A DNA stretch of 64,000 nt from Halogranum rubrum (GTDB lineage: Archaea; Halobacteriota; Halobacteria; Halobacteriales; Haloferacaceae). Each line of letters opens with the position of its first letter. The first letter of the stretch is position 1. The notes below the pieces were generated by a model. It had not been told where the DNA came from, did no database searches, and saw nothing but the letters and a program-made list of their open reading frames with translations. Location: NCBI RefSeq assembly GCF_900114455.1, contig NZ_FOTC01000002.1, positions 281,012 to 345,011 on the forward strand. The letters run 5' to 3'. Below, one piece after another: positions 1 through 64,000 of the stretch. The position numbers were made by a program, and so were the translations under genes.

Positions 1-477
1 CTGGAGGCGGAGGTCGTAGGGCGAGAGGGCGCTCAACGGCTTGTCGGTCGCACGAAACAGCTGCGACTTCTGTCCGTCTCCGAGGAGTTCGGCCCGTTCG
101 GTACATCGCTGCCGAAGGTCGTCGGGAGACGAGAAACAGCCAGGAAAGCGATAGAGGAACGTCTCCCAGGTATCGACGTTGACGAGTTGGTTCGGCAGTC
201 CGAACGGGAAGTCGAGGCCGACGGCCACCCCGCCGCCGAGTTCGCCGAGAAACGCGGCGAGTGCGGGGAGAATCTCCTCGCGGTCGGCAGACTCGTCGAA
301 CCACTCGGTCGCCGGGCGGCAGTCGACGATTCGCAGTCCGCGGCCTGTGAGTCCCTCGTCTTCGTCCACTTCGACGTCGTCGACGACACCTTCGGAGACC
401 CAGATAGAATGGCCGGCGTCCGCTGCTCCGCTGAAGTCGACGCCGTACACTCGTGTCGGTGGCTCGAAGGCACGCAT
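1..477 (-). CDS. DUF429-like predicted nuclease (partial, 3' end outside window)
   Basis: The minus-strand frame starts at ATG 477 and runs off the window edge after 159 codons, so the C-terminus is missing. The N-terminus has a VYGVDFSGA block and, near residue 95, VGLDFPFGLP. These are the paired acidic beta-strand motifs of the DUF429 family, which is predicted to have an RNase H-like fold and nuclease activity. The motifs are visible in the translation; nuclease function is only a family prediction. It is divergent from the zinc-ribbon/Hsp20 pair that starts at 568, with about 90 bp between them. Its substrate is unknown. Confidence 0.75.
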   Translation of the reverse strand, partial: MRAFEPPTRVYGVDFSGAADAGHSIWVSEGVVDDVEVDEDEGLTGRGLRIVDCRPATEWFDESADREEILPALAAFLGELGGGVAVGLDFPFGLPNQLVNVDTWETFLYRFPGCFSSPDDLRQRCTERAELLGDGQKSQLFRATDKPLSALSPYDLRLQ

Positions 478-567
478 ACGGGCACCTTGCTATACCGACA
501 GATAAGGTCACCGGCGGGAACGGCCGCCCCCGCGCCACTTATCAGGGTGGGACCACTATCGATTCAC

Positions 568-726
568 ATGCCTGCTACCCTCGAAGTCAAGTGTACGAGC
601 CCTGACTGCGAGCTCGACATGTTCGAACTTCACTACACCTACGATATGCCGGACGACGTGGGGGTCGCGGACTTCACCTGCCCGTACTGCCGGGAGAGTG
701 AGACACTGGAGGCTATCGAACTATGA
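568..726 (+). CDS. Small zinc-ribbon protein (52 aa)
   Basis: A 52-residue acidic protein from ATG 568 with a CTSPDC pair near residue 9 and a CPYC pair near residue 39. This is a four-cysteine zinc-ribbon layout common among haloarchaeal microproteins. Its stop codon overlaps the start of the downstream Hsp20 gene in an ATGA arrangement, so the two are very probably translationally coupled. The function is not known. Coupling to a small heat-shock protein suggests a role in proteostasis, but that is inference from position only. Confidence 0.8.
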   Translation: MPATLEVKCTSPDCELDMFELHYTYDMPDDVGVADFTCPYCRESETLEAIEL

Positions 727-1286
727 GCGGTCTCCGAGAGTTCGGCCAGAGTGCGGTCAACGCCGTCCTCGACCGGGCCGGACGTGGGATGAGCAAAGTA
801 CAGGAGCGCAAGCCGCTCCCGTACGACCTCTTGGAGAGCGAGGACGCCTACCTCGTCGTCTTCGACGCCCCCGGTGCGACCCAGAGCGACTTGCAAGTCC
901 GCTTCCTCGACGGCGAAGTACAGGTCCGCATCGACCGCTTCCGCGACTTCTACGAGGGATACGAGATGCGTTTCCCCGGCCGTGGGCTCTCACTCGACGG
1001 GTCCGCAGAACTGCCCGACGACGCTGCCGTCGACCCCGGCAACTCCTCCGCGACGCTGACGAAGAACGGGACGCTACAGGTCCGCGTCCCCAAGAGCGAA
1101 GCGGCTCGTAACGTCGCCGTCGAAGCGGAGTCCGACGACCCCGAGCGTATCAGTCTCGCCGACGAGAACGACGCCGAAGACGTCGAGGAAGACGAAGGAG
1201 AGATCGAACTCGAAGACGCCGAGAACGAAGAACCGGTGGACCTCGACGCCGACGAGACGGACGACGACCAGACGCGATACGACTGA
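723..1286 (+). CDS. Hsp20/alpha-crystallin family small heat-shock protein
   Basis: A 187-residue protein. An alpha-crystallin-type beta-sandwich spans about residues 33-125: the DAYLVVFDAPG strand, a central FRDFYEGYEMRFPG segment, and a final GTLQVRVPK strand. Proteins of this family hold unfolding clients in the cytoplasm without ATP. The C-terminal 60 residues are an almost pure Asp/Glu tail, and no clear I-x-I oligomerisation motif is visible at the end; the tail may replace it or adapt the protein to high salt. It overlaps the preceding zinc-ribbon gene by four bases, indicating one transcript. Confidence 0.88.
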   Translation: MSGLREFGQSAVNAVLDRAGRGMSKVQERKPLPYDLLESEDAYLVVFDAPGATQSDLQVRFLDGEVQVRIDRFRDFYEGYEMRFPGRGLSLDGSAELPDDAAVDPGNSSATLTKNGTLQVRVPKSEAARNVAVEAESDDPERISLADENDAEDVEEDEGEIELEDAENEEPVDLDADETDDDQTRYD

Positions 1287-1289
1287 CGG

Positions 1290-2414
1290 CTACTCCGACG
1301 ACTCTCTTCTCGTCATCCCCTGTTCGATGCCGAACGACTCGTTCCCGTCGAACCGTGCCGGGTCGAACGAGTCGACGCCGTCTTCTCCACGAATCTGCGC
1401 GGCGATTGTCTCGCCCGTCGCCGGCGCACGCATGAAGCCGTGGCCCTGCCATCCGGCAGCGACGTAGACGTCTTCGACCACCTCACCGAGCAACGGATCT
1501 CCGTCCGGCGTCGCCGTGCAGAGTCCGGCCCACGCTCGGTCCACGTCGACGGCGTGGTCGGCCCGAGTGTGAAGTTCTCGTTCTACCCCGTCGACGAACC
1601 AGTCGTCGCCGTCACGGTTCCAGTCGTCCGGGTCGGCCTCGACGGGTTCGGTGCCGTCGCCACCCAGTAAGCCCGTCGGATGCGGTCGAAAGTAGACGTC
1701 GACGGAGGCGTCGAAACACATCGGCCCGTCGTACGGCGTTCGAGAAGTCAGTGCCTGCACGCGGTAGGGTTTGAGAGCGATGGGAACGCCCGCGTCGGCG
1801 AATAGCTGTTTCGTGTGTGCGCCGGCGGCGACGAGCACCGCGCCGAACCGCTCTACGGCCGCGCCGACGACGACGCCCGGCGGGTCGAGGTGGAGGCCGA
1901 CTTCGCGGCCCGTTCGGAACTCGACGCCCGCCGCCCGCGCGCGGTCGGCCATCGTCTCGACGTACGTCGCCGGGTCGGTCCATCCGGCGTCGTGGGCGAC
2001 GGCCGCGACGGCGACGTCGTCGACGACGAGGTGCTCTCCCAGTCGCTGCTCCAGTTCGCCCCCGTCGAGCACCTCCACGTCTCGGCCGTGGTGGCGCATC
2101 CGCTCGACGCTGTCGACGATGGACTCCGCGACCTGTTCGTCGCCATCACGCGCGAGAAAGACGTAGGGACAGTCGACGAACTCGAAGGAACCAGTGCCCG
2201 AGAGTCGTCGGAATCGGTCGACCGACCGGGCGGCGAGTTCGGCGTCGATATCCTCGGCGTAGGCGTCGTAGACGATGCCGGCGGCACGTCCCGAACTCCC
2301 GCTTCCTGGTTCGCCCCGGTCGAAGACGGTCACGTCCGCGCCCGCGACGGCGAGTTCCGTAGCGGCAGTGACGCCGACTGCTCCGGCACCGACGACTGCG
2401 ACGGTCCTGCTCAT
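1290..2414 (-). CDS. FAD-dependent amine/amino-acid oxidoreductase (DadA/glycine-oxidase type)
   Basis: A 374-residue flavoprotein. The N-terminus has the dinucleotide-binding motif VVGAGAVGVT, followed by an acidic residue at the end of the second strand (TVFDRG). The C-terminus has a second FAD-binding segment, VYVAAGWQGHGFMRAPATGE. This architecture belongs to the D-amino-acid dehydrogenase, glycine oxidase and sarcosine oxidase group, which oxidises secondary or primary amines. The exact substrate cannot be told from the sequence. It is convergent with the Hsp20 gene, with only 3 bp between stops, and has no operon partner. Confidence 0.85.
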   Translation of the reverse strand: MSRTVAVVGAGAVGVTAATELAVAGADVTVFDRGEPGSGSSGRAAGIVYDAYAEDIDAELAARSVDRFRRLSGTGSFEFVDCPYVFLARDGDEQVAESIVDSVERMRHHGRDVEVLDGGELEQRLGEHLVVDDVAVAAVAHDAGWTDPATYVETMADRARAAGVEFRTGREVGLHLDPPGVVVGAAVERFGAVLVAAGAHTKQLFADAGVPIALKPYRVQALTSRTPYDGPMCFDASVDVYFRPHPTGLLGGDGTEPVEADPDDWNRDGDDWFVDGVERELHTRADHAVDVDRAWAGLCTATPDGDPLLGEVVEDVYVAAGWQGHGFMRAPATGETIAAQIRGEDGVDSFDPARFDGNESFGIEQGMTRRESSE

Positions 2415-2613
2415 ACGGGCGCGTCGCTCCGGGGTGACTTAGCTTCCGGGCGAAAGAGGGTCGCTGTTCTGTGAAAATGAGCGCACGGTGACAATTGTTC
2501 TGAGGAGGGCTGAATAGAGAGCAAAAGTCTCGCAGGATATGCTATGCAAATCAAGACTCCACAGTGGATTTGAACCGAAATAGCCTTTTTCTCTAACACG
2601 ATTGGTCTGTCAT

Positions 2614-3084
2614 ATGCCCTCCAGACGAAGATTGCTGGCTGCCATCAGCAGTGTGGCCGTCGCCGGGATGGCCGGTTGTAGCGGATCAGCCTCGGGCGGT
2701 TCCGATACGGTTGACTGTCACACAAGCGCCCTTGTTCACGGACGTGGGAACGTTCTCGACAATGGTGCTCGCGGGACGGTTGAAGAAGGCGACGTGAGGC
2801 TCGCTGTTCCGTTGTCTGTCGACAACGTTCGAGAATACAGTATCAGTGTGCTGAAGGTGTATGATGCGGCGGGAAATTTGGTGCACGCAATTCCTGTATC
2901 AGCGGACGATGCAGAACTAATGGCCAACAAAGCAGGTGTGAACGAAGGTCAACTCCTGTACGAGCAATCTATCGGTCGTCGACCATTCCACGGTCGGTAC
3001 CGAGTCGACGCGGTGAATACCAGTGAGGAGTCTGTCGATTTTGTTACTATTGAGTTTAATTGCTTTTCTGACGTCAGCGACTGA
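2614..3084 (+). CDS. Tat-exported lipoprotein, small orphan
   Basis: The ATG at 2614 is preferred over an in-frame TTG at 2602, because it places the twin-arginine signal SRRRLLAAISSVAVAGMAGC at the N-terminus, ending in a lipobox cysteine. The mature part of about 135 residues has no family I recognise. It looks like an extracellular beta-rich lipoprotein held at the membrane by lipid. The gene opens a lower-GC islet; codon use is less GC-biased than in the neighbours. The repeat copy at 3151-3237 follows its stop, and a second lipoprotein gene converges on it. Confidence 0.8.
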   Translation: MPSRRRLLAAISSVAVAGMAGCSGSASGGSDTVDCHTSALVHGRGNVLDNGARGTVEEGDVRLAVPLSVDNVREYSISVLKVYDAAGNLVHAIPVSADDAELMANKAGVNEGQLLYEQSIGRRPFHGRYRVDAVNTSEESVDFVTIEFNCFSDVSD

Positions 3085-3150
3085 GTGGTCGGTCACAACT
3101 ACCGGTACGTCATCTCTCCGTGGATAGCGAGTCAACACAACGACAAACTC

Positions 3151-3237
3151 GATGAACTCATCCCTCTATATGTGTCACGCTGCTTCTGACAGCGTTCGGT
3201 GAGGTTTCTGTGGTCGTGCTGAACTCAGGGCGCAAGT
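3151..3237 (+). repeat. Dispersed 86-bp imperfect-hairpin repeat, copy A
   Basis: This is one of six copies aligned by eye in the window: 3151, 3825 (partial), 4614, and the reverse-oriented 49092, 49601 and 50130. The copies keep nearly constant length. Conserved blocks in order are CCCTCT, CACG, CTGACAG, GAGGTTTCTGTGG, CGTGCTGAACTCAG and GCGCAAGT. CACG pairs with CGTG, ACAG with CTGT, and YTYC with GRRG, so each copy can fold into a bulged hairpin. This copy sits between two convergent lipoprotein genes. Confidence 0.85.
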
Positions 3238-3292
3238 GTAGCATCCATCACTTGATAACATCTGAACAGACCGGCAATGCATCACGATGGAA

Positions 3293-3703
3293 CTACTGGG
3301 TGTAGAAACGGACTTTGTTCTTCTTGATATCTGCCACCAGGGTAGAACGAGCAACTTTCCAGTTGTGTGTTGCTTTCTCCCGCCCTTGAATCTCAAGGCT
3401 CAGTTCACAAACGCCAGAGTTCATCACAACGACGTTATTCAGTTTCTGAGTAGCACCTGGAGAGACTTCGACAGTCTGTTGCTTGTCGTTGCTGATTGAA
3501 CAATCCACGAAGACTACTGTGACCTCTTTCTGTGAGTCTGTGGAATTCTTGATTACCACGTCTGTGACGCCGTGATTCTGCCCCGTTCGAAAAAGGCACC
3601 CAGTAGTTAGGACTGTAAGAAGCACGGCACCGGCCGTCTGGACAATACTCCGACGTGACCATCTCTTAGTAGAATTGCTAGCGCGTTCGTAAGGGGAGAC
3701 CAT
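3293..3703 (-). CDS. Lipoprotein, small orphan
   Basis: The start at 3703 gives a 136-residue product with an RRSIVQTAGAVLLTVLTTGC signal, meaning a basic N-region, a hydrophobic core and a lipobox cysteine. Longer frames upstream would bury the signal. The mature domain resembles a single beta-sandwich of the kind seen in many haloarchaeal lipoproteins (DVVIKNSTDSQKEVTVVFVD), but I do not recognise the family. A TATA-like element near 3727-3735 lies about 28 bp before the start, so the transcript would be almost leaderless. It is bounded by repeat copies A and F and has AT-richer codon use than core genes. Confidence 0.8.
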   Translation of the reverse strand: MVSPYERASNSTKRWSRRSIVQTAGAVLLTVLTTGCLFRTGQNHGVTDVVIKNSTDSQKEVTVVFVDCSISNDKQQTVEVSPGATQKLNNVVVMNSGVCELSLEIQGREKATHNWKVARSTLVADIKKNKVRFYTQ

Positions 3704-3824
3704 ATATAATGAGATGTGAGTAGTCAGTAAAATAACACGGTTGGATTGAGGTGATTCAAGATCGAGAAACAACTAGCTGCCCCTCAGTCAATGGTTCATC
3801 CTGTAGGTAGATGGGAAACCAACT

Positions 3825-3866
3825 GAGCGATTCACCCTCTGAGTGTTGCACGCGATCTCTGACAGC
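3825..3866 (+). repeat. 86-bp repeat, copy F (half copy)
   Basis: This half copy matches the first half of the repeat closely, from the CACCCTCTGAGTGTTGCACG block to CTGACAG, and then loses similarity. It has the same orientation as copies A and B and lies between the second lipoprotein gene and vapC. The abrupt loss in the middle of the hairpin suggests deletion or a recombination joint rather than gradual decay. Confidence 0.65.
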
Positions 3867-3928
3867 TATCGCGAATATCAACCCCAAGAAGCCAAGAACA
3901 CGTCTGCGGCAGGTCCAGTGGACCGTCG

Positions 3929-4303
3929 TCACTCGTCTCGGACTGTCTTCAGGTCAGGTCGTGGAGCAAACGATTCGTACGTTTCGTCACTCGAGACGAT
4001 AGTGTCACCATCGGATTCAACGAGATGGAGCGCATCGAAGGGTGTGAACCCGTGGTCTTCGACGTAGGTCGCAGCTGCGACGACTGTATCCACGTCACCG
4101 CGCACTTCCAACAGGGCAGCCGCATTCGTGATGACTCGTTCAGTATCTCTTCCTTCACGGTACGCAACCACCAGAAGTTCGACGAGTGTGAACTGGGACG
4201 TCCATAGTTCGTCCTGATGGTCTCGGTAGACTGCCTCTGCGGCGTCACCGAGCCAGTCTTCGTCTTTGATGAGTGCCAGAAGGAAGTCCGTTTCTGCGTA
4301 CAT
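3929..4303 (-). CDS. vapC: PIN-domain ribonuclease toxin (VapC)
   Basis: A 124-residue PIN-domain protein. It has an early acidic residue in MYAETDFLLALIKDEDW, a central glutamate in FTLVELL, and late aspartates in FDALHLVESDGDTIVSSDE; these are the metal-binding positions of VapC ribonucleases. VapC toxins cleave RNA, often tRNA or rRNA, when freed from their antitoxin. The ATG follows directly on the stop of the AbrB-type gene, as expected for an antitoxin-toxin operon. The pair sits between repeat copies F and B. Confidence 0.9.
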   Translation of the reverse strand: MYAETDFLLALIKDEDWLGDAAEAVYRDHQDELWTSQFTLVELLVVAYREGRDTERVITNAAALLEVRGDVDTVVAAATYVEDHGFTPFDALHLVESDGDTIVSSDETYESFAPRPDLKTVRDE

Positions 4304-4534
4304 TTAGCGTCCAGCCTCGTCTAGCGCTGCGTCACGTGCTTCCTGCCGGAGTTCGTCTGCCGTCTTCTCGACGTCCGAGAACTCGGAGCGGAGGGCATCG
4401 AGCGGGTCGTCCTCTATTGGAACCAACTTGATACTGTCGTGAAGTTGAACAATGTGATAGTGTTCTCCGTATCGTTCTCTGATTTCTTTGGGGAGTGTGA
4501 GACGACCACGACCGTCCAGCGTTGCCTCAGACAT
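4304..4534 (-). CDS. vapB: AbrB/MazE-type antitoxin (VapB)
   Basis: The start at 4534 gives 76 residues beginning MSEATLDGRGRLTLPKEIRE, a swapped-hairpin AbrB DNA-binding domain. It is followed by an acidic helical tail that would wrap the toxin. VapB proteins bind VapC and autorepress the operon. An ATG nine codons upstream (4561) is in frame but would extend past the conserved AbrB start. A TATA-like stretch near 4547-4557 would give a very short leader. The stop is immediately followed by the vapC start. Confidence 0.88.
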   Translation of the reverse strand: MSEATLDGRGRLTLPKEIRERYGEHYHIVQLHDSIKLVPIEDDPLDALRSEFSDVEKTADELRQEARDAALDEAGR

Positions 4535-4613
4535 GCGTCGATCTATGGTGGGCAAATACAAGATAGTTCCCCAAATAGAGTCTCCTACCCACTCAGATGG
4601 GCCTGTCTCGTCT

Positions 4614-4702
4614 GCTGACTACACCTTTAACTCTTGTCGGTCGCTCTTGGCAGCAGTTAGTGAGGTTTCTGTATCCTACGGGACTCGACGCAAGTCGGCC
4701 AC
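4614..4702 (+). repeat. 86-bp repeat, copy B (degenerate)
   Basis: The block order matches the other copies: TGACTACACCTTT, then GGCAGCAG, GTGAGGTTTCTGTA and CGCAAGTCGGCCAC. There are several substitutions and a few missing bases. It lies upstream of vapB and closes the left islet. Its first 20 bases match copy D best. Being the most diverged copy and the outermost one is consistent with an old islet boundary. Confidence 0.7.
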
Positions 4703-4759
4703 AGTCACTTCTACCAAGAGCCAGTTTCGACAGGCTCCGAGCGTCGAAAAGAGAGCGAC

Positions 4760-5542
4760 TCAGTCCAGAAACTCGTCGACACCGCGGGCCGGATAGCCGA
4801 CCATCACGTCGACGCCCAGGTCCTTGAGTTCACGAACACGCTCGCCGACGTCTTCGGGTGACCCGACGAGCGCGTAGTCCCGACTGGCCTTCAGGAGAAC
4901 TTCACGCGCGCGACCCGTGGCGCTGCTGTCGACCGGTGCGTCCTCGGGGAGCGCCCGCCGGACGGGGCCACGACGCGAGACGTAGCCACCGACGGCGTCG
5001 AGAATCTCGTCGTCGTCGTCGGCGCAGACCGTCGGTGCGTAGAGCGCGATAGTGTCTTCGAACCCGGCGGCGCGGAGCGCCCGCACGTCGCGGTCGGTGG
5101 TCCGTGAGAGCAGTTCGTACTGCGGTCCACCAGCGGCGAGAGCAACGCGTTCGACGCCCTCCGTCCCGACCCACGCGTCGGCGTCGCGTTCGCGGGCCGC
5201 ACCGAGTCGCGGCGCGATAGCCCGCGAGCGCTCGGCGTCGGTGAGGTACGCGGGGTGACCCGCGACGAACACGCGGCCGACCTCCGGCGGGAGCGTCTCG
5301 TACAGGCTGTCGTCGCCGAGGGGGTCGAACCCGTCGGCGCGGACTGGCGTCGTCAGGAGGACGCGCTTCTCGGCGACGAGTTCGTCGAGGACGTCGCTCT
5401 CGGGGAGATGCTCGCGGCCCTCGTAGTCGATGGCGACGGTGTCGAACGGCAAGTTGAGTGCGCGTCGGACGTCGCACTCCTTCGGTTTGAGGGCGGCCAC
5501 GTCGAGGCCCGTCTTCGAGACTGTCCGCTCACTGGTCAACAT
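4760..5542 (-). CDS. Luciferase-like (LLM)-related haloarchaeal protein
   Basis: A 260-residue protein. The C-terminus (VGSPEDVGERVRELKDLGVD) resembles the last helix-strand unit of F420/FMN-dependent luciferase-like monooxygenases. The N-terminal part is short and lacks an obvious cofactor-binding loop, so it may be a diverged or non-catalytic relative. I think it corresponds to a haloarchaea-specific family (DUF7388), but I am not certain of the number. It is monocistronic on the minus strand, next to the left repeat islet. Confidence 0.65.
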   Translation of the reverse strand: MLTSERTVSKTGLDVAALKPKECDVRRALNLPFDTVAIDYEGREHLPESDVLDELVAEKRVLLTTPVRADGFDPLGDDSLYETLPPEVGRVFVAGHPAYLTDAERSRAIAPRLGAARERDADAWVGTEGVERVALAAGGPQYELLSRTTDRDVRALRAAGFEDTIALYAPTVCADDDDEILDAVGGYVSRRGPVRRALPEDAPVDSSATGRAREVLLKASRDYALVGSPEDVGERVRELKDLGVDVMVGYPARGVDEFLD

Positions 5543-5726
5543 TGGGTATCACTACTCATAGAGAGAGGCTGGTCACTGTCGTCGCGGAACGCGATCCATC
5601 GTCTGTGCGACCATGTACCCTCTCGTTCCCCGGTTTCGGCAATAAGCTTGTCGTTGGCGACGGTCTTTTGCGAGGGTTCACTGTCTGGCCCAGCCTTTTT
5701 GTACGAACGAGTAGTTCGTCTGACGC

Positions 5727-5927
5727 ATGGTCGTCGCACCCGACTCCCTCTGGCAGTACCTCACCGAGTTGTTCGAACACGAGTACGACCACGCCGTCGT
5801 CTACGCCGACGCCGAACAGACGGTCCTCCACGAGGGACCGATTCGGCTACTGGCGACTGGATGGGTCGAACTTCCCAGCGGACGGTTGCTGTCGCCGAGC
5901 GCGGTGCATCACGTCGACACGGAGTGA
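5727..5927 (+). CDS. Small hypothetical protein (66 aa)
   Basis: An acidic 66-residue protein starting at ATG 5727, with the regular haloarchaeal third-position GC pattern. The sequence (LPSGRLLSPSAVHHVDTE at the end) suggests a compact beta-rich fold with no membrane segment and no metal motif. No function can be given. Its stop codon overlaps the start of the downstream membrane-protein gene in a GTGA arrangement, which supports both genes being real and co-translated. Confidence 0.7.
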   Translation: MVVAPDSLWQYLTELFEHEYDHAVVYADAEQTVLHEGPIRLLATGWVELPSGRLLSPSAVHHVDTE

Positions 5928-6169
5928 GTCGCCGAGTTGGAGTACGTACACTTCTCTTCGCGCCGAGTTCAGTCGCCAGTACGTCCCTGTCTCGCTCCGA
6001 CGTCGTCCAGTTGTTGACGCTGTGGTTCGTAGTGTTGACTTCCGTTCAGACTGATTCCAGTGCGTCTGGGCTAGTCACCCTAGCGATCGGTGTGTTCGCA
6101 TTCGTTCTTCTGTGGGCTATCCCGTTGTACGTCTTCGTCGGCGTCGCGTCGAAGTTCGACGCTCACTGA
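5924..6169 (+). CDS. Small two-helix membrane protein (81 aa)
   Basis: A GTG at 5924 overlaps the upstream stop by four bases. Translation gives 81 residues with two hydrophobic segments, about residues 28-42 and 48-74 (LVTLAIGVFAFVLLWAIPLY). The preceding gene has no other partner. A membrane protein coupled to a small soluble protein suggests a two-component complex, though neither family is recognised. Without the GTG start the frame would be read as the tail of a spurious longer frame. Confidence 0.6.
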   Translation: MSRRVGVRTLLFAPSSVASTSLSRSDVVQLLTLWFVVLTSVQTDSSASGLVTLAIGVFAFVLLWAIPLYVFVGVASKFDAH

Positions 6170-6324
6170 CGGAGAGCGACAAATCAGTTCACGAGAGTCG
6201 AACGAACGATTTGCTAAATCGGCCTTTAATCGAGAGACGGTGACGGTTTTTGAGACGACGGCTGCAGTTCTATTCTGTTATAAGATACTTCTCTAAACGA
6301 GTGTCCTGTACAATACACATAAAG

Positions 6325-6334
6325 TATAAAAATA
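6325..6334 (+). promoter_or_regulatory. TATA box of the repeat-protein gene
   Basis: TATAAAAATA lies in a strongly AT-rich stretch (6300-6375). It is placed to start transcription near 6352-6358, giving a leader of about 30 or 65 nt depending on the start codon used. Confidence 0.55.
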
Positions 6335-6419
6335 GACTTTATCGCCGAGAAGTTACAACTAACTAATACAATATTTGCCGAAAGGGATGACTGTCGGGAA
6401 CCCCCGGCTGAAAGTACTA

Positions 6420-7367
6420 ATGTTCAGTAAATACGGACGTAACATGCTCGTCGTCTTCGTCGTCGCTACTGTCGCTCTGAGTGGTCTCGCCGGGGTCGCC
6501 GCGGCGCACGACCACCACGACAAGAAGAACGACGTCGACCAACAGCAACGAAGTAACGCAGAATCGTGGGCGAATCAGTTCGGCTGGAACAACGACGCCG
6601 ACCAGAAACAACGAACTCATCAGTTCCAGTGGACCAGACAGAAGGGCAACCACAACGACCAGACACAGGACCAAGAGGCCAGCGAGTCCGCCGAACTGGT
6701 CGCCTCCGGTGACGACAACGACCAGTCGCAGGACCAGCGTGTGGAGCAGAACGCCGCACAGAGACAGGGCGGCACGCACAACGACCAATCGCAGGACCAG
6801 GACGCCGATGCCGAGGCGAGCCAGGCTGCGTACGGCGACGACAACGACCAGAGCCAAGAACAGCATATCGACCAGTCCGCCGAGCAGAGCCAGGACGGCA
6901 CGCACAACGACCAGAGCCAAGAGCAGGACGCTGACGCCGAGGCTCACCAGTACGTCCGAGGCGACGGCGGCGACCAGAGCCAAGAACAGCGTATCGACCA
7001 GTCCGCCGAGCAGAGCCAGGACGGGAAGAACGACGACCAGAGTCAAAAGCAAGACGCAGGAGCGACCCAGGTTCAGGTTAACTTCGAGGGCATCGGCGGT
7101 ATGGGGATGCAGGGCGCCTCCGTCACCCACGACGCGAGTAGTGGCTCCTCGTCCGACGGCGCTCACACCGCTGCATCGATGATGTGCACGGACAACCAGT
7201 GTGCCGGGAGCCAGGCCTCCATGTCCGGGTCGAGCGACGACGCGAGTTTCGCCGCCGACTCCGAGACGCAATCCGGTGCGGGTTCCAGCGAGATGGAACA
7301 GCACGTCAGCGTCAGCAGTGACGACGGTCACCTCAACACCACGGTAGAACAGAGCCAGGACCGCTAA
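6420..7367 (+). CDS. Secreted protein with nine 21-residue curlin-like repeats
   Basis: From ATG 6420 the product is 315 residues. Residues 8-29 form a Sec-type signal (NMLVVFVVATVALSGLAGVA). Residues 34-222 (6519-7085) divide exactly into nine 21-residue repeats with core G-x-x-N-D-Q-S-Q-x-Q. Odd and even units alternate, giving a 42-residue super-repeat. The spacing Q-x-G-x2-N-x5-Q matches the bacterial curlin repeat (Q-x-G-x2-N-x-A-x3-Q), with Gln in place of the Ala. Residues 223-315 are Ser/Gly/Met-rich with one CTDNQC pair. By analogy it could form a stacked beta-fibre outside the cell. Alternative starts are 6387 (ATG) and 6375 (TTG). No curli-type secretion gene lies nearby. Confidence 0.75.
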   Translation: MFSKYGRNMLVVFVVATVALSGLAGVAAAHDHHDKKNDVDQQQRSNAESWANQFGWNNDADQKQRTHQFQWTRQKGNHNDQTQDQEASESAELVASGDDNDQSQDQRVEQNAAQRQGGTHNDQSQDQDADAEASQAAYGDDNDQSQEQHIDQSAEQSQDGTHNDQSQEQDADAEAHQYVRGDGGDQSQEQRIDQSAEQSQDGKNDDQSQKQDAGATQVQVNFEGIGGMGMQGASVTHDASSGSSSDGAHTAASMMCTDNQCAGSQASMSGSSDDASFAADSETQSGAGSSEMEQHVSVSSDDGHLNTTVEQSQDR

Positions 7368-7521
7368 CGTCGACAGTTTCTGTCTCTACCGTTTCAGAAG
7401 AACCGCTACCCCCTCACTTTTCGACGAGTCGTCTCCGCTGTCCAGTCGAACGCTACTCGGAGAGCTGTTCTGGCAGATTTTGCAAATGTGTACGCGACCA
7501 CAACCACATCGCTGAACAGCG

Positions 7522-7686
7522 TTATTCGACTGGCTCGACTGTTTCCTCTCCACAGTGAGGGCAGTGTTCGTAGTTTTTCTCTACCGGCTCTCGACAGGAT
7601 GCGCAGATGTACTCCATCTGGCCATCGCCAATGTACGTCTGTTTCGCCTTCTCGAACTGTCTTCCCACGTCACTAAATAGACCCAT
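7522..7686 (-). CDS. Small zinc-ribbon protein (54 aa)
   Basis: The ATG at 7686 gives MGLFSDVGRQFEKAKQTY followed by CASC and CPHC pairs, a two-knuckle zinc ribbon with an amphipathic N-terminal helix. Frames extending upstream contain no conserved sequence. Proteins of this build are common in haloarchaea, and some are thought to bind nucleic acids or partner proteins. No function can be assigned here. The gene is convergent with the repeat-protein gene. Confidence 0.75.
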   Translation of the reverse strand: MGLFSDVGRQFEKAKQTYIGDGQMEYICASCREPVEKNYEHCPHCGEETVEPVE

Positions 7687-7950
7687 CGGGGATAGTTGGG
7701 GCGTAACGCGGATAAGGATTGGCTCGAACCTCCTCGACGTTTCGGATAAGCCACCGACACGGCGAGAGAATCTACTACGTGGAATACGCCTGCACTCTCT
7801 CACAACCAGTTTTCGAGAGACGGACACGCCACGCAGTACGACCGTAGCAATCTCACCGAGCGGTGCCAGAAGAGCGTACGGCACATCGGCCGCGAAACCA
7901 CGACCGACGTCAGTTGCGACAGAGGCGTCGTCGCCAACCCGGGGACGAAC

Positions 7951-8562
7951 CTACACCGGATAGTCTGCGTCCGGGTCGACGACGCGGTCGACCTCCGGCG
8001 GCATCTCCCACTCAGTCGCCAGTTCCAGCAGTTGGACGAGCATTCGCCCCGTCGCGCCCCAGACGGTGTAGCCGTCGACGTGGAAGAAGTGCAGGCGGAT
8101 GTCGCCGTAGTAGGGGTGGTCGCGGCGTTCGGACTCGTAGTTGTCCAGGTTCGTCAGGTCGGCGACCGAGAGCACGACGATCTCGGCGACTTCGCGTTCG
8201 TCGGGTGTGAACTCCACGTCCGGCACGCGCCCGACGAACGGACGCACCGAGTAGTTCGTGACCGTTTCGATGTCGTCGAGTCGACCGACGACGTCCACAT
8301 CTGCGGGAGCGAGCCCGATTTCCTCGTGTGCCTCGCGGAGTGCCGTCGCCTGCAGGTCGTTCTCGTCGCTCGGTTCCTCGCCGCCGCCCGGGAAACTCAT
8401 CTGCCCGGCGTGTTCGCCGAGGTGGTCTGCGCGTTTCGTAAAGAGGAGGTGTGGCTCGCCGTCACGGTCGAGGACGGGGGCGAGGACGGCCGCACGGCGC
8501 GATGCGCCCTCGACGGACGTCGGTTCGTGACGGGTTACCCCCGAGAGGTCCATACTCATCAC
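7951..8562 (-). CDS. Nudix hydrolase, probable CoA pyrophosphatase
   Basis: A 203-residue protein with a full Nudix box (GGGEEPSDENDLQATALREA, then HEEIGL) near residues 58-84, which provides the metal-binding REUxEE residues. Residues before the box (LLFTKRADHLGEHAGQMSFP) match the NuPxxI-like signature region of CoA pyrophosphatases (NUDT7/YeaB group), which cut CoA or acyl-CoA to 4'-phosphopantetheine and 3',5'-ADP. The substrate is inferred from the family. Its start overlaps the stop of the upstream gene by four bases, so it is the third gene of the minus operon starting at 10171. Confidence 0.85.
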   Translation of the reverse strand: MMSMDLSGVTRHEPTSVEGASRRAAVLAPVLDRDGEPHLLFTKRADHLGEHAGQMSFPGGGEEPSDENDLQATALREAHEEIGLAPADVDVVGRLDDIETVTNYSVRPFVGRVPDVEFTPDEREVAEIVVLSVADLTNLDNYESERRDHPYYGDIRLHFFHVDGYTVWGATGRMLVQLLELATEWEMPPEVDRVVDPDADYPV

Positions 8563-9077
8563 TCTCCCTCGGCGCTCTTATCTTGCAGGGCTTCGTCCAA
8601 TCTCGCCCGCGCCACATCGACCGTCACGGGTGCCCACGCTTCGAGGTCGTAGCTCACGTCCAGTAGATGTTCGATACGTTCCTCGTCGTCGTTGTTCACC
8701 GCTCGCGCGGCGTCGCCGAGGAGTCGTTCGTGGACCTGCTCGCCGAGTGTCTCTCGCTCGACGTCGCGCCGCTCGATGTCGAGGATATGTGGGAGGTCTT
8801 CGGCGTTCGGCGGCAGCATCGGGAAGGCGACCGGCCCCACCGTCAGCAGCGTCTCGTCCGCCGTCTCGTCGTGGCTCTCGCTCTCGTACTCGACAAGGTA
8901 GTACGCCTCGATTGCGCCGTCGACGGCCGCCCAGAGCGCCGTCTCGTCGGCGTCTCTGCCCTGTTTGTACGCCAGTTCGCCCAGTGCCCGGTGTAGCTCC
9001 TCACGGGTCAGTGCCCCGAAGAGGTCGACCACGCCCGCCAGTTCGTCGTACGTCTCTGCTGTTGCTGGTGCAGTCAT
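8559..9077 (-). CDS. Haloarchaeal conserved protein (DUF7109-like)
   Basis: The start at 9077 is fixed by a four-base overlap with the upstream gene; longer frames add an unrelated basic extension. The 172-residue acidic, helical product begins with an ATAETYDELAGVVDLFGALT segment that looks like a small winged-helix or helical-bundle domain. I believe this is DUF7109, found next to similar glycosyltransferase genes in haloarchaea, but I cannot verify this. No enzymatic motif is visible. Confidence 0.72.
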   Translation of the reverse strand: MTAPATAETYDELAGVVDLFGALTREELHRALGELAYKQGRDADETALWAAVDGAIEAYYLVEYESESHDETADETLLTVGPVAFPMLPPNAEDLPHILDIERRDVERETLGEQVHERLLGDAARAVNNDDEERIEHLLDVSYDLEAWAPVTVDVARARLDEALQDKSAEGE

Positions 9078-10171
9078 CGTCGTCTCACGTCCGCTAAATC
9101 GTCCGTTGCCGCATCGTAGACGTCCGACGGAGTAAGTGATACGGCATTCCACGCGGGAAGCCGCGTGTCGTCACTCGGGGCACGCAGTGCGTCAGCGTAG
9201 GCGGCGACCTGCGACGTCTCCGAGTCGGTGTCGTAGTCGAGGCCGTTGAACGCCGCGTCGACGGCGTACTGCCGGACGAATCCTTCGGCGGTGTCGCGGT
9301 ACTGTGTGGGTAGTGTCCCGTAGTCGACGTCGACACCGTGTTCCGCGAGCGCCCTGAGGAGTGTCGCTCCGACCGCACCGCTCATCTCCGAGAGACCGGT
9401 CGGACCACCGACCGAGCGGTGGTCGTGTTCGTAGGCACCTAAATCGACCTGTGCGCTCCCGTCGAAGCCGACGGCGTCGAAGGCGTCACAGAGCGTGCTC
9501 ACTTCCAGCCCCCACGTCCGGGCGATTCGCAGTTGGCTGACGACGTCGCTCGTCGCGGCGAACTCCCCGGCGAGCGCGTAGCGGAAGGCGTCGAGATAGC
9601 GCAAGAGGGGTGCGTCGTAGGCGTCGTCGAGCGCCCGAACGAGCGGCGCGTAGAACAGCCGAAACAGCCGACCGTAGAGTCGGTTGTCCTCGACGCGGGC
9701 GTAGTAGCCCTTCGAGAACTCGTGGCCGTGCGCCAGCGGAAAGAGCAACCGCGGGACGTACGACCGCGAGTAGGTCTTCGTGTCGGCGTCGTGGACGACG
9801 ACGTACTCTTCGGACATAGCGCGCCCGAGTGCAAGCCACACGTCACGTCCCTTCCCTCGCTCCCCGTCGATACCGTGGTCCGCGAGTAACTCGGAGACAC
9901 GAGGGCCGTTACACCACAACACGTCCAACGGAAGGTCGAACGAGGCTAACCAGTCGGCGAAGGACCCGACTCGCTCCGCCGAGGCCCGGAGGGGAACGAC
10001 CACTTTGGCCGGGTCGACTGCTTCGAGTTCCGAGAGGACGCGCTCGGCGGCGAGTCCGTTGTACTCCCGTTCCGTCATCGGGACGACGACGGCGGCCCGG
10101 TCCGTCGGGGCGTCTGGAGTGGGATTTCGCAGGTCGTGGAGCGTCGTAATTCGCTCCTGTACGTACTCCAT
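9074..10171 (-). CDS. GT81-type glycosyltransferase (glucosyl-3-phosphoglycerate synthase-like)
   Basis: A 365-residue GT-A fold enzyme. VVVHDADTKTY (around residue 123) carries the nucleotide-sugar/metal-binding D-x-D motif. AAVVVPMTEREYNGLAAER is the N-terminal nucleotide-sugar strand. The overall pattern matches glucosyl- and mannosyl-3-phosphoglycerate synthases, which make phosphorylated precursors of the compatible solutes glucosylglycerate or mannosylglycerate. The matching phosphatase is not adjacent. It is the first gene of a three-gene operon with the DUF7109-like and Nudix genes. Confidence 0.75.
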   Translation of the reverse strand: MEYVQERITTLHDLRNPTPDAPTDRAAVVVPMTEREYNGLAAERVLSELEAVDPAKVVVPLRASAERVGSFADWLASFDLPLDVLWCNGPRVSELLADHGIDGERGKGRDVWLALGRAMSEEYVVVHDADTKTYSRSYVPRLLFPLAHGHEFSKGYYARVEDNRLYGRLFRLFYAPLVRALDDAYDAPLLRYLDAFRYALAGEFAATSDVVSQLRIARTWGLEVSTLCDAFDAVGFDGSAQVDLGAYEHDHRSVGGPTGLSEMSGAVGATLLRALAEHGVDVDYGTLPTQYRDTAEGFVRQYAVDAAFNGLDYDTDSETSQVAAYADALRAPSDDTRLPAWNAVSLTPSDVYDAATDDLADVRRR

Positions 10172-10242
10172 CAGCCGTCACTGCGGACGGCGTGCGCAAA
10201 AGCTGGACGGTTGGGGCGTGGCCCGCCGGATTCGTCGAAGCC

Positions 10243-11415
10243 TCACGTCGGCAGTCGCCCGGTCTGTCGGAGACCGACGAGTGCAACCACGAGGACGGCG
10301 AGGCCGACGCCGAAACCGAGAAAGATGGTGTCGTAGGTGAACCCCGCCTGCGCGAGCGACCCGACGGCGAACGACCCGGTCGCCTGCAGGACCATCATCC
10401 CGCCGCTGTAGACGGCGTAGGCACTGGCGCGGTTCTCGTCTGGGAGCGTGTCGAGCAGGTAGGTGTCGAGTGCCGGAAACAGGCTGTGGATGACGTAGCC
10501 GAGGACGGCCGTGATGGCGACGACCGGGAGCACCGCGTTCACACGGGTGAGCGCGACCAGACAGGCGACGAACGTGCCGACGATACAGATGAGATACGGG
10601 ATATGTGGCAACCGGTCGGCGAGTCGGCCGCTGAAGAAGAACGCGGGGACGCCCGCGGCGAAGACGACGGTGAGGAGGTTCTTCGCCGTCGTCCGGCCGA
10701 GGTCCTTCTGGAGCATGTAGAGTTCGTAGAAGTTGAACAGTCCTTGCCAGACGAACCCGGTGAATCCGAGAATGACGATGCCGAGGAGGATGACGCGCCA
10801 CTGCTGTCTGGCCGACCCGACCAAGTCGCGGTCGGCGTTCCCCGCGTCGGGGAGGTCGGTTCGACGGGTGGTCACGTAGAGAAACGCGGTGACGACGGCC
10901 GCGGCGATACCGATGGCGACGAACACGACACGCCAGTTGTAGAAGAGCGCGACGGTGACGAACGGCGCGGCGACGACGGCCGCGACCTGACTGGCCGAGC
11001 CGTGGATGCCGACCGCGCGGCCGACTCGCTCCGGGTAGAGTTCGCTCACGAGCGGGTTGGCGGCGACGAGATACGCTCCCGAGGCCAGCCCCATCAGCAA
11101 CGCGCCGACGGCGAGCATCGGCACCGAGTTCGCACCCGCGGTGAACGCCGCGGCGGCCGTCAGCACGGCGCCCGTCCCGAGGACGACCTTGTGGCGTGCG
11201 ACCCGCGTGAGGAGCCATCCCGTCGGGACGCGGAGTGCTGCGCTCCCGATCCAGACGAGCGTCACGATCAATCCGGCCGTCGCCTCGCCTATCGAGAAGA
11301 CCGACATGAACTTCGTCAGGAGCGGTGCGAACACCACCCGGCCGAGATTCATCAAGAGGACGAGCGAGCAAAGCGTTCCGAACAACCGGCCACGAGACAC
11401 GGTGTACGGTTTCAC
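10243..11415 (-). CDS. MFS transporter
   Basis: A 390-residue integral membrane protein with about 12 hydrophobic segments and the 2-3 loop signature of the major facilitator superfamily (GWLLTRVARHKVVLG). It would be a single-polypeptide secondary transporter in the cytoplasmic membrane. The substrate cannot be read from the sequence. It sits on the same strand as the glycosyltransferase operon, with 70 bp between stop and next start, so loose co-regulation is possible. Confidence 0.9.
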   Translation of the reverse strand: MKPYTVSRGRLFGTLCSLVLLMNLGRVVFAPLLTKFMSVFSIGEATAGLIVTLVWIGSAALRVPTGWLLTRVARHKVVLGTGAVLTAAAAFTAGANSVPMLAVGALLMGLASGAYLVAANPLVSELYPERVGRAVGIHGSASQVAAVVAAPFVTVALFYNWRVVFVAIGIAAAVVTAFLYVTTRRTDLPDAGNADRDLVGSARQQWRVILLGIVILGFTGFVWQGLFNFYELYMLQKDLGRTTAKNLLTVVFAAGVPAFFFSGRLADRLPHIPYLICIVGTFVACLVALTRVNAVLPVVAITAVLGYVIHSLFPALDTYLLDTLPDENRASAYAVYSGGMMVLQATGSFAVGSLAQAGFTYDTIFLGFGVGLAVLVVALVGLRQTGRLPT

Positions 11416-11527
11416 GCGGTCGGTGTCAAGCGTTCCGGAAGACAGAACTGTTGCCTCCGCAGTCTCTGTCGAGACAGACTTTCACCACCGGAGGGCTTTT
11501 GCTGTCGGCTCCGAAAGGCCCGGCAGG

Positions 11528-11698
11528 ATGAAATCGACTCGCAAAGGGCTTCGGAAGGGCGAACTCACCAAAGACACCTACGACCGACTGAACTGTGCGG
11601 ACTGTGACGAGACGCTCAAGAAGCGAAACGACCCGGACGAAGTGTTCTCCGTCCGGACCTGTCCCGACTGCGGGACCGAGTGGAAGGAACTGCGATAG
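11528..11698 (+). CDS. HVO_0758-type zinc-finger microprotein (56 aa)
   Basis: From ATG 11528, 56 residues with CADC and CPDC pairs and a basic start (MKSTRKGLRKGELTKDTYDR). This matches my memory of the HVO_0758 family of haloarchaeal zinc-finger microproteins, which has been linked to surface growth phenotypes in Haloferax. The two CxxC knuckles are visible in the sequence; the phenotype comes from family knowledge. The 10-bp tandem array starts right after the stop codon. Confidence 0.82.
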   Translation: MKSTRKGLRKGELTKDTYDRLNCADCDETLKKRNDPDEVFSVRTCPDCGTEWKELR

Positions 11699-11700
11699 TC

Positions 11701-11830
11701 GCTCGAAGTCACCGGAGATCACCCGAAGTCACCCGAAGTCACTCGACGCCATCCGAGGTCACCCGACGTCACCCGACGTCGCTCGAACCTTTCCGGCGTC
11801 ACTCGAACCTACTCCGTCTCACTCGAAGAC
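11701..11830 (+). repeat. Tandem array of 13 ten-base units
   Basis: Thirteen consecutive 10-base blocks follow the pattern ACYCGANGTC, for example ACCCGAAGTC, ACTCGACGCC, ACCCGACGTC and ACTCGAACCT. The array fills the whole gap between two convergent genes and runs about 12 bases into the 3' end of the aldo/keto reductase gene. The period is close to one DNA helical turn. Confidence 0.88.
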
Positions 11831-12907
11831 GGCGTCGAACGCGCCCGCTCCGATCGGGTCGAACGTCCCGGCGGCGACGTTCTCGGCGACGTGGTCGCGA
11901 CGACTCGCTCCGACGAGCGCACTCGTCACACCCGGTGCGCTCCGCGCGAAGTTGATGGCTCGCTGGACTGTCGAATCGCCCGAGAGCTCCGCTTCGATAT
12001 CGTCGGGCAACTCGCGGGCGAGGCTTCCCTGGGCGATGCTCGCGCTGGTGAACACCGATAGGCCCTCCTCGTGGGCGTATTCGAGTGCGCTCACCGGACC
12101 GTCGTCGGTCGGATGCGACTTCGTGGTGAACGCGTCGGCCATGACGACGTTGAACGGCAGTTGAATCGCCTTGAGGCCGACTTCCTCGTTGCCGGCTGTC
12201 TCGGCCGCCGTGCGCGCCCGTGAGACGACTTCGGGGAGCGAGAGATACTGCTCGTGGTCGGTCGGGACGCGGAACGCGTTCCACGAGGCGACGCCGTACG
12301 CCCCGATGTCACCCGCGGTTCGTCGCCGCTCCAACAGCTCGAACGCCGTCTCCAACTGGTCGTAGACCGCCGAGCGAGAGCGAGTGTCGAGTTGCGTCTC
12401 CGGATTGTGGACGTAGTAGCAGTCGACGGTGTCGAGGTCGAGGTTGTCGAGCGAGCGGTCCAGTAACTCGTCGAGCACGGCGGGCGTCATCGCGTGACTG
12501 CCGTGAGCGAGGTCCGCGGTGTCGACGAGGCCGGTGTCGACGAACCGCTCTTGGATGTATCGTCCCGGGTTCTCGGGACGCGACCCGTCGAACGGCAGGA
12601 AGCCACCTTTCGTCGCGACGACGACGTCCGAGCGCTCGACGTCGGCGTCGCGGAGTGCGCGACCGACGACGCGCTCGCTCCGCTGGCATCGGTAGTTGAT
12701 AGCCGTGTCGACGAGGTTGATGCCGCTCTCGAAGGCCGTCACGAGCGCGTCGTGGTACCGGTCGTCGACTTCGGTGCTGGGGTCACCGAGGTAGGTGCCG
12801 ACGCCGACGCTGGAGACCACGCCGGGGCCGAACCGCCGGAAATAGGTCCGGCCGAAACTGTCGCCGAAGCGGTCGCGGTAGCCCCAGGTGCCGTGGTGGG
12901 TCGCCAT
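11819..12907 (-). CDS. Aldo/keto reductase
   Basis: A 362-residue TIM-barrel oxidoreductase. NLVDTAINYRCQRSERVVGR holds the catalytic Asp and Tyr of the aldo/keto reductase family. KGGFLP carries the catalytic Lys, and DCYYVHNPE the catalytic His region. The C-terminal ALVGASRRDHV segment binds NADP(H). The physiological substrate is unknown. Its last codons are made of tandem-array sequence, so array expansion has touched the C-terminus. Confidence 0.9.
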   Translation of the reverse strand: MATHHGTWGYRDRFGDSFGRTYFRRFGPGVVSSVGVGTYLGDPSTEVDDRYHDALVTAFESGINLVDTAINYRCQRSERVVGRALRDADVERSDVVVATKGGFLPFDGSRPENPGRYIQERFVDTGLVDTADLAHGSHAMTPAVLDELLDRSLDNLDLDTVDCYYVHNPETQLDTRSRSAVYDQLETAFELLERRRTAGDIGAYGVASWNAFRVPTDHEQYLSLPEVVSRARTAAETAGNEEVGLKAIQLPFNVVMADAFTTKSHPTDDGPVSALEYAHEEGLSVFTSASIAQGSLARELPDDIEAELSGDSTVQRAINFARSAPGVTSALVGASRRDHVAENVAAGTFDPIGAGAFDAVFE

Positions 12908-12940
12908 GGTCGACGTACGAACTGGGGGCAGAAAGACCCT

Positions 12941-14119
12941 TCAGATGTCGCCGGACATCGACCGGAACAGTCGGTCGATGAGTTCCGGTCGCGGCACCGA
13001 CTCGGCCTGTTCTTCACCGCCGTTCGGGAGGGCGATCCGCTCTTGAATCTGGCCGCCGCCCATCCGGGCGTGGCCGCCGGCCGAGGAGTTCGGAATCTCG
13101 TCGACGGCAGCCTCCAGTGCCCGGCCCATGTGGACCCGGTCGTCGCGCGAGCGTCCGGAGAGATACACCGTTCCCTCGCGTTCGCCGCAGACGACGACGG
13201 CGGTGACACCCTCCAGTTGGATGAGTTCGTCTGCGGCTTGCGGGATGGCGTCGACGTTCGACAGTTGGCCCACGTCGCTGACGGCGAACGACCCGCTTAT
13301 CTGCCGACCAGCGATGGCGCGGGCCTTGATTTCGAGCACTTCGGCGCTCACCTGCGGGTTGGCGATGCGGTCGAGGAGGTCCTCGTCGACGCCGGTCGAG
13401 AGATACGAACACGCCCGGAAGTCGGCCGCGGAGCTCCCCGACGTCAGATGCTTGGTGTCGGCGAGAATGCCGTAGAGAAGTCCGGTCGCCACCGTCGACG
13501 GCAGTGTGTACTCGGCGTCGATTTCGCTGGCGTGTTGGTCCGGCGGGACCGGTTTCGCGCCGATGTCTTGGAAGTACTCGGCGACGATGCTGGAACACGA
13601 CCCGTAGTCGGTCCGAACGTCGGTGTACTCCTCACCCGCCCCCTCGCCGGGGTGGTGGTCGACGACGGCGAAGGGGAGGACGGCGCTCGCCCCGGCGAAC
13701 CCTCTCGGGGTGTTGTGGTCGACGAGGACGACGTGTTCGGCCGCGAGGTCGGAGACGTGGTCGATACAGTCCAAATCGAGGTCGAGGACGGTTCGGAACG
13801 CGCGGTTCTCTTGGTGGCGAATCTGTCCGGTGAACTGGAGTGTGGTGTCTGTGCCGACCTGTTCGGCGAGACAGGCGACGCCGATGGCGGCCGCCATCGC
13901 GTCGGGGTCCGGGTTCGGATGCATCAGTACCGCGAGTTCGTCGCGACTCGCGAGTACTTCTCGAAACCGCGCCCCCATCGGCCGGCGAAGACGGTGGAGG
14001 GCGTAGAGGCTGAACGTGAGCGTCAGAATGCCGACGACCAGCGCGACGATTACCTCGGAGTGAGCAAACAGCGTAGACTCGACTTGCCCGAGCAGTCCGC
14101 GGTCGACGGCCATACGCAT
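12941..14119 (-). CDS. Membrane-anchored DHH/DHHA1 phosphoesterase
   Basis: The start at 14119 is chosen because GGGGGAG lies 5-11 bases upstream as a ribosome-binding site. The 392-residue protein has one N-terminal membrane helix (VIVALVVGILTLTFSLYAL). The DHH-domain motifs follow: HPNPDPDAMAAAIG, LVDHNTP and VVDHHPGEG. A DHHA1 C-terminus with GGHARMGGGQ completes it. Such enzymes hydrolyse short oligonucleotides or cyclic dinucleotides with Mn2+. The anchor would place the site on the cytoplasmic membrane face. The substrate is not certain. Confidence 0.85.
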   Translation of the reverse strand: MRMAVDRGLLGQVESTLFAHSEVIVALVVGILTLTFSLYALHRLRRPMGARFREVLASRDELAVLMHPNPDPDAMAAAIGVACLAEQVGTDTTLQFTGQIRHQENRAFRTVLDLDLDCIDHVSDLAAEHVVLVDHNTPRGFAGASAVLPFAVVDHHPGEGAGEEYTDVRTDYGSCSSIVAEYFQDIGAKPVPPDQHASEIDAEYTLPSTVATGLLYGILADTKHLTSGSSAADFRACSYLSTGVDEDLLDRIANPQVSAEVLEIKARAIAGRQISGSFAVSDVGQLSNVDAIPQAADELIQLEGVTAVVVCGEREGTVYLSGRSRDDRVHMGRALEAAVDEIPNSSAGGHARMGGGQIQERIALPNGGEEQAESVPRPELIDRLFRSMSGDI

Positions 14120-14222
14120 ACTCCCCCTGTTTGGGCCAACTGGCAAGAAGGTTCCCCATATTCTGTCGTTACAGTGTCACGACAGGGGCGGAGTGTTCGG
14201 GACGTCTCAACTGCGTCTCCGG

Positions 14223-15116
14223 CTATTCTCCCGAAAGATACGCCTCGATTGCGGCGCGATACCCTTCACGATACGTCGGATATCGGAGACTGTACCCGAG
14301 TTCGTGAAGATAGTCGTTCGAGCAGCGCTTGCTGGTCAGAATTCGCCGACGTGCCGCCTCCGAGAGATTGCCGTCGGTCAACCGCTCCTCCTTCGTTCGC
14401 TTAGGCGGTTCCGGACGCTCACACTGTTCGGCCAACCAGTCGGCGAACGTCCACTTGTCGGCGGGTTCGTCGTCGGCGACGAGCACTACCTCGTCACGAG
14501 CGAGGTCCGCTTCGAGGAGGTACGCGACGGCCCCGGCGGCGTCGTCGCGGTGGACCATGTTCAGATAGCCTTCGGTGACGGGGCCGTCCAGATATCGGTC
14601 GAGTCGGTAGCGTTCGGGGCCGTACAACCCGGCGAAGCGAGCGACCGTCCCGTCGATACCGTGGCCGGCCGCCACCTCGCGCGCGACACGCTCGGCCTCG
14701 GCGAGCACCCGCGTCTTTTCGGTCGTCGGGTCGAGCGGCGTCGACTCGTCGACGAAGCCGCCGTCGTGGTCGCCGTAGACGCCCGTACTCGACGTGTAGA
14801 CGAGTCGCTCGGGAGCGTCGTCGCGGGCCGCGAAGTGTTCGAGTGCGGTTCGCAGGCCGTCGACGTACACCCGGCGAGCGGCGTCGGCACCGCGGCCACC
14901 GGAACTCGCGGCGAAGACCAACCAGTCGACGTCCGGCACCACCGCGAGCGACTCGGCGTCGGTGACGTCGGCGCGGACGGCTTCGAAGCCTGCTTCCTCG
15001 ATGGCTGCGAGTCCCTCGTCGGACCGGCGAACACCGACGACGTCGTGACCGCTCTCGGCGAGTTGGCGGCCGAGTTCGAGGCCGACGTAGCCACAGCCGA
15101 GGACGGCGACGCGCAT
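14223..15116 (-). CDS. NAD-dependent epimerase/SDR-like protein (YeeZ/YbjS group)
   Basis: From ATG 15116 the product is 297 residues with a Rossmann motif MRVAVLGCGYVGLELGRQL. A VYTSSTGVYGDHDGGFVDES segment is typical of extended short-chain dehydrogenases, but the classical Y-x3-K pair is not clear. It may act on a nucleotide sugar or another small molecule; no substrate can be given. The start overlaps the stop of the upstream DUF5791-like gene by one base (TAATG), so the two genes are co-translated. Confidence 0.8.
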   Translation of the reverse strand: MRVAVLGCGYVGLELGRQLAESGHDVVGVRRSDEGLAAIEEAGFEAVRADVTDAESLAVVPDVDWLVFAASSGGRGADAARRVYVDGLRTALEHFAARDDAPERLVYTSSTGVYGDHDGGFVDESTPLDPTTEKTRVLAEAERVAREVAAGHGIDGTVARFAGLYGPERYRLDRYLDGPVTEGYLNMVHRDDAAGAVAYLLEADLARDEVVLVADDEPADKWTFADWLAEQCERPEPPKRTKEERLTDGNLSEAARRRILTSKRCSNDYLHELGYSLRYPTYREGYRAAIEAYLSGE

Positions 15117-15556
15117 TATCGGTCCTTCCGCTCGGCGATGAGGCCGTGGATGGCGGCGAACTCCGCGAGCGTCATCGGCGTCCGGCCCTCGATTGCCTGC
15201 TGGACCTCTTGGCCCGTCAGGTCGACGTCGATGTTCGCGGCGATGGTGTCGACGTCGAGGACGGCCGTCGTCATCCCCATCAGGAGGTGGTCGCGAACTT
15301 CGAGGACGATACCGCGCTCGTCGGGATACTCCTCGGAGACGGCGAGGATGGCGGCGGCTTCTTCGACGGTCAGGTCCGAGACGGTCGATACGTCCTCGTC
15401 GGCGACGGCTTCGACCGTCCCTCGGTCGAGGTCGGTCTCCGCGACGACGGTGTCGACGCCGACGTCGTCGACGACGGTCCGAAGTTCGGCCGCGTACGTC
15501 GCCAGCAACTCGTCTGTCGAGAGCGTCTCGGGGTCGTCGGCTGCATCGTAGAGCAT
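15116..15556 (-). CDS. Haloarchaeal conserved acidic protein (DUF5791-like)
   Basis: A 146-residue, all-helical, very acidic cytoplasmic protein. It contains repeated helical segments rich in V-D-V-D-T patterns (GVDTVVAETDLDRGTVEAVA and the related stretch further on). I think it is DUF5791, a family restricted to haloarchaea, with moderate certainty. No catalytic motif is seen. It is the first gene of a two-gene operon with the epimerase-like protein. Confidence 0.75.
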   Translation of the reverse strand: MLYDAADDPETLSTDELLATYAAELRTVVDDVGVDTVVAETDLDRGTVEAVADEDVSTVSDLTVEEAAAILAVSEEYPDERGIVLEVRDHLLMGMTTAVLDVDTIAANIDVDLTGQEVQQAIEGRTPMTLAEFAAIHGLIAERKDR

Positions 15557-15663
15557 TGTGCCACACTCGCGCCCCCGCGGGGAAAACGGTTGTCACACGG
15601 CGTACGGCCATCGAGGTGTTCTCTCCTCGCTCTTCTCGCCTCGTCTATCTCGTCTTTTAGCTT

Positions 15664-18600
15664 TCAGGCCGCACGACACTCTCTCTGGGCGTCCGGTGTG
15701 ACCGATTTCCGAGCCACACAGCCGGGACCCGACTTCCACCCGGTCGACCGCTCGTCGGCGTCGCCGTCGACGTCACCGACCCACCGCCCACCAGGGACGG
15801 CGGTGACAGCTACGGCCTGCGTCTCGAACGAGATGCGTTCACTTCGACCCAACCGTTCTGCCTCGCCGTCGCCGTCCACGTCGAGCGTCACCGGCGACCC
15901 GTCGCGAACGTACTGGAGTGTCGTTCCGCTCCCGTCGGCGTGGTCGCTGTACGCTCGGACCGTGAACCGAAGATACTCGCCCCTGACACTCACCGACCAG
16001 ACGTTCACCGTCGCGTACCAGTAGCCGGGAACCGGCGCAACGGGGAGTCCTGCAGGGACGCCGTCGACCGTCTCGTCGAGAACGCGCCGCGCGGCACGCT
16101 CGCCGCCGCGCTCGGCGACACCTTCTGCACCCGCAGAGACGTACGACTTCACCGTCGAGTGCGCGTACGCTCGGACGGCTTTCGACGTGCCGTTCACTTC
16201 TTCCCGAGGGACGCTCGCTGCCTCTCGCTGGGCCGCACGACCGACGGCGACGCGGAGTCTCGCCCCGAGTCGGTCGACGTCGCGCGCCGTCAGGTCGTCG
16301 CGGGCACGGACTTCGGCGGTCAACGCTCGGGCGAACGACCCGTTCGTCACCGCCAGCGCCCTGTGACCTGCGCCGTCCCACCGACTGAACGCCGCGTCGA
16401 CGGCCGCACGGTACGCTCGTTTCGTGAGCGACGTCTCCTGTGTGACGGGTCGTCGCACCCGCTTTTCCACCACCGAGAGCGACCGACCGACCGAGCGTCG
16501 AAGCGTGTCGCGTCGTGCTCGGAGACTCTCGTTGCTGGCCTGTTCGAGCGTTCGGTTGGCGGCGACGAGCGTGCTTCCGGCCGTCCGAAGGTCGACCTGC
16601 GGATTCGACTGGAACAACGACAGAACGCCGTCGGTCGCATCGCCGTACGGGACGGCGAAGACGTTGACGTTGCGGGCGGTCAGCGGGCGGTAGCGCCTGC
16701 CGTCTGGCACGGCCTCGACGTGGTCGTTCGAGACGGCCGAGAGCGTCAGATAGCCCGGCGAACCGTCGGGAACCAGTGCGACGCCGTCGCTTCGGTCGCC
16801 GACACCGACGTCTCGGTACGCCGGGTCGGTCGAACGGTCGCTGGCCGACAGCGCCGCCGCGAGTCGGTCGCTCGACCCGACGTCGGCCTTCGAGAGCGCC
16901 TCGTCGAGAACGTCCGTCGACTCTCGCTGTGTGGCCGCTCGCTCCTCCAGTCGAGTGACGACGCGGTCGAGATACGCGGCCCGAGCGGCGACGCGTGCCC
17001 TGTCGGCGACGCCGTCGTATGTCGTTGGCGCGTCGATGAGCGCCGAGCGACGCTCGCGCAGTCGCTCTGCGAGGAGCGCTGGTGGGTTGACCTGCCCCGT
17101 CGCGACGGCGCGTGCCTCGACGTCGACCGAGACGTTTCGCACGTGCGACCGGAGACCGGCCACGTCACGAGCGACCCACGTCGACAACGGGTCCGGTCGC
17201 GCACCGTAGACGACGGTCGATGCGTCGCCAGTGTCGCCGTCGACAGCGCGGACGGCGACCGTGTCGCGGTTCGTCGTGAGCAGTCGGTCGGTCGCCGTCG
17301 ACGGAACGTCGCGGAGGTTCGGCCCGTCGAGTGCCCCGCCTCGCTCGAACCGGGGACGGACGGGGCGGGTGGGTGCCGACGCCCGCGGGGCGTACTCGCC
17401 GACGACGGCGACACGGACGTGATACTGTTCCTCCCAGTGGTGGACTCGCCGCCGGGTTTCGTTTCCACGACGCCACACGCGGACGACGCGATTGTGTCGG
17501 ATAACTCTCCGAGCGAAGGACGTGAACTGTTCGTCTCCGACGTCCCAGCGTTCACTGGTCCCCGCGTCGGCGACGTCGTTCCGCTCTCGTTCGCGCTCGT
17601 CGACCAGTGACCAGTTCTCGCCGGGCGGTCGGCGTCTCGGTTCGTCTTCGGCGAGCGTCCGTTCGACGTCGGTGACGAGTCGCGCTTCGGTCCGGTAGGA
17701 CGCTCGAAGCACGCGGTCGAACTCGCTGGACTGCGGGCGCGGCCGACCACCGGCGACGAGACCGACGAAGGCGACGTCCGCCGTCCGATTGACGCCGACG
17801 GAGAGCGTGCGGTTTGGAGACGGACCTGCCTCGGCGAGCGCTGGCGGTGCGCCCGTCCCGGTGAGACTGACGGGCGTAGGTGGATACGTTCGCTCCAGAC
17901 GACTGCGGAGCGTGCTCTCCGTCCCGGCGTGGAGGTCCTGTACCCCGACGGCGACGGTGGCCTGTTGTAGACCGCGTCTGGCGCGCGGGTCGTCGTGACC
18001 GAAGACGGCGCGTTGGGTGGCGAGCGTCCCGCCGTTCGCGGCGAGTTCGACGTGGCGGTTGCCGAGGACGTTCGCGATGGGCATTCCGGCGTACTGTCCG
18101 GCGCTCCGCGCCCACACGATGGGCGCGAGACCAGCGGTGAGCCGTCGACCGAGTCCCGGCCCGTCGAGCGGACCCCGATTCAACCGCCGTTCGTACTGCT
18201 TCGTTCGCTCGTGGACGAGTAAGACCGGCGTCGAGACGGTCAGCGTCACCGTCTCGGTGTCGTGGGCGACGACGGACCCATCGCGACGGGCCGTCGTCGT
18301 CACGTTTCGCACTGTCACGGTCAGCGCCGTTCCGTTCGTCGCTCTCTCGACGATGACCCGACGCTTCGCCGCCGAGAGGTCTCTGAGCTCCGAGACCGCA
18401 GGTAGTGATGCGCTGGCGACGACGTCGGCGTTGCGGTAGTGCGTCGCTTCGAGTCGCTCTCGTGCGGCGAGGTAGATGCGGAGTCGGAGCGCGTCACGAA
18501 ACGGCGTCGACGCGTTGAGTACCTGTCCCGCGGGCGTGTCGGCGGCGACGGTCACCGGGTCACGAGCAGCGTCGCGGGCGGCCGTCTTCACGGCCGAGCG

Positions 18601-18783
18601 GAGAGCAGGGCTGATACTCGCTTCGGTGCGGCCCATCGCGGTATCGATGGCGTCGTCGTAGCGGTGCGGGCCGTCAGCCGTGAGCGTCGTCGCGTACGTC
18701 GCGCTCCCGACGAGGAGGAGCACGCCGATGAGGGCGAAGGGGACGCGCGCCCGTCTGTCGTCTGCGAGTCTCACACGGACCAC
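15664..18783 (-). CDS. Large anchored extracellular protein of the pilus operon (DUF7286-like)
   Basis: A 1039-residue protein with one N-terminal hydrophobic segment preceded by Arg residues (RRARVPFALIGVLLLVGSAT), similar to an archaeal type III (prepilin-type) signal. A long extracellular Ala/Arg/Thr/Val-rich body follows, with heptad-like regions (VVTRLEERAATQRESTDVLD). Near residue 990 there is a DVDGDGEAE stretch that could bind Ca2+. It is the last gene of the operon and overlaps the upstream gene by 13 bases. I believe this is DUF7286. A role as pilus tip, surface scaffold or adhesin is inference. Confidence 0.8.
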   Translation of the reverse strand: MVRVRLADDRRARVPFALIGVLLLVGSATYATTLTADGPHRYDDAIDTAMGRTEASISPALRSAVKTAARDAARDPVTVAADTPAGQVLNASTPFRDALRLRIYLAARERLEATHYRNADVVASASLPAVSELRDLSAAKRRVIVERATNGTALTVTVRNVTTTARRDGSVVAHDTETVTLTVSTPVLLVHERTKQYERRLNRGPLDGPGLGRRLTAGLAPIVWARSAGQYAGMPIANVLGNRHVELAANGGTLATQRAVFGHDDPRARRGLQQATVAVGVQDLHAGTESTLRSRLERTYPPTPVSLTGTGAPPALAEAGPSPNRTLSVGVNRTADVAFVGLVAGGRPRPQSSEFDRVLRASYRTEARLVTDVERTLAEDEPRRRPPGENWSLVDERERERNDVADAGTSERWDVGDEQFTSFARRVIRHNRVVRVWRRGNETRRRVHHWEEQYHVRVAVVGEYAPRASAPTRPVRPRFERGGALDGPNLRDVPSTATDRLLTTNRDTVAVRAVDGDTGDASTVVYGARPDPLSTWVARDVAGLRSHVRNVSVDVEARAVATGQVNPPALLAERLRERRSALIDAPTTYDGVADRARVAARAAYLDRVVTRLEERAATQRESTDVLDEALSKADVGSSDRLAAALSASDRSTDPAYRDVGVGDRSDGVALVPDGSPGYLTLSAVSNDHVEAVPDGRRYRPLTARNVNVFAVPYGDATDGVLSLFQSNPQVDLRTAGSTLVAANRTLEQASNESLRARRDTLRRSVGRSLSVVEKRVRRPVTQETSLTKRAYRAAVDAAFSRWDGAGHRALAVTNGSFARALTAEVRARDDLTARDVDRLGARLRVAVGRAAQREAASVPREEVNGTSKAVRAYAHSTVKSYVSAGAEGVAERGGERAARRVLDETVDGVPAGLPVAPVPGYWYATVNVWSVSVRGEYLRFTVRAYSDHADGSGTTLQYVRDGSPVTLDVDGDGEAERLGRSERISFETQAVAVTAVPGGRWVGDVDGDADERSTGWKSGPGCVARKSVTPDAQRECRAA

Positions 18784-19661
18784 GTCCTGACGACGACCTG
18801 CACCTCTGCGACACGGACGGACGCTGCGGCCTCGCTCGGCGTCTCGAACGACCGTTCGAGGTCCCGCTCGACGGCGTCGGCGACGGCAGCCGTCAGTCGC
18901 TCGTTCGCTTCCGCCGGAACGACCGTCCCGTCGTCGTCGACGACGGCGACGCCGTATCGCTCTCCTGCGCGCAGATAGCGGTACCGAGCGAGATGTGAGA
19001 CCGGGTAGTCACCGCGGAGCGCGAACCGGAGGTCGTCCGCCGGAAACAGCCCCTCGACCACGTTCGCGGCGACGACGCTCGCGACACCGGCAAATCCGGA
19101 CTCCGTGGCGGCGACACGAGCGTCGTCCCGCGTCGCAGCGAGTCCGCTCGGAACCGTGACGGTCGCTGCGTGGACCGTCGCGTCCGATGGCGGTGACGGA
19201 CCAGCCGTCACACAGCCTCGCAGATGTGCGCCACGGTACGGTTCCCACCGAACCAGTAGCTGTACGCCGTCGTGCGCCACGTCACTCTCGGTTCGGGTTC
19301 GTATCGCGTCTCGAAACCCGTCGTCGGCGTGCGTGAGTGGTTCGCCGTCGACGCTTAGACCGCCGACTGCGGCGTCCGCGAGTAACCCGGCGTACGTCCC
19401 GTGCGACGACCGCTCGAACTCGGGACCGCTGGTCGTCGGGAAGGAGACGAGACGGTCGTCGGCGCGTGCCGCTCCGGGTTCGAGGCTGTAGTTCACCGTC
19501 GTCGTACTCGTCGTGAGCGTCGTCGCCACGGCGTTAGCACGGCCCCCAGTGCGGGCGTCGGCAGTTCGTTCGCTCTCTCCGTCGGGTACTGTCACGAGCG
19601 TCGCCGCTGCCGCGCTCACGAGGAGGAGACAGAGTGCGACGTCGAGGACGGTGCTCGTCAC
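18771..19661 (-). CDS. Pilin-like secreted protein of the pilus operon (DUF7284-like)
   Basis: The start is GTG 19661, fixed by a four-base overlap with the upstream stop. The 296-residue product has one N-terminal membrane segment (STVLDVALCLLLVSAAAATL) and then a soluble domain. That domain includes NVVEGLFPADDLRFALRGDY, which looks like a small beta-rich fold. One Cys lies in the hydrophobic segment and one in the soluble domain. It probably functions as a minor pilin or platform component exposed outside the membrane. Confidence 0.78.
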   Translation of the reverse strand: MTSTVLDVALCLLLVSAAAATLVTVPDGESERTADARTGGRANAVATTLTTSTTTVNYSLEPGAARADDRLVSFPTTSGPEFERSSHGTYAGLLADAAVGGLSVDGEPLTHADDGFRDAIRTRTESDVAHDGVQLLVRWEPYRGAHLRGCVTAGPSPPSDATVHAATVTVPSGLAATRDDARVAATESGFAGVASVVAANVVEGLFPADDLRFALRGDYPVSHLARYRYLRAGERYGVAVVDDDGTVVPAEANERLTAAVADAVERDLERSFETPSEAAASVRVAEVQVVVRTWSV

Positions 19662-20110
19662 GACCAGACCACCACCCGGAGCTGTCCGGGGACGATTTCG
19701 CCGGGCGCGACCCGGACGCTCACCACTCGCTCGGCACTGTCGATAGTCGCTCTCGGCGGTGCGTCGGGAACACTCGGCCCGGCGTGCCACGTCCTGCTGG
19801 GTCGTCGGTCGCTTCCGTCGGTACGAACGGTGAGGTTGAGGTCGTAACCGTCGGGACCGGCGGCGAGCGCCGCGTGTCGCTCGCTCGGGTCGAAGACGCC
19901 TGCTGACGTCGCCACGTCGTGGACGCGTTCGAGTGTCGGCGTCGCGACGTCGCGGTCGACGCCGACGGCACGCGAGACGTCGTCGAGGACGCCCGCGTAG
20001 AGGCTCACGCCGACCGAGACGGCGAACAGGGCGACGAGTGCGACGAGTGGGTCGGTCTGTGCCCGCGATTTTCCGTCTCGAATCTGGTCACGCGTCGACG
20101 AGGACGACAT
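19658..20110 (-). CDS. Minor pilin-like protein (DUF7285-like)
   Basis: The start at 20110 is preceded by a GGGAGGGG ribosome-binding site inside the end of the upstream gene. The 150-residue product has GKSRAQTDPLVALVALFAVS near the N-terminus. A basic residue, then A-Q-T-D-P, then a long hydrophobic helix fits the signal cut by the archaeal prepilin peptidase. The remaining domain is small and beta-rich. This is the best prepilin candidate in the operon. Confidence 0.78.
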   Translation of the reverse strand: MSSSSTRDQIRDGKSRAQTDPLVALVALFAVSVGVSLYAGVLDDVSRAVGVDRDVATPTLERVHDVATSAGVFDPSERHAALAAGPDGYDLNLTVRTDGSDRRPSRTWHAGPSVPDAPPRATIDSAERVVSVRVAPGEIVPGQLRVVVWS

Positions 20111-20558
20111 CCAACCCCTCCCACGAGACACGCCGCACGACGAGCGTTCGGTCGACCGACTGCCACGCCGGTTCTGCCGTTCTGTCGGCGACGACTGCCT
20201 GCTGGAACGACCGGCGTGATTCGAACAGGTCCGACGGTGGACGGCCGTAGAGAACCTGTTGGAGTGCCGAGTCGTCCGAGACGGGAGTCACTGGTCCGAA
20301 CGCGTAGGATGCGTGGGCCGTCCCGGCGTCGTTGCGGAGGCCGACGCGGTGCGGGCCGAGTCGAATCGCCGTCGCGCCGAGTGGGTGTTCGGCAGTCGTC
20401 GCGTGGTCGTTCGCGGCGACACGGTCGACGGTGTTCGCGACGGCCGTCGCGTCCGGCGGTGCCGTCGTCGGCACCGACGCCACGACGCCGAAGAGTGCGA
20501 GACTCGCGAGCGAGAGACCGACCCAACTGTACCACGCGTCCAGCGGAACGTCGAACAT
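20088..20558 (-). CDS. Pilus-operon membrane-anchored protein (DUF7283-like)
   Basis: The start at 20558 (MFDVPLDAWYSWVGLSLASL) places the hydrophobic helix at residues 12-30, as in related haloarchaeal proteins; the upstream in-frame ATG would add an unrelated leader. The 156-residue product has a single anchor and a small exposed domain. It lies 66 bp downstream of the PilC gene and overlaps the next gene by 23 bases. It is probably an assembly platform or minor pilin partner. Confidence 0.76.
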   Translation of the reverse strand: MFDVPLDAWYSWVGLSLASLALFGVVASVPTTAPPDATAVANTVDRVAANDHATTAEHPLGATAIRLGPHRVGLRNDAGTAHASYAFGPVTPVSDDSALQQVLYGRPPSDLFESRRSFQQAVVADRTAEPAWQSVDRTLVVRRVSWEGLDVVLVDA

Positions 20559-20623
20559 GGGGCGAGGTGGTCCCGTGCTCGTATGTAAAGGCTCACACGG
20601 GCCAGGTAACTGGATGAAGAGTC

Positions 20624-22405
20624 TCACACCAGCAAGCCCGCCGCGACGACGGCGGTGAGATACGTCGTCGTCGCCGTCAGAAGCGCGAGACCGACGCGGT
20701 AGCCGACCAGCGGACGGTCTGCCCCGTGTTCGAGACCGACTGCGAGCGCCGTCAGGAGTGCCGCGAGAAGGAGGACGTAGACGCCGACTGCCGTGCCGAG
20801 TGCAGAGGATGAGAGCGCACCACCGCCGCTCGCGGCGAATGTGGTAGCGCTGGCGCTGGCGCCAGTACTGGCAGTCTGCTGTGCCACACTCTCCGCTCCG
20901 GGTCCGGCGTGCGCCATCCGGTCGGCCAGCGTCACCGTCGCGCCGCCGACGAGCGGTGCGAACACCGCAGCGGTGTTGGTGAGCGTCCCTGTAATCGTGG
21001 CGAGTTCGCGACGGGCCTCCTCTTCGACGTCGCGCAACGAGTCGAGTTGGTCGGCCATCGCGACGATGGCGCTCCCGGCGGGCGTCCCCTGCGTCGCCGC
21101 GAGTGCGAGGAGTCCTGCCGTCCCGTGGAGGCGGTCACTCGGCAGGTCAGTGAGAACGCCGTACCTGCCGAAGAACGCCGCGTGGACGTCGACGCGGAGC
21201 GTTCGTTGGATTCGGACGACGTCGGCCAACAACTCGCCGGTCGCACCGGTCGTCTCGTCGCTCGCCCGAACGAGTGCAGTTTCGACGGCGACGCCCCCGG
21301 AGACGCGCCGGCCGACGAGATAGAGCGCATCTGGAAGTCCCGACTCGACTTCGCGCACCCGGTCGCGGACGGCCTTTACCGGACGATAGCGAACGGCCAG
21401 CGTCGCTCCCGAACCGAATCCGACGACGGCAATCGGACCTGCCCACGGGACGAGTGCCGACCCGACGACCCACCCGACACCTGACGCAAACACGCCGGCT
21501 GCGAGTTCTCGCCACGGCGTCGAAGGAACGTCGGGGTGGTCGCGACCGACGCGCGGCGGCGGGAAGGCGACCGGTCGACGCGCGAGGAGCCACCCGCAGG
21601 CGACGAGGACAGAGAGTGGGAGCAACACGTCGTAGAGCGCGACGAAGACCGGTAACGAGACGGGGACACCCGCGACGCGCGCCGCCGGGAGGACGCCGAC
21701 GAGCGCCAGCGGGAGCAACACCCCGAACGCGTAGAGCGCCGTCGCCGGTCCACGCATCTCCGCCGTGAACGTCGACAGTTGCGAGCGAGTGCCGTCGAGG
21801 ACGGCCGAGAGCGCGCGGTCCAGTGACCGTCCGCGCTCGTCGCCGGACGCCGTCGCACTCGCGACGAGGAGCGCGACGGCCCGGTCGAGTGCGGGAAACC
21901 AGGCGTTCCACTCTCTCACGAATCCGTCGAAGCCGCTCGCTGGCGTTCCCGTCGCCCGTCGGACGTGCTCACCCAGACTCTCGGCCAACGGTCCGTCGCC
22001 AGTCCGTGCCGCGAACCGCGCCGCTCGCTCCGTCGTCGGGTCGAGACGCATCCGCAACACGGCCCGTCCGACGAGTCCGGTCGTCGCGCCGAGTGCGCGC
22101 GTCCGTCTGGCGTTCGCGACGACGACCGGCAGGCGATGCGCGGCGTGAGCGGTAGCGAGAGCGACGGCGAGCGCGACACAGAGGGCGACTCCAACCGACC
22201 CAGAGAGCGCGGCGACGAGCACGAACCCACCGACAGCGCCGACGAGCGCCGCGCCGTAGCCCGCCCGAACGATGGTGTCGGCGGTGGCGTCGCTCCTGCA
22301 GTAGCCGAGCGCTCGGCCGAGTTCTACACTCGGGTCGACCGTCCACGGATAGAGTCGGGCGAGCGACGCGAGAGCGACGTGGAGTGCCGGATGAACGAGC
22401 GTCAT
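20624..22405 (-). CDS. pilC: Type II/IV secretion F-family membrane protein (PilC/TadC type)
   Basis: A 593-residue polytopic protein with two clusters of hydrophobic segments. Between and after them are cytoplasmic helical domains of the GspF/PilC family (DALYLVGRRVSGGVAVETAL, then FFGRYGVLTDLPSD). These proteins form the inner-membrane platform on which the PilB ATPase acts to assemble pilin. The start overlaps the PilB stop by four bases. The double-length layout is usual for archaeal homologues. Confidence 0.88.
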   Translation of the reverse strand: MTLVHPALHVALASLARLYPWTVDPSVELGRALGYCRSDATADTIVRAGYGAALVGAVGGFVLVAALSGSVGVALCVALAVALATAHAAHRLPVVVANARRTRALGATTGLVGRAVLRMRLDPTTERAARFAARTGDGPLAESLGEHVRRATGTPASGFDGFVREWNAWFPALDRAVALLVASATASGDERGRSLDRALSAVLDGTRSQLSTFTAEMRGPATALYAFGVLLPLALVGVLPAARVAGVPVSLPVFVALYDVLLPLSVLVACGWLLARRPVAFPPPRVGRDHPDVPSTPWRELAAGVFASGVGWVVGSALVPWAGPIAVVGFGSGATLAVRYRPVKAVRDRVREVESGLPDALYLVGRRVSGGVAVETALVRASDETTGATGELLADVVRIQRTLRVDVHAAFFGRYGVLTDLPSDRLHGTAGLLALAATQGTPAGSAIVAMADQLDSLRDVEEEARRELATITGTLTNTAAVFAPLVGGATVTLADRMAHAGPGAESVAQQTASTGASASATTFAASGGGALSSSALGTAVGVYVLLLAALLTALAVGLEHGADRPLVGYRVGLALLTATTTYLTAVVAAGLLV

Positions 22406-24402
22406 CGGTCGGAGTGGTGTGGCTGCTCTCGCTGCGCCTGTCGATTCGTGCGCGCTCTCCGTTCTCGATACGCCGAAACGACGTCGACCGGCCGCGTCCG
22501 GTCGGTCGTCGCCAGCGCGGTCATCTCGTCTTCGCGCTCGTCGAGGAGACTCAGCAGGTCGGCGTAGCTCTCGCCCGGCCGAGTGAGGTCGGCCACGAGC
22601 GTGCTGTTACCGCGGTCGGCCGTTCCCGTCGCCTTCAGTCCCTCTCCGGTTCGCTCGAACAGCGACTCGAATCGGACGCCACGCTCGGTCGACCGGACCT
22701 CCTCGATGCGGGAGACGTGTCTGGACTCCCCCGCGGTGAGCGTGACGACGAGGTCCGTCGCGGCGAAGGATGATTCGGGGACGCCGAGGTCGGAGACGAC
22801 GCGTTCGCGGACCGCCGCGCCGCCGTCGCCGTGGATGGTGCCGAGAACCGTACTGCCGCTGGCTCCGACGCGCATCGCTTCGTACAGTGTCGCGGCCTCT
22901 TCGCCCCGAACCTCACCGACGACGAGCGCCCCTTCGCCGAGTCGGAGCGCCGTCCGGAGCGCCTCGGTCGGCGTGAGTGCGGCACCTTCGTCGGTGCCGG
23001 CGTAGAGCGCCTGCACGTCGCGACCGTGTGTCTGGAGTGCGTCGACCGGCAGTTCCGGCGTGTCCTCGATGGTGACCGTGCGCGTCGTCGCAGGCAACTC
23101 CCAGAGCAACGAACCGAGGAGCGTCGTCTTTCCGGCCCCTCTCGTCCCCGCGATTAGCCCCGCCGTCGCACGTTCGACGGCGACCGAGAGTAGCGCGGCG
23201 GCGTCGGCCGGAAGCGTGCCGTTCGCGACCAGACCGGGAAGCGTCCACGCCTCGTCGTCGTGGCGGCGGAACGCGAACCCGAGGCCGTCGCTGGCGGGTG
23301 CACTCACGCCTGCGACGCGGACGCTGCCGTCGTCACCGGTCTCGACGACGGCGTCGATAGTCGGATTCGCACGCGAGAACGGCCGCCCACTCGTTCGACG
23401 GAAACGCGAGGCGAGTGCGGCCGCGCCGCCCGGTGTGAGTCGAACGTTCGTCCGCATGCGCTCGCCGTCGACGCTCAGACGGACAGGGTTGCTCGTCACG
23501 GGTGCAGAGACGAAGGCGTCGGAGACACGTGGGTCGGCGAAGCAGTCGTCGAGGACGCCGTGACCGCGAGTGTACTTCGTCAGTTCGTGCGCGAGTCGTT
23601 CGACCGACGCATCGGGGTTCTCGGCGTCTACGACCCGCCGGACTGCGCGGCCCGGCGCGCGTGTGCCACCGTCGACACCGCCGCGGGCAAGATGCTCCGC
23701 CGCAGTTGCGAGGGTGGCCGTCGCCTCGTCGTCGAGTGTGTGCGCCACCGGTTCGAGATGATACCACGGCAGGTCGCCGCCGTCGTCGTAGATGCGGACC
23801 GTCGCCCCCGTATCGAGCGACCAGCGGTCGACGAGTCGGGCACCGGGTGGCGGCGAGCGCCGGACTCGCGAGCGTGCGACGGTCGGTCCGACGAACGGGT
23901 CGAGCGCGTGGTCGTACACGTCTTCCGTCTTCCTCTCGGACGCACTCTCTCGAACACGGTCGGCGACCGCCGCCAACCCGGTCTCGGCGACAATCCTCGC
24001 CGTCGCGTCGGCCCGCCCCGTCGCTTCGTGTGCGGCACCGAGCGGGTCGCGGCGGGCACGGTTCGCCAGTCGCTCGTCGTGAAACGCGGCACGCTCGACG
24101 AATCGCCCGGCGGCGAGCAGCAGTGCGACTGCCTCGTCGGCGTAGATACGTTCGCGGCCGTCTGCACTCGTTCGAACGACGTCGGCGTCGCGGCTGGCGA
24201 GTGCGTCGACCACCGTCGCCCGGCAGGTCGGTTCCGTCGCGAGGTCACCACCGCCGGGACAGTCGTCGCTGTCGACGACGCACTCGACGCGGTCGGTCAG
24301 ACCCGTCCCGGTCGGTTCGTCGAAGGAGACGGTGCACCGACAGCCAGTGGTAGGTTCGTCACCGCGAGTGCCGACGTCGGTCAGTCGGTCTACGAGGCTC
24401 AT
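22402..24402 (-). CDS. pilB: Pilus assembly ATPase (PilB/TadA/GspE family)
   Basis: A 666-residue ATPase. The Walker A motif is GTRGAGKTTLLGSLLWELP and the Walker B region is GALVVGEVRGEEA, followed by a GTIHGDGG His box; these are hallmarks of type II/IV secretion ATPases. The N-terminus (residues 20-65) has six Cys in CRC, ECVVDSDDC and TC positions, which could bind a metal. The enzyme would power pilin extraction and polymerisation at the cytoplasmic face. A 114-bp gap separates it from the upstream DUF7311-like gene. Confidence 0.9.
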   Translation of the reverse strand: MSLVDRLTDVGTRGDEPTTGCRCTVSFDEPTGTGLTDRVECVVDSDDCPGGGDLATEPTCRATVVDALASRDADVVRTSADGRERIYADEAVALLLAAGRFVERAAFHDERLANRARRDPLGAAHEATGRADATARIVAETGLAAVADRVRESASERKTEDVYDHALDPFVGPTVARSRVRRSPPPGARLVDRWSLDTGATVRIYDDGGDLPWYHLEPVAHTLDDEATATLATAAEHLARGGVDGGTRAPGRAVRRVVDAENPDASVERLAHELTKYTRGHGVLDDCFADPRVSDAFVSAPVTSNPVRLSVDGERMRTNVRLTPGGAAALASRFRRTSGRPFSRANPTIDAVVETGDDGSVRVAGVSAPASDGLGFAFRRHDDEAWTLPGLVANGTLPADAAALLSVAVERATAGLIAGTRGAGKTTLLGSLLWELPATTRTVTIEDTPELPVDALQTHGRDVQALYAGTDEGAALTPTEALRTALRLGEGALVVGEVRGEEAATLYEAMRVGASGSTVLGTIHGDGGAAVRERVVSDLGVPESSFAATDLVVTLTAGESRHVSRIEEVRSTERGVRFESLFERTGEGLKATGTADRGNSTLVADLTRPGESYADLLSLLDEREDEMTALATTDRTRPVDVVSAYRERRARTNRQAQREQPHHSDR

Positions 24403-24516
24403 GGACCGCGGTGGTCCGTTTCCCCTATTTGAACTCTCACACGGCTTCGCTTCGTCGACCCCGTCCTACTGATTCGTCTCGCTTCGTTTTGCTGCATCTT
24501 ACTTCGTCCCGCTTCC

Positions 24517-24993
24517 TCAGTTCTCACGCCGCACGACGACGGTCGGCCCGGCCCCACCGCTACCGTCGCCGTCTCCCCACGCGAGCGACAAGGCGAGTCG
24601 ATGCGCTCCGGGTGTAGTGAAGACGAGCGGCCCGTTCGGTGTCCGAAGCGGTACGTCGAGTCGGAGTCGACCGCGACGGCCGGAGTCGAGCCGATAGCCG
24701 AGCGTCGATACCGAGGAGTCGGTCTGTCCCCTGACTGTGACCCTCTCGACGGTGGCTGCCGTCCACGAAGGGTGTGGAACGTCGACCGTAACGAGACGGC
24801 GAGCACCGGCCACGTCGTCACGCGTCGGGTCGTCCTCGTCGACGAGTCCGACCGCGGCGTCGCGGACGGTTGCGAGGTCAGCGTCGAGACTGGCTGCCGT
24901 CCGGTCGCCACGGGCGCTGTCGACGGCCGGGAGCGACACGGCGAGAAGTGCCGTCGCGAGCGCGACGGTCAGTACGATGCGAATCACGAGCAC
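24517..24993 (-). CDS. Pilus-operon anchored protein (DUF7311-like)
   Basis: A GTG at 24993 directly follows the stop of the upstream coiled-coil gene. The 158-residue product has an N-terminal hydrophobic segment (VIRIVLTVALATALLAVSLP) and a beta-rich exposed domain ending GGAGPTVVVRREN. I believe this is DUF7311, seen at the head of haloarchaeal pilus operons. It may be an accessory pilin or a membrane partner of the ATPase; its function is unproven. Confidence 0.75.
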   Translation of the reverse strand: MLVIRIVLTVALATALLAVSLPAVDSARGDRTAASLDADLATVRDAAVGLVDEDDPTRDDVAGARRLVTVDVPHPSWTAATVERVTVRGQTDSSVSTLGYRLDSGRRGRLRLDVPLRTPNGPLVFTTPGAHRLALSLAWGDGDGSGGAGPTVVVRREN

Positions 24994-25476
24994 TCACACG
25001 ACGTCGCGCAGTCGTTCGAGCAAGTCGGTGGTGCCGTCGTTCGCGCTGTTCGCGTTGTTCGCGTTGTTCGCGCCGTTCTCGTCAGCCTTCTCGTTCTCCT
25101 TGTCGTCGCCGCTCTCGTCGTCGACACCGACGACGTTCCGTTCTCTCACGTCGGCGCACACTACCTCGAACGTCTCGTCGTCTGGTGTCTCACCCACCTG
25201 CTCCGCGAGTGCTTCGACGCCAGCGAGTGCCGCGTCCGCGCGGCGTTCGACGTCGCGATTGATGGCACGGACGCCGCCGACGTAGCCCCGGACGGCCTGT
25301 GTCGCCGCTTCGAGTTCGGTGACACGCTCGTCGATGGCCGACGCCTGCGCTTCGAGAGCAGAGAGTCGTTCGTCGACGTCGGCCGCATCGGTTGCGTCGG
25401 CGCACTCGGCGAGCGTCGCACCGTCGGTCAGTCTCCGTTCGACGGCGTCGAGTCGCTCCGAGAGGGTATCGGTCAT
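24994..25476 (-). CDS. Coiled-coil protein opening the pilus operon (DUF7310-like)
   Basis: The ATG at 25476 gives a 160-residue soluble protein. Residues 1-70 form a heptad-rich coiled coil (LSERLDAVERRLTDG, RLSALEAQASAIDERVTELE). The C-terminus has an Asn/Ala/Asp low-complexity linker (NGANNANNANSAND) and a short final helix. There is no membrane segment. It starts the operon, 76 bp from the divergent cetZ gene. It could regulate or scaffold the cytoplasmic side of the pilus machine; this is inference. Confidence 0.8.
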   Translation of the reverse strand: MTDTLSERLDAVERRLTDGATLAECADATDAADVDERLSALEAQASAIDERVTELEAATQAVRGYVGGVRAINRDVERRADAALAGVEALAEQVGETPDDETFEVVCADVRERNVVGVDDESGDDKENEKADENGANNANNANSANDGTTDLLERLRDVV

Positions 25477-25552
25477 AGCGACATTCGTTCTGTTTTCACA
25501 GAAAAACCTTCTCGGGAGAACGTTCAAGAGGGGCCGATTCATGGTGTCAATC
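25477..25552. promoter_or_regulatory. Divergent cetZ/pilus-operon control region with two inverted repeats
   Basis: The 76 bp between the two start codons contains TTCTG-N6-CAGAA (25488-25503) and TTCTC-N2-GAGAA (25509-25520). These are two related inverted repeats 5 bp apart, within a T/A-rich stretch. They could be binding sites for a regulator of both transcription units. The sites are seen directly; the role is inferred. Confidence 0.5.
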
Positions 25553-26638
25553 ATGAAGACAGTCCTGATTGGTCTCGGACAGGCTGGCGGGAAGGTGACG
25601 ACAGAACTCGTCCAGTTCGACGCTCGGATGGGGTTCGACGCCGTCACCGGCGCGCTAGCCATCAACAGTGCGAAGGCAGACCTCCAACCGCTCCCGCTCG
25701 ACACCGTCCTCGTCGGTCAAGACCGAGTCAACGGCCACGGCGTCGGCGGCGACAACGAACTCGGCGCGGAAGTGATGCAAGCGGACGCCCGCGAGGTGAT
25801 GAGCGCACTCGACGGCAGCATCACCGCCGAAGCCGAGGCTATCGTGCTCGTCGCAGGACTCGGTGGCGGCACCGGTTCCGGCGGTACGCCCGTCCTCGCG
25901 AAAGAGCTCAAACGAATCTACGACGTCCCCGTCTACGTTCTCGGCGTGCTTCCCGCCGAAGGCGAAGGGGCGATGTACCAGGTCAACGCGGGTCGCTCGC
26001 TGAAGACGGCGGCGCGCGAAGCCGACTCGGTGCTTCTCGTCGACAACGACGCGTGGCGCGCCTCCGGCGAGAGCATGGAGGAGGGCTACGACGCCATCAA
26101 CAAGGCCATCGCGAAGCGCGTCGGCCTCCTGCTCGCGTCGGGTGAAGCAGTCGAAGGCGTCGGCGAAAGCGTCGTCGACTCCAGTGAGATAATCAACACG
26201 CTTCGCTCGGGCGGTATCTCCGCGCTCGGGTACGCCAGCGCCGAGGCCGCACCCGACGCCGAAGACAACATCAACACCGTGATGAGCACGGCCCGGCGCG
26301 CGCTCCTGACCGGGACGAGTCTCCCCGACGCGACGACGGCCGACTCGGCACTCGTCGTCGTCGCCGCCGACGGAGAGCGCATCCCACGGAAGGGAGTCGA
26401 ACGGACGCGGCGTTGGGTCGAAGAAGAGACCGGCAGTCTCCAAGTTCGTGGCGGCGACTTCCCGCTCGGAAGCGAGCGAATCGCGACACTCGTCCTCCTC
26501 GGCGGCGTCGAACGGTCGGACCGCGTCCAGCGGTTCATGCAGCGGGCGAAGGAGGCCCAAGAAGCTGAAGAGACGAAAGACGAACGTCCTGACCCGGTGA
26601 GTGCGTTCGACAACGACGAGATAGACTCGTTGCTCTGA
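25553..26638 (+). CDS. CetZ-family tubulin-like protein
   Basis: From ATG 25553 the product is 361 residues. The N-terminus MKTVLIGLGQAGGKVTTEL and the tubulin signature GGGTGSG (residues 104-110) place it in the FtsZ/CetZ/tubulin superfamily. The first strand and the lack of an N-terminal acidic extension fit CetZ rather than FtsZ. CetZ proteins are GTPases that act in cell shape, rod development and motility in haloarchaea. An in-frame ATG at 25541 is possible. Divergence from the pilus operon suggests a link between cell shape and surface structures. Confidence 0.87.
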   Translation: MKTVLIGLGQAGGKVTTELVQFDARMGFDAVTGALAINSAKADLQPLPLDTVLVGQDRVNGHGVGGDNELGAEVMQADAREVMSALDGSITAEAEAIVLVAGLGGGTGSGGTPVLAKELKRIYDVPVYVLGVLPAEGEGAMYQVNAGRSLKTAAREADSVLLVDNDAWRASGESMEEGYDAINKAIAKRVGLLLASGEAVEGVGESVVDSSEIINTLRSGGISALGYASAEAAPDAEDNINTVMSTARRALLTGTSLPDATTADSALVVVAADGERIPRKGVERTRRWVEEETGSLQVRGGDFPLGSERIATLVLLGGVERSDRVQRFMQRAKEAQEAEETKDERPDPVSAFDNDEIDSLL

Positions 26639-26656
26639 CTCGTACTGTCTCCTTCG

Positions 26657-27295
26657 ATGACGGACACCGACAACTGTGATAGACAGGTCGTTCGCGACGG
26701 CTACGAGCGACACGCAGCGACCTACGCGTCGATGCGGTCGGCGAGCACCCGCGAACTCGGCATTCTCGACGAGTTCCTCCGCTCGTGTGAGGTGCCCGCT
26801 CGGGTGTTGGACGCTGGCTGTGGACAGGGTCGACCTGTTCTCGGTCGTCTGAGTGACAGATTCACCGCCGTCGGTCTCGACTTCTCTCGCGAACAACTCC
26901 GACTCGCCGCGGACGCCGCCCCCTCCGCAGCACTCGTCGAGGGTGACCTCGTCGCACTGCCGTTTCGAGATGACGTGTTCGACGTCGTGGTGGCTGCTCA
27001 CTCGATTATTCACGTCCCGCTCGACGACCACCAGACGGTGCTCGACGAGTTCGCACGAGTGCTTCGTCCCGAAGGTCGACTCCTGTTGTCCGAAGCACCG
27101 GAGGAACGTCGACGGACGAGCACCGACTGGCTCGACAGCGACGACGAGATGACCTGGGAGATAGCTGGCATGGAGACGACGCGTCGACAACTTCGGCACG
27201 CTGGATTCGACGTCTTCTCCGAGTGGGAGGTTCCCGACCAGTCCGGGAGGGAGAAACCCGAAGCGCCGTTCGTGGCGGCTCAGCTCACCGACTGA
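26657..27295 (+). CDS. SAM-dependent methyltransferase (class I)
   Basis: A 212-residue Rossmann-fold methyltransferase. The SAM-binding motif I is VLDAGCGQGRP, followed by VGLDFSREQL (motif post-I) and LVEGDLVALPF (motif II), as in the UbiE/MenG-like Methyltransf_11 group. The substrate cannot be predicted. It starts 18 bp after the cetZ stop on the same strand and is probably co-transcribed with it, a context that does not explain its role. Confidence 0.86.
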   Translation: MTDTDNCDRQVVRDGYERHAATYASMRSASTRELGILDEFLRSCEVPARVLDAGCGQGRPVLGRLSDRFTAVGLDFSREQLRLAADAAPSAALVEGDLVALPFRDDVFDVVVAAHSIIHVPLDDHQTVLDEFARVLRPEGRLLLSEAPEERRRTSTDWLDSDDEMTWEIAGMETTRRQLRHAGFDVFSEWEVPDQSGREKPEAPFVAAQLTD

Positions 27296-27411
27296 ACGAC
27301 GGCGCTACCGGTGAACGAAAGCCAGTGGCTCACGAGTCGGGTTCTTCGAAGTCGAGTTTCGAGAGAGTAGGGCGAACGAAATCGAGAACGCTTCGTCGCT
27401 GACTCAATCGC

Positions 27412-28761
27412 TTACCGCGACAGCAGGCAACCGCCGTCGAACTCCGAGCGCTGGTACTCGACTTCCATCAGGTCGAGGATGGTCGGTGCGATGTCGAACA
27501 GGTCGGCGTCCTCGATGCTCGCTCCGGGGTCGTCGATGTAGAGCGAGGCGTTGTCGAAGCTGTGCATTCCGTTGCGTGGGCCGGTACCGAATACCTCTTC
27601 GTGGCCCTTGAAGCCGGCTTTGAGGTCGAAGCCGTGGTTCGGGATAACGACGAGGTCCGGGGCGATGTCGTCGTGTTCGCCGCGGAACGCTTCCTCCTTC
27701 TCGACGACGCGGGCGGCGACCTTGTTGCCGTCCGGGCCTTCGAGGTTCTCGAGGGCCTCCTTCAACTCGGCGCGCTTCGACTCGTACTCGTCTTGCGGGA
27801 CGGTACCGCGCGGTTCGCGGCCTTCGAGGTTGATGTAGAAGCGACCGGGGATGAGCGAGTAGGCGTCCGCCTCGTCGGCGATGTCGCCGAGTTCGCTGTG
27901 GTCGTCGCTCTGGTAGGAGAGCCACCCTTCCTGTTCGAGCCAGGTGTTGAAGTGGACCTCGTAGTCCAGCGAGGTGAAGCCGTGGTCGGAGGCGACCATC
28001 AGGGTCACGTCTTCGGGGAGCATGTCGCGAATCTTCCCGATGTACTCGTCGACCTTCCGGTAGAACTCCATGAACGCCTCTTTGTTCTCGCCGTCGCGCT
28101 CGTAGTCTTTGAAGAGGAAGTGGTTGACGCGGTCGGTCGTCATGAAGACGCCGAAGAAGAGGTCCCAGTCGTCCTCCTGGATGTAGTGTTCGAACGCTTC
28201 GAAGCGCTTGTCGAGCGTCTTGTGGGCGTCGTCGACGAACTCCGATTTGTCGTCTTTGTGGCCGAGTTTGGCGTTGACGTCGATTTTGTAGCCCATGTCC
28301 TGGAGGTAGTCACGGAACTCGTCGGGGTAGGCAGCCTTGTCGACGCCGGGCGAGAGGAAGCCCGAGACCATCCGCTGGACGTTGCGCTGCGGCGGGAACG
28401 TGACGGGGACGTTCATCACCGTCGCGTTCATCCCGGCCTCGCTGACGCGGTCCCAGAGACGCTTGGCCTGCACGTCGCGACCCATCGGGACGTAGGTGTC
28501 GTAGCTGCCGACCTCGCGGTCTTGGAAGCCGAAGACGCCGGTCTCGCCGGGGTTGACGCCGGTGGTGAGTGCGGGCCAGCAGGCGCTGGACTCCGGAGGA
28601 ACGATACTGTCGATGTCGCCGGCGCTGCCCTCGTCGGCGATGGCGGCGAAGTTGGGGAACTCGTCGCGGTGCTCGTCGAGGAGGCTGAACGGCACCCCGT
28701 CGATGCCGATGAAAGCGACGCGCGGGTTGTCGTTGCCGCGCAGTCGGTCGAACAATCCCAT
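27412..28761 (-). CDS. Alkaline-phosphatase-superfamily enzyme (type I phosphodiesterase/nucleotide pyrophosphatase)
   Basis: The start at 28761 gives 449 residues beginning MGLFDRLRGNDNPRVAFIGI; upstream extensions are not family-like. FIGIDGVPFSLL gives the first metal-binding Asp. PPESSACWPALTTGVNPGETG gives the nucleophile region (Ser in place of the more usual Thr). VASDHGFTSL gives the Asp-His pair. The family cleaves phosphodiesters or phosphomonoesters, and related haloarchaeal genes can lie near sugar-modification loci. No such genes are adjacent here, so the substrate stays open. Confidence 0.85.
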   Translation of the reverse strand: MGLFDRLRGNDNPRVAFIGIDGVPFSLLDEHRDEFPNFAAIADEGSAGDIDSIVPPESSACWPALTTGVNPGETGVFGFQDREVGSYDTYVPMGRDVQAKRLWDRVSEAGMNATVMNVPVTFPPQRNVQRMVSGFLSPGVDKAAYPDEFRDYLQDMGYKIDVNAKLGHKDDKSEFVDDAHKTLDKRFEAFEHYIQEDDWDLFFGVFMTTDRVNHFLFKDYERDGENKEAFMEFYRKVDEYIGKIRDMLPEDVTLMVASDHGFTSLDYEVHFNTWLEQEGWLSYQSDDHSELGDIADEADAYSLIPGRFYINLEGREPRGTVPQDEYESKRAELKEALENLEGPDGNKVAARVVEKEEAFRGEHDDIAPDLVVIPNHGFDLKAGFKGHEEVFGTGPRNGMHSFDNASLYIDDPGASIEDADLFDIAPTILDLMEVEYQRSEFDGGCLLSR

Positions 28762-29434
28762 AGGACCGCTTACCCCCGAAGGCCATAAAGAACCTTCCAT
28801 AGATGCCGCTTCTGTCGGTGTCTGTGACGTAGGTGGCTTCTGGAGGGAGTTTTGACTTCGATGGTCGTCGGTCAGTTGGGTCGAATGTACAAGTAGGGGG
28901 TCGCTTCAATCGAGTAGTTCGAACGTTCTCGGCTCTTGTTCTCTCAGGTGGGTACTCTGTCGGCGTTCACAGCGGGGCCGGGAGACCAACAGACACGTGA
29001 CCGTCGACTGCTTGCGCGACGAGACGCCACACCCTCCCCAACCGATTCGCTCACTCACTTCGCTCGTTCGCGCCATCCCTCGCGTGCGTGTCTCGCGCCG
29101 ACAAGCGGCGCGAAGCCACGCGCCACGATGATTGGTCAATCCACGGGCGCTGAGCGCGCGTCGGCGCGCTCCAAATGGGGAAGGGTAGGCGTGGTGCTGT
29201 GCAGTGCGGTGTCGTCCTCGGCGGAATTGCAAAGGGCGAACGGTCTCGGCGGTCCCCCGGCGACGTAAGCACCGCAGGGAGCGAAGTGACCGAGGAGCGC
29301 AGCGAGCCGCGGGAACCCCGAGAGCGTGAGGGCTTTGCGGGCCAACAGTCTGTACGACGAATATGATCTCTCCTCTCAGTACACCTCTGAATAGCGGCGA
29401 AGGAGCAAAGTGCGAACCACCCGAACCCAGCCCC
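28762..29434. other. Gene-poor 670-bp region with strong inverted repeats
   Basis: No convincing gene is seen. The stretch 28980-29340 is full of short palindromic words. These include gagcgcgcgtcggcgcgctc at 29152-29171 (perfect 8-bp stem, 4-base loop), GGCGCG-AAGCCA-CGCGCC at 29107-29124, and repeated GAGCGNAGNGA words. Wording of this kind recurs between genes in other haloarchaeal genomes as I remember them, so it may be a dispersed element or a structured RNA. Confidence 0.55.
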
Positions 29435-29872
29435 GTGAAAGAGTTCCAGCGGAAGCAACTCTTGGAACGCGTCAACCGGGAGGGGGCGACCATCGGGTCG
29501 ACCATCCCCGACGAGATAGCGGTCCAAGGGGAGACCCTCGACCTCCAAGAGTTCGTCTTCGAGATCAAACGCCGTGACACCGTTCCCGCTGGCGAACGCG
29601 AACGCGTCGACCAAGCGAAGCGCAACCTTCGGCGGGAACGTATCGAACGCCTCGAACTGATCGAGGAGAACGAGGTCAGCTACGAGGAGGGCGAGGAGCT
29701 AGTCGAGAGTATCATCGGAATCGACCGGGCGCTGAACGCGCTCGAACAACTCCAACCCGTCGACCTCGAACAGGAGTCGAAGGTGCAGGAGGCCGCCGAC
29801 AAGAAGCGCTGGATGACCTTCTTGAACAAGGCGCTCGGCCGCGACAGTGACCGGAAAGGGATTCGTCGATGA
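29435..29872 (+). CDS. Haloarchaeal DUF5788 family protein
   Basis: The GTG at 29435 gives a 145-residue protein starting VKEFQRKQLLERVNREGATI, which matches the family N-terminus I remember; an ATG at 29363 would add 24 unrelated residues. The protein is acidic and helical, and includes YEEGEELVESIIGIDRALNA. No enzymatic motif is visible and its function is unknown. The stop overlaps the PolX start by four bases, so the two are probably made together, which hints at a DNA-repair connection. Confidence 0.82.
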   Translation: MKEFQRKQLLERVNREGATIGSTIPDEIAVQGETLDLQEFVFEIKRRDTVPAGERERVDQAKRNLRRERIERLELIEENEVSYEEGEELVESIIGIDRALNALEQLQPVDLEQESKVQEAADKKRWMTFLNKALGRDSDRKGIRR

Positions 29873-31626
29873 GTCAAGGTCGGCGTCGAAACGACGAGAT
29901 AGCGACGTTGCTCGAAGAGTTCGCGGACCTCCTTGACGCGAAGCGCGTGGAGTACAAACCGCGCTCGTACCGCCGCGCCGCCGAGAACATCCGCGAGTAC
30001 ACCAAACCTATCGAGGACCTCGCCGCCGAGGGCCAAGACGCCGTCGAGGAGATTCAGGGCGTCGGCGACGCCATCTCCGGGAAGGTCGTCGAATACTTCG
30101 AGACGGGCGAAATCGAGGAGTTGGAAGAACTCCGCGAGGAACTCCCCGTCGACATGCGGGAGTTGACGAGCGTCGAGGGCGTCGGCCCGAAGACGGTCGG
30201 CGACCTGTACGAGGCACTCGGCATCACGACGCTCGACGAGTTGGAAGAGGCCGCCGAGGCTGGCGAGATTCAGGAGGTGAAAGGGTACGGCGCGAAGACC
30301 GAAGAGAACATCTTGGAGAACATCCCCTTCGCGCGACAGTCCCAAGAGCGCGAACTGCTCGGTGACGCCCGACCGCTCGCCGACTCGGTGCTCGACTACC
30401 TCCGGAGCGTCGACAGCGTCGAGCGTGCCGACGTCGCGGGGTCGATTCGACGGTGGAAGGAGACCATCGGCGACGTGGACGTGCTCGTCGCCAGCGAGGC
30501 CGGCGAGTCCGTCGTCGACGCCTTCACCGAGTGGCCCGACGCCGACTCGACTATCGAGGCAGGGACGAGCAAAGCGAGCGTCCGCGCCGCAGGAATTAGA
30601 ATCGACCTCCGTGTCGTCGTCCCCGAGGAGTTCGGGGCCGCTCTCCAGTATTTCACGGGGAGCAAGGAACACAACGTCCACCTGCGGAACGTCGCCATCG
30701 CGCGCGACCTGAAGATGAACGAGTACGGCATCTTCGACGTCTCGGACGTCGAGGACACGAGCGACCAGCGTGCCGGGACTCGCGTCGGCGGCCAGACGGA
30801 AGAAGAGATGTACGCCGCACTCGACCTGCCGTCGATTCCACCCGAACTCCGCGAGGACACGGGCGAAATCGAGGCCGCCGAAGCGGGCGAGTTGCCCGAC
30901 CTCCTCATCGTCGACGACATCCGCGGTGACCTCCACACGCACACCGACTGGTCCGACGGCGACAACACCATCGCGGAGATGGTCGCCGGGGCCGCAGAGC
31001 GCGGCTACGACTACCACGTCGTCTCCGACCACGCGACGGGTCCCGGGATGGTCGGCGGCGTCGGCCTCGACGACGACGAGTTACGCGAGCAGATGGACGC
31101 CGTCGCCGCCGTCGCTGAAGACGCATCTATCGAAGTACTCCACGGCGTCGAAGCCAACATCGACGCCGAAGGGGACATCTCCGTCGACGACGACCTCTTG
31201 GCCGAACTGGACGTCGTCGTCGCCTCGCCACACAGCGCGCTCGGACAAGACCGTGCGGAGGCGACGGAACGCATCGTCCGCGCCATCGAGCACCCATCGG
31301 TGGACATCCTCGGCCACCCTACCGGACGGCTCATCCACACGCGCCCCGGTCTCGAACTCGATTACGAACGTATCGCCGAGGCCGCAGTCGAACACGAGAC
31401 GGCACTGGAGGTCAACGCCAACCCCCACCGCCTCGACCTGAACGACGCTGGCGTCCGCGCCGCCGTCGAAGCGGGCGCGACCATCGCCGTCGACACCGAC
31501 GCACACACGCCGGAGACGCTCGACTTCGTGCGCTACGGCGTCCACACGGCCCGGCGCGGGTGGGCCGAGACGTCGGACGTCCTGAACGCTCGCGACGTCG
31601 ACGGCCTGCGCGAGTTCCTCCACTGA
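29869..31626 (+). CDS. polX: Family X DNA polymerase with PHP domain (PolX)
   Basis: A 585-residue protein. The N-terminal helix-hairpin-helix units (residues 50-150, for example VEGVGPKTVGDLYEALGI) bind DNA. The Pol-beta nucleotidyltransferase core has GDVDVLV (around residue 201), with IDLRVV adding a further acidic residue. The C-terminal PHP domain starts at DLHTHTDWSDG and carries several metal-binding His (SDHATG, DTDAHTPE), giving 3'-5' exonuclease or phosphatase activity in relatives. The role is gap-filling in base-excision repair. Length is typical of the family. Confidence 0.93.
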   Translation: MSQGRRRNDEIATLLEEFADLLDAKRVEYKPRSYRRAAENIREYTKPIEDLAAEGQDAVEEIQGVGDAISGKVVEYFETGEIEELEELREELPVDMRELTSVEGVGPKTVGDLYEALGITTLDELEEAAEAGEIQEVKGYGAKTEENILENIPFARQSQERELLGDARPLADSVLDYLRSVDSVERADVAGSIRRWKETIGDVDVLVASEAGESVVDAFTEWPDADSTIEAGTSKASVRAAGIRIDLRVVVPEEFGAALQYFTGSKEHNVHLRNVAIARDLKMNEYGIFDVSDVEDTSDQRAGTRVGGQTEEEMYAALDLPSIPPELREDTGEIEAAEAGELPDLLIVDDIRGDLHTHTDWSDGDNTIAEMVAGAAERGYDYHVVSDHATGPGMVGGVGLDDDELREQMDAVAAVAEDASIEVLHGVEANIDAEGDISVDDDLLAELDVVVASPHSALGQDRAEATERIVRAIEHPSVDILGHPTGRLIHTRPGLELDYERIAEAAVEHETALEVNANPHRLDLNDAGVRAAVEAGATIAVDTDAHTPETLDFVRYGVHTARRGWAETSDVLNARDVDGLREFLH

Positions 31627-32117
31627 TGGGAACGGTCGAGACGGCCGACGACCGACCGCGACTCCTCCTCGACGTGATGCTCGGGAAACTCGCCACGTAC
31701 CTCCGGATGTGTGGCTACGACACGATGTACGCACTCGACGAGAGGGTAGAGGGAGACGACCGACTGCTCGAACTCGCCGAAGCCGGCGGGCGGGTGCTCC
31801 TCACCCGCGACCGGCAGTTGGCGGGACGGGCAGACGACGCCGTCCTGCTGACCGAGCGCGATGTCGAAGACCAACTCTGTGAACTCCGTGATGCGGGGTT
31901 CTCGCTCACGCTGGACGACACGCCGACGTTCTGTGGTCGGTGTAACGGCCCGCTCGACTCGGTCGGTGGTGAGGAAAGCGAGACGACCGAGTCGACGACG
32001 CCGCGACCCGACTACGTCCCCGACGATAGGCCGCTCTGGCGGTGTCGAGAGTGCGGGCAGTACTTCTGGAAGGGAAGTCACTGGACGGACGTCGAAGCGC
32101 GGTTGAAAGAACTGTAG
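31626..32117 (+). CDS. Mut7-C family RNase-domain protein
   Basis: The start shares one base with the PolX stop (TGATG). The 163-residue product has LLLDVMLGKLATYLRMCGYD, the PIN-like Mut7-C signature with catalytic Asp, then LLTRDRQLA. A C-terminal zinc ribbon (CGRC, CREC, HW) follows. Mut7-C proteins are predicted ribonucleases. Coupling to PolX suggests a nucleic-acid processing unit, but the substrate is unknown. Confidence 0.87.
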   Translation: MGTVETADDRPRLLLDVMLGKLATYLRMCGYDTMYALDERVEGDDRLLELAEAGGRVLLTRDRQLAGRADDAVLLTERDVEDQLCELRDAGFSLTLDDTPTFCGRCNGPLDSVGGEESETTESTTPRPDYVPDDRPLWRCRECGQYFWKGSHWTDVEARLKEL

Positions 32118-32133
32118 AGCGGAGTTCTGCGGA

Positions 32134-33057
32134 CTACTGCTGGTTCTGCGGCGTCCACTCCTGACAGGCGGTCATGTCGTCCATGAGTTCGCCGTGGTAG
32201 CCGCAGTAGGGGGCCATCCCCTCGTCGGTGCGGACGTACTGGAAGTGTGCACAACTGCCGCAGTAGGCGTCACCACGACTCGGTGCGCTCCGTGGAGAGG
32301 CTGGTTCGTCGGTCCACACCTCGGCACCCGACCCGGTCGGTCCGTTCGTCTTGTTTGTCTCGTTCGACTTGCTCGACTTCGTCGGCGCGTCGTCCAGCGG
32401 CGAGCGGATGTCAGTGCCCTCTGCACCGCCGTCGCTGACGGTCGCTCCACCGTTCGTCTGCGTCTCGACGTTGCCGTCCGGCGTGTCGCCGAAGAAGCCG
32501 ACGCCGCTGAACGAGCGGGCTTGTTCGGCCGGCACTTCGATGACACGTGTCTCACCCTGTCGGGTGACCTCCATCTTCACCGTGCCGCCGGGGCTGTTCC
32601 GCGTCTTGAAGTTGGCGACGCCGGCGAACAGACACCAGAACGCCGTAATCGTACCGAGGAAGTAGACACCGACCGTGGGGAGCGTGAGGTCCATCTGCGA
32701 CGTCCCCGGACAGACGGCACCGATCCACCCACAGGGGTAGGCGTGCCAGAAGAGAGCGACACCGAGAAGGGAGATACTCGCACCGACGATAGCCGCAGCA
32801 CGTGTCTGTCGTGCGGCGGGTAAGACGGTGAAGACGCCGAGAAGCACTGCCGGAACGCCGATACCGGCGAGCGTGCCGCCGTACAGACGAGCAGTGACGT
32901 ACCCGCCGTTCTCGGGACGAAGGACGTTCGTCGTCGTGACGACGATACCCGTGATGACGAGGAGCGCACCGACGAGAAAGAGCGCCACGCCGAGGTAGAG
33001 CCGTCGGGGCGTGCTCTGCCCCGCCGCGCTAGTGTAAGCCTCGGAGAGACTAGTCAT
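32134..33057 (-). CDS. Four-helix membrane protein with C-terminal zinc ribbon (DUF7139-like)
   Basis: The start at 33057 gives 307 residues. Four membrane segments occupy about residues 20-150 (LGVALFLVGALLVITGIVV and others). A linker with Thr/Asn/Gly repeats then leads to a cytoplasmic C-terminal tail with C-x2-C, CGYHG and a final Cys, a probable zinc site. I think this is DUF7139, haloarchaea-specific. It converges on the Mut7-C gene. Its function is unknown. Confidence 0.78.
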   Translation of the reverse strand: MTSLSEAYTSAAGQSTPRRLYLGVALFLVGALLVITGIVVTTTNVLRPENGGYVTARLYGGTLAGIGVPAVLLGVFTVLPAARQTRAAAIVGASISLLGVALFWHAYPCGWIGAVCPGTSQMDLTLPTVGVYFLGTITAFWCLFAGVANFKTRNSPGGTVKMEVTRQGETRVIEVPAEQARSFSGVGFFGDTPDGNVETQTNGGATVSDGGAEGTDIRSPLDDAPTKSSKSNETNKTNGPTGSGAEVWTDEPASPRSAPSRGDAYCGSCAHFQYVRTDEGMAPYCGYHGELMDDMTACQEWTPQNQQ

Positions 33058-33178
33058 GGCCGCGAGTATGTAACCACACCACAAAACAGTGCGTCAGACG
33101 CGCGCAAGACACCCCGATCAACCGCGTCAGCGACGGCGGTCCGAAGGGATTAATGTCGGCGCTCGCAAATCGGCGGGC

Positions 33179-33520
33179 ATGGCTGACGAGGAAGCGGAAG
33201 ACGAGGCTCCTGTCGTCGAACTCGGTGAGGGCGAGGCTGTCGAGGGCGCACCCCTCGCACAGGTCGCCTCGCGTCTCACGTGGCCGCAGGAGAAGAGCTT
33301 GATCGAACGGAAAGAGGGCGACGCCGTCGTCCGAACCCCCAGCGGTCCGCAGACCCTCTCGGACGTGCTGACGAAGGTCGATACGACCTACTTCGACACG
33401 CGTCAGACGTTCGTGACTGCGATAGAGGACGTCGTCGGGTCCGGCCCGGTCGAGACGACAGAGTCGACATCGTCGTCGTCCACTTCGACGTCGTCCACGT
33501 CGACGAACTCCACGAAGTAA
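33179..33520 (+). CDS. Haloarchaeal DUF5789 family protein
   Basis: From ATG 33179, 113 residues. The core (APVVELGEGEAVEGAPLAQV, then LSDVLTKVDTTYFDTRQ) fits DUF5789, a small haloarchaeal domain with a winged-helix-like pattern. The last 20 residues are only Ser/Thr/Asn/Lys, encoded by repeated tcgtcc/acgtcg codons, a recent low-complexity tail. No function is known. It is monocistronic. Confidence 0.78.
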   Translation: MADEEAEDEAPVVELGEGEAVEGAPLAQVASRLTWPQEKSLIERKEGDAVVRTPSGPQTLSDVLTKVDTTYFDTRQTFVTAIEDVVGSGPVETTESTSSSSTSTSSTSTNSTK

Positions 33521-33619
33521 CACCCTACTCGTCCGACGCGGCGACCGATTTCGACTACAGTTGTTCGCGAGTCGCGCACTCCCGGTAGCTTTTCTGCCCC
33601 GGCCGACCAACGGTTACCT

Positions 33620-34072
33620 ATGGCCCTGCCTATCGACCCGGCGGCACTCGAAAGTGGAGACATCGGTGAAGAGCGTGCAACACTGCACATGAACCACGAG
33701 GAGGCTATCGAACACGTTCGAGAGGCGTTCACCGACGCTGGATTCGGCGTCGCCACCGAGTTCTCTCCCTCGGAGATGCTCAACGAGAAGGTAGACGCGG
33801 GACGCGACCCGTACTACGTCCTCGGTGCGTGCAACCCGAACATGGCCGACCAGGTGCTCTCCGCCTCGGACAACAAGATGGGCGCGCTGTTCCCGTGCAA
33901 CGTCGTCGTCTGGGAGGAAGAGCCGGGCGTTCAGACGGTGTACCACGTGAGTATCATGCGTATCGGGCGACTCGTCGGACTCGCCCCCGACGACGACGCG
34001 ATGGCCGACATCATCGCGCAGACGGGCGAACTCGTCGACGAGGCGTTCGCGAACCTCGACACCGCCGAGTAG
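33620..34072 (+). CDS. DUF302 family protein
   Basis: A 150-residue protein of the DUF302 fold. HMNHEEAIEHVREAFTDAGF is the N-terminal helix, and EMLNEKVDAGRDPYYVLGAC contains the LxxK and Cys-Asn region (GACNPNMADQVL) conserved in the family. DUF302 proteins are widespread cytoplasmic proteins, some implicated in metal or redox stress, without a defined activity. It stands alone on the plus strand. Confidence 0.9.
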   Translation: MALPIDPAALESGDIGEERATLHMNHEEAIEHVREAFTDAGFGVATEFSPSEMLNEKVDAGRDPYYVLGACNPNMADQVLSASDNKMGALFPCNVVVWEEEPGVQTVYHVSIMRIGRLVGLAPDDDAMADIIAQTGELVDEAFANLDTAE

Positions 34073-34075
34073 CGC

Positions 34076-34264
34076 TCAGTCGACGCGGCGACGGAGTTCC
34101 TCGACTTCGGCTTCGAGGGCGTTAATTCGCTCGTCGTAGCTGTTCTTGCCGTCCATGTAACTGTAGACGACGCGAGCGACGAGTACGGGAATCGCGAGAT
34201 ACAACGCGAACGTGAGCGCGATGATGAGCAGTTCCGGACCGCCGGGTATCTGGAGGGGGACCAT
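34076..34264 (-). CDS. Small membrane protein with coiled-coil tail (62 aa)
   Basis: A 62-residue protein with one membrane helix (LLIIALTFALYLAIPVLVAR) and a short charged coiled coil (DERINALEAEVEELRRRVD). The layout recalls TatA-like or phage-shock-type helpers, but it lacks the TatA amphipathic helix. It has 3 bp to the DUF302 stop (convergent). It is probably a conserved haloarchaeal membrane microprotein; its function is unknown. Confidence 0.75.
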   Translation of the reverse strand: MVPLQIPGGPELLIIALTFALYLAIPVLVARVVYSYMDGKNSYDERINALEAEVEELRRRVD

Positions 34265-34300
34265 ACTTGCACCACTCAGACCTGTAACAAAAGTGTACTG

Positions 34301-35575
34301 TCAGATGAAGTCGGTCAGGTTCGCCTGCAGACCCGACACCATCGTCGACTTCCGCCGGAGGTCCGAGAGCGAGACGGGCAGTTGCGTCGTCACCTCGCGG
34401 ACGGCGTCGCCGAACGTCTCGGCTTCGCCGTGGGCATCGTCGAAGGCGTGACGAATCGCTTCGCGAATCTGCCAGACGCCGACCGGCCCCCAGTAGTCGT
34501 CCGAGACGTGCCGGAGCACGAGCGCCTTCGCCTGCCGACCGATGTCAGAGAGATGTTCGAGCACCGCGAGTCGGGAGGCGTAGTACGCGCCCGCCGTCTC
34601 GTCGACGTAGCTCGTTCGGCCCTCGAACCCCTCGCAGTCGCTGGAGAGCCACAACTTCTCGCCGTCCGGGTTCCAGATACTTCCCGGCGCTTTCATCTCG
34701 ACGAGTTCGAACTCCCAGCGGCCGGGCGCGAGAACCACCCAGAAGGCGTTGCCGAGGTATTCGTTTCGCCAGACTTGCACGGTGTCGACGCTCGGCGCGT
34801 CTCTAATCGTGCCTCGAAGATACTGCCCCACCGTGTCGTCGACGGCGGTGATGGACCACCGCGTCGGCACGAGTCGCCGGGTCTCTGCTTGACCGAGTGC
34901 GCCCGCCGAGAGGATGCTGTTGATGTCGTAGACGTCGAAACCGCGTCGATAGAGGTAGTTCATCGCCCCCTGCGCCTGCCAGTCGTCGTCTTCGAGCGTC
35001 TTCTTCACAGCCTTCGGGACGTGCGGATTCTCGCCGAGCGTCGCCGAGCGAGCGCGAGCGCGGGGACCGGTCGGCGTGGCGACGTCCGTCCGCGAGACGT
35101 CGAAGTCGAGTTCTGGCGCCCCGTCGAGACCGATTTCGACGCTCACCGGTCGGTCAGAGATGGCGACTTCTCGCTGGGTGCCGACGAAGCCGTTCCAGGC
35201 GTCGTGGACGTTGGTGTCTCGACCCAACTCGACGCTGGTGGGTTGATTCGAGTTGAGGAGACTCGTCCGTCGCTGGAACACGTCGTCGATGCTGACGCCC
35301 TCGTCGTACCACGCGGCGCTGGTCTCGAAGCGGGCGGCGTCGTCCTCGTGGCCGACGGGTGAGAGGATGCCCGTCGAGACGTTCGGGTAGTTCGACCGAC
35401 CGACGAAGATGGAGGGCGAGACGCTGCCGACGATGGCGTCGTCCTGCACCACTTCGTCGAAGCGGTGTTGGAACTCCTCGAGTTCGTCGAGGATGGCGTA
35501 GGACTTCTCCTCGACGAGGCGTCGCCGGTCGGCCGCCTCGTCGGCTTCCATCTCGATGTAGTCGTCGAGCCGCAT
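34301..35575 (-). CDS. nreA: DNA repair protein NreA
   Basis: A 424-residue archaeal protein that matches the NreA family throughout (SVSPSIFVGRSNYPNVSTGI and WFVVLAPG-like segments). The last residues QANLTDFI form a PCNA-interacting (PIP) motif, Q-x-x-L-x-x-F-I, as expected for NreA, which works with PCNA in repair of mitomycin C-type DNA damage in Haloferax. The PIP motif is seen directly; the damage type comes from family knowledge. It is monocistronic. Confidence 0.93.
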   Translation of the reverse strand: MRLDDYIEMEADEAADRRRLVEEKSYAILDELEEFQHRFDEVVQDDAIVGSVSPSIFVGRSNYPNVSTGILSPVGHEDDAARFETSAAWYDEGVSIDDVFQRRTSLLNSNQPTSVELGRDTNVHDAWNGFVGTQREVAISDRPVSVEIGLDGAPELDFDVSRTDVATPTGPRARARSATLGENPHVPKAVKKTLEDDDWQAQGAMNYLYRRGFDVYDINSILSAGALGQAETRRLVPTRWSITAVDDTVGQYLRGTIRDAPSVDTVQVWRNEYLGNAFWVVLAPGRWEFELVEMKAPGSIWNPDGEKLWLSSDCEGFEGRTSYVDETAGAYYASRLAVLEHLSDIGRQAKALVLRHVSDDYWGPVGVWQIREAIRHAFDDAHGEAETFGDAVREVTTQLPVSLSDLRRKSTMVSGLQANLTDFI

Positions 35576-35717
35576 TCGACAGGACTAGCCGCTCTGGCGG
35601 TATGAAGCTTCGGAGCGAGGTCGAAAAACGCACGCCGAGACGCGTCCAAACGCGTCGGGACGCGTCGACACACGCCGGAACGAACCGGCTTTACGTCTCC
35701 CGTCGCTCGACTCGCAC

Positions 35718-36314
35718 ATGCCGACCATCGAGTGCGACACCGACGAGGCGCGGGAGACGCTTCGTGCCGCCGGGGTGGAGATTCACGCCGGCAACACCGA
35801 CCACGAGGAGTGGCGCGCCGAACGCGGTGACGCCGTCGCCGTCGCCTACGACGGGAAAGTCGTAGTGCAAGGCGGGAGTCCGACCGACCTCACCCTCTTG
35901 CTCGACAGTGGGTCGAGCACTCGCGGTCACGTCTACTTCGACGGCGCGAGCAGAGGGAATCCCGGTCCCGCCGCTATCGGGTGGGCTATCGTCACCAGCG
36001 ACGGTATCGTCGCCGAAGGCTCCGAGCGCATCGGGCAGACGACGAACAACCGCGCCGAGTACGCCGCGCTCCTCAAGGCACTGGAGGCGGCGAGCGAGTA
36101 CGGCCTGAAGGAGATAGACCTCCGCGGCGACTCACAGTTGGTCGTGAAACAGGTCCGTGGCGAGTGGAACACGAACGACCCCGGCCTTCGCGAGAAACGT
36201 GTCGAAGCCCGTGAACTCCTCACTGGGTTCGACCGGTGGTCCATCGCACACGTTCCGCGAGAGATAAACGAACGCGCCGACACACTCGCAAACGAGGCAC
36301 TCGACAATGAGTGA
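35718..36314 (+). CDS. rnhA: Ribonuclease HI, haloarchaeal type with N-terminal extension
   Basis: A 198-residue protein. Residues 70-198 are the RNase H1 domain with catalytic acids in YFDGASRGNPGP, NNRAEYAALL, LRGDSQLV and ERADTLAN. The first 65 residues (PTIECDTDEARETLRAAGV) form an extra N-terminal domain seen in haloarchaeal homologues. The enzyme removes RNA from RNA/DNA hybrids. Its stop overlaps the downstream gene by 8 bases, so the two form an operon. Confidence 0.95.
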   Translation: MPTIECDTDEARETLRAAGVEIHAGNTDHEEWRAERGDAVAVAYDGKVVVQGGSPTDLTLLLDSGSSTRGHVYFDGASRGNPGPAAIGWAIVTSDGIVAEGSERIGQTTNNRAEYAALLKALEAASEYGLKEIDLRGDSQLVVKQVRGEWNTNDPGLREKRVEARELLTGFDRWSIAHVPREINERADTLANEALDNE

Positions 36315-36891
36315 AGAGCGCGAACACAGCGAACAGGAACTGCCGGACGACGTGGTCGACGAGGCGGAGCGACTGACCCGACTGGCGCGCAACGCCGTCG
36401 ACGACGACGAGGCGGCCGCTTACGACCGACACCGCGAGGAACTCCTCTCGGAGTACGGGTTCACCGCGCGGATTCGCGGCGAGGACGACGTGCTCGTCTT
36501 GCATCCCGCCGAGTGGGTCGAAGACGGGGCGATTCGCGTCGAACGTATCGACGACACGGGGCGAGCGGTCGAGGTTCCACTCTCGGCACCCGGCGACGAA
36601 GACGACTGGGAGGCGGTCGAGGCACACAACGCCACCCTCGTCGAACGCGTCGCCGACGAACACGGCGAGATTCACGCCGCGAACTGCCGCGCGTTCGCGG
36701 ACTTCCTCGGGAACCACTACGTCCGTCGAGTCGAAGATACGACGGCCGCGGAGATAGACGTGTTTCTGTCAGAGTACTACCCGCGGAACGCGTGGCCGAG
36801 CGAGCGACAGCGCGACGTCGTAGAGCAGTCGCTCGAACTCCTGTTCGAAGTAGTTGACGTGAACGTGCCCGGTCGTTCACGCGTGCGGTAG
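36307..36891 (+). CDS. rnhA operon protein (DUF7108-like)
   Basis: A 194-residue acidic protein overlapping the end of rnhA by eight bases. It is helical at both ends, with a beta-rich middle (YGFTARIRGEDDVLVLHPAE). It has no recognised active site. Homologues follow rnhA in many haloarchaea and are called rnhA operon protein; conserved pairing suggests a shared role, which is unproven. A DUF7108 assignment is from memory. Confidence 0.83.
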   Translation: MSEEREHSEQELPDDVVDEAERLTRLARNAVDDDEAAAYDRHREELLSEYGFTARIRGEDDVLVLHPAEWVEDGAIRVERIDDTGRAVEVPLSAPGDEDDWEAVEAHNATLVERVADEHGEIHAANCRAFADFLGNHYVRRVEDTTAAEIDVFLSEYYPRNAWPSERQRDVVEQSLELLFEVVDVNVPGRSRVR

Positions 36892-36925
36892 TCAAAAATT
36901 CGACTGAGTCGACTGTGGTGCCCGT

Positions 36926-37285
36926 CTACAGTCGCGCGTCGATGAGGTCGCGGACTTCGTCGCCGCGCGTCTCGTCGGTCACGAACTTCGACAGCATCCA
37001 GTTGAGTCGGTCGAGAACGGCGTCGTGGCCCTTCTCGGTGAGTTCGTACTGGTTCGTCCGCTTGTCGAGTTCGCTCTTTTCGACGAGCTCCATGTCGACG
37101 AGGTCGTCGAGGTTCGGGTAGAGTCGACCGTGGTTGACTTCGGTCCCGTAGTAGCTCTCGAGGTTACGCTTGATTGCGAGCCCGTACATCGGCTCCTCGG
37201 CGAGAATGACGAGGATATTCTGTTGGAACGCGGTAAGGTCGCGTGCGATGCCAGCTTCGTCGTCTATTGTTTGTGCCTCTGACAT
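36926..37285 (-). CDS. PadR-family transcriptional regulator
   Basis: A 119-residue winged-helix regulator. LTAFQQNILVILAEEPMYGL is the PadR N-terminal helix set, YGTEVNHGRLYPNLDDLVDM is the recognition helix and wing, and the C-terminus forms a dimerisation helix. PadR regulators repress divergent or own genes. A TATA box (37307-37314) lies about 25 bp from the start, so the mRNA is nearly leaderless. The next gene upstream is divergent (pyrophosphatase, 329 bp away). Confidence 0.9.
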   Translation of the reverse strand: MSEAQTIDDEAGIARDLTAFQQNILVILAEEPMYGLAIKRNLESYYGTEVNHGRLYPNLDDLVDMELVEKSELDKRTNQYELTEKGHDAVLDRLNWMLSKFVTDETRGDEVRDLIDARL

Positions 37286-37614
37286 AGTTATTGAAATGTC
37301 ACCGTGCTATTTAACGCTTCTCAACTTTCTATTTGTTTCCGGCATATAGGGGTCGTGTGGCCGTATTTCGCCGGAAGGCGCTACGGCGAACCGACGCGAA
37401 CAGCTCGAAACGGTCTACTTCTAGTCGGCCGATTACCCTCATTGTTCGCTGTTGGTGCAGTGACGTACCATAGCAGTATTATTCAGGTATTGTCCGTAGA
37501 TGCCGTTGAGATTCGCACGCGAATAGTCTAACTCCCTACCAAAGAAGGTTTTGGATTGGACGATTCCGAGACATGCCGAAAACCCTTTGGCTCGTTTGGC
37601 AGAACTACGAACGC
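37286..37614. promoter_or_regulatory. Divergent intergenic region padR/ppa
   Basis: In this 329-bp region the PadR TATA box CTATTTAA (37307-37314, read on the minus strand as TTAAATAG) is clear. A second AT-rich stretch, TCTATTTGTTTCCGGCATAT (37328-37347), lies further out. The 210 bp nearer ppa holds no gene I can support and no unmistakable TATA box. Confidence 0.55.
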
Positions 37615-38148
37615 ATGACGAACCTCTGGGAAGACCTGGAAACCGGCCCCAACGCGCCGGAGACCATCTACGCCGTCGTCGAGTGTCTCAAAGGCGAGCG
37701 GAACAAATACGAGTACGACAAGGATATTCCCGCCGTCGTCCTCGACCGCGTGCTCCACAGCAACGTCCACTACCCCTCCGACTACGGGTTCATCCCGCAG
37801 TCGTTCTACGACGACGAGGACCCCTTCGACGTGCTCGTCCTCGTCGAGGACCAGACCTTCCCCGGCTGTGTCATCGAAGCCCGCCCCGTCGCCCTCATGA
37901 AGATGGACGACGACGGCGAACAGGACGACAAGGTCATCGCCGTCCCGACCGAGGACCCCCGCTACGACCACATCGAGGACCTCGACGACATCCCGCAGCA
38001 GCAACTCGACGAGATCGACGAGTTCTTCAAGACGTACAAGAACCTCGAGAAGGGCAAGGAAGTCGAGACGCTCGGGTGGGAGGACAAACAGGCCGCGATG
38101 GACGCCATCGAACACGCCCAGGACCTCTACGCCGAACACTTCGGCTGA
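37615..38148 (+). CDS. ppa: Inorganic pyrophosphatase (family I)
   Basis: The start at 37615 (MTNLWEDLETGPNAPETIYA) gives 177 residues, the usual haloarchaeal length; the ATG at 37573 adds an unrelated leader. YPSDYGFIPQ and the D-x-D-P-x-D motif (YDDEDPFDVLVL) bind Mg2+ and pyrophosphate. The enzyme hydrolyses PPi made by nucleic-acid and aminoacyl-tRNA synthesis, pulling those reactions forward. The gene stands alone. Confidence 0.96.
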   Translation: MTNLWEDLETGPNAPETIYAVVECLKGERNKYEYDKDIPAVVLDRVLHSNVHYPSDYGFIPQSFYDDEDPFDVLVLVEDQTFPGCVIEARPVALMKMDDDGEQDDKVIAVPTEDPRYDHIEDLDDIPQQQLDEIDEFFKTYKNLEKGKEVETLGWEDKQAAMDAIEHAQDLYAEHFG

Positions 38149-38237
38149 GAACCTGAAAACACTCGAACTCTCCTTACTATCGCCAATCGCCCGACAGCGA
38201 CAGGACTGATACCTCTCACGTATCACCACGACGCTGT

Positions 38238-38266
38238 CCATGCATTATGAGCATGGGTAATTATTT
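38238..38266 (+). promoter_or_regulatory. Palindrome plus TATA-like element before the 36-aa microprotein
   Basis: CCATGC-ATTATGA-GCATGG (38238-38256) is an inverted repeat directly followed by TAATTATTT (38258-38266). The latter lies about 30 bp before the ATG at 38292, where the TATA box of a leaderless archaeal gene is expected. A repressor bound to the palindrome would cover the BRE. Confidence 0.5.
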
Positions 38267-38291
38267 GGGGCCGAAAACGTATTATACAGCT

Positions 38292-38402
38292 ATGGCAGCG
38301 AAACGCCCCCGACTCGGTGTGAACCACGTAACGGTCGTCCCGTCGAACTTCGACTCGTCGCCGAACGTCGACGACGAAACCGACGCTGACGCCGACGAGT
38401 AA
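38292..38402 (+). CDS. Candidate microprotein, 36 aa
   Basis: ATG 38292 to TAA 38402 encodes MAAKRPRLGVNHVTVVPSNF and then an Asp/Ser/Glu-rich acidic end. The basic head and acidic tail, the haloarchaeal codon bias, and a TATA-like element at leaderless distance support a real gene. It has no Cys, no membrane segment and no known family. It precedes the rhomboid gene by 126 bp on the same strand. Confidence 0.55.
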   Translation: MAAKRPRLGVNHVTVVPSNFDSSPNVDDETDADADE

Positions 38403-38528
38403 CGGTCCAGCTACGTCCCCGCCGCCGCTGACTACCGACGAGAGACATCCACGAGAAGCCTGCCGTGTGCGTGTTCCCAGCATACGTGAGGCAAACCCCT
38501 TTTACCGAGTGGCCACTACCCTGCGGTA

Positions 38529-39455
38529 ATGGCCGAATGCGACGAGTGCGGCAGGTACGAGAACCTACCGTACCAGTGTCGGCGTTGCGGGCAGACGTTC
38601 TGCTCGGAGCATCGACTGCCGGAGAATCACAGTTGTCCCGGCTTGTCGGAGTGGAACGACCCGAGCGGCGTCTTCGACAGCGGGTTCGACGACAGCGCGA
38701 ACGAACGTGGCGGCCGGGCGAAGAGCGTCGTCAACAAAGCGACGAGTACGGGTGGGTTCTTCGGCTACTTCCGGGGGAACATGACCTACCTCTTCTTGGG
38801 GTTGATGTGGCTGACGTTCCTGTTTCAATTCCTCGTCTTCCCGCTCGTCGGCTTCGGTTCGCGGACGGAGCTCTGGAACGCCCTCTTCGTCCTCCGTTCG
38901 ACGCACCCCGAGTACGTCTGGACGTGGGTCACGTCTATCTTCGCCCACGGCGGCTTCCAGCACATCGCGTTCAACTCCATCGCGCTGTACTTCTTCGGGC
39001 CGGTGGTCGAACAGCGACTCGGGGGGAAGAAGTACGCGGCGCTGTTCCTCGGTGCCGGTATCGTCGCCGGACTCGCCCAAATCGGGTCCAGTTTCGCCCT
39101 CGGAGACCCCGTCACAGGCGTCGTCGGGGCCAGCGGTGCCATCATGGCTATCATGGGCGTGCTGACCGTCCTGAACCCGGGGCTGAAGGTGTATCTGTAC
39201 TTCGTCATCCCGATGCCGCTGTGGGTGCTCACGTTCGGGTTCGCCATCCTGAGCGTCGTCGCCGGGTTCGGTAGCTTCGGCGGTGGCGTCCTCGGCGGCA
39301 ACGTCGCCCACATCGCCCATCTCGCTGGCCTCGTCGTCGGCCTCGTCTACGGGTCGCAGATAAAGGGAAGCCAGCGCGCGCCCCAGTCGCTCCGCTTCGG
39401 CGGCGGTGGTGGCGGTCCCGGCGGTCCTGGCGGACCGGGACGCGGCCGCTTCTGA
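38529..39455 (+). CDS. Rhomboid-family intramembrane protease with N-terminal AN1-like zinc finger
   Basis: A 308-residue protein. Residues 1-37 contain a zinc finger (CDEC, CRRC, C-x2-H and a final Cys) of the AN1 type. Six or seven membrane helices follow, with the rhomboid Ser in GVVGASGAIMAIMG and the His in NVAHIAHLAGL; WVTSIFAHGGFQHI is the conserved loop. The C-terminus is a Gly/Pro tail. Rhomboids cut membrane helices of substrate proteins. The stop shares one base with the endonuclease V start. Confidence 0.93.
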   Translation: MAECDECGRYENLPYQCRRCGQTFCSEHRLPENHSCPGLSEWNDPSGVFDSGFDDSANERGGRAKSVVNKATSTGGFFGYFRGNMTYLFLGLMWLTFLFQFLVFPLVGFGSRTELWNALFVLRSTHPEYVWTWVTSIFAHGGFQHIAFNSIALYFFGPVVEQRLGGKKYAALFLGAGIVAGLAQIGSSFALGDPVTGVVGASGAIMAIMGVLTVLNPGLKVYLYFVIPMPLWVLTFGFAILSVVAGFGSFGGGVLGGNVAHIAHLAGLVVGLVYGSQIKGSQRAPQSLRFGGGGGGPGGPGGPGRGRF

Positions 39456-40243
39456 TGAACCCGGCCCGGCCGGAGTTCGTTCCCGACGCCTCGCTCTCCC
39501 GCGCGGAGATGGAGGAACTCCAGTGGGACGTCGCGTCGGCGGCGGCGTTCACCGACGACCTGTCGTTCGACCCCGCGAACGTCTCGACGGCGCAGTCGTC
39601 GCTCGTCCCCGACGAGGAACGCCCGCTGGTGGCCGGCGTCGACCAAGCCTTTCTCGACGACTACGCGGTGAGTGCCATCGTCGTCCTCCGCGGCGGCGAG
39701 GTGGTCGAACGCGTCCACGCGGTCACCGAACTCTCGATTCCCTACATCCCCGGTCTGCTCTCGTTTCGCGAGGGTGGCCCCATCGTCGACGCGTTCGCCG
39801 AACTCGACTGTGAACCCGACCTCGTCCTCTTCGACGGGAGCGGGCGAATCCACTTCCGACAGGCCGGACTGGCGACGCACATGGGCGTCGTCCTCGACGT
39901 CCCCGCCATCGGCGTCGCCAAGAACCTCCTCTGTGGTCGCGCACGCGAGTCGGTCGGTCAGCGACCCGAAGGGTGGCGAACGCCCATCGAGGCGGCAGAT
40001 GGGGTAAAGCCACGTCCGACCGACGACGCGTCGACGTTCTCGGACACCGTCGTCGGCTACGCCTACCAGTCACGGCAGTACCCGAACTCGAAGCAGATCA
40101 ACCCACTCTACGTCAGCCCCGGCCACCGCGTCTCGGCGGAGACAACGGTCGAACTCGTGGAGCGACTCGGTGGCGACTACAAACTCCCCGAACCGACGCG
40201 ACTCGCAGACGCCTACGCAGACGACTGCAAGAGGGAGTATTAA
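39455..40243 (+). CDS. nfi: Endonuclease V (deoxyinosine-specific)
   Basis: A 262-residue protein. VAGVDQAFLDD holds a catalytic Asp, PYIPGLLSFREGG is the conserved P-Y-x-P-G-x-L-x-F-R-E motif with catalytic Glu, and LVLFDGSGRIHFR holds a further catalytic Asp. Endonuclease V cuts one nucleotide 3' of deoxyinosine in DNA or inosine in RNA. The first 60 residues are a haloarchaeal extension. It overlaps the rhomboid stop by one base. Confidence 0.93.
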   Translation: MNPARPEFVPDASLSRAEMEELQWDVASAAAFTDDLSFDPANVSTAQSSLVPDEERPLVAGVDQAFLDDYAVSAIVVLRGGEVVERVHAVTELSIPYIPGLLSFREGGPIVDAFAELDCEPDLVLFDGSGRIHFRQAGLATHMGVVLDVPAIGVAKNLLCGRARESVGQRPEGWRTPIEAADGVKPRPTDDASTFSDTVVGYAYQSRQYPNSKQINPLYVSPGHRVSAETTVELVERLGGDYKLPEPTRLADAYADDCKREY

Positions 40244-40267
40244 CTGCCCGCCGTTCGTCTCGCCGAT

Positions 40268-41116
40268 GTGAAACCCGACACCGTACTCATTACTGGCTGC
40301 TCGTCCGGTATCGGCCGCGCGACGGCCCGTGCCTTCCTCGCCGAAGACTGGAAAGTCTACGCGACGGCGCGTAACCCCGCAGATATCGAGACACTCGGCG
40401 ACGAGGGCTGTGAACTCGCGACCCTCGACGTGACCGACCAAGGCGACGTGGACCGCGTCGTCGACCGAATCGTCGAGGAAGACGGCCACATCCAGTGTCT
40501 CGTCAACAACGCGGGCTTCGGCCAACTCGGCCCCATCGAAGACGTGCCGACCGAACAGGTCCACCGACAGTTCGACGTCAACGTCTACGGCCCGCACCGA
40601 CTCACCCGCGCCGTCCTCCCGCACATGCGCGACCAAGGTGACGGCACCATCGTCAACGTCTCCAGCGTCATCGGCCGGGTCTCTGTGCCCGGGATGGGCG
40701 TGTACGCGGGGTCGAAGTTTGCCGTCGAGGCGATGACCGACGCGCTCCGCGGCGAAGTGAAAGACTACGGTATCGACGCGGTGCTCGTCGAACCCGGCCC
40801 GGTCGACACGCAGTTCTACGAGCGCGTCGACGACGAAGTCGAAGGCGACGCAGAGAGTGACATCGACGGCGTCGAACGCTCCGGTGCCTACGAGTCGTTC
40901 TACAAGATGTTCTCGGACACGCAGGCGCTCGGCGGCGGCGGCCCCGGTGCCGTCGCCCCCGAACGCGTCGCAGAAGACATCCTCAACGCCGCGAGCGCGA
41001 CGAAACCCGCCGCGCGTTACCCGGTCGGGACGCTCGCCCAAATCGGCGTGTTGGCGCGGTTCCTCCCCGACAGCATCCGCGACAAACTTCTCGGTCTGAT
41101 GGACAAGCTGAGCTAA
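40268..41116 (+). CDS. Short-chain dehydrogenase/reductase (SDR)
   Basis: From GTG 40268, 282 residues. VLITGCSSGIGRATARAF is the TGxxxGxG cofactor site, VNNAGFG the NNAG motif, and VSSVIGRVSVPGMGVYAGSK holds the Ser and Y-x3-K catalytic residues of classical SDRs. The substrate is unknown. It follows endonuclease V by 24 bp and may be the last gene of that transcript, although the functions do not obviously match. Confidence 0.9.
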   Translation: MKPDTVLITGCSSGIGRATARAFLAEDWKVYATARNPADIETLGDEGCELATLDVTDQGDVDRVVDRIVEEDGHIQCLVNNAGFGQLGPIEDVPTEQVHRQFDVNVYGPHRLTRAVLPHMRDQGDGTIVNVSSVIGRVSVPGMGVYAGSKFAVEAMTDALRGEVKDYGIDAVLVEPGPVDTQFYERVDDEVEGDAESDIDGVERSGAYESFYKMFSDTQALGGGGPGAVAPERVAEDILNAASATKPAARYPVGTLAQIGVLARFLPDSIRDKLLGLMDKLS

Positions 41117-41124
41117 CCTACTAC

Positions 41125-42288
41125 CTAGTCCAGACAGGCGGCGACCACACGAAGCGCCTCTTCTCCCTGCACCTCGTCGGCGAGCAACGGCACTCGCTTC
41201 ACGTCGCGTCCGCGGAAGAGTTCCGTCGACTGCTGGAGCGCTTTCTGTTGGACCTGCCACCGTCGCTGACAGAAGTCACACTCCTCCAGATTCGGCGAGA
41301 CGACCCACTCGGGGTCGACGTTGGCCACGTCGTCGAGACTCTCCATCACGCGGTTGACGACGAGCGTCTGGACCGGGATGTCGAACTCGGCGAGTCGTGA
41401 GACGAGTCGCTCCGATTCGACGACGCTCATCTCCTCGGGAATCATGACGACGCGGAAGTCCGTCTTCTCGGGGTCCTGCAGGACGGTCCGGAGATGTTCG
41501 ATGCGCTCCTGTAACTCGTCTAAGTCGCCCATTCCACCCGCACCGTCTGGCCCACCGCCGAACATCCCCTTCACGCTGTCCATCATCCCGCCGAACTGCT
41601 GGCGGAGTTTCATCATCCGGCCGACCATCGAGTCCATCATCTCCGGCAGTTGGAGCAGGCGGAGCGTGTGGCCCGTCGGCGCGGTGTCGACGACGACACG
41701 GTCGAACCGCGGGTCGTCGAGATATTCGAGCAACTGCCGCATCGCCGCCGCCTCGTCGGCACCTGGCATCGTCCCGCCCATCATCGGGTTCATGCCTCCT
41801 TCGTCGTCGAACATCTCGCCCATCTGTCCCATGCCGCCGAGGGGGTTCTCGCCCCCCATCGCGTCGCCGTCCTCGCCCTCACCGCCGAACATCCCCTCAC
41901 CCATCGCCTCGTCGGGGTCGATTTCGGCGGCGTAGAGCGGCATATCCGTCCGAATCTGCGTCGGCCGCGGCGGAATCTCGGCGTCGAGCGTGTCCGACAA
42001 CGAGTGGGCGGGGTCCGTCGAGACGACGAGCGTCGAGACACCGCCGGCCGCACTCGCCAGCGCCGTCGCCGCCGCCATCGTCGTCTTGCCGACGCCGCCC
42101 TTCCCACCGTAGAGGACGTACTCGGGGGCGTCGACGCCTTCCGGTAGGTCGCGCTCCGTCGCCTGCACCTCGATGTCGGCCGACTCGTCGTGTGCGTGTT
42201 CGCGAGAGTCGACGGACTCGTCGGACTCGTCGGACTCATTCGATTCGTCGCCGACCGAATCGACGGCTTCGACGTCGATGCTTGACAT
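41125..42288 (-). CDS. ArsA/Get3-family ATPase
   Basis: The start at 42288 gives 387 residues. A 50-residue acidic leader precedes the Walker A motif YGGKGGVGKTTMAAATALA. VVVDTAPTGHTLRLLQLPE is the switch II region. A Met/Gly-rich insert (MFGGEGEDGDAMGG and MGQMGEMFDDEGGMNPMMGG) corresponds to the client-binding subdomain of Get3, and CDFC to its zinc site. Archaeal Get3 binds tail-anchored membrane proteins; arsenite export is less likely as no arsenite pump is nearby. Confidence 0.88.
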   Translation of the reverse strand: MSSIDVEAVDSVGDESNESDESDESVDSREHAHDESADIEVQATERDLPEGVDAPEYVLYGGKGGVGKTTMAAATALASAAGGVSTLVVSTDPAHSLSDTLDAEIPPRPTQIRTDMPLYAAEIDPDEAMGEGMFGGEGEDGDAMGGENPLGGMGQMGEMFDDEGGMNPMMGGTMPGADEAAAMRQLLEYLDDPRFDRVVVDTAPTGHTLRLLQLPEMMDSMVGRMMKLRQQFGGMMDSVKGMFGGGPDGAGGMGDLDELQERIEHLRTVLQDPEKTDFRVVMIPEEMSVVESERLVSRLAEFDIPVQTLVVNRVMESLDDVANVDPEWVVSPNLEECDFCQRRWQVQQKALQQSTELFRGRDVKRVPLLADEVQGEEALRVVAACLD

Positions 42289-42432
42289 GGGTGGACGTCT
42301 ACGCTGACGACTTGTGTACTTCTCGGTTGCCGACGCGGCGATTCGCCGACGAGTCGACGCCGTCGGTCGAACGACTGCAGCGCCCCACGTGACAAACAAA
42401 ACGCATATTCGACGACCGGCTGTCTCTCTGTC

Positions 42433-43236
42433 GTGTCCCTCCAACGTCCCTCCCTGACGCGACGGAACGCGCTGAAAGCGGTCGGTGTCGGTGGCGCGAG
42501 TCTGTTCGGCCTGTTGAGCGTCGCCGCAGCAGACGACATCTACACGCGAGTTGGTGGCGGCAGTACACCATCGTTGACGGCGAGTAGCCGACTCGACGCC
42601 GATTCGTTCTATTCGTTCGTCGACGAGATGGCCGACATCTACAGCGCATACGGCGTGTTCGGTATCTCGGTGCCGCTGACCGCCGAGTTCGCCGGCGCGT
42701 GGACCGACGGATTCGTCCGACCGCTGGACGGTGACGCCTTCGACGGGATGTTCCGAGCGAACGCCGCCGTCGTCTCCTACCGACTCGCGAGCGACGAGTT
42801 CGTCCACCTGACGTGGGTCGCCGGGCGCGTCGACGACACCACGTACAACCCCGACCCGGTCGACCTGATTCGTTCACCGATGCGATTGACCAGACTCGGT
42901 GCCAGTGTCGACGTGCAAGACGGAGACATCGAGTCGGCGTCGTACCCACACCGCGACGGTGGCGGATGGGTGCTCACCTTCGACACGTACAGGCTTCGCT
43001 ACCCGTCGGCGAGGGCCACTGGCAACCAACAGGTACGAACGTCACAGGCAACGAATCCGATGCTCCGTGGAACTCGTGCAGCGACTGGTTCCGACGGTGT
43101 CGCCCACGTGGAGTGGGACGGATACGGGCCGTCGGCGTTCGCAATCGCGAGTGCGTTCACGACGAGGAGGCCGCTCTCGGACCTCGATGTGGAGTGGAAC
43201 TGGACCTACGGCATCGGAACCGAGGGGCCGATTTAA
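42433..43236 (+). CDS. Tat-exported protein, family unknown
   Basis: GTG 42433 starts a 267-residue protein whose N-terminus is a twin-arginine signal (TRRNALKAVGVGGASLFGLL), cleaved after an Ala-rich stretch near residue 33. The mature domain is acidic and beta-rich, with Tyr and Trp (HVEWDGYGPSAFAIASAF), and has no recognised family. It would act outside the cell. It is divergent from the Get3-like gene, with 145 bp between starts. Confidence 0.8.
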   Translation: MSLQRPSLTRRNALKAVGVGGASLFGLLSVAAADDIYTRVGGGSTPSLTASSRLDADSFYSFVDEMADIYSAYGVFGISVPLTAEFAGAWTDGFVRPLDGDAFDGMFRANAAVVSYRLASDEFVHLTWVAGRVDDTTYNPDPVDLIRSPMRLTRLGASVDVQDGDIESASYPHRDGGGWVLTFDTYRLRYPSARATGNQQVRTSQATNPMLRGTRAATGSDGVAHVEWDGYGPSAFAIASAFTTRRPLSDLDVEWNWTYGIGTEGPI

Positions 43237-43245
43237 ACTCGACTT

Positions 43246-44343
43246 TTAGAAGTAGTCGGCCAATCGCGCCGCCGCCTCGTCCGCTCTCGGTGTCACGAGC
43301 GCGAACCGGAACCACTCCTCACGGGACTCGCCGAACGCCTCGCCGGGCATCCCCGCGACGCCCGCCTCGTCGATGAGCGTGTAGACGTTGTCGAGCGTGC
43401 CGGGGAAGTCCTCGAAGCGCGCCATCACGTAGAACGCGCCGTCTGGTCGCGAGTACTCCGCACCGGCCTCGTCGAGTGCGTCGGTGAAGGCGTCGATGCG
43501 CGCTCTGAGCATCGCTCTGGTCTCCTCGTAGTACTCGGCGTCCGTGTTCTGCAACGCGTCGAGGACGGCCTGCTGGGCCGGGCGACTGGTGGCGACGTTG
43601 ACGAGCATGTGTCGGGTCTTCGCGGCTTTGACCAAGGATTCGGGGAAGACCGCGTAGCCGACGCGGTAGCCCGTGATGGCCATCGACTTCGAGTAGGCGG
43701 TGGTGACGATGCGGTGTTCAGAGTCGATGGTCAGTGCGCTCTCGAAGCGGCCGGAGAAGTCGAAGTGGTCGTACACCTCGTCGGCGACGAGCAAGGCGTC
43801 GTACTCCTCGGCGATGGCGACGAGTTCCTCCATCGTCTCGCGGTCGTAGACGGCTCCGGTCGGATTGTTCGGCGTGTTGACGACGATACAGCCCGTGTCG
43901 TCGCTGGCGACGTCACGGACCTTCGCGGGGTCGAGCGAGCCGTCGAGTTCTGTCGAGACGAACCGCATCTCGCCGCCGAGCATGGTCGTCTTGCCGGGGT
44001 AATAGGGGTAGACCGGGTCGGTCAGGATGACCTCGTCACCCGCGTCGCGTTCCAGTGCGCGGGCCATCGCGAGATAGTTCGCCTCGCCCGCGCCGTTGGT
44101 GACGATTACCTGCTCGACGTCGACGTTGCGACGCTCGGCAATCTCTTCGCGAAGGTCGCGGAGGCCCTCGCTCGGGGGGTACTGAAACTGGTCGGAGTCG
44201 GCGTCGGCGTAGTCGTGGAGTCCCTCGCGGAGCGCCTCGGGTGGCTCCCAGTCGGGATTTCCGCTCACCATGTCGACGACATCGCGGTCGGCGTTCGCCG
44301 CATACTGCATGACCTTGAAAAACAGTGGCTCGTCGTACTCCAT
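43246..44343 (-). CDS. PLP-dependent aminotransferase (class I/II)
   Basis: The start at 44343 (MEYDEPLFFKVMQYAANADR) gives 365 residues. VIVTNGAGEANYLA is the phosphate-binding loop, VVNTPNNPTGAVYD the substrate loop, and TTAYSKSMAITGYRVG contains the PLP-binding Lys. This group moves amino groups between amino and keto acids; whether it acts on aspartate, alanine or aromatic substrates is unknown. It converges on the Tat protein with 9 bp between. Confidence 0.92.
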   Translation of the reverse strand: MEYDEPLFFKVMQYAANADRDVVDMVSGNPDWEPPEALREGLHDYADADSDQFQYPPSEGLRDLREEIAERRNVDVEQVIVTNGAGEANYLAMARALERDAGDEVILTDPVYPYYPGKTTMLGGEMRFVSTELDGSLDPAKVRDVASDDTGCIVVNTPNNPTGAVYDRETMEELVAIAEEYDALLVADEVYDHFDFSGRFESALTIDSEHRIVTTAYSKSMAITGYRVGYAVFPESLVKAAKTRHMLVNVATSRPAQQAVLDALQNTDAEYYEETRAMLRARIDAFTDALDEAGAEYSRPDGAFYVMARFEDFPGTLDNVYTLIDEAGVAGMPGEAFGESREEWFRFALVTPRADEAAARLADYF

Positions 44344-44670
44344 GTGCGTGTGCTTTCGCCCGGGTGACCTGTGTCTTTCGTCACGAGAGTCACTCTCTCG
44401 CACTGGCAAGTCCTGTCAAACGTGGGTAACCATTATGTTGCTGACCCCCAACGGTCGAAAACAGAGGTATCTCGATGGCCACGACACTCCTGTTCTGACC
44501 CTGTTCGTTCGCCCGCTTCTCGCGCACTGTGCCCGGTGAGAGCGGCGCAACCGGCCAACGTGGATGGCCACCTCTCGGCATCGCGACAGCTACCGACCGA
44601 GTTCGATAGCGTCGCTCTCCGTCTCCCGAATCGCCACGAATCGCCTTCCGACCGCCTGTACCCACCACGA
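44344..44670. other. 327-bp intergenic region, no gene supported
   Basis: The region separates the divergent aminotransferase and ABC exporter. I see no RNA gene, repeat or convincing TATA box. The open frame that continues upstream of the exporter start (44371-44670) has no membrane segment or conserved motif and looks non-coding. Confidence 0.5.
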
Positions 44671-46560
44671 ATGACAGAGTACGACACGAACACAGACGAA
44701 GACGACGTATTCGAGACGCAACGCGCTCGCGTCGACGACCCGATGAGACGCCTCTTCGGGACGTACGGCCGCGAGAACTGGAAACCCCTCACTGTCGGCT
44801 TGACCGCGAGTATCTTCGCGCACATCCTCGCGCTCGTCCCACCGGTCGTCCTCGGGTCGGCCATCGACGCGCTGTTCGGGGCGACGAGGACGAGTCAGTC
44901 GTTCACGCTCCCGCTCGTTCCGAACGCCTGGATTCCGAACTCGTCCACCGGGCAGTTCTGGTTCTCCGCCGGCGTCATCGCCGTCACCTTCGCTGGCAGT
45001 GCAGTGAGCACGTGGATAAAGGGCTGGGGACTCAACGAGTTCGCCCAGTCCATCCAGCACCAGGTCCGCGTCGACACCTACGGCGCGATGCAACGACTCG
45101 ACTTGGGCTTCTTCGCCGACAAGCAAACCGGCGAACTGATGAGCATCCTGAACAACGACGTCAATCGACTCGAACAGTTCCTCAACGGGGGGCTGTTCGT
45201 CGCGTCGATGATTCTGACAACCGTCGTCGGCGTCGTCGGCTTTCTGGTCTATCTGAACTGGCAACTCGCCTTGGTGACGCTGGTGACGGTGCCCGTCGTC
45301 GCCGTCTTCACGCACAAGTTCGTCCAGCGAATCCAGCCGATGTACTCCGAGGTCCGCTCGACGGTCGGTCGACTGAACTCACGACTGGAGAACAACCTCG
45401 GCGGCATCGAGGTCATCAAAGCCTCGAACGCCGAGGAGTACGAGTTCGGCCGCGTCACCGACACCTCACAGGAGTACTACGACAAGAACTGGAAGGCCAT
45501 CAAGACGCGCATCACGTTCTTCCCCGGTCTCCGACTGACGGCAGGAATCGGCTTCGTCGTCACCTACATCGTCGGCGGCCTGTGGGTGTTTACGAACACG
45601 GCCCCCGGCCCACTCACGGGGACGCTCTCGGCGGGCGCGTTCGTCACCTTCGTCTTCCTCAGTCAACGCTTTATCTGGCCGCTCGCGCAGTTCGGCGAAC
45701 TCATCAACATGTACCAGCAGGCCGTCGCCTCCTCCGAGCGCGTCTTCGGGCTGATGGACGAACCGAGTACACTCGCACAGGGTGACGACGCCGAGGAACT
45801 CGTCGTCAGCGAGGGCCGCGTCACTTACGACGACGTCACCTTCGCGTACGAAGCAGACGAGACCATCCTCCGAGACGTGTCGTTCGACCTTCCGGGCGGC
45901 GACACGCTCGCGCTCGTCGGACCGACCGGCGCGGGGAAATCGACCGTTCTCAAACTCTTGCTCCGACTGTACGACGTCGACGACGGCAGCGTCGAAGTCG
46001 ACGGGCAGGACGTCCGTGACGTGACGCTCGACAGCCTCCGCCGACAAGTCGGCTACGTCTCACAGGACACCTACCTCTTTGCGGGCACCGTCGGCGACAA
46101 CATCCGCTACGGCGCGTTCGACGCCAGCGACGAGGACGTCGTCGCCGCCGGGAAGGCCGCACAGGCCCACGAGTTCATCGAGGACCTGAAAGACGGCTAC
46201 GAGACGGAAGTCGGCGAACGCGGCGTCAAACTCTCGGGCGGGCAGAAACAGCGCGTCGGCATCGCACGCGTCCTCCTGCAGGACCCAGACGTGCTCATCC
46301 TCGACGAAGCCACGAGCGACGTCGACACCGAAACCGAGATGCGGATTCAGGAGAGTCTGGACGAACTGGTCGCCGATAGGACAGTGCTCGCCATCGCGCA
46401 CCGCCTCTCGACGGTGAAGGACGCCGACCAGATTCTCGTGCTCGAAGACGGCCGCGTGACCGAACGCGGGGCGCACGACGAGTTGCTCGAAGCCGACGGC
46501 GTGTACGCCGACCTCTGGGGGGTGCAGGCCGGACAGATAGACAGTATTCCGGCGCGGTAA
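44671..46560 (+). CDS. ABC exporter, fused membrane and ATPase domains
   Basis: From ATG 44671, 629 residues. The first 340 hold six membrane helices of a type IV ABC exporter half. The ATPase domain has Walker A LVGPTGAGKSTVLKLL, Q-loop YVSQDTYLF, signature LSGGQKQR, Walker B VLILDEATSD and switch His AIAHRLST. It acts as a dimer and may export lipids, drugs or peptides; the substrate is unknown. It is monocistronic. Confidence 0.95.
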   Translation: MTEYDTNTDEDDVFETQRARVDDPMRRLFGTYGRENWKPLTVGLTASIFAHILALVPPVVLGSAIDALFGATRTSQSFTLPLVPNAWIPNSSTGQFWFSAGVIAVTFAGSAVSTWIKGWGLNEFAQSIQHQVRVDTYGAMQRLDLGFFADKQTGELMSILNNDVNRLEQFLNGGLFVASMILTTVVGVVGFLVYLNWQLALVTLVTVPVVAVFTHKFVQRIQPMYSEVRSTVGRLNSRLENNLGGIEVIKASNAEEYEFGRVTDTSQEYYDKNWKAIKTRITFFPGLRLTAGIGFVVTYIVGGLWVFTNTAPGPLTGTLSAGAFVTFVFLSQRFIWPLAQFGELINMYQQAVASSERVFGLMDEPSTLAQGDDAEELVVSEGRVTYDDVTFAYEADETILRDVSFDLPGGDTLALVGPTGAGKSTVLKLLLRLYDVDDGSVEVDGQDVRDVTLDSLRRQVGYVSQDTYLFAGTVGDNIRYGAFDASDEDVVAAGKAAQAHEFIEDLKDGYETEVGERGVKLSGGQKQRVGIARVLLQDPDVLILDEATSDVDTETEMRIQESLDELVADRTVLAIAHRLSTVKDADQILVLEDGRVTERGAHDELLEADGVYADLWGVQAGQIDSIPAR

Positions 46561-46726
46561 GCCTCCAAACCCCTCGTTTTCTTCGACAGACTCATTTTCT
46601 GCTGTGGCGCGTGGGCTTTCTGGGAGGCGATGTCTCTGACTCCGACGAAAGAGAGTACCACTATCTCGAAACCCACTCGAAAACTCACGAGCCCACTTTC
46701 ATCACCCCCTACCCCCAACCCTAATT

Positions 46727-47248
46727 ATGACTACTATCGACGACGCCCGAACCGTCTCCGAACAGTTGGGCGACGCCCTCCGTGACACCGACGCCACCAT
46801 CGCCACCGCCGAATCCTGCACGGGCGGACTCGTCGGGTCACTGCTCACCGACGTCGCTGGCTCCTCCGACTACTTCGACCGCTCGCTCGTCACCTACTCC
46901 TACGACGCCAAGCGCGCGCAACTCGCCGTCTCTCGGGAGTCGCTCGACGACCACGGCGCGGTCAGCGAACCGGTCGCCCGTGAGATGGCACAGGGTGTCA
47001 GAGACGTCGCCGACACGACGTGGGGCGTGGCGACGACGGGTATCGCCGGGCCGTCCGGTGGAACACCCGAGAAACCGGTCGGAACCGTCTACGTCGGCGT
47101 CGCCTACGCGGGCGAGTGGGGGTCCGGCGAGTCCTTCAGTCAGGTCGAACGCTACGAGTTCGACGGGTCGCGAGTCGAGGTGAAAGCGAAGATTGCGAGA
47201 CAGGCGCTCGAAGACGTACTCGCGGCCGTCGACGCCCGGAACGCGTAA
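46727..47248 (+). CDS. CinA C-terminal domain protein (nicotinamide-nucleotide amidase-like)
   Basis: A 173-residue protein covering only the C-terminal CinA domain (PncC). ATAESCTGGLVGSLLTDVAG holds the catalytic Ser region and ATTGIAGPSGGTPEKPVGT the second motif. The domain hydrolyses NMN to nicotinic acid mononucleotide in pyridine-nucleotide recycling. The N-terminal MoaB-like domain of full-length CinA is absent, as in many archaea. Confidence 0.9.
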   Translation: MTTIDDARTVSEQLGDALRDTDATIATAESCTGGLVGSLLTDVAGSSDYFDRSLVTYSYDAKRAQLAVSRESLDDHGAVSEPVAREMAQGVRDVADTTWGVATTGIAGPSGGTPEKPVGTVYVGVAYAGEWGSGESFSQVERYEFDGSRVEVKAKIARQALEDVLAAVDARNA

Positions 47249-47321
47249 GCGACGTGTGAGGTTCAGTACCCCCGCGCCGTCGTGGAAACGTTTGTAACCC
47301 TCGCGCCGAACCCCTCTGTAG

Positions 47322-47810
47322 ATGAACAAGAAAGGCCACGTACTCAACGCCGTCCTCCTGAGTATCGGTCTCGGCTACGTCCTCGAACCCTCCGGCGACA
47401 CGGTGACGTTCGTCAAAATCGCACAGATTTCGATTCCCATCACCCTCGGCGCGCTCTTTCCCGACGTCGACACGGAGTTCGGTCGGCACCGAAAGACCCT
47501 CCACAACCTCGCCGTCCTCGGTGTCTTCGTCGCCTATCCGCTCGTCTTCGACAACCTCCACTTCGTCTGGGTCGGCGTGCTGACCCACTACATCCTCGAC
47601 CTCGTGGGGAGCAAGCGCGGTATCGCGCTGTTCTACCCGTGGGACGAGGAGTTCGCACTGCCCATCGGCGTCGCGACGACGTCGAAGTACGCCGACCTCG
47701 TGACGGTGCTCATCACCATCGCCGAAGTCCTCGCGTTCGCTCTCGTCCACTACTACGTCGTCTCGCTGGACATCGACTTCACGGCGTTGGCGACGGCGTT
47801 CGGACTGTAA
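47322..47810 (+). CDS. YdjM-type membrane-bound metal-dependent hydrolase
   Basis: A 162-residue protein with four membrane helices. Metal-binding residues typical of the YdjM (LexA-binding inner membrane) family are visible: H6 in NKKGHVLNA, LFPDVDTEFGRHRKTLHN, and HYILDLVGSKRG. The activity is unproven in any member. It is followed after 43 bp by a small membrane protein gene on the same strand. Confidence 0.85.
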   Translation: MNKKGHVLNAVLLSIGLGYVLEPSGDTVTFVKIAQISIPITLGALFPDVDTEFGRHRKTLHNLAVLGVFVAYPLVFDNLHFVWVGVLTHYILDLVGSKRGIALFYPWDEEFALPIGVATTSKYADLVTVLITIAEVLAFALVHYYVVSLDIDFTALATAFGL

Positions 47811-47853
47811 CCGAACGAAAGTGCCTAACAAAGAAGCGACACAACACGTCGGT

Positions 47854-48054
47854 ATGTCGTCCCCCCAATCAGGCCCCTCCTGGACCGACCCCGCGTACGT
47901 CGCGACGGTCGTGAGCGTCCTCGCGGTCGGTACACTCGTCTTCTACATCTCCCTTACCGACGGCGGCCCGAGTGTCGGTGAGGTGTTGTTCACACTTCTC
48001 TGGGTGTCCGTTCCCACTACCGTCGCGTACGAAGTCGCTCGTCGGTGGCTGTGA
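47854..48054 (+). CDS. Small two-helix membrane protein (66 aa)
   Basis: The ATG at 47854 (MSSPQSGPSWTDPAYVATVV) is preferred over GTG 47821, because it starts right before the hydrophobic part. Two helices span about residues 13-31 and 38-60. No family is recognised. It is likely in the same transcript as the YdjM-type gene. Confidence 0.65.
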   Translation: MSSPQSGPSWTDPAYVATVVSVLAVGTLVFYISLTDGGPSVGEVLFTLLWVSVPTTVAYEVARRWL

Positions 48055-48182
48055 CGCCGGATACGCGGAACCGACTGGGTCCACTCGGAGGATCCGCACA
48101 CGTATCCGCACAGCAGACGCACAACGCGCGGGGACTGCGGACTCTCAACATTTATGACGCCGTCTAGTTAAATATCCGACAA

Positions 48183-49022
48183 ATGCCTCTCGCTGCGATT
48201 GTCAGAAAAGACGTCAACGACTCTATTCGGTCGGGGTCGTTCATCGCTACCACGCTGCTGTTCGTCCTCGTCGCCGGGTTCTGGGCGGTGATTCAGCACG
48301 TTCCTCCGATGTATTCTGAGACTACCGCCCCGACGAGTACGCTGGCACTGCTCAACAGTATGGGTCAGCCGATGGCCTTCTTCGTCCCGCTGCTGGGATT
48401 GGCAATCTCCTACGGCGCCATTGCCCGCGAGCGGGATAGCGGAACTCTCAGACTCGCGCTCAGTCTGCCCAACTCGCGGAGTGACGTCGTCCTCGGAAAG
48501 TTCGTCGGACGGACTGCGGTTCTGTCTATCGCCATCCTCAGTGGCTATGCGGTCGTCGCTGGCATCGCACTGCTCACATACGAGTCGTTCGCAGCGGTCA
48601 AATTCATCCTGTACACCCTGCTAACGGTTTTCTACGGTACGGTCTACGTCGCAATCGGTATCGGGTTCTCGTCGGCGATGAAATCTCAACAACGGGCGTT
48701 GGGTGGTGCAGTGGGACTCTACTTCTTCTTCCAGTTGGGATGGGACGTGGTGACGGCAATCCTGCAGACGGTTACCGTCGGATACATTCCCCCAGAATCT
48801 GGTGTTCCTCCTTGGTTGATCGTCGTTGACGCGCTCAATCCGACGTCGGCAGTCGGCTACGCAACGCGGGCGATTATCCCGACGTTCGACGAGATAATGT
48901 CGTACCCGGTGTCGGCCTCGTTCTACCCGCCGAAGTGGGCCGGGTTCGCCATTCTCACGGCTTGGCTTGTTCTCTCGCTTGGATACGGTCATCGTCGATT
49001 CCAGTTGACGGACATACAGTAG
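48183..49022 (+). CDS. ABC-2 type transporter permease (orphan)
   Basis: A 279-residue protein with six membrane helices of the ABC-2 (NosY/CcmB-like) family. The early helix RKDVNDSIRSGSFIATTLLF and the motif SYGAIARERDSGTLRLALSL are typical of this family. Such permeases normally pair with an ATPase encoded beside them; none is present in this window, so it must use a partner elsewhere or be a remnant. Its 3' end abuts the right-hand repeat islet. Confidence 0.9.
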   Translation: MPLAAIVRKDVNDSIRSGSFIATTLLFVLVAGFWAVIQHVPPMYSETTAPTSTLALLNSMGQPMAFFVPLLGLAISYGAIARERDSGTLRLALSLPNSRSDVVLGKFVGRTAVLSIAILSGYAVVAGIALLTYESFAAVKFILYTLLTVFYGTVYVAIGIGFSSAMKSQQRALGGAVGLYFFFQLGWDVVTAILQTVTVGYIPPESGVPPWLIVVDALNPTSAVGYATRAIIPTFDEIMSYPVSASFYPPKWAGFAILTAWLVLSLGYGHRRFQLTDIQ

Positions 49023-49091
49023 GCTGCGTGGCGTCTACCGTCCTACCTAATCTACACCTTCGTGTTCCGAACAGAGGGGCTCTCGTGACCG

Positions 49092-49177
49092 ACTTACGCG
49101 CTGAGTTCAGCACGGCCGCAGAAACTTCCCCGAATCCTGTCAGAACTGGCGTGCTGAACTTAGAGGGTGAGTTCAGC
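49092..49177 (-). repeat. 86-bp repeat, copy C
   Basis: This is a full-length copy in reverse orientation, between the ABC-2 permease and the zinc-ribbon gene. Its hairpin core is ACAG, TTC, GGG, GAA, CTGC, and the CACG/CGTG arms are intact. GTGCTGAACT and AGTTCAGCAC form an additional 10-bp inverted repeat at the outer end. Confidence 0.88.
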
Positions 49178-49216
49178 ACACGAACTCAGTATATTGTTGG
49201 TGCTTCACCTGTCGGG

Positions 49217-49528
49217 CTATGTGCCCGTCATTGGTTTCTCACAGGCTCGGCATACGTCGCGACCGGGGTCTTCCAACGCGTGACAATTGGGGCACTTGAT
49301 GAGTCCTGACTGGGTTTTCGACTCTGCTTTCGGGAGGTTTGACTCGGCTGTTTTCTCTCTGCCGAGAATAAAATAGAGGATGAGACCAAGGAGACCGCCC
49401 ACAAACACTGCTAGTCCCCAAAGAAAGGAGCTATGTTTGCTATTCTTGGAAGCATCGTGAGCCACCCAGAGACTCATACAAAACCATAGCATCCCGAGCA
49501 GTACCACCCAATTGACTGTACTTACCAT
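49217..49528 (-). CDS. Membrane protein with zinc ribbon (103 aa)
   Basis: From ATG 49528, 103 residues with two membrane helices (residues 4-24 and 37-56). A cytoplasmic zinc ribbon follows (CPNC near residue 79 and CRAC near residue 93). A TATA-like ATTAAATAG near 49552-49560 lies about 28 bp upstream, so the mRNA would be leaderless. AT-richer codons and repeat copies C and D on both sides mark it as accessory. Its function is unknown. Confidence 0.78.
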   Translation of the reverse strand: MVSTVNWVVLLGMLWFCMSLWVAHDASKNSKHSSFLWGLAVFVGGLLGLILYFILGREKTAESNLPKAESKTQSGLIKCPNCHALEDPGRDVCRACEKPMTGT

Positions 49529-49600
49529 TGGTTAGACAACAAGTCCACTGATTAAATAGTCTCCCGTGGCGGATTCTCCCTATCACGTATCTCTTGACCG

Positions 49601-49686
49601 ACTTGCGCCCTGAGTTCAGCACGGCCACAGAGACCTCCCCGGAGACTGTCAGAATCAGCGTGCCACACTCAAAGGGTGTATTCAGC
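49601..49686 (-). repeat. 86-bp repeat, copy D
   Basis: This is the best-preserved copy. The core CTGACAG, TCTCCGGGGAGG, TCTCTGTGG forms a perfect CTCC-GG-GGAG loop stem, with ACAG/CTGT and CACG/CGTG around it. It lies between two divergent genes, so it cannot simply be a terminator. The TATA box of the lipoprotein gene follows after 6 bases. Confidence 0.9.
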
Positions 49687-49691
49687 AGAAA

Positions 49692-49701
49692 GCATATTAT
49701 C
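49692..49701 (+). promoter_or_regulatory. TATA box of the cassette lipoprotein
   Basis: CATATTATCA is centred about 26 bp upstream of ATG 49723, the distance expected for a leaderless haloarchaeal mRNA. It begins just beyond the edge of repeat copy D. Confidence 0.6.
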
Positions 49702-49722
49702 AACCAATCAACCATCTACTTA

Positions 49723-50130
49723 ATGCCCTCTCTATCATCTCGGAGAAGATTTCTTCGCCATGTATCAGGCGTTTCCCTCTTCGCGTTGGGTGGCTGTCTA
49801 TCGTCTTCTGAACCCTTCACAGAAAGTGAGCAGGAAACAGTATCAACGAAACCGTCTACAAGATTCGCGATTTGGGCTGCAGGTAATCTAACACTCACAA
49901 TCCAAATCACCAACCCGAATAGCGGTTCAGCAATCTACGACCGTTCTCACTCGATGGAACTTACGGATGAACTAGCGTTTGAGGACATCTTGGATGACCC
50001 ACCCTACGTCGTTTTACTCTCTATGGATGGCGAAGTAATCTGGGAGAGTAATCTTGAGTCCTGTGAACATCTCGCGGTTTCAGTTGACTCGGATGGGGAG
50101 GTCACGATAACCGACAATACGATGTGCTGA
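49723..50130 (+). CDS. Tat-exported lipoprotein, small orphan
   Basis: From ATG 49723, 135 residues. The signal is SRRRFLRHVSGVSLFALGGC, a twin-arginine signal with lipobox Cys. The mature domain of about 105 residues has a beta-sandwich pattern with an ELTDELAFEDILDDPPYVVL segment and two Cys (ESCE and the penultimate NTMC) that could form a disulfide. It looks like, but is not clearly related to, the two lipoproteins at 2614 and 3293. The TGA overlaps repeat copy E by one base. Confidence 0.8.
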   Translation: MPSLSSRRRFLRHVSGVSLFALGGCLSSSEPFTESEQETVSTKPSTRFAIWAAGNLTLTIQITNPNSGSAIYDRSHSMELTDELAFEDILDDPPYVVLLSMDGEVIWESNLESCEHLAVSVDSDGEVTITDNTMC

Positions 50131-50216
50131 CTATGCGCTCTGTATTCAGTACGGCCACAAAAACATCACCGGACGCTGTCAGTAGTGGCGTGCAACACTC
50201 AGAGGGAATATGCAAC
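50130..50216 (-). repeat. 86-bp repeat, copy E
   Basis: This is a full-length copy in reverse orientation. Core blocks CTGACAGCG, CCGGTGATG, TTTTTGTGGCC and CGTACTGAATAC keep the length exactly, but some pairs are G-T wobbles or mismatches. The copy begins at the last base of the lipoprotein stop codon and ends 59 bp before the next gene's stop. Confidence 0.83.
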
Positions 50217-50274
50217 AAGCGGAGCTACTTCGTTTCATCGAACTAGCGGAGAAACAACGGAGAGGTTGGTACGT

Positions 50275-50448
50275 CTACTCTGCAGGAGAATAGACTTCGG
50301 TCCAAAGATAGGCTACTCCGATGATAGCATAGACGAGACCCAAGAACGAGAATATCATCTCGCCACCTACGGCAAAAGAGCCTGCTTGAATAAGACCCAA
50401 ACTGACCATCGCGAATCCGATGAGAATCTTGAGTCGTCTTCGGTCCAT
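50275..50448 (-). CDS. Small two-helix membrane protein (57 aa)
   Basis: ATG 50448 to TAG 50275 encodes 57 residues: MDRRRLKILIGFAMVSLGLI, then a Gly-rich turn and a second helix (FSFLGLVYAIIGVAYLW). A TATA-like TTGATAAATG about 27 bp upstream would give a leaderless mRNA. The AT-rich composition matches the islet. It is the third single-gene unit after repeat E; I see no repeat copy on its far side. Its function is unknown. Confidence 0.68.
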   Translation of the reverse strand: MDRRRLKILIGFAMVSLGLIQAGSFAVGGEMIFSFLGLVYAIIGVAYLWTEVYSPAE

Positions 50449-50659
50449 AATCGTTTGTCAGAGTAACGATTGATAAATGATTTTGTAGTGAACGATCTGT
50501 CATAGAGAGAGGGTTACGAAGTAAGTTCTCTGGTCTGAGCTACACCCTCTCGTACTGGGTGCTGTGTGAGTGACCGAGTTTCCCTCGCTATCCGGCACAC
50601 AGATTTCGACAGGTGAGAGACCTGTACGCCCGAAGCGTACGACGATGTCCACGATTCCG

Positions 50660-51424
50660 TTAGTAGACGCTCACGTCGTCGAACCGGCCGTCGTATGCGA
50701 CCTGCATGGGATGCGTCGGTTCCATTCCCGACAGGAGGAGACGGTCGAACTTCCCCCACGAGTTCTCGAATCCGAGATGGGAGAACTCGACGAGACTGCG
50801 CAGGCGATGCGAGAGGCCGGGACGGTGCAGCACGCGCCGAGACACGTTCGCTTGCAACGCGTCGACGAGGTCCGACTCGTCGTCGACGGCGGTGTCGAAC
50901 TGCGTCCACGCTTCGCCAACCGTGCCGCGGAGGTGTGCGTACGACGACCCGAAACAGGGCATATCGAGCGTGTTGGCGATACGCTGTCCGCGGCGGTTCT
51001 GATACGGCTGGCACTTGGCGTTGTAGATTTCGACGGCGTCGATAGCGTCGCGGTTCATCGCGACGTCCTCGTGGCGCATGCTGACGTTCATGAGTTCGGG
51101 ATGTGGGACGACGACGGCGGCGTCCTGTCTGTCGAACTCCCGGAGTGCACCGTCGAGCGTGATGAAGTCGGGGACGGGGTCGGTGAGGCCGATTGCGAGG
51201 AGGTGGCGTCTGTCGCGCCACGAACCGGTGAACACCTCGCGGGCGGGGACGACGAGCAACTCGTCATCGGAGTAGCGGGCCGCAGTCGCCCGGATGTCGG
51301 GTAGTCGCACGAAGTGCGGGGCGTAGACGAGGACGTCGAGTCCGCGCGCTTTCGCTCGGCGGACGACGTGCTCGTCGAGCGTCTTTACGTGCATGTCGAC
51401 TCGTGTCGCGTCGGCCTCGGTCAC
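50660..51424 (-). CDS. PHP-like haloarchaeal protein with altered metal ligands
   Basis: A GTG at 51424 (VTEADATRVDMHVKTLDEHV) is the most likely start and gives 254 residues; ATG 51394 is an alternative. The pattern of strands and a VVVPHPELMNVSM motif fit a PHP phosphoesterase with a C-terminal PHP-associated domain. However, the first D-x-H-x-H ligand set reads VDMHVK, and the late GSDAH reads GSSYAH, so metal binding may be weakened or different. Its substrate is unknown. Confidence 0.75.
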   Translation of the reverse strand: MTEADATRVDMHVKTLDEHVVRRAKARGLDVLVYAPHFVRLPDIRATAARYSDDELLVVPAREVFTGSWRDRRHLLAIGLTDPVPDFITLDGALREFDRQDAAVVVPHPELMNVSMRHEDVAMNRDAIDAVEIYNAKCQPYQNRRGQRIANTLDMPCFGSSYAHLRGTVGEAWTQFDTAVDDESDLVDALQANVSRRVLHRPGLSHRLRSLVEFSHLGFENSWGKFDRLLLSGMEPTHPMQVAYDGRFDDVSVY

Positions 51425-51521
51425 ACACGTGTGTCGAGGGAGTGGACAATTAGTGGTTGCTATCGAACTCGAAGACGTGAGAGGGAAAACGGTTTTGTCC
51501 TCACGGTGTAATCCACGCCAC

Positions 51522-51824
51522 ATGTCCCTCTGGAGGTGCGGAATCGGCGACTGTGACGCCGGGTTCCGCGACGTCGAGTCCACCATCGTCCACCAGACGA
51601 ACGAACACGAACGCCACGAGTGTAAGGTGTGTGGCACCGTCGTCCCCGAGGGCTACTTCGCCATTCGACACGCCTTCGACGAACACACACGTGCAGAGTA
51701 CGTCCGCGCCTACGACGCCGACTCCTCTGCCGTTCGCGAGCGTGAAGCGATCAAAGACGAAATCGAGGCGGCAGTCGACTTGGAGGCCGTCGTCGACCGT
51801 CTGGGACTCGAACTACCCATCTGA
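51522..51824 (+). CDS. Double C2H2 zinc-finger protein (DUF7565-like)
   Basis: The ATG at 51522 gives 100 residues with two fingers: C6-x4-C11 with H24 and H29, then C34-x2-C37 with H50 and H55. The C-terminus (REREAIKDEIEAAVDLEAVV) is a charged helix. The fingers could bind nucleic acid or protein. It is divergent from the PHP-like gene, with 97 bp between starts. Confidence 0.8.
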   Translation: MSLWRCGIGDCDAGFRDVESTIVHQTNEHERHECKVCGTVVPEGYFAIRHAFDEHTRAEYVRAYDADSSAVREREAIKDEIEAAVDLEAVVDRLGLELPI

Positions 51825-51931
51825 ATCTGATTCCGCGCGCTCCGCTCTCCTCATACCCTAACTTTCGTAGAATGTCTCCATGGGCGATACGTTTACGTCT
51901 CCTCCCCGAGAAGGGCAGTCGAGGACGTCGT

Positions 51932-52195
51932 ATGCGAGAGGATACACACGTCCGACCCGTGCAGTCGACTCGGAAGGCGTCACGGAGTCGTCTTCCGAGT
52001 TCGCGTATCACCCGTGCACTCCTCGGTGGTGCGATGGCCGTCGCACTCGTCTCTGTCGTCGTCACCGGCGAACTCACGTGGGTCTACCCCACGTTCGGGT
52101 TCGTCTGTGTGGCGTGGGGACTGAAGGAAGCGCTGATGGCGTCGACGACACCGAGGACGCGAATCGAGACGGACCCGTCCGACCTGGACCAGTAG
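51932..52195 (+). CDS. Small membrane protein (87 aa)
   Basis: The ATG at 51932 (MREDTHVRPVQSTRKASRSR) is preferred over 51872 because the extra residues add only a basic leader. Two hydrophobic segments lie at about residues 30-46 and 48-66 (LTWVYPTFGFVCVAWGLKEA), and a short acidic C-terminus follows. No family is recognised. Confidence 0.55.
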   Translation: MREDTHVRPVQSTRKASRSRLPSSRITRALLGGAMAVALVSVVVTGELTWVYPTFGFVCVAWGLKEALMASTTPRTRIETDPSDLDQ

Positions 52196-52316
52196 TCCGG
52201 GTTACGCCCGTCTCAGTGATGCAGTCGCTGATTCTGTCGCTTGTCAGACGCTCGAGAGCGCGTCGGTACGTCGATACGCTTCGCTCTCGTCTCGGCGAGA
52301 GCAGAGAAGAGACGCG

Positions 52317-52754
52317 TTATCGCTCTTCGCTGTCGAGGACGCGAATCTGGTCGCCGCGGACCGTAACCGGAATCGGAACGGTCGCTTCGTACAGTTCGAC
52401 GGTGACCTGGTCTTTGCCTTCGTCGATACGCTGCACGCGCGCTTTCTCGCCTTTGAATGGACCGGCGATGAGTTCGACGATGTCTCCCTCGGCGATACCC
52501 TCCACGTCGGGCGTCGGCGACAGGAAGTGTTCGACTTCCGCCATCGACGACGTTCCGGGGACGATACTGCGGGCGTGTGGAATCTCTTCGAGCAGGCGTT
52601 CGAGGACGGCCGTGTTGTCGGATTCGACCATCACGTAGCTGGTGAGTTGGTCGGGTGCGAGCACGGCGTGAATCTCCGGCTCTTCCTTACTCGCGAGCAT
52701 GTCGGCGACGGTTCGCTCTTGGCTCGCGGTGGTCTTGACGGCGAAGATGGGCAT
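52317..52754 (-). CDS. spt5: Transcription elongation factor Spt5
   Basis: A 145-residue protein with an N-terminal NGN domain (FAVKTTASQERTVADMLAS) and a KOW domain (EGDIVELIAGPFKGEKARVQ). Archaeal Spt5 joins Spt4 to close RNA polymerase around DNA and raise processivity. Its start lies 4 bp after the secE stop, and ftsZ1 is further upstream on the same strand, the conserved haloarchaeal order. Confidence 0.97.
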   Translation of the reverse strand: MPIFAVKTTASQERTVADMLASKEEPEIHAVLAPDQLTSYVMVESDNTAVLERLLEEIPHARSIVPGTSSMAEVEHFLSPTPDVEGIAEGDIVELIAGPFKGEKARVQRIDEGKDQVTVELYEATVPIPVTVRGDQIRVLDSEER

Positions 52755-52758
52755 CTGC

Positions 52759-52935
52759 TCAGACGCCTCCCGGCGGGATGAAACTCATGACCGCGAAGAT
52801 CATGAACCCGAGCAGGCCGACGAGAAAGATACCCGCTCCGGCGATCTTCGCAATCTGGGAGAACTCGTTCCACGACGGCGTGCTGGCGAGTTTCAACACC
52901 CGCACGTAGCTCGTGAGGTCGTATTTGACGTCCAT
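52759..52935 (-). CDS. secE: Protein translocase subunit SecE (Sec61 gamma)
   Basis: ATG 52935 to TGA 52759 encodes 58 residues: an amphipathic start (DVKYDLTSYVRVLKLASTPS) then one membrane helix (AGAGIFLVGLLGFMIFAVMS). This is the archaeal SecE/Sec61-gamma form, a clamp for SecY in the protein-conducting channel. It sits directly upstream of spt5, as is usual in haloarchaea. Confidence 0.93.
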   Translation of the reverse strand: MDVKYDLTSYVRVLKLASTPSWNEFSQIAKIAGAGIFLVGLLGFMIFAVMSFIPPGGV

Positions 52936-53109
52936 AGTTACCGGGTCGTAGTACGCCCCACCATTTCTATCTATTGAATGCGAAGAGCGCCGAGTACGAA
53001 GTACGTCGCTAGCGTCGCAGAGAGGCGAGCGAGAAAGCGAGACGGTGAGAGACGGGAAAGTGAGAGAGTGAGAAAGCGAAAAGAACAGCGCCGGTCGTCT
53101 CGACGGCGC

Positions 53110-54264
53110 TCAGTCGATGAAGTCGATGTCTTCGCCGCGGCCGTCGGTCTGCGGCTGGGCGGCCTCGTTGCGGCCGTAAATCTGCGGCGACTCGACGCCC
53201 GTGACGACGATCATCGTCCGCATCTCGCCTTCGAGTTCCTCGTCGATGGAGGTCCCCCAGATGATGCGCGCGTCGGGGTCGATGCGGTCGTAAATCTCCT
53301 CGACGACGCCCTCGGCCTCTTCGATGCTCATGTCCGACCCACCGGTGACGTTGACGAGTGCGGAGTTCGCACTGGAGATGTCGACGTCGAGCAGCGGCGA
53401 ACGAAGTGCGGATTTCACGGAGTCTTGAGCCTTCGACTCGGAGTCCGACTCCCCGAGACCGATCATCGCGACACCGCCTTTCTCCATGACGGTGCGAACG
53501 TCGGCGAAGTCGAGGTTGACCAAGCCCGGTTTCGTGATGAGTTCGGTGATACCCTTCACCGAGCGCATCAGTACCTCGTCGCTCACTTTGAACGCTTGTC
53601 GGACGGGGAGTTTGCCGACGGCGTCGAGGAGACGGTCGTTCGGGACGACGATGACCGTGTCCGCGACGTCGCGGAGGCGTTCCAGACCGGCCTCGGCGTT
53701 CGTCCGGCGGACCTCACCCTCGGCGGTGAACGGCGTCGTGACGATGGCGATGGTGAGTGCGCCCGACTCGCGGGCGGCCTTGGCGACGACCGGTGCGGAC
53801 CCGGTTCCCGTCCCGCCGCCGAGACCGGCGGTGACGAACACCATGTCCGAGCCCTCGATAGAGTCGTGAATCTCCTCTTGGCTCTCGATTGCGGCCTCCT
53901 CGCCGACCTGTGGGAGCGACCCGGCACCGCGTCCTTGGGTCTTCTGCTGGCCCATCAGAATCTTCGTGTCGGCCTCGATGTTGACGAGGTGCTGAACGTC
54001 GGTGTTCGCGGCGACGAGTTTCGCGCCGTGGATGCCCTCTTCGGCCATGCGGTTGACCGTGTTCCCACCGGCACCGCCACAGCCGACGACGGTGATGTTC
54101 GTCTGGAGGTCTTGCAGAATGTCCTGCAACTCCTCGTCGGTCATCTTGCCCGTTCGTCGGGGCTGTGCGTCGACGTCCCCGTCGGACGACCCGCCCCCGT
54201 TCTGGGCTGGCCCATCCGCTGTTTCTTCGGCTTCACTGATTGCATCCTCGACGAGAGAGTCCAT
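53110..54264 (-). CDS. ftsZ1: Cell-division GTPase FtsZ1
   Basis: ATG 54264 gives 384 residues. A 45-residue acidic leader precedes [15 protein letters not shown], the nucleotide-binding start. GGGTGTGS (residues 149-156) is the tubulin signature. [20 protein letters not shown] is the T7 loop that activates GTP hydrolysis. The C-terminus (RGEDIDFID) matches haloarchaeal FtsZ1. It assembles the division ring and is needed for recruitment of later components. It is followed by secE after 174 bp. Confidence 0.96.
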
Positions 54265-54436
54265 ATTTATGGACAGGGTTTGTCGAGGCTCCCTAATTAT
54301 CTTTCTCCCTCCCGTCAGACGGATGTACGACAATTCTTCCAGCAAGACTCCCGGTGAGAATACCAGACAGGTATCTAGATAGCTATCCAGAAACCCACCG
54401 AAAGCGGGGAAGAGAGCATCGTTCTCGGCAAATGAG

Positions 54437-55801
54437 TCAAACCGGGAAGCGGTGTGTCTGCTCGGTCCGAACCGACTCCGGTGGGATGCGGCTTCCGTTG
54501 ACTTCGACGGCGTGGCCCGCCGCGAGTTTTCCGAACGCCGGTCCCTCGGGAACGCCGAGTGTCGCCGCCTTCCCGGGGTCGAACGCTCTCTCGCGGGCGA
54601 CGACGACGTCGCCGTCGCGTTCGACGCTGTCGTACTTCTCAGTGTCCGTCGCGAGCAACTCGACCAGCGAGTCGACCAGTGCGTCGTAGTCGCTCTCTTC
54701 GTGGACGGCGGCCCGACCTGCCGCACGCGACCCGTTGTGGTCTGTCTCGAAGGCGACGGTGTGGGATTCGACGGTCTCGCGCGTCGCGTCGGCGTCGACC
54801 GCCTGCGCTTCTTCGAGCAGTTCGCTCGGGAGGTCGACGACGGAGAACTCAGCACGTTCCTCACTGTCGACACCGAATCGCAGACCCTCGTCGACGGGCG
54901 TCAACTCGCTCTCCAGTTCCGCGACGAGGTCCAGCGGTCTGTCGTCGACTTCGCGGACCCACGTCTCGCTGACGACGCGGTAGCCGAGTTCGTCGACGAG
55001 GGCCTTCAGGTCGGGTTTGTCGCCGTCGACGACGGCGTACTCGGCCGCGCTCTGCTCGAACACCTGCGCGACGACGTCTCGTCTCGCGTCGGCGTCGCCG
55101 AGTTCGGCCAACTCGTCTAACTGCCAGTCGGCGGCGATATGTCCGACCGACCACGCCGTCTCGCCGACGATGCGAGTGGGTCGCGGGACGTAGTGGCCAC
55201 CGCCGAAACCGACGAGGTGGTGCGGAGACGCGTCGGCGGCGACGCCCTCGACGGCGAGGACGGCCTCGGCGACGGCGCGCGCGCCCGCCTCGTCCTCCCA
55301 CTCGGACTCGCTGCTCCCCAACTCGACGAACATCGAGGGGACGTCCATCACGCTGGGGCCGTGGTGCGTACACTCGATACCGACGTCGTAGCGGTCGGGT
55401 GCGTACTCTTCGAACGCTGAGACGAGGGCTTTCTGTGCGCCGGGGGCGGCCCGCGCGAGTGCTCCCGCTTCGCCGCCGTAGTTCGCCTCGCCGAAGTTGC
55501 CGGTGAAGTGGGCAGTGAGAAGCGGGCCGGTGTCGCCGGAGTGTCGAGAGACGAAAAAGAGGAGGTCGGGGTCGTCGAACGCGTCGTCGACGCCGTCGAG
55601 TTCGACGTGGATACGGTCGAACGTCCGGAGTTCGAAGGCGGGCGCGCCAGTTCCGTCGTCGCCGGTGCGGTAGACGACGCCACCACCGTCGCTCTCTGGG
55701 CGACTCTCGTCCGTGTGTTCGGTCCAGTCGGCGCAAGCTAACAGTTGCTCGCCGATGTGTTCCGATGCGCTGTCGGCGCGACTGACGACGATGGCAATCA
55801 C
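54437..55801 (-). CDS. dtdA: D-aminoacyl-tRNA deacylase (DTD2/GEK1 type)
   Basis: A 454-residue protein with the archaeal/plant deacylase core: [20 protein letters not shown] and [11 protein letters not shown] are the metal- and substrate-binding motifs. It frees tRNA from D-amino acids, protecting translation. The C-terminal 180 residues, acidic and helical, are an extension found in haloarchaea. It is monocistronic on the minus strand. Confidence 0.93.
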
Positions 55802-55851
55802 GTCCGAGAGTAGGTGCGTCGAGGCGCTAAAACGAGTCGATTTCGTCGAAC

Positions 55852-57186
55852 TCAGTCGTCGCTCTTCACGTCTGCACTACCGGTCCGCGCTTCCTGAATC
55901 GTGTTCGCGGTGAGTTGTGCGACCTCTTTGACGTCACTCAGCCGGGTGGCGAACATCGCGACGCCGAGGACCATGTAGACGGCGGTGTACGCGATGAGTA
56001 TGTTGTAGGTATCGAACGAGGGGACTGTACGGATGAAGTAGAACTCGACGACGACTTGCGAGACGAACAGGACGAGGATGGCGATTGCCTCGCGCACGCT
56101 GATACGGAAGTTGATGAGCACGGCGAGCGCGAAGAAGCTCTGTGCCGCCGTAATCCAGATTTCTCCCGCCTGCTTCTGGTCGAACGGGAGGACGCCGTAT
56201 CGACCGAGTGCGATGCTGTAGACGACGACGAGCGTCCCGATGAGGAGCGTCCACTGGTTGAGTTTCGAGGAGATGAGCGCGTTGAACGCTGCCGTCGACC
56301 GAGCCTTGTTGACGAGGTAGGCGACGACGATGAGTTCGGGACTCTCACTCGCCAGCGGTGCAATCCACTGAATCATGAAGAACGGCGGGATTCCGATTCC
56401 CTTCCCTAGCTCTTCCAGACCGTGTGCGAACGGTTCGACGGCGGTGAAGATGAGGAATCCGGAGAACGCAAAGAGGGTCAGGACGGTGGCGATACGACGG
56501 GCTTTCGGGTACTGCTGGAGATGTGCGGGGACGCCGACGTGAGCCTCCGACTCCTCGACGTCGCCGCGAATGATGATGGCGATGTAGGTGACGTAGATGC
56601 CGACGAGGACGACCATGTCGATGATGTCTATCCCGTTGCCGAGAGGGACGAGGAACGCGTAGAGCGTCGCGGCGCTCAGAAAGAGAATCTCGGTGGCGAT
56701 ACTTCGGTCGAGTTTGACCGCGTCGGCGAGGAAGCCGTCGTTCTGTTCGACGGCAGTGTCGTTAGTCTTCTGTGCGCGCCAGATGGAGAAGAGGGCGATA
56801 CCGGACCAGCCGAGTCCGATGAGGATGCGGTTTGCACCGGTCATGTTGGCGACGGCGAGGTTTGCGGCTTCCTGACCGGCGGGCGTTCCGGCCTGCGCGC
56901 CCGCTTGCCACGCGAACAGCGCGTCGACTGCGTACTCGGGCGCGACGGCGAGCACGGCGAGTATCGCCAGTGCGAACGCCCTCGGGACGTCTTTCTCGGC
57001 CGTCTCTGCCCCCCACGCGAGCAGGAACGACGCGCCGAGTACCGCCAGCCCACTGACCCCGACGACGGCGAGTGTGCTGGTTGACTCGGCGTGGTGCATC
57101 CCCGTCGCGTAGAAGACGAGCCACGGCACGGTGAGAATCACCGCTCCGACGAGGGCAGAAAGCGGGTGGCGAAGTAACGAGGTCAT
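55852..57186 (-). CDS. Sodium/calcium exchanger-family transporter
   Basis: The start at 57186 gives 444 residues with about ten membrane helices. Two inverted repeats each carry an acidic motif: AVAPEYAVDALFAW in the first half and PLASESPELIVVAYLVNKA in the second. These fit the alpha-repeats of the Ca2+/cation antiporter superfamily. It would exchange Na+ (or H+) for Ca2+ or another divalent cation at the cytoplasmic membrane; ion choice is inferred. Confidence 0.92.
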   Translation of the reverse strand: MTSLLRHPLSALVGAVILTVPWLVFYATGMHHAESTSTLAVVGVSGLAVLGASFLLAWGAETAEKDVPRAFALAILAVLAVAPEYAVDALFAWQAGAQAGTPAGQEAANLAVANMTGANRILIGLGWSGIALFSIWRAQKTNDTAVEQNDGFLADAVKLDRSIATEILFLSAATLYAFLVPLGNGIDIIDMVVLVGIYVTYIAIIIRGDVEESEAHVGVPAHLQQYPKARRIATVLTLFAFSGFLIFTAVEPFAHGLEELGKGIGIPPFFMIQWIAPLASESPELIVVAYLVNKARSTAAFNALISSKLNQWTLLIGTLVVVYSIALGRYGVLPFDQKQAGEIWITAAQSFFALAVLINFRISVREAIAILVLFVSQVVVEFYFIRTVPSFDTYNILIAYTAVYMVLGVAMFATRLSDVKEVAQLTANTIQEARTGSADVKSDD

Positions 57187-57330
57187 ATCGAGGCGAACTC
57201 TTGGGAGACAAGTATCTTTTCCGCTTCCGGACATCGATATCGGCCGGTAGAGTCATAAACGACGCTTCTCGGCACCGTTCCACTTGCGGGAGACGCGCTG
57301 TTTATGACTCACCCTCTCCTGCACCGCGGT

Positions 57331-58161
57331 ATGCAGGTCTTCGGACTCGTCGGTAACCCCGTCGGACACTCACTGTCGCCGCCGATGCACGAGGTGGCCT
57401 ACGAGGCGCTCGGCATGGATGCCCGCTACGTGACGTTCGAACCGGACCCCGACTCGCTCGCCGACGCCGTCCGCGGTGCGGACGCGCTCGGTATCACCGG
57501 ACTGAACGTCACGATTCCGTTCAAACAGGAGATGCTCGAACTCGTCGACCCCGACCCGCTGGCCGCCCGTATCGGCGCGGTCAACACCGTCGACTTCTCC
57601 AGTGATGGCGACGTTCCGACGGGCTACAACACGGACGCAGGCGGTGCACGACGCGCGCTGGAGCGACACGACGTCGCTCTCGACGGCGCGGCTGCCGTCG
57701 TCGTCGGCGCGGGTGGCGCGGGGCGAGCCGTCGCGTTCGCACTCGCCGACGCGGGGGCGACGGTCCACGTCGCCAATCGGACGGAATCGACGGCGACAGA
57801 GCTCGCGGACGCCGTCGCCGAGACGGAGAGCGTCGCGAACGACGCGGTGACTGCGGGTGGACTCGATTCGTTGGCACCGACCGTCCCCGACGCGGACGTA
57901 CTCGTCAACGCGACGAGCGTCGGGATGGAGTCCGACGAGACGCCGGTCCCCGCAGAGCTACTGCACGCCAACCTCGCCGTGATGGACGCCGTATACAGCC
58001 CCTTGGAGACGCGTCTCCTGCGAGACGCCACCCAAGCCGGTGCGACCACCGTCGACGGCGCGTGGATGCTGCTGTATCAGGGGGTCGAAGCGTTCGAACA
58101 CTGGACCGGTCGAGACCCGCCAGTCGACAAGATGAACACGGCGCTTCGGTCCCGGCTCTGA
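57331..58161 (+). CDS. aroE: Shikimate dehydrogenase
   Basis: The start at 57331 gives 276 residues. [20 protein letters not shown] has the S-x-S shikimate-binding motif, [12 protein letters not shown] the catalytic Lys, and [20 protein letters not shown] the NADP Rossmann site. It reduces 3-dehydroshikimate in aromatic amino-acid and folate precursor synthesis. The chorismate-using enzymes follow 1.2 kb downstream on the same strand. Confidence 0.95.
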
Positions 58162-58206
58162 CGCTGTCGTTGGCCTTTAAATACCGGGCACTCTTACTGT
58201 CGCTCA

Positions 58207-59310
58207 ATGTCACTACTCGACAAGCTGAAATCGCTGCTCGGGATGGACAGCGCGTCCACAGAGCGAGAGCGTCGAGATTCGAGCGATTCGAGCGTTACGG
58301 TCGAACGCGACACGCGAGCGGACCGGACGGACGCCAACGCCGAGAGCGAGGCAGTCGCCGAGGGGAAAGAAGCACCCTCCGACGTCGACACCGAGAAACG
58401 GGCCGACCACGAGGACGTCGACGCCGAGAACGAAGCGGCAGTCAAGGGAACGGACGAACCAGCCGACGACTCGTCTGACGACGACTCGGCCGACGAACCC
58501 GCGGGCGAAGAGACGACGTCCGCGGCGTCGACCGAGTCGATGGTCGAAGAAGAAGCGGTCGACGACGCCGACGAGGCGGCCGAGACGGCCGAGGCCGCAG
58601 GTCCCGACACCGACGCTGGTGCCGCCGAGACGGCGGACGTCGAAACCTCGGACGCAGTGTCAGAAGCCGAAGAAGCCGAAGTCCCCGACGCTGAAGCGGA
58701 CGACACAGGCGACGTAGACGAGGAAGACGAGCCAATCGCCGAAGACACCGACGCGTCGTCGTCGACGGACGCACTCGTCGACGAGGATGCCGAGGGTGCA
58801 GAAGCCGCTGAACCGGCCGAAGCCGCCGGGCCGGGAGCCGACGAGATGGACGTCGACGTCGACGAGGAGAGTGAGGAGGAAGAAGCTGAAACAGCGGATG
58901 TCGACGAGGCTGACGAAGTCAGCGAGGAAGACGAGCCAATCGCCGAAGACACGGACGCGTCGTCGTCGACGGACGCACTCGTCGACGAAGACGCCGAAGA
59001 CGTCGAGGCGGCCGAACCGGCCGAAGCCGCCGGACCGGAGTCCGAAGACGTCACTACCGACGTCGACGATGCGGAACACGACACCGACGCGGATGGCGAC
59101 GAGTCCGAAGACGCAGACGCCGGGCCGGACGACTCGCCCGACGTCGACACGGTGAAAGGAATCGGCCCGGCGTACGCCGACCGACTCCACGAGGCGGGTA
59201 TCGAGACGGTCCACGACCTCGCGACGGCCGACGCCGCCGACCTCGCTGGAAAAATCTCGGTCTCCGAGAAGCGCGTCGGTCGCTGGATCGACCGCGCCCA
59301 AGAGCAGTAA
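58207..59310 (+). CDS. Acidic protein with C-terminal helix-hairpin-helix domain
   Basis: A 367-residue protein. Residues 310-367 form a helix-hairpin-helix/SAP-like domain ([20 protein letters not shown]), probably DNA-binding. The preceding 300 residues are nearly all Asp, Glu, Ala, Ser and Thr, with no other domain. Two blocks of about 100 bp (58727-58830 and 58928-59031) are almost identical, giving a duplicated [20 protein letters not shown] stretch. It may link DNA with a charge-driven condensate; this is inference. Confidence 0.85.
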
Positions 59311-59387
59311 ACCTCCTTCTATCACACCGCTGTCCTGCGGTCGCCCGTCACGAAACCGTTACCTGTGGCCATCTCGACTCCAGAGGT

Positions 59388-60941
59388 ATGGCAGAACCCA
59401 CCGCCGTCACCGACCGCCCGACCTTCCGTGCTCTCGCTACCGAGACACCGGTCGGCGGCCGCGTGCCAATCGAAGTTCGCCTGTCGGTGGGTGACCCTTT
59501 CGAGGCCTACCGACGAGCACGAGACGGTCCCGGTGGGGTCTATCTCGAAACGACCGGCGGGCGCTCCGGGTGGGGCTACTTCGCCGTCGACCCGGTCGAA
59601 CGGTTGCAGGTGAGCGCCGACGCCGTCCTCGCCGACCCGGAGACACCGGGGCACGGCGACTTCGCGCGTCCGTCGCCGTCGCTCGCGGCGCTCGACGGTC
59701 TGCTCTCCGGAGAGACGCTCGTCCGTGGCGACTGCGAGGTGCCGTACCCCTGCGGCGCGTTCGGATGGCTCTCGTACGACATCGCCCGCGAACTCGAATC
59801 GCTCCCTGCGCACACCGTCGACGACAGAGCACTTCCGCACCTCCAAGTCGGCGTCTACGACCGTGTCGCCGCGTGGCGAGAACCCAGAGGCGAGAGCGAC
59901 GAGGAGACGACGCTCCACGTCACCTGCTGTCCGCGGATTCCGTCGAACTCCGACCTCGACGCTGTCTACGACGACGCACTCGACCGAGCGCTCGGACTCG
60001 CAGAGGCGGCCATCGCGGGCGACCCGTCGGTCGGCCCGCCGCCAGTCGACGCCCGCGAGGCCGAGTTCGTCAGCGACTGCGGCCGCGAGGTGTACGCCGA
60101 CCGGGTTCGACGCGTCAAAGAGTACATTCGCGACGGCGACACGTTCCAAGCAAACATCGCGCAGCGACTCGTCGCGCCCGCCGCCGTCCATCCGGTCGAC
60201 GCCTACGCGGCGCTCCGGCGGGTCAACCCCGCGCCCTACTCCGGTCTCGTCGAGTTCTCCGGTCCGGGGTGGTCGGGCGGCATCGACCTCGTGAGCGCGA
60301 GTCCCGAACTCCTGCTCGAACGCGACGGCGACCGACTCGTGACCGAACCCATCGCCGGGACGCGCCCGCGTGGGAAGACGCCCGACGAGGACCAGCGACT
60401 CGAAGCCGACCTGCTCGGCGACGAGAAGGAGCGTGCGGAACACGCGATGCTCGTCGACCTCGAACGCAACGACTTGGGGAAAGTCTCGGAGTACGGGTCT
60501 GTGGAGGTAACGGACTACCGACGCGTCGACCGCTACTCGGAGGTGATGCATCTCGTCTCGTTGGTCGAGGGCCGCCTTCGCCCGGACGCTACCCTCGCCG
60601 ACGCCGTCGCGGCGACGTTCCCCGGCGGCACCATCACTGGCGCACCGAAGCCGCGAACGATGGAGATTATCGACGAACTCGAAGCGACTCGCCGTGGTCC
60701 CTACACCGGGAGCATGGCCGTCTTCGGCTTCGACGGACGGGCGACGCTGAACATCGTCATCCGGACGCTCGTTCGCTGGCGCGACGAGTACCATCTCCGT
60801 GTCGGCGCGGGTATCGTCCACGACTCGGACCCCGACAGCGAGTACGACGAGACGCTGGCGAAGGGGAGAGCGCTCGTGAACGCCATCGACGAGGCGCTCG
60901 GCGAGCGCGGTGACCTCCGCGTGGAGGAGGTCGAACGGTGA
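59388..60941 (+). CDS. pabB: Chorismate-utilising enzyme, aminodeoxychorismate synthase I (PabB) or anthranilate synthase I (TrpE)
   Basis: A 517-residue chorismate-binding protein. [20 protein letters not shown] and [16 protein letters not shown] are active-site segments, and [10 protein letters not shown] lies nearby. Context (PabA after it, PabC 1.3 kb on) argues for PabB, which aminates chorismate for 4-aminobenzoate. The P-I-A-G-T motif, with Ala where many PabBs have a catalytic Lys, is instead the TrpE type. The gene overlaps the downstream amidotransferase by four bases. Confidence 0.8.
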
Positions 60942-61516
60942 CCACCATTCTCGTCGTCGACAACTACGACTCGTTCGCCTACAACCTCGTCCAGTACGTC
61001 GGCGAGTTCGCCGACGAGGTAATCGTCCGGCGTAACGACGCCGTCGACGTTGACGGGATTCGCGCGCTCGACCCCGACGGCATCGTCGTCTCGCCCGGAC
61101 CCGGCACGCCCGAGGATGCCGGCGTGTCGATTCCGGTCTTCACAGAACTCGACTACCCGACGCTCGGCGTCTGTCTCGGGCATCAGGCACTCTGTGCCGC
61201 CCTCGGTGCACCCGTCGGTCACGCACCCGACGTCGTCCACGGCAAACCCTCGACCATCGTCCACGACGGCGAGGGCCTCTTTCGTGGGCTTCCCGAGCGA
61301 TTTGCGGTCGGTCGATACCACTCGCTGGCCGTCGAACGCGACGACCTGCCGGCCGAACTCGTCGAGACGGCGTGGACCGACGACGAGCGCCGAGTCGTGA
61401 TGGGCGTCCGCCACCGGTCGAAACCGCACGTCGGCGTACAGTTTCATCCCGAGAGTATTCTCACGGAAGGTGGCAAAGAGATGGTTCGGAACTTCGTCAC
61501 GTACGCGAACCAGTAA
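60938..61516 (+). CDS. pabA: Glutamine amidotransferase subunit (PabA/TrpG)
   Basis: The GTG start gives 192 residues. [18 protein letters not shown] is the family start. [10 protein letters not shown] holds the catalytic Cys79 and VQFHPESI the catalytic His170/Glu172. It releases ammonia from glutamine for the partner chorismate enzyme encoded just upstream (ATGA-type overlap), acting as PabA or TrpG depending on the partner. Confidence 0.93.
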
Positions 61517-61635
61517 GTACACATCGAACTCGACGGGTGCGACGAGTGCGACCGGTTCGACGAAGCAATTAAACAGGGTGCGCATACGTGACTCTGGGTC
61601 GACATTCATCTCCTCACGACGCGTATCAGCAGTAG

Positions 61636-62208
61636 ATGACGTTCGTGCTGCAGTTCGAGGTAACCGGACCGGTCACGTTCGTGTTGTTCGTGCTTCTGTT
61701 TCTCCTTGCGATTGCCTTGGTTGTGTTCCTCGTCACGTTCGTGGGTGGACTGCTCGTCACAATCGTATCGCTCCCGCTACTGGCCGTTCTTCCGTCGGTT
61801 CGGCAGGTGTTCGTCGGACTCACTGAACGCCTCACGGGTGGCTCCGTCGACTCACTCACCGACCGGTGGTTCCTCGTCGTGTACGCCCTCTGTATCGAGT
61901 CGTACGGGTTCGTCTTCGTAATCTGTCTGTTCACGTTCGTCGACACGTATTGGCCACTGATAGAGGGTGTCGAGCAGTGGTTCGCATCGCCCACCGTAGC
62001 CGGTCTCGCCGGTGCCTTCGCCGTCGTCGCTGTCGCTGTGTTCGGTCTCCTCGCATTCGTCGGTACCCGGACCGTGTCGCTCTCGACGCTTCGCGCCGTC
62101 GGTGAGTGGGCCGTCTATCTCGTCGTCTATCACGTGCTGACGCTCGTCGCGGCGTTCGGCTTTCCGATAGCTCTCGTCCACGCCTTCGATTGGATTCTCC
62201 GTTACTGA
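61636..62208 (+). CDS. Four-helix membrane protein inside the pab cluster
   Basis: A 190-residue protein with hydrophobic segments around residues 12-37, 41-56, 83-104 and 118-140, then a further one near 165. It is AT-richer, with Phe/Val-rich helices unlike its neighbours. No family is recognised. It lies between the amidotransferase and the lyase genes on the same strand, 120 bp and 38 bp away; its role in folate synthesis, if any, is unknown. Confidence 0.75.
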   Translation: MTFVLQFEVTGPVTFVLFVLLFLLAIALVVFLVTFVGGLLVTIVSLPLLAVLPSVRQVFVGLTERLTGGSVDSLTDRWFLVVYALCIESYGFVFVICLFTFVDTYWPLIEGVEQWFASPTVAGLAGAFAVVAVAVFGLLAFVGTRTVSLSTLRAVGEWAVYLVVYHVLTLVAAFGFPIALVHAFDWILRY

Positions 62209-62246
62209 GGACACGACTTTTATCGACGCGCACGACAGACAAACCG

Positions 62247-63104
62247 ATGCAGTACCACGTCGACGGCGAACTCCGCGACGCCGACGAGGCGACGGTGAAC
62301 GTCCGCGACCGAGGCTTCCTCTACGGCGACGCCGCCTTCGAGACACTCCGCGCGTACGGCGGCGAGGTGTTCGAGTGGGCGGCCCACGCCGAGCGCCTGC
62401 GAGAGACCTGCGAGACGCTCGAACTCGACCACGACCTGACCGACGAGGACCTCCGCAGCCGAATCGACGAGACACTCGCGGCGAACGACATCGACGAGGC
62501 GTACGTCCGCCTGTCGGTGACTCGCGGCGTCCAACCCGGGAAACTCACGCCGAGCGAGGAGATCGACCCGACCGTCGTCGTCATCGTGAAGGAGTTGCCG
62601 CGCGGTGGCCGCGGAAGCGACTCCGTCTGGGACGGCCCGGCGACGCTTCAAACCGTCCGGACACAGCGCGTCGCGGACCGCGCGATTCCGGCGAACGCGA
62701 AGACCCACAACTATCTGAACGGCATTCTGGCGCGACTCGAACTCCGGGCGACAGGTGCGGACGAGGCACTCGTGCTCGACGCCGACGGCCACCTCGCCGA
62801 GGGCGCGACGAGTAACCTCTTTTTCGTCGACGGACAGGCGCTCAAGACGCCGAGTCTCGACGGTCCGGTGCTCCCGGGTGTCACCCGCTCCGTCGTCCTC
62901 AACCTCGCTCGCTCGGAGGAGATTCCGGTCGAGGAGGGGACGTACACGCTCGACGACGTGCGGAACGCAGACGAGGTGTTTCTCACGAACACGACGTGGG
63001 AGATTCGGCCCGTCGACACGGTCGACGGTCTCGACGTCGACGGTGGCCCGGTGACTGCGCTCCTCTCGAAACTCTACGACGAGCGCGTCGAGGCGTACTA
63101 CTGA
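62247..63104 (+). CDS. pabC: Aminodeoxychorismate lyase / class IV aminotransferase (PabC)
   Basis: From ATG 62247, 285 residues of the class IV PLP fold. RDRGFLYGDAAFETLRAYGG is the N-terminal signature, PANAKTHNYLNGILA contains the PLP-binding Lys152, and EGATSNLFFVDG is the family C-terminal site. PabC removes pyruvate from aminodeoxychorismate to give 4-aminobenzoate; branched-chain aminotransferases look similar, but the PabAB context favours PabC. Confidence 0.88.
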   Translation: MQYHVDGELRDADEATVNVRDRGFLYGDAAFETLRAYGGEVFEWAAHAERLRETCETLELDHDLTDEDLRSRIDETLAANDIDEAYVRLSVTRGVQPGKLTPSEEIDPTVVVIVKELPRGGRGSDSVWDGPATLQTVRTQRVADRAIPANAKTHNYLNGILARLELRATGADEALVLDADGHLAEGATSNLFFVDGQALKTPSLDGPVLPGVTRSVVLNLARSEEIPVEEGTYTLDDVRNADEVFLTNTTWEIRPVDTVDGLDVDGGPVTALLSKLYDERVEAYY

Positions 63105-63157
63105 GCGGTCGGTCGCAAGCTACAGACCTAAATCCCGTCACCGAGTAGCGAGAGTCG

Positions 63158-63577
63158 ATGCAGGCTGCCCGCCAGATTACGACGGTCGACGAGGTGCCGG
63201 AGAAGAGCACGTTCCTCTTTACCGTGCGCGACACCGAGACAGACGAAGAACGGGAGGCGATTCTCGTCAGAACCGACGGCGAGATAGTCGGGTGGCTCAA
63301 CTACTGCCAACACTACACGCACATCAAACTCGACAAAGGGTCCGGTGCGCCGATGCGTGACGGCGAGGTCATCTGTGCGAACCACGGAGCGTACTTCGAG
63401 TGTGACACGGGCCGCTGTACCTTCGGTCCGTGCGAAGGCGCGTACCTGAACGGTCTCGACCTCTCCGTGGAGGACGGCGTCGTCTCACTCGCCGACGGGG
63501 GCTACGAGTTCGTCGCCGCCGGCCCCATCGAGTCCGACCCCGCAGACCTCTCCTCGAAGTCGAACATGGAGTTCTGA
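63158..63577 (+). CDS. Rieske [2Fe-2S] protein
   Basis: A 139-residue single-domain Rieske protein. C50-x-H52 and C73-x2-H76 in CQHYTHI and CANHGAYF are the cluster ligands. It lacks an N-terminal membrane anchor, so it is a soluble ferredoxin-like electron carrier rather than a cytochrome bc1 subunit. No oxygenase gene is adjacent. It may serve a redox enzyme elsewhere. Confidence 0.9.
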   Translation: MQAARQITTVDEVPEKSTFLFTVRDTETDEEREAILVRTDGEIVGWLNYCQHYTHIKLDKGSGAPMRDGEVICANHGAYFECDTGRCTFGPCEGAYLNGLDLSVEDGVVSLADGGYEFVAAGPIESDPADLSSKSNMEF

Positions 63578-63579
63578 GG

Positions 63580-63744
63580 CTACTGGGTCTCTTCGTAGGA
63601 GCGCTCGATGTACGCCGCGAGTTCGCGCTTCGGGTGCGCTCGCCGGAGGTGGCTGACCAACGTGACCTCTGCTGCGAGTGAGTGGTGGCACAGCGGGCAC
63701 TCGACCGGTAGCCGTGTCGCACTCCGTTCTTTATCGGTACTCAT
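63580..63744 (-). CDS. Small zinc-finger protein (54 aa)
   Basis: ATG 63744 to TAG 63580 gives 54 residues with CPLCHHSLAAEVTLVSHLRR and then AH, a C-x2-C...H-x4-H finger, and a basic/charged end (KRELAAYIERSYEETQ). It converges on the Rieske gene with 2 bp between stops. The codon bias is typical of the genome. It is probably nucleic-acid or protein binding. Confidence 0.75.
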   Translation of the reverse strand: MSTDKERSATRLPVECPLCHHSLAAEVTLVSHLRRAHPKRELAAYIERSYEETQ

Positions 63745-63822
63745 GCCGTACTACAGGTGCGCTGAGGGCAAAAAGCCGTGTGCGCGACGAGACGCGCCGC
63801 TTGTGCGTTGAGTTCCTGAAAA

Positions 63823-63887
63823 TAGCGGGAAGTAGAGTTGAACCTCAGTCGCTCCGCTACGCTTCGCTCCTTGGTTCAAACTACTCC
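63823..63887 (-). repeat. Partial duplicate of tRNA-Met 3' end with inverted partner
   Basis: Positions 63823-63843 match the 3' end of the tRNA at 63960-63980 at 20 of 21 bases. About 30 bases further, GGTTCAAACTAC (63873-63884) is a near inverted copy of GTAGAGTTGAACC (63832-63844), so the stretch could fold into a hairpin. It looks like a displaced attachment-site remnant. Confidence 0.7.
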
Positions 63888-63959
63888 ATACAACTCGCAC
63901 GGACTCACAGCTATCACGCCGAGACGAGACTCGGCGTCTGAGTGTAAGTCCGAGAGAAG

Positions 63960-64000
63960 TAGCGGGAAGTAGATTTGAACTACCGATCTCCGGGTTATGA
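63960..64000 (-). tRNA. Initiator tRNA-Met (CAU), 3' half only
   Basis: The window ends at U33. Read on the minus strand, CAT anticodon, AA, stem CCCGG, variable AGATC, T-arm GGTAG-TTCAAAT-CTACT, acceptor strand TCCCGCT and discriminator A fit a tRNA. U72 would pair with A1, the archaeal initiator signature. No CCA is encoded. Confidence 0.85.

Follow-up and report, generated by a model that had tools for sequence, protein, structure and literature searches.

An open reading frame in a 64,000-nucleotide stretch of the Halogranum rubrum genome (hereafter the window; contig NZ_FOTC01000002.1, positions 281,012 to 345,011) encodes a protein of exact 21-residue repeats, which an earlier note, made from the sequence alone, proposed as a curlin-like protein and candidate haloarchaeal functional amyloid. 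The question raised by this locus was whether the repeats are real, whether they are related to the curlin repeats of CsgA and CsgB, and what such a protein may do in a salt-loving archaeon. The observation itself was confirmed on reanalysis; the interpretation placed on it was partly supported, as set out below.

The repeat protein and its family

The reading frame encodes 315 aa. Residues 34–222 were cut into exactly nine 21-residue units without any insertion or deletion. Identity between residues one period apart was 0.39 at a lag of 21 and 0.53 at a lag of 42, against a maximum of 0.22 over all lags in 2000 composition-preserving shuffles. Odd and even units alternate in their last ten residues, as the note had stated, and this is the source of a 42-residue super-period that recurs in the paralogs and in relatives from other genera; the note's reading of this alternation as a two-layer ladder is not shown. 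The spacing Q-x-G-x2-N-x5-Q is present in the well-formed units, but units 3, 5 and 7 lack the Q two residues before the next G, and the first two units (NDVDQ, NDADQ) are closer to textbook curlin than the later ones (NDQSQ). The repeats are followed by a 93-residue tail that the note did not describe. The gene is under purifying selection against its ortholog in Halogranum amylolyticum (locus L058, 70% identity), with dN/dS of 0.37 overall, 0.31 in the repeats and 0.40 in the tail, and against the paralog A678 (0.31).

At least six genes of the family are present in the own genome. Besides the window gene these are A678 and, upstream of it on the same strand, B637 (both in locus L032), and the genes of loci L033 (587 aa), L034 (221 aa) and L035 (190 aa). 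L033 stops right after the last repeat unit, where A678 and the window protein continue with the tail domain. Searches for related loci with two alignments found nothing in viral or genome contigs, probably because low-complexity filtering hides these repeats. A degenerate DNA pattern was used instead and found relatives in H. amylolyticum (L058, L061, L063, L069, L072), Halobellus inordinatus (L059), Haloferax profundi (L071) and Halomarina halobia (L060, L068, L073). Its non-archaeal hits (L062, L064–L067, L070) were rejected as chance matches, being single and without a 21-residue repeat array. Of 391 Halobacteria genomes, at least 16 have a match to a family profile that includes the window protein (profile A5), a lower bound since only the best candidates were scored; the family is patchy.

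Two long members recur side by side on one strand in Halogranum, Halomarina, Haloferax and Halobellus. These Gln-rich repeat proteins are about 560–820 aa and lie 13–64 bp apart in Haloferax and Halobellus. By inspection, one of each pair (B-type) has a hydrophobic, membrane-spanning N-terminus and long acidic or Thr/Pro-rich stretches, making it a candidate surface anchor or nucleator. Outside the family's own gene pairs, no non-family neighbor among those examined was seen to recur across genera except a PAS/GAF-BAT-HTH_10 regulator located several kb away in two genera. Very long Gln/Glu/Asp-rich haloarchaeal proteins (L082, L085, L088; about 630 to over 1000 aa) with G-x-x-N units of about 23–24 residues were seen in two other family groups (f17, f7), and represent a sister repeat type closer to bacterial curlin length.

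Upstream regions of the Halogranum members (window, L058, L034, L035, L061, L069, L072) share a TATA-like element, a TAACTAA box and then a stem-loop roughly 9–14 nt before the start codon, with more than 25 consecutive leader bases identical between the two species. The stem is changed but still paired in L061. This suggests a common regulon and possibly a co-regulating RNA element, although the evidence is comparative and rests on few sequences.

Table 1. Positions of features in the window and of related loci, each in the numbering of its own sequence.
Sequence	Positions	Strand	Feature	Basis
Window	6338..6342	+	TATA-like element (TTTAT), about 20 nt upstream of the TAACTAA box	By inspection only; kept in L058; similar TTTAAT/TTTATT in paralog upstreams
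Window	6360..6366	+	TAACTAA box	Shared by upstreams of family genes in Halogranum; related box GARTAACRAATA in Halomarina
Window	6393..6408	+	Leader stem-loop GTCGGG-AACC-CCCGGC, ending 11 nt before the start codon	Stem kept in six Halogranum leaders, with a U-G to U-A change in two and a weakened sixth pair (five pairs) in L069; a different, longer stem in L034; no Rfam match
Window	6338–6420		Region of the shared 5' leader	Comparison of Halogranum family genes
L058	60–160		Region of the shared 5' leader	Comparison of Halogranum family genes
Window	6420..7367	+	Curlin-like repeat protein gene, 315 aa	Open reading frame; purifying selection
Window	6420..6506	+	Sec-type signal peptide (residues 1–29, ends AAA|HD)	Sequence inspection; conserved with paralogs L034/L035
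Window	6519..7085	+	Nine 21-residue units, residues 34–222	Periodicity and unit alignment
Window	7086..7364	+	Non-repeat Ser/Gly/Asp-rich C-terminal tail with a Cys pair (MCTDNQC), residues 223–315	Shared with A678 and L058, and by eye with Halomarina proteins of 341 and 380 aa; modelled without structure (pLDDT 31–38)
L032	6767–11176	-	Pair of long Gln-rich repeat proteins	Recurrent pair
L036	8616–14478	-	Pair of long Gln-rich repeat proteins	Recurrent pair
L038	9245–13751	+	Pair of long Gln-rich repeat proteins	Recurrent pair
L039	7275–11928	-	Pair of long Gln-rich repeat proteins	Recurrent pair
L063	1–3499	-	Pair of long Gln-rich repeat proteins	Recurrent pair
L071	1633–6097	+	Pair of long Gln-rich repeat proteins	Recurrent pair
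L033	6145–7908	-	Long paralog in the own genome	Compared with L032 6767–8803
L032	6767–8803	-	Long paralog in the own genome	Compared with L033 6145–7908
L040	7885–8508	+	PF07012 curlin protein	PF07012 match, E 1e-36
L055	8052–8789	-	PF07012 curlin protein	PF07012 match
L056	7841–8521	-	PF07012 curlin protein	PF07012 match
L057	7876–8499	+	PF07012 curlin protein	PF07012 match

Sequence resemblance to curlin

Over 256 family units the consensus is G0-x-x-N3-x-Q5-x-Q7-x-Q9-x-[SNA]11-x-Q13-x-Q15-x-[QA]17-x-Q19-x (in its shorter form, G-x2-N-x-Q-x-Q-x-Q-x3-Q-x-Q-x-Q-x-Q-x). Charged residues avoid the odd positions 3–19: in the window units they occupy 2 of 81 odd positions against 44 of 81 even positions (Fisher p 2e-14), and in small relatives 3 of 666 against 376 of 666. 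This is a two-faced beta pattern with Asn/Gln/Ala on one face and Asp/Glu/Lys/Arg on the other, and the acidic load that the note had matched to high salt is on one face only. A test for a charge ladder (opposite charges on consecutive units) was weak, being significant only at positions 2 and 20 (p about 0.01–0.02, uncorrected) and not overall, and was not used. In curlin terms (N-$-P1-$-P2-$-Q followed by X-G-X-X, in a repeat of 23 +/- 5 residues; PMC10192328), positions 3–9 are motif b, 20 and 0–2 the G arc, 13–19 motif a and 10–12 a short second arc. The repeat length and the Q-x-G-x2-N-x5-Q spacing fit this definition, and relatives keep the 21-residue spacing. The inward positions between N and Q do not, as they are hydrophobic, Ser or Thr in curlin whereas positions 5 and 7 are Gln in 81% and 89% of the 256 units, with Ala or Val at position 5 only in the first two units of the window protein and in small relatives. 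The last unit (QSxSQSSSQTQV or a close form) is conserved in many members, like a terminal cap.

A curlin profile search had been named in the note as a check. No Pfam family, including the curlin model PF07012, was matched by the window protein up to E 10, and none was matched by nine Q-rich relatives, while in the same scan PF07012 hit L040, a protein of another haloarchaeal genus, with E 1e-36 over 8 stretches. NCBIfam hits (YSIRK lipase, AuxB) far below cut-off were rejected as compositional, as was a PDB sequence match to an engineered repeat protein. Among 391 Halobacteria genomes PF07012 hit proteins of four (L040, L055, L056, L057), all of one genus, with no CsgG in those genomes; in a phylum-wide sample it had 0 of 393 matches. 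These true PF07012 proteins have 19-residue units with textbook N-x-A-x-V-x-Q.

In order to determine whether the resemblance goes beyond composition, an HMM was made from those four proteins alone. It scored the window protein at 23.0 bits (E 2.2e-6 for Z=1000), L034 at 60.7, L072 at 45.1, E. coli CsgB at 41.2 and CsgA at 16.6, whereas 20 unit-scrambled copies of each of five family proteins scored at most -1.6. Alignment of window+L058 against the same set by hhalign scored 26.6, while 100 random and 100 parity-preserving unit permutations reached at most 7.8 and 10.1, respectively (0 of 100 in each). A wider alignment was weaker, at 13.4 against at most 9.2. In the reverse direction, profile A5 brought up the four curlin genomes at E about 1e-7. 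Direct comparison with E. coli CsgA or CsgB gave nothing. The curlin resemblance is therefore position-specific, and common descent through haloarchaeal intermediates is likely but unproven.

Convergence, in which Gln/Asn/Asp-rich repeats in high salt came upon curlin spacing independently, with a similar fold or function but no common descent, is considered unlikely but must be weighed here, and would not exclude the mechanism proposed below. Low-complexity repeats converge easily, PF07012 does not hit, a direct match to bacterial CsgA/B is absent, and unit length differs (21 residues against 19 in haloarchaeal curlins and about 23 in bacteria). Against it, the link to haloarchaeal curlins survives unit scrambling, including parity-preserving scrambling, and the relatives grade from NDADVDQ-like (NDADQ, NDVDQ) to NDQSQ units, even within the window protein.

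The note's statement that no csgG-like gene is nearby holds for the whole genome: CsgG (PF03783) was absent from the own genome and from seven relatives and present in an E. coli control, as expected without an outer membrane to cross. Given the missing PF07012 match, the Gln/Ala replacement of the hydrophobic core and the absence of CsgG, membership in curli is not claimed.

Predicted structure and proposed role

Structure was predicted with AlphaFold2. The window protein (17 sequences) was modelled with nine strands of 16–18 residues, one of about 17 residues per unit, broken only at G-x-x-N, at pLDDT of about 50–60, and its structural matches are antiparallel beta-barrels and sheets. The small relative L072 (6 sequences) was modelled with two strands per 21-residue unit, of 6 and 9 residues (a beta-solenoid), at pLDDT 55–65 and pTM 0.48. 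Its VIA-align hits are mostly beta-helices and include the E. coli CsgA fibril 8enq, third by Z (11.1, but rmsd 9.0). Neither model had a Foldseek match at E<0.001. Beta structure is thus predicted, but both models are of low confidence and they disagree on topology.

A secreted beta-repeat protein of another topology, in which each unit is one long strand and the units form an antiparallel meander (42 residues = one hairpin), would be a surface or matrix protein and not a curlin-type amyloid. It draws on the window protein model, the 42-residue super-period and an alternation that runs unbroken from N3 to Q19. It is considered unlikely; against it are the low pLDDT, the two strands per unit in the small relative, the avoidance of Gln at position 11, where Ser/Asn/Ala dominate and which suggests a second turn, and the position-specific similarity to PF07012 proteins. 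A disordered, acidic, glutamine-rich surface polymer (hydration or charge brush) without fixed fold is very unlikely. Composition (40 Asp, 17 Glu, 16 Lys+Arg in 315 aa), low pLDDT and the lack of a library hit are consistent with it, but the strict period-2 face pattern, the indel-free 21-residue register and the last unit conserved across genera are not expected of a disordered chain, and both models are beta throughout the repeats.

The reading preferred, with moderate confidence only, is a secreted, glutamine-cored, curlin-like matrix or fibre protein. The analysis itself establishes the secretion signal (by inspection), the nine 21-residue units, the strict two-face pattern, a family across several haloarchaeal genera and a position-specific similarity to haloarchaeal proteins with true Pfam curlin repeats. 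Everything beyond this, including fold, polymerisation, amyloid formation, export and role, is inferred from sequence and low-confidence models, without fibre, dye-binding or expression data and with no known assembly factor. In this view, each unit would form a strand-arc-strand and the units would stack in register, with the hydrophobic core of curli replaced by ladders of glutamine amides while Asp/Glu face the brine. Open edge strands would let molecules stack end to end into extracellular fibres of the biofilm or cell-surface matrix. The long paralogs of the two-gene unit would be major and surface-held subunits, and the window protein, with its extra tail, a capping or accessory subunit. 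Export would be by Sec alone, because there is no outer membrane to cross, and the shared leader suggests that the genes are co-regulated. A further step, that this is a new class of archaeal functional amyloid, with curli-type fibres whose core of glutamine-amide ladders is suited to saturated salt and which are encoded by a set of co-regulated paralogs with paired major and surface-held subunits, is possible but tentative.

Haloferax volcanii biofilms stain with Congo red and thioflavin T, but the protein behind the staining was not established (PMC4180959). The present family gives a first concrete, deletable set of candidate genes in haloarchaea for the amyloid-like material seen in archaeal biofilms. 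It would also extend the curlin repeat, described mainly in bacteria, to archaea, and would test whether an amyloid core can run on stacked glutamines in saturated salt, a natural parallel to polyglutamine and prion-like polar zippers.

Comparison with known systems

The note knew of no established archaeal curli system, which requires qualification in view of the four PF07012-positive haloarchaeal proteins and of Dueholm 2012 (PMC3521004). No paper on Gln-rich repeat proteins of haloarchaea, and no description of this Gln-cored family, was found among open-licence papers.

With bacterial curlin CsgA/CsgB (PF07012; consensus in Sleutel 2023, PMC10192328) the window protein shares the repeat spacing, inward Asn and Gln, alternation of inward and outward residues, a repeat length within the curlin range, a secretion signal, and multiple paralogs and paired genes. 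It differs in having Gln instead of A/I/V/L/F/S/T at most inward positions, 21 residues with a 3-residue second arc, the 42-residue super-period, no CsgG, an archaeal host and no PF07012 match. With the PF07012-positive haloarchaeal proteins, which belong to the same order, it shares a Sec-like signal, G-x2-N-D-A/Q, inward and outward faces, tandem units to the C-terminus and the profile match to the window family; those proteins have 19-residue units with canonical N-x-A-x-V-x-Q in both motifs, are not Gln-cored, and were seen as a single gene per genome. Dueholm 2012 noted a single archaeal protein with regularly spaced curli-like repeats, treated there as a non-curli hit, and described no Gln-cored family. 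Archaeal sheaths are known amyloids, and the Methanospirillum hungatei sheath protein (PMC10593813) is an archaeal, amyloid-like extracellular beta-arch protein, which forms the rings of a sheath.
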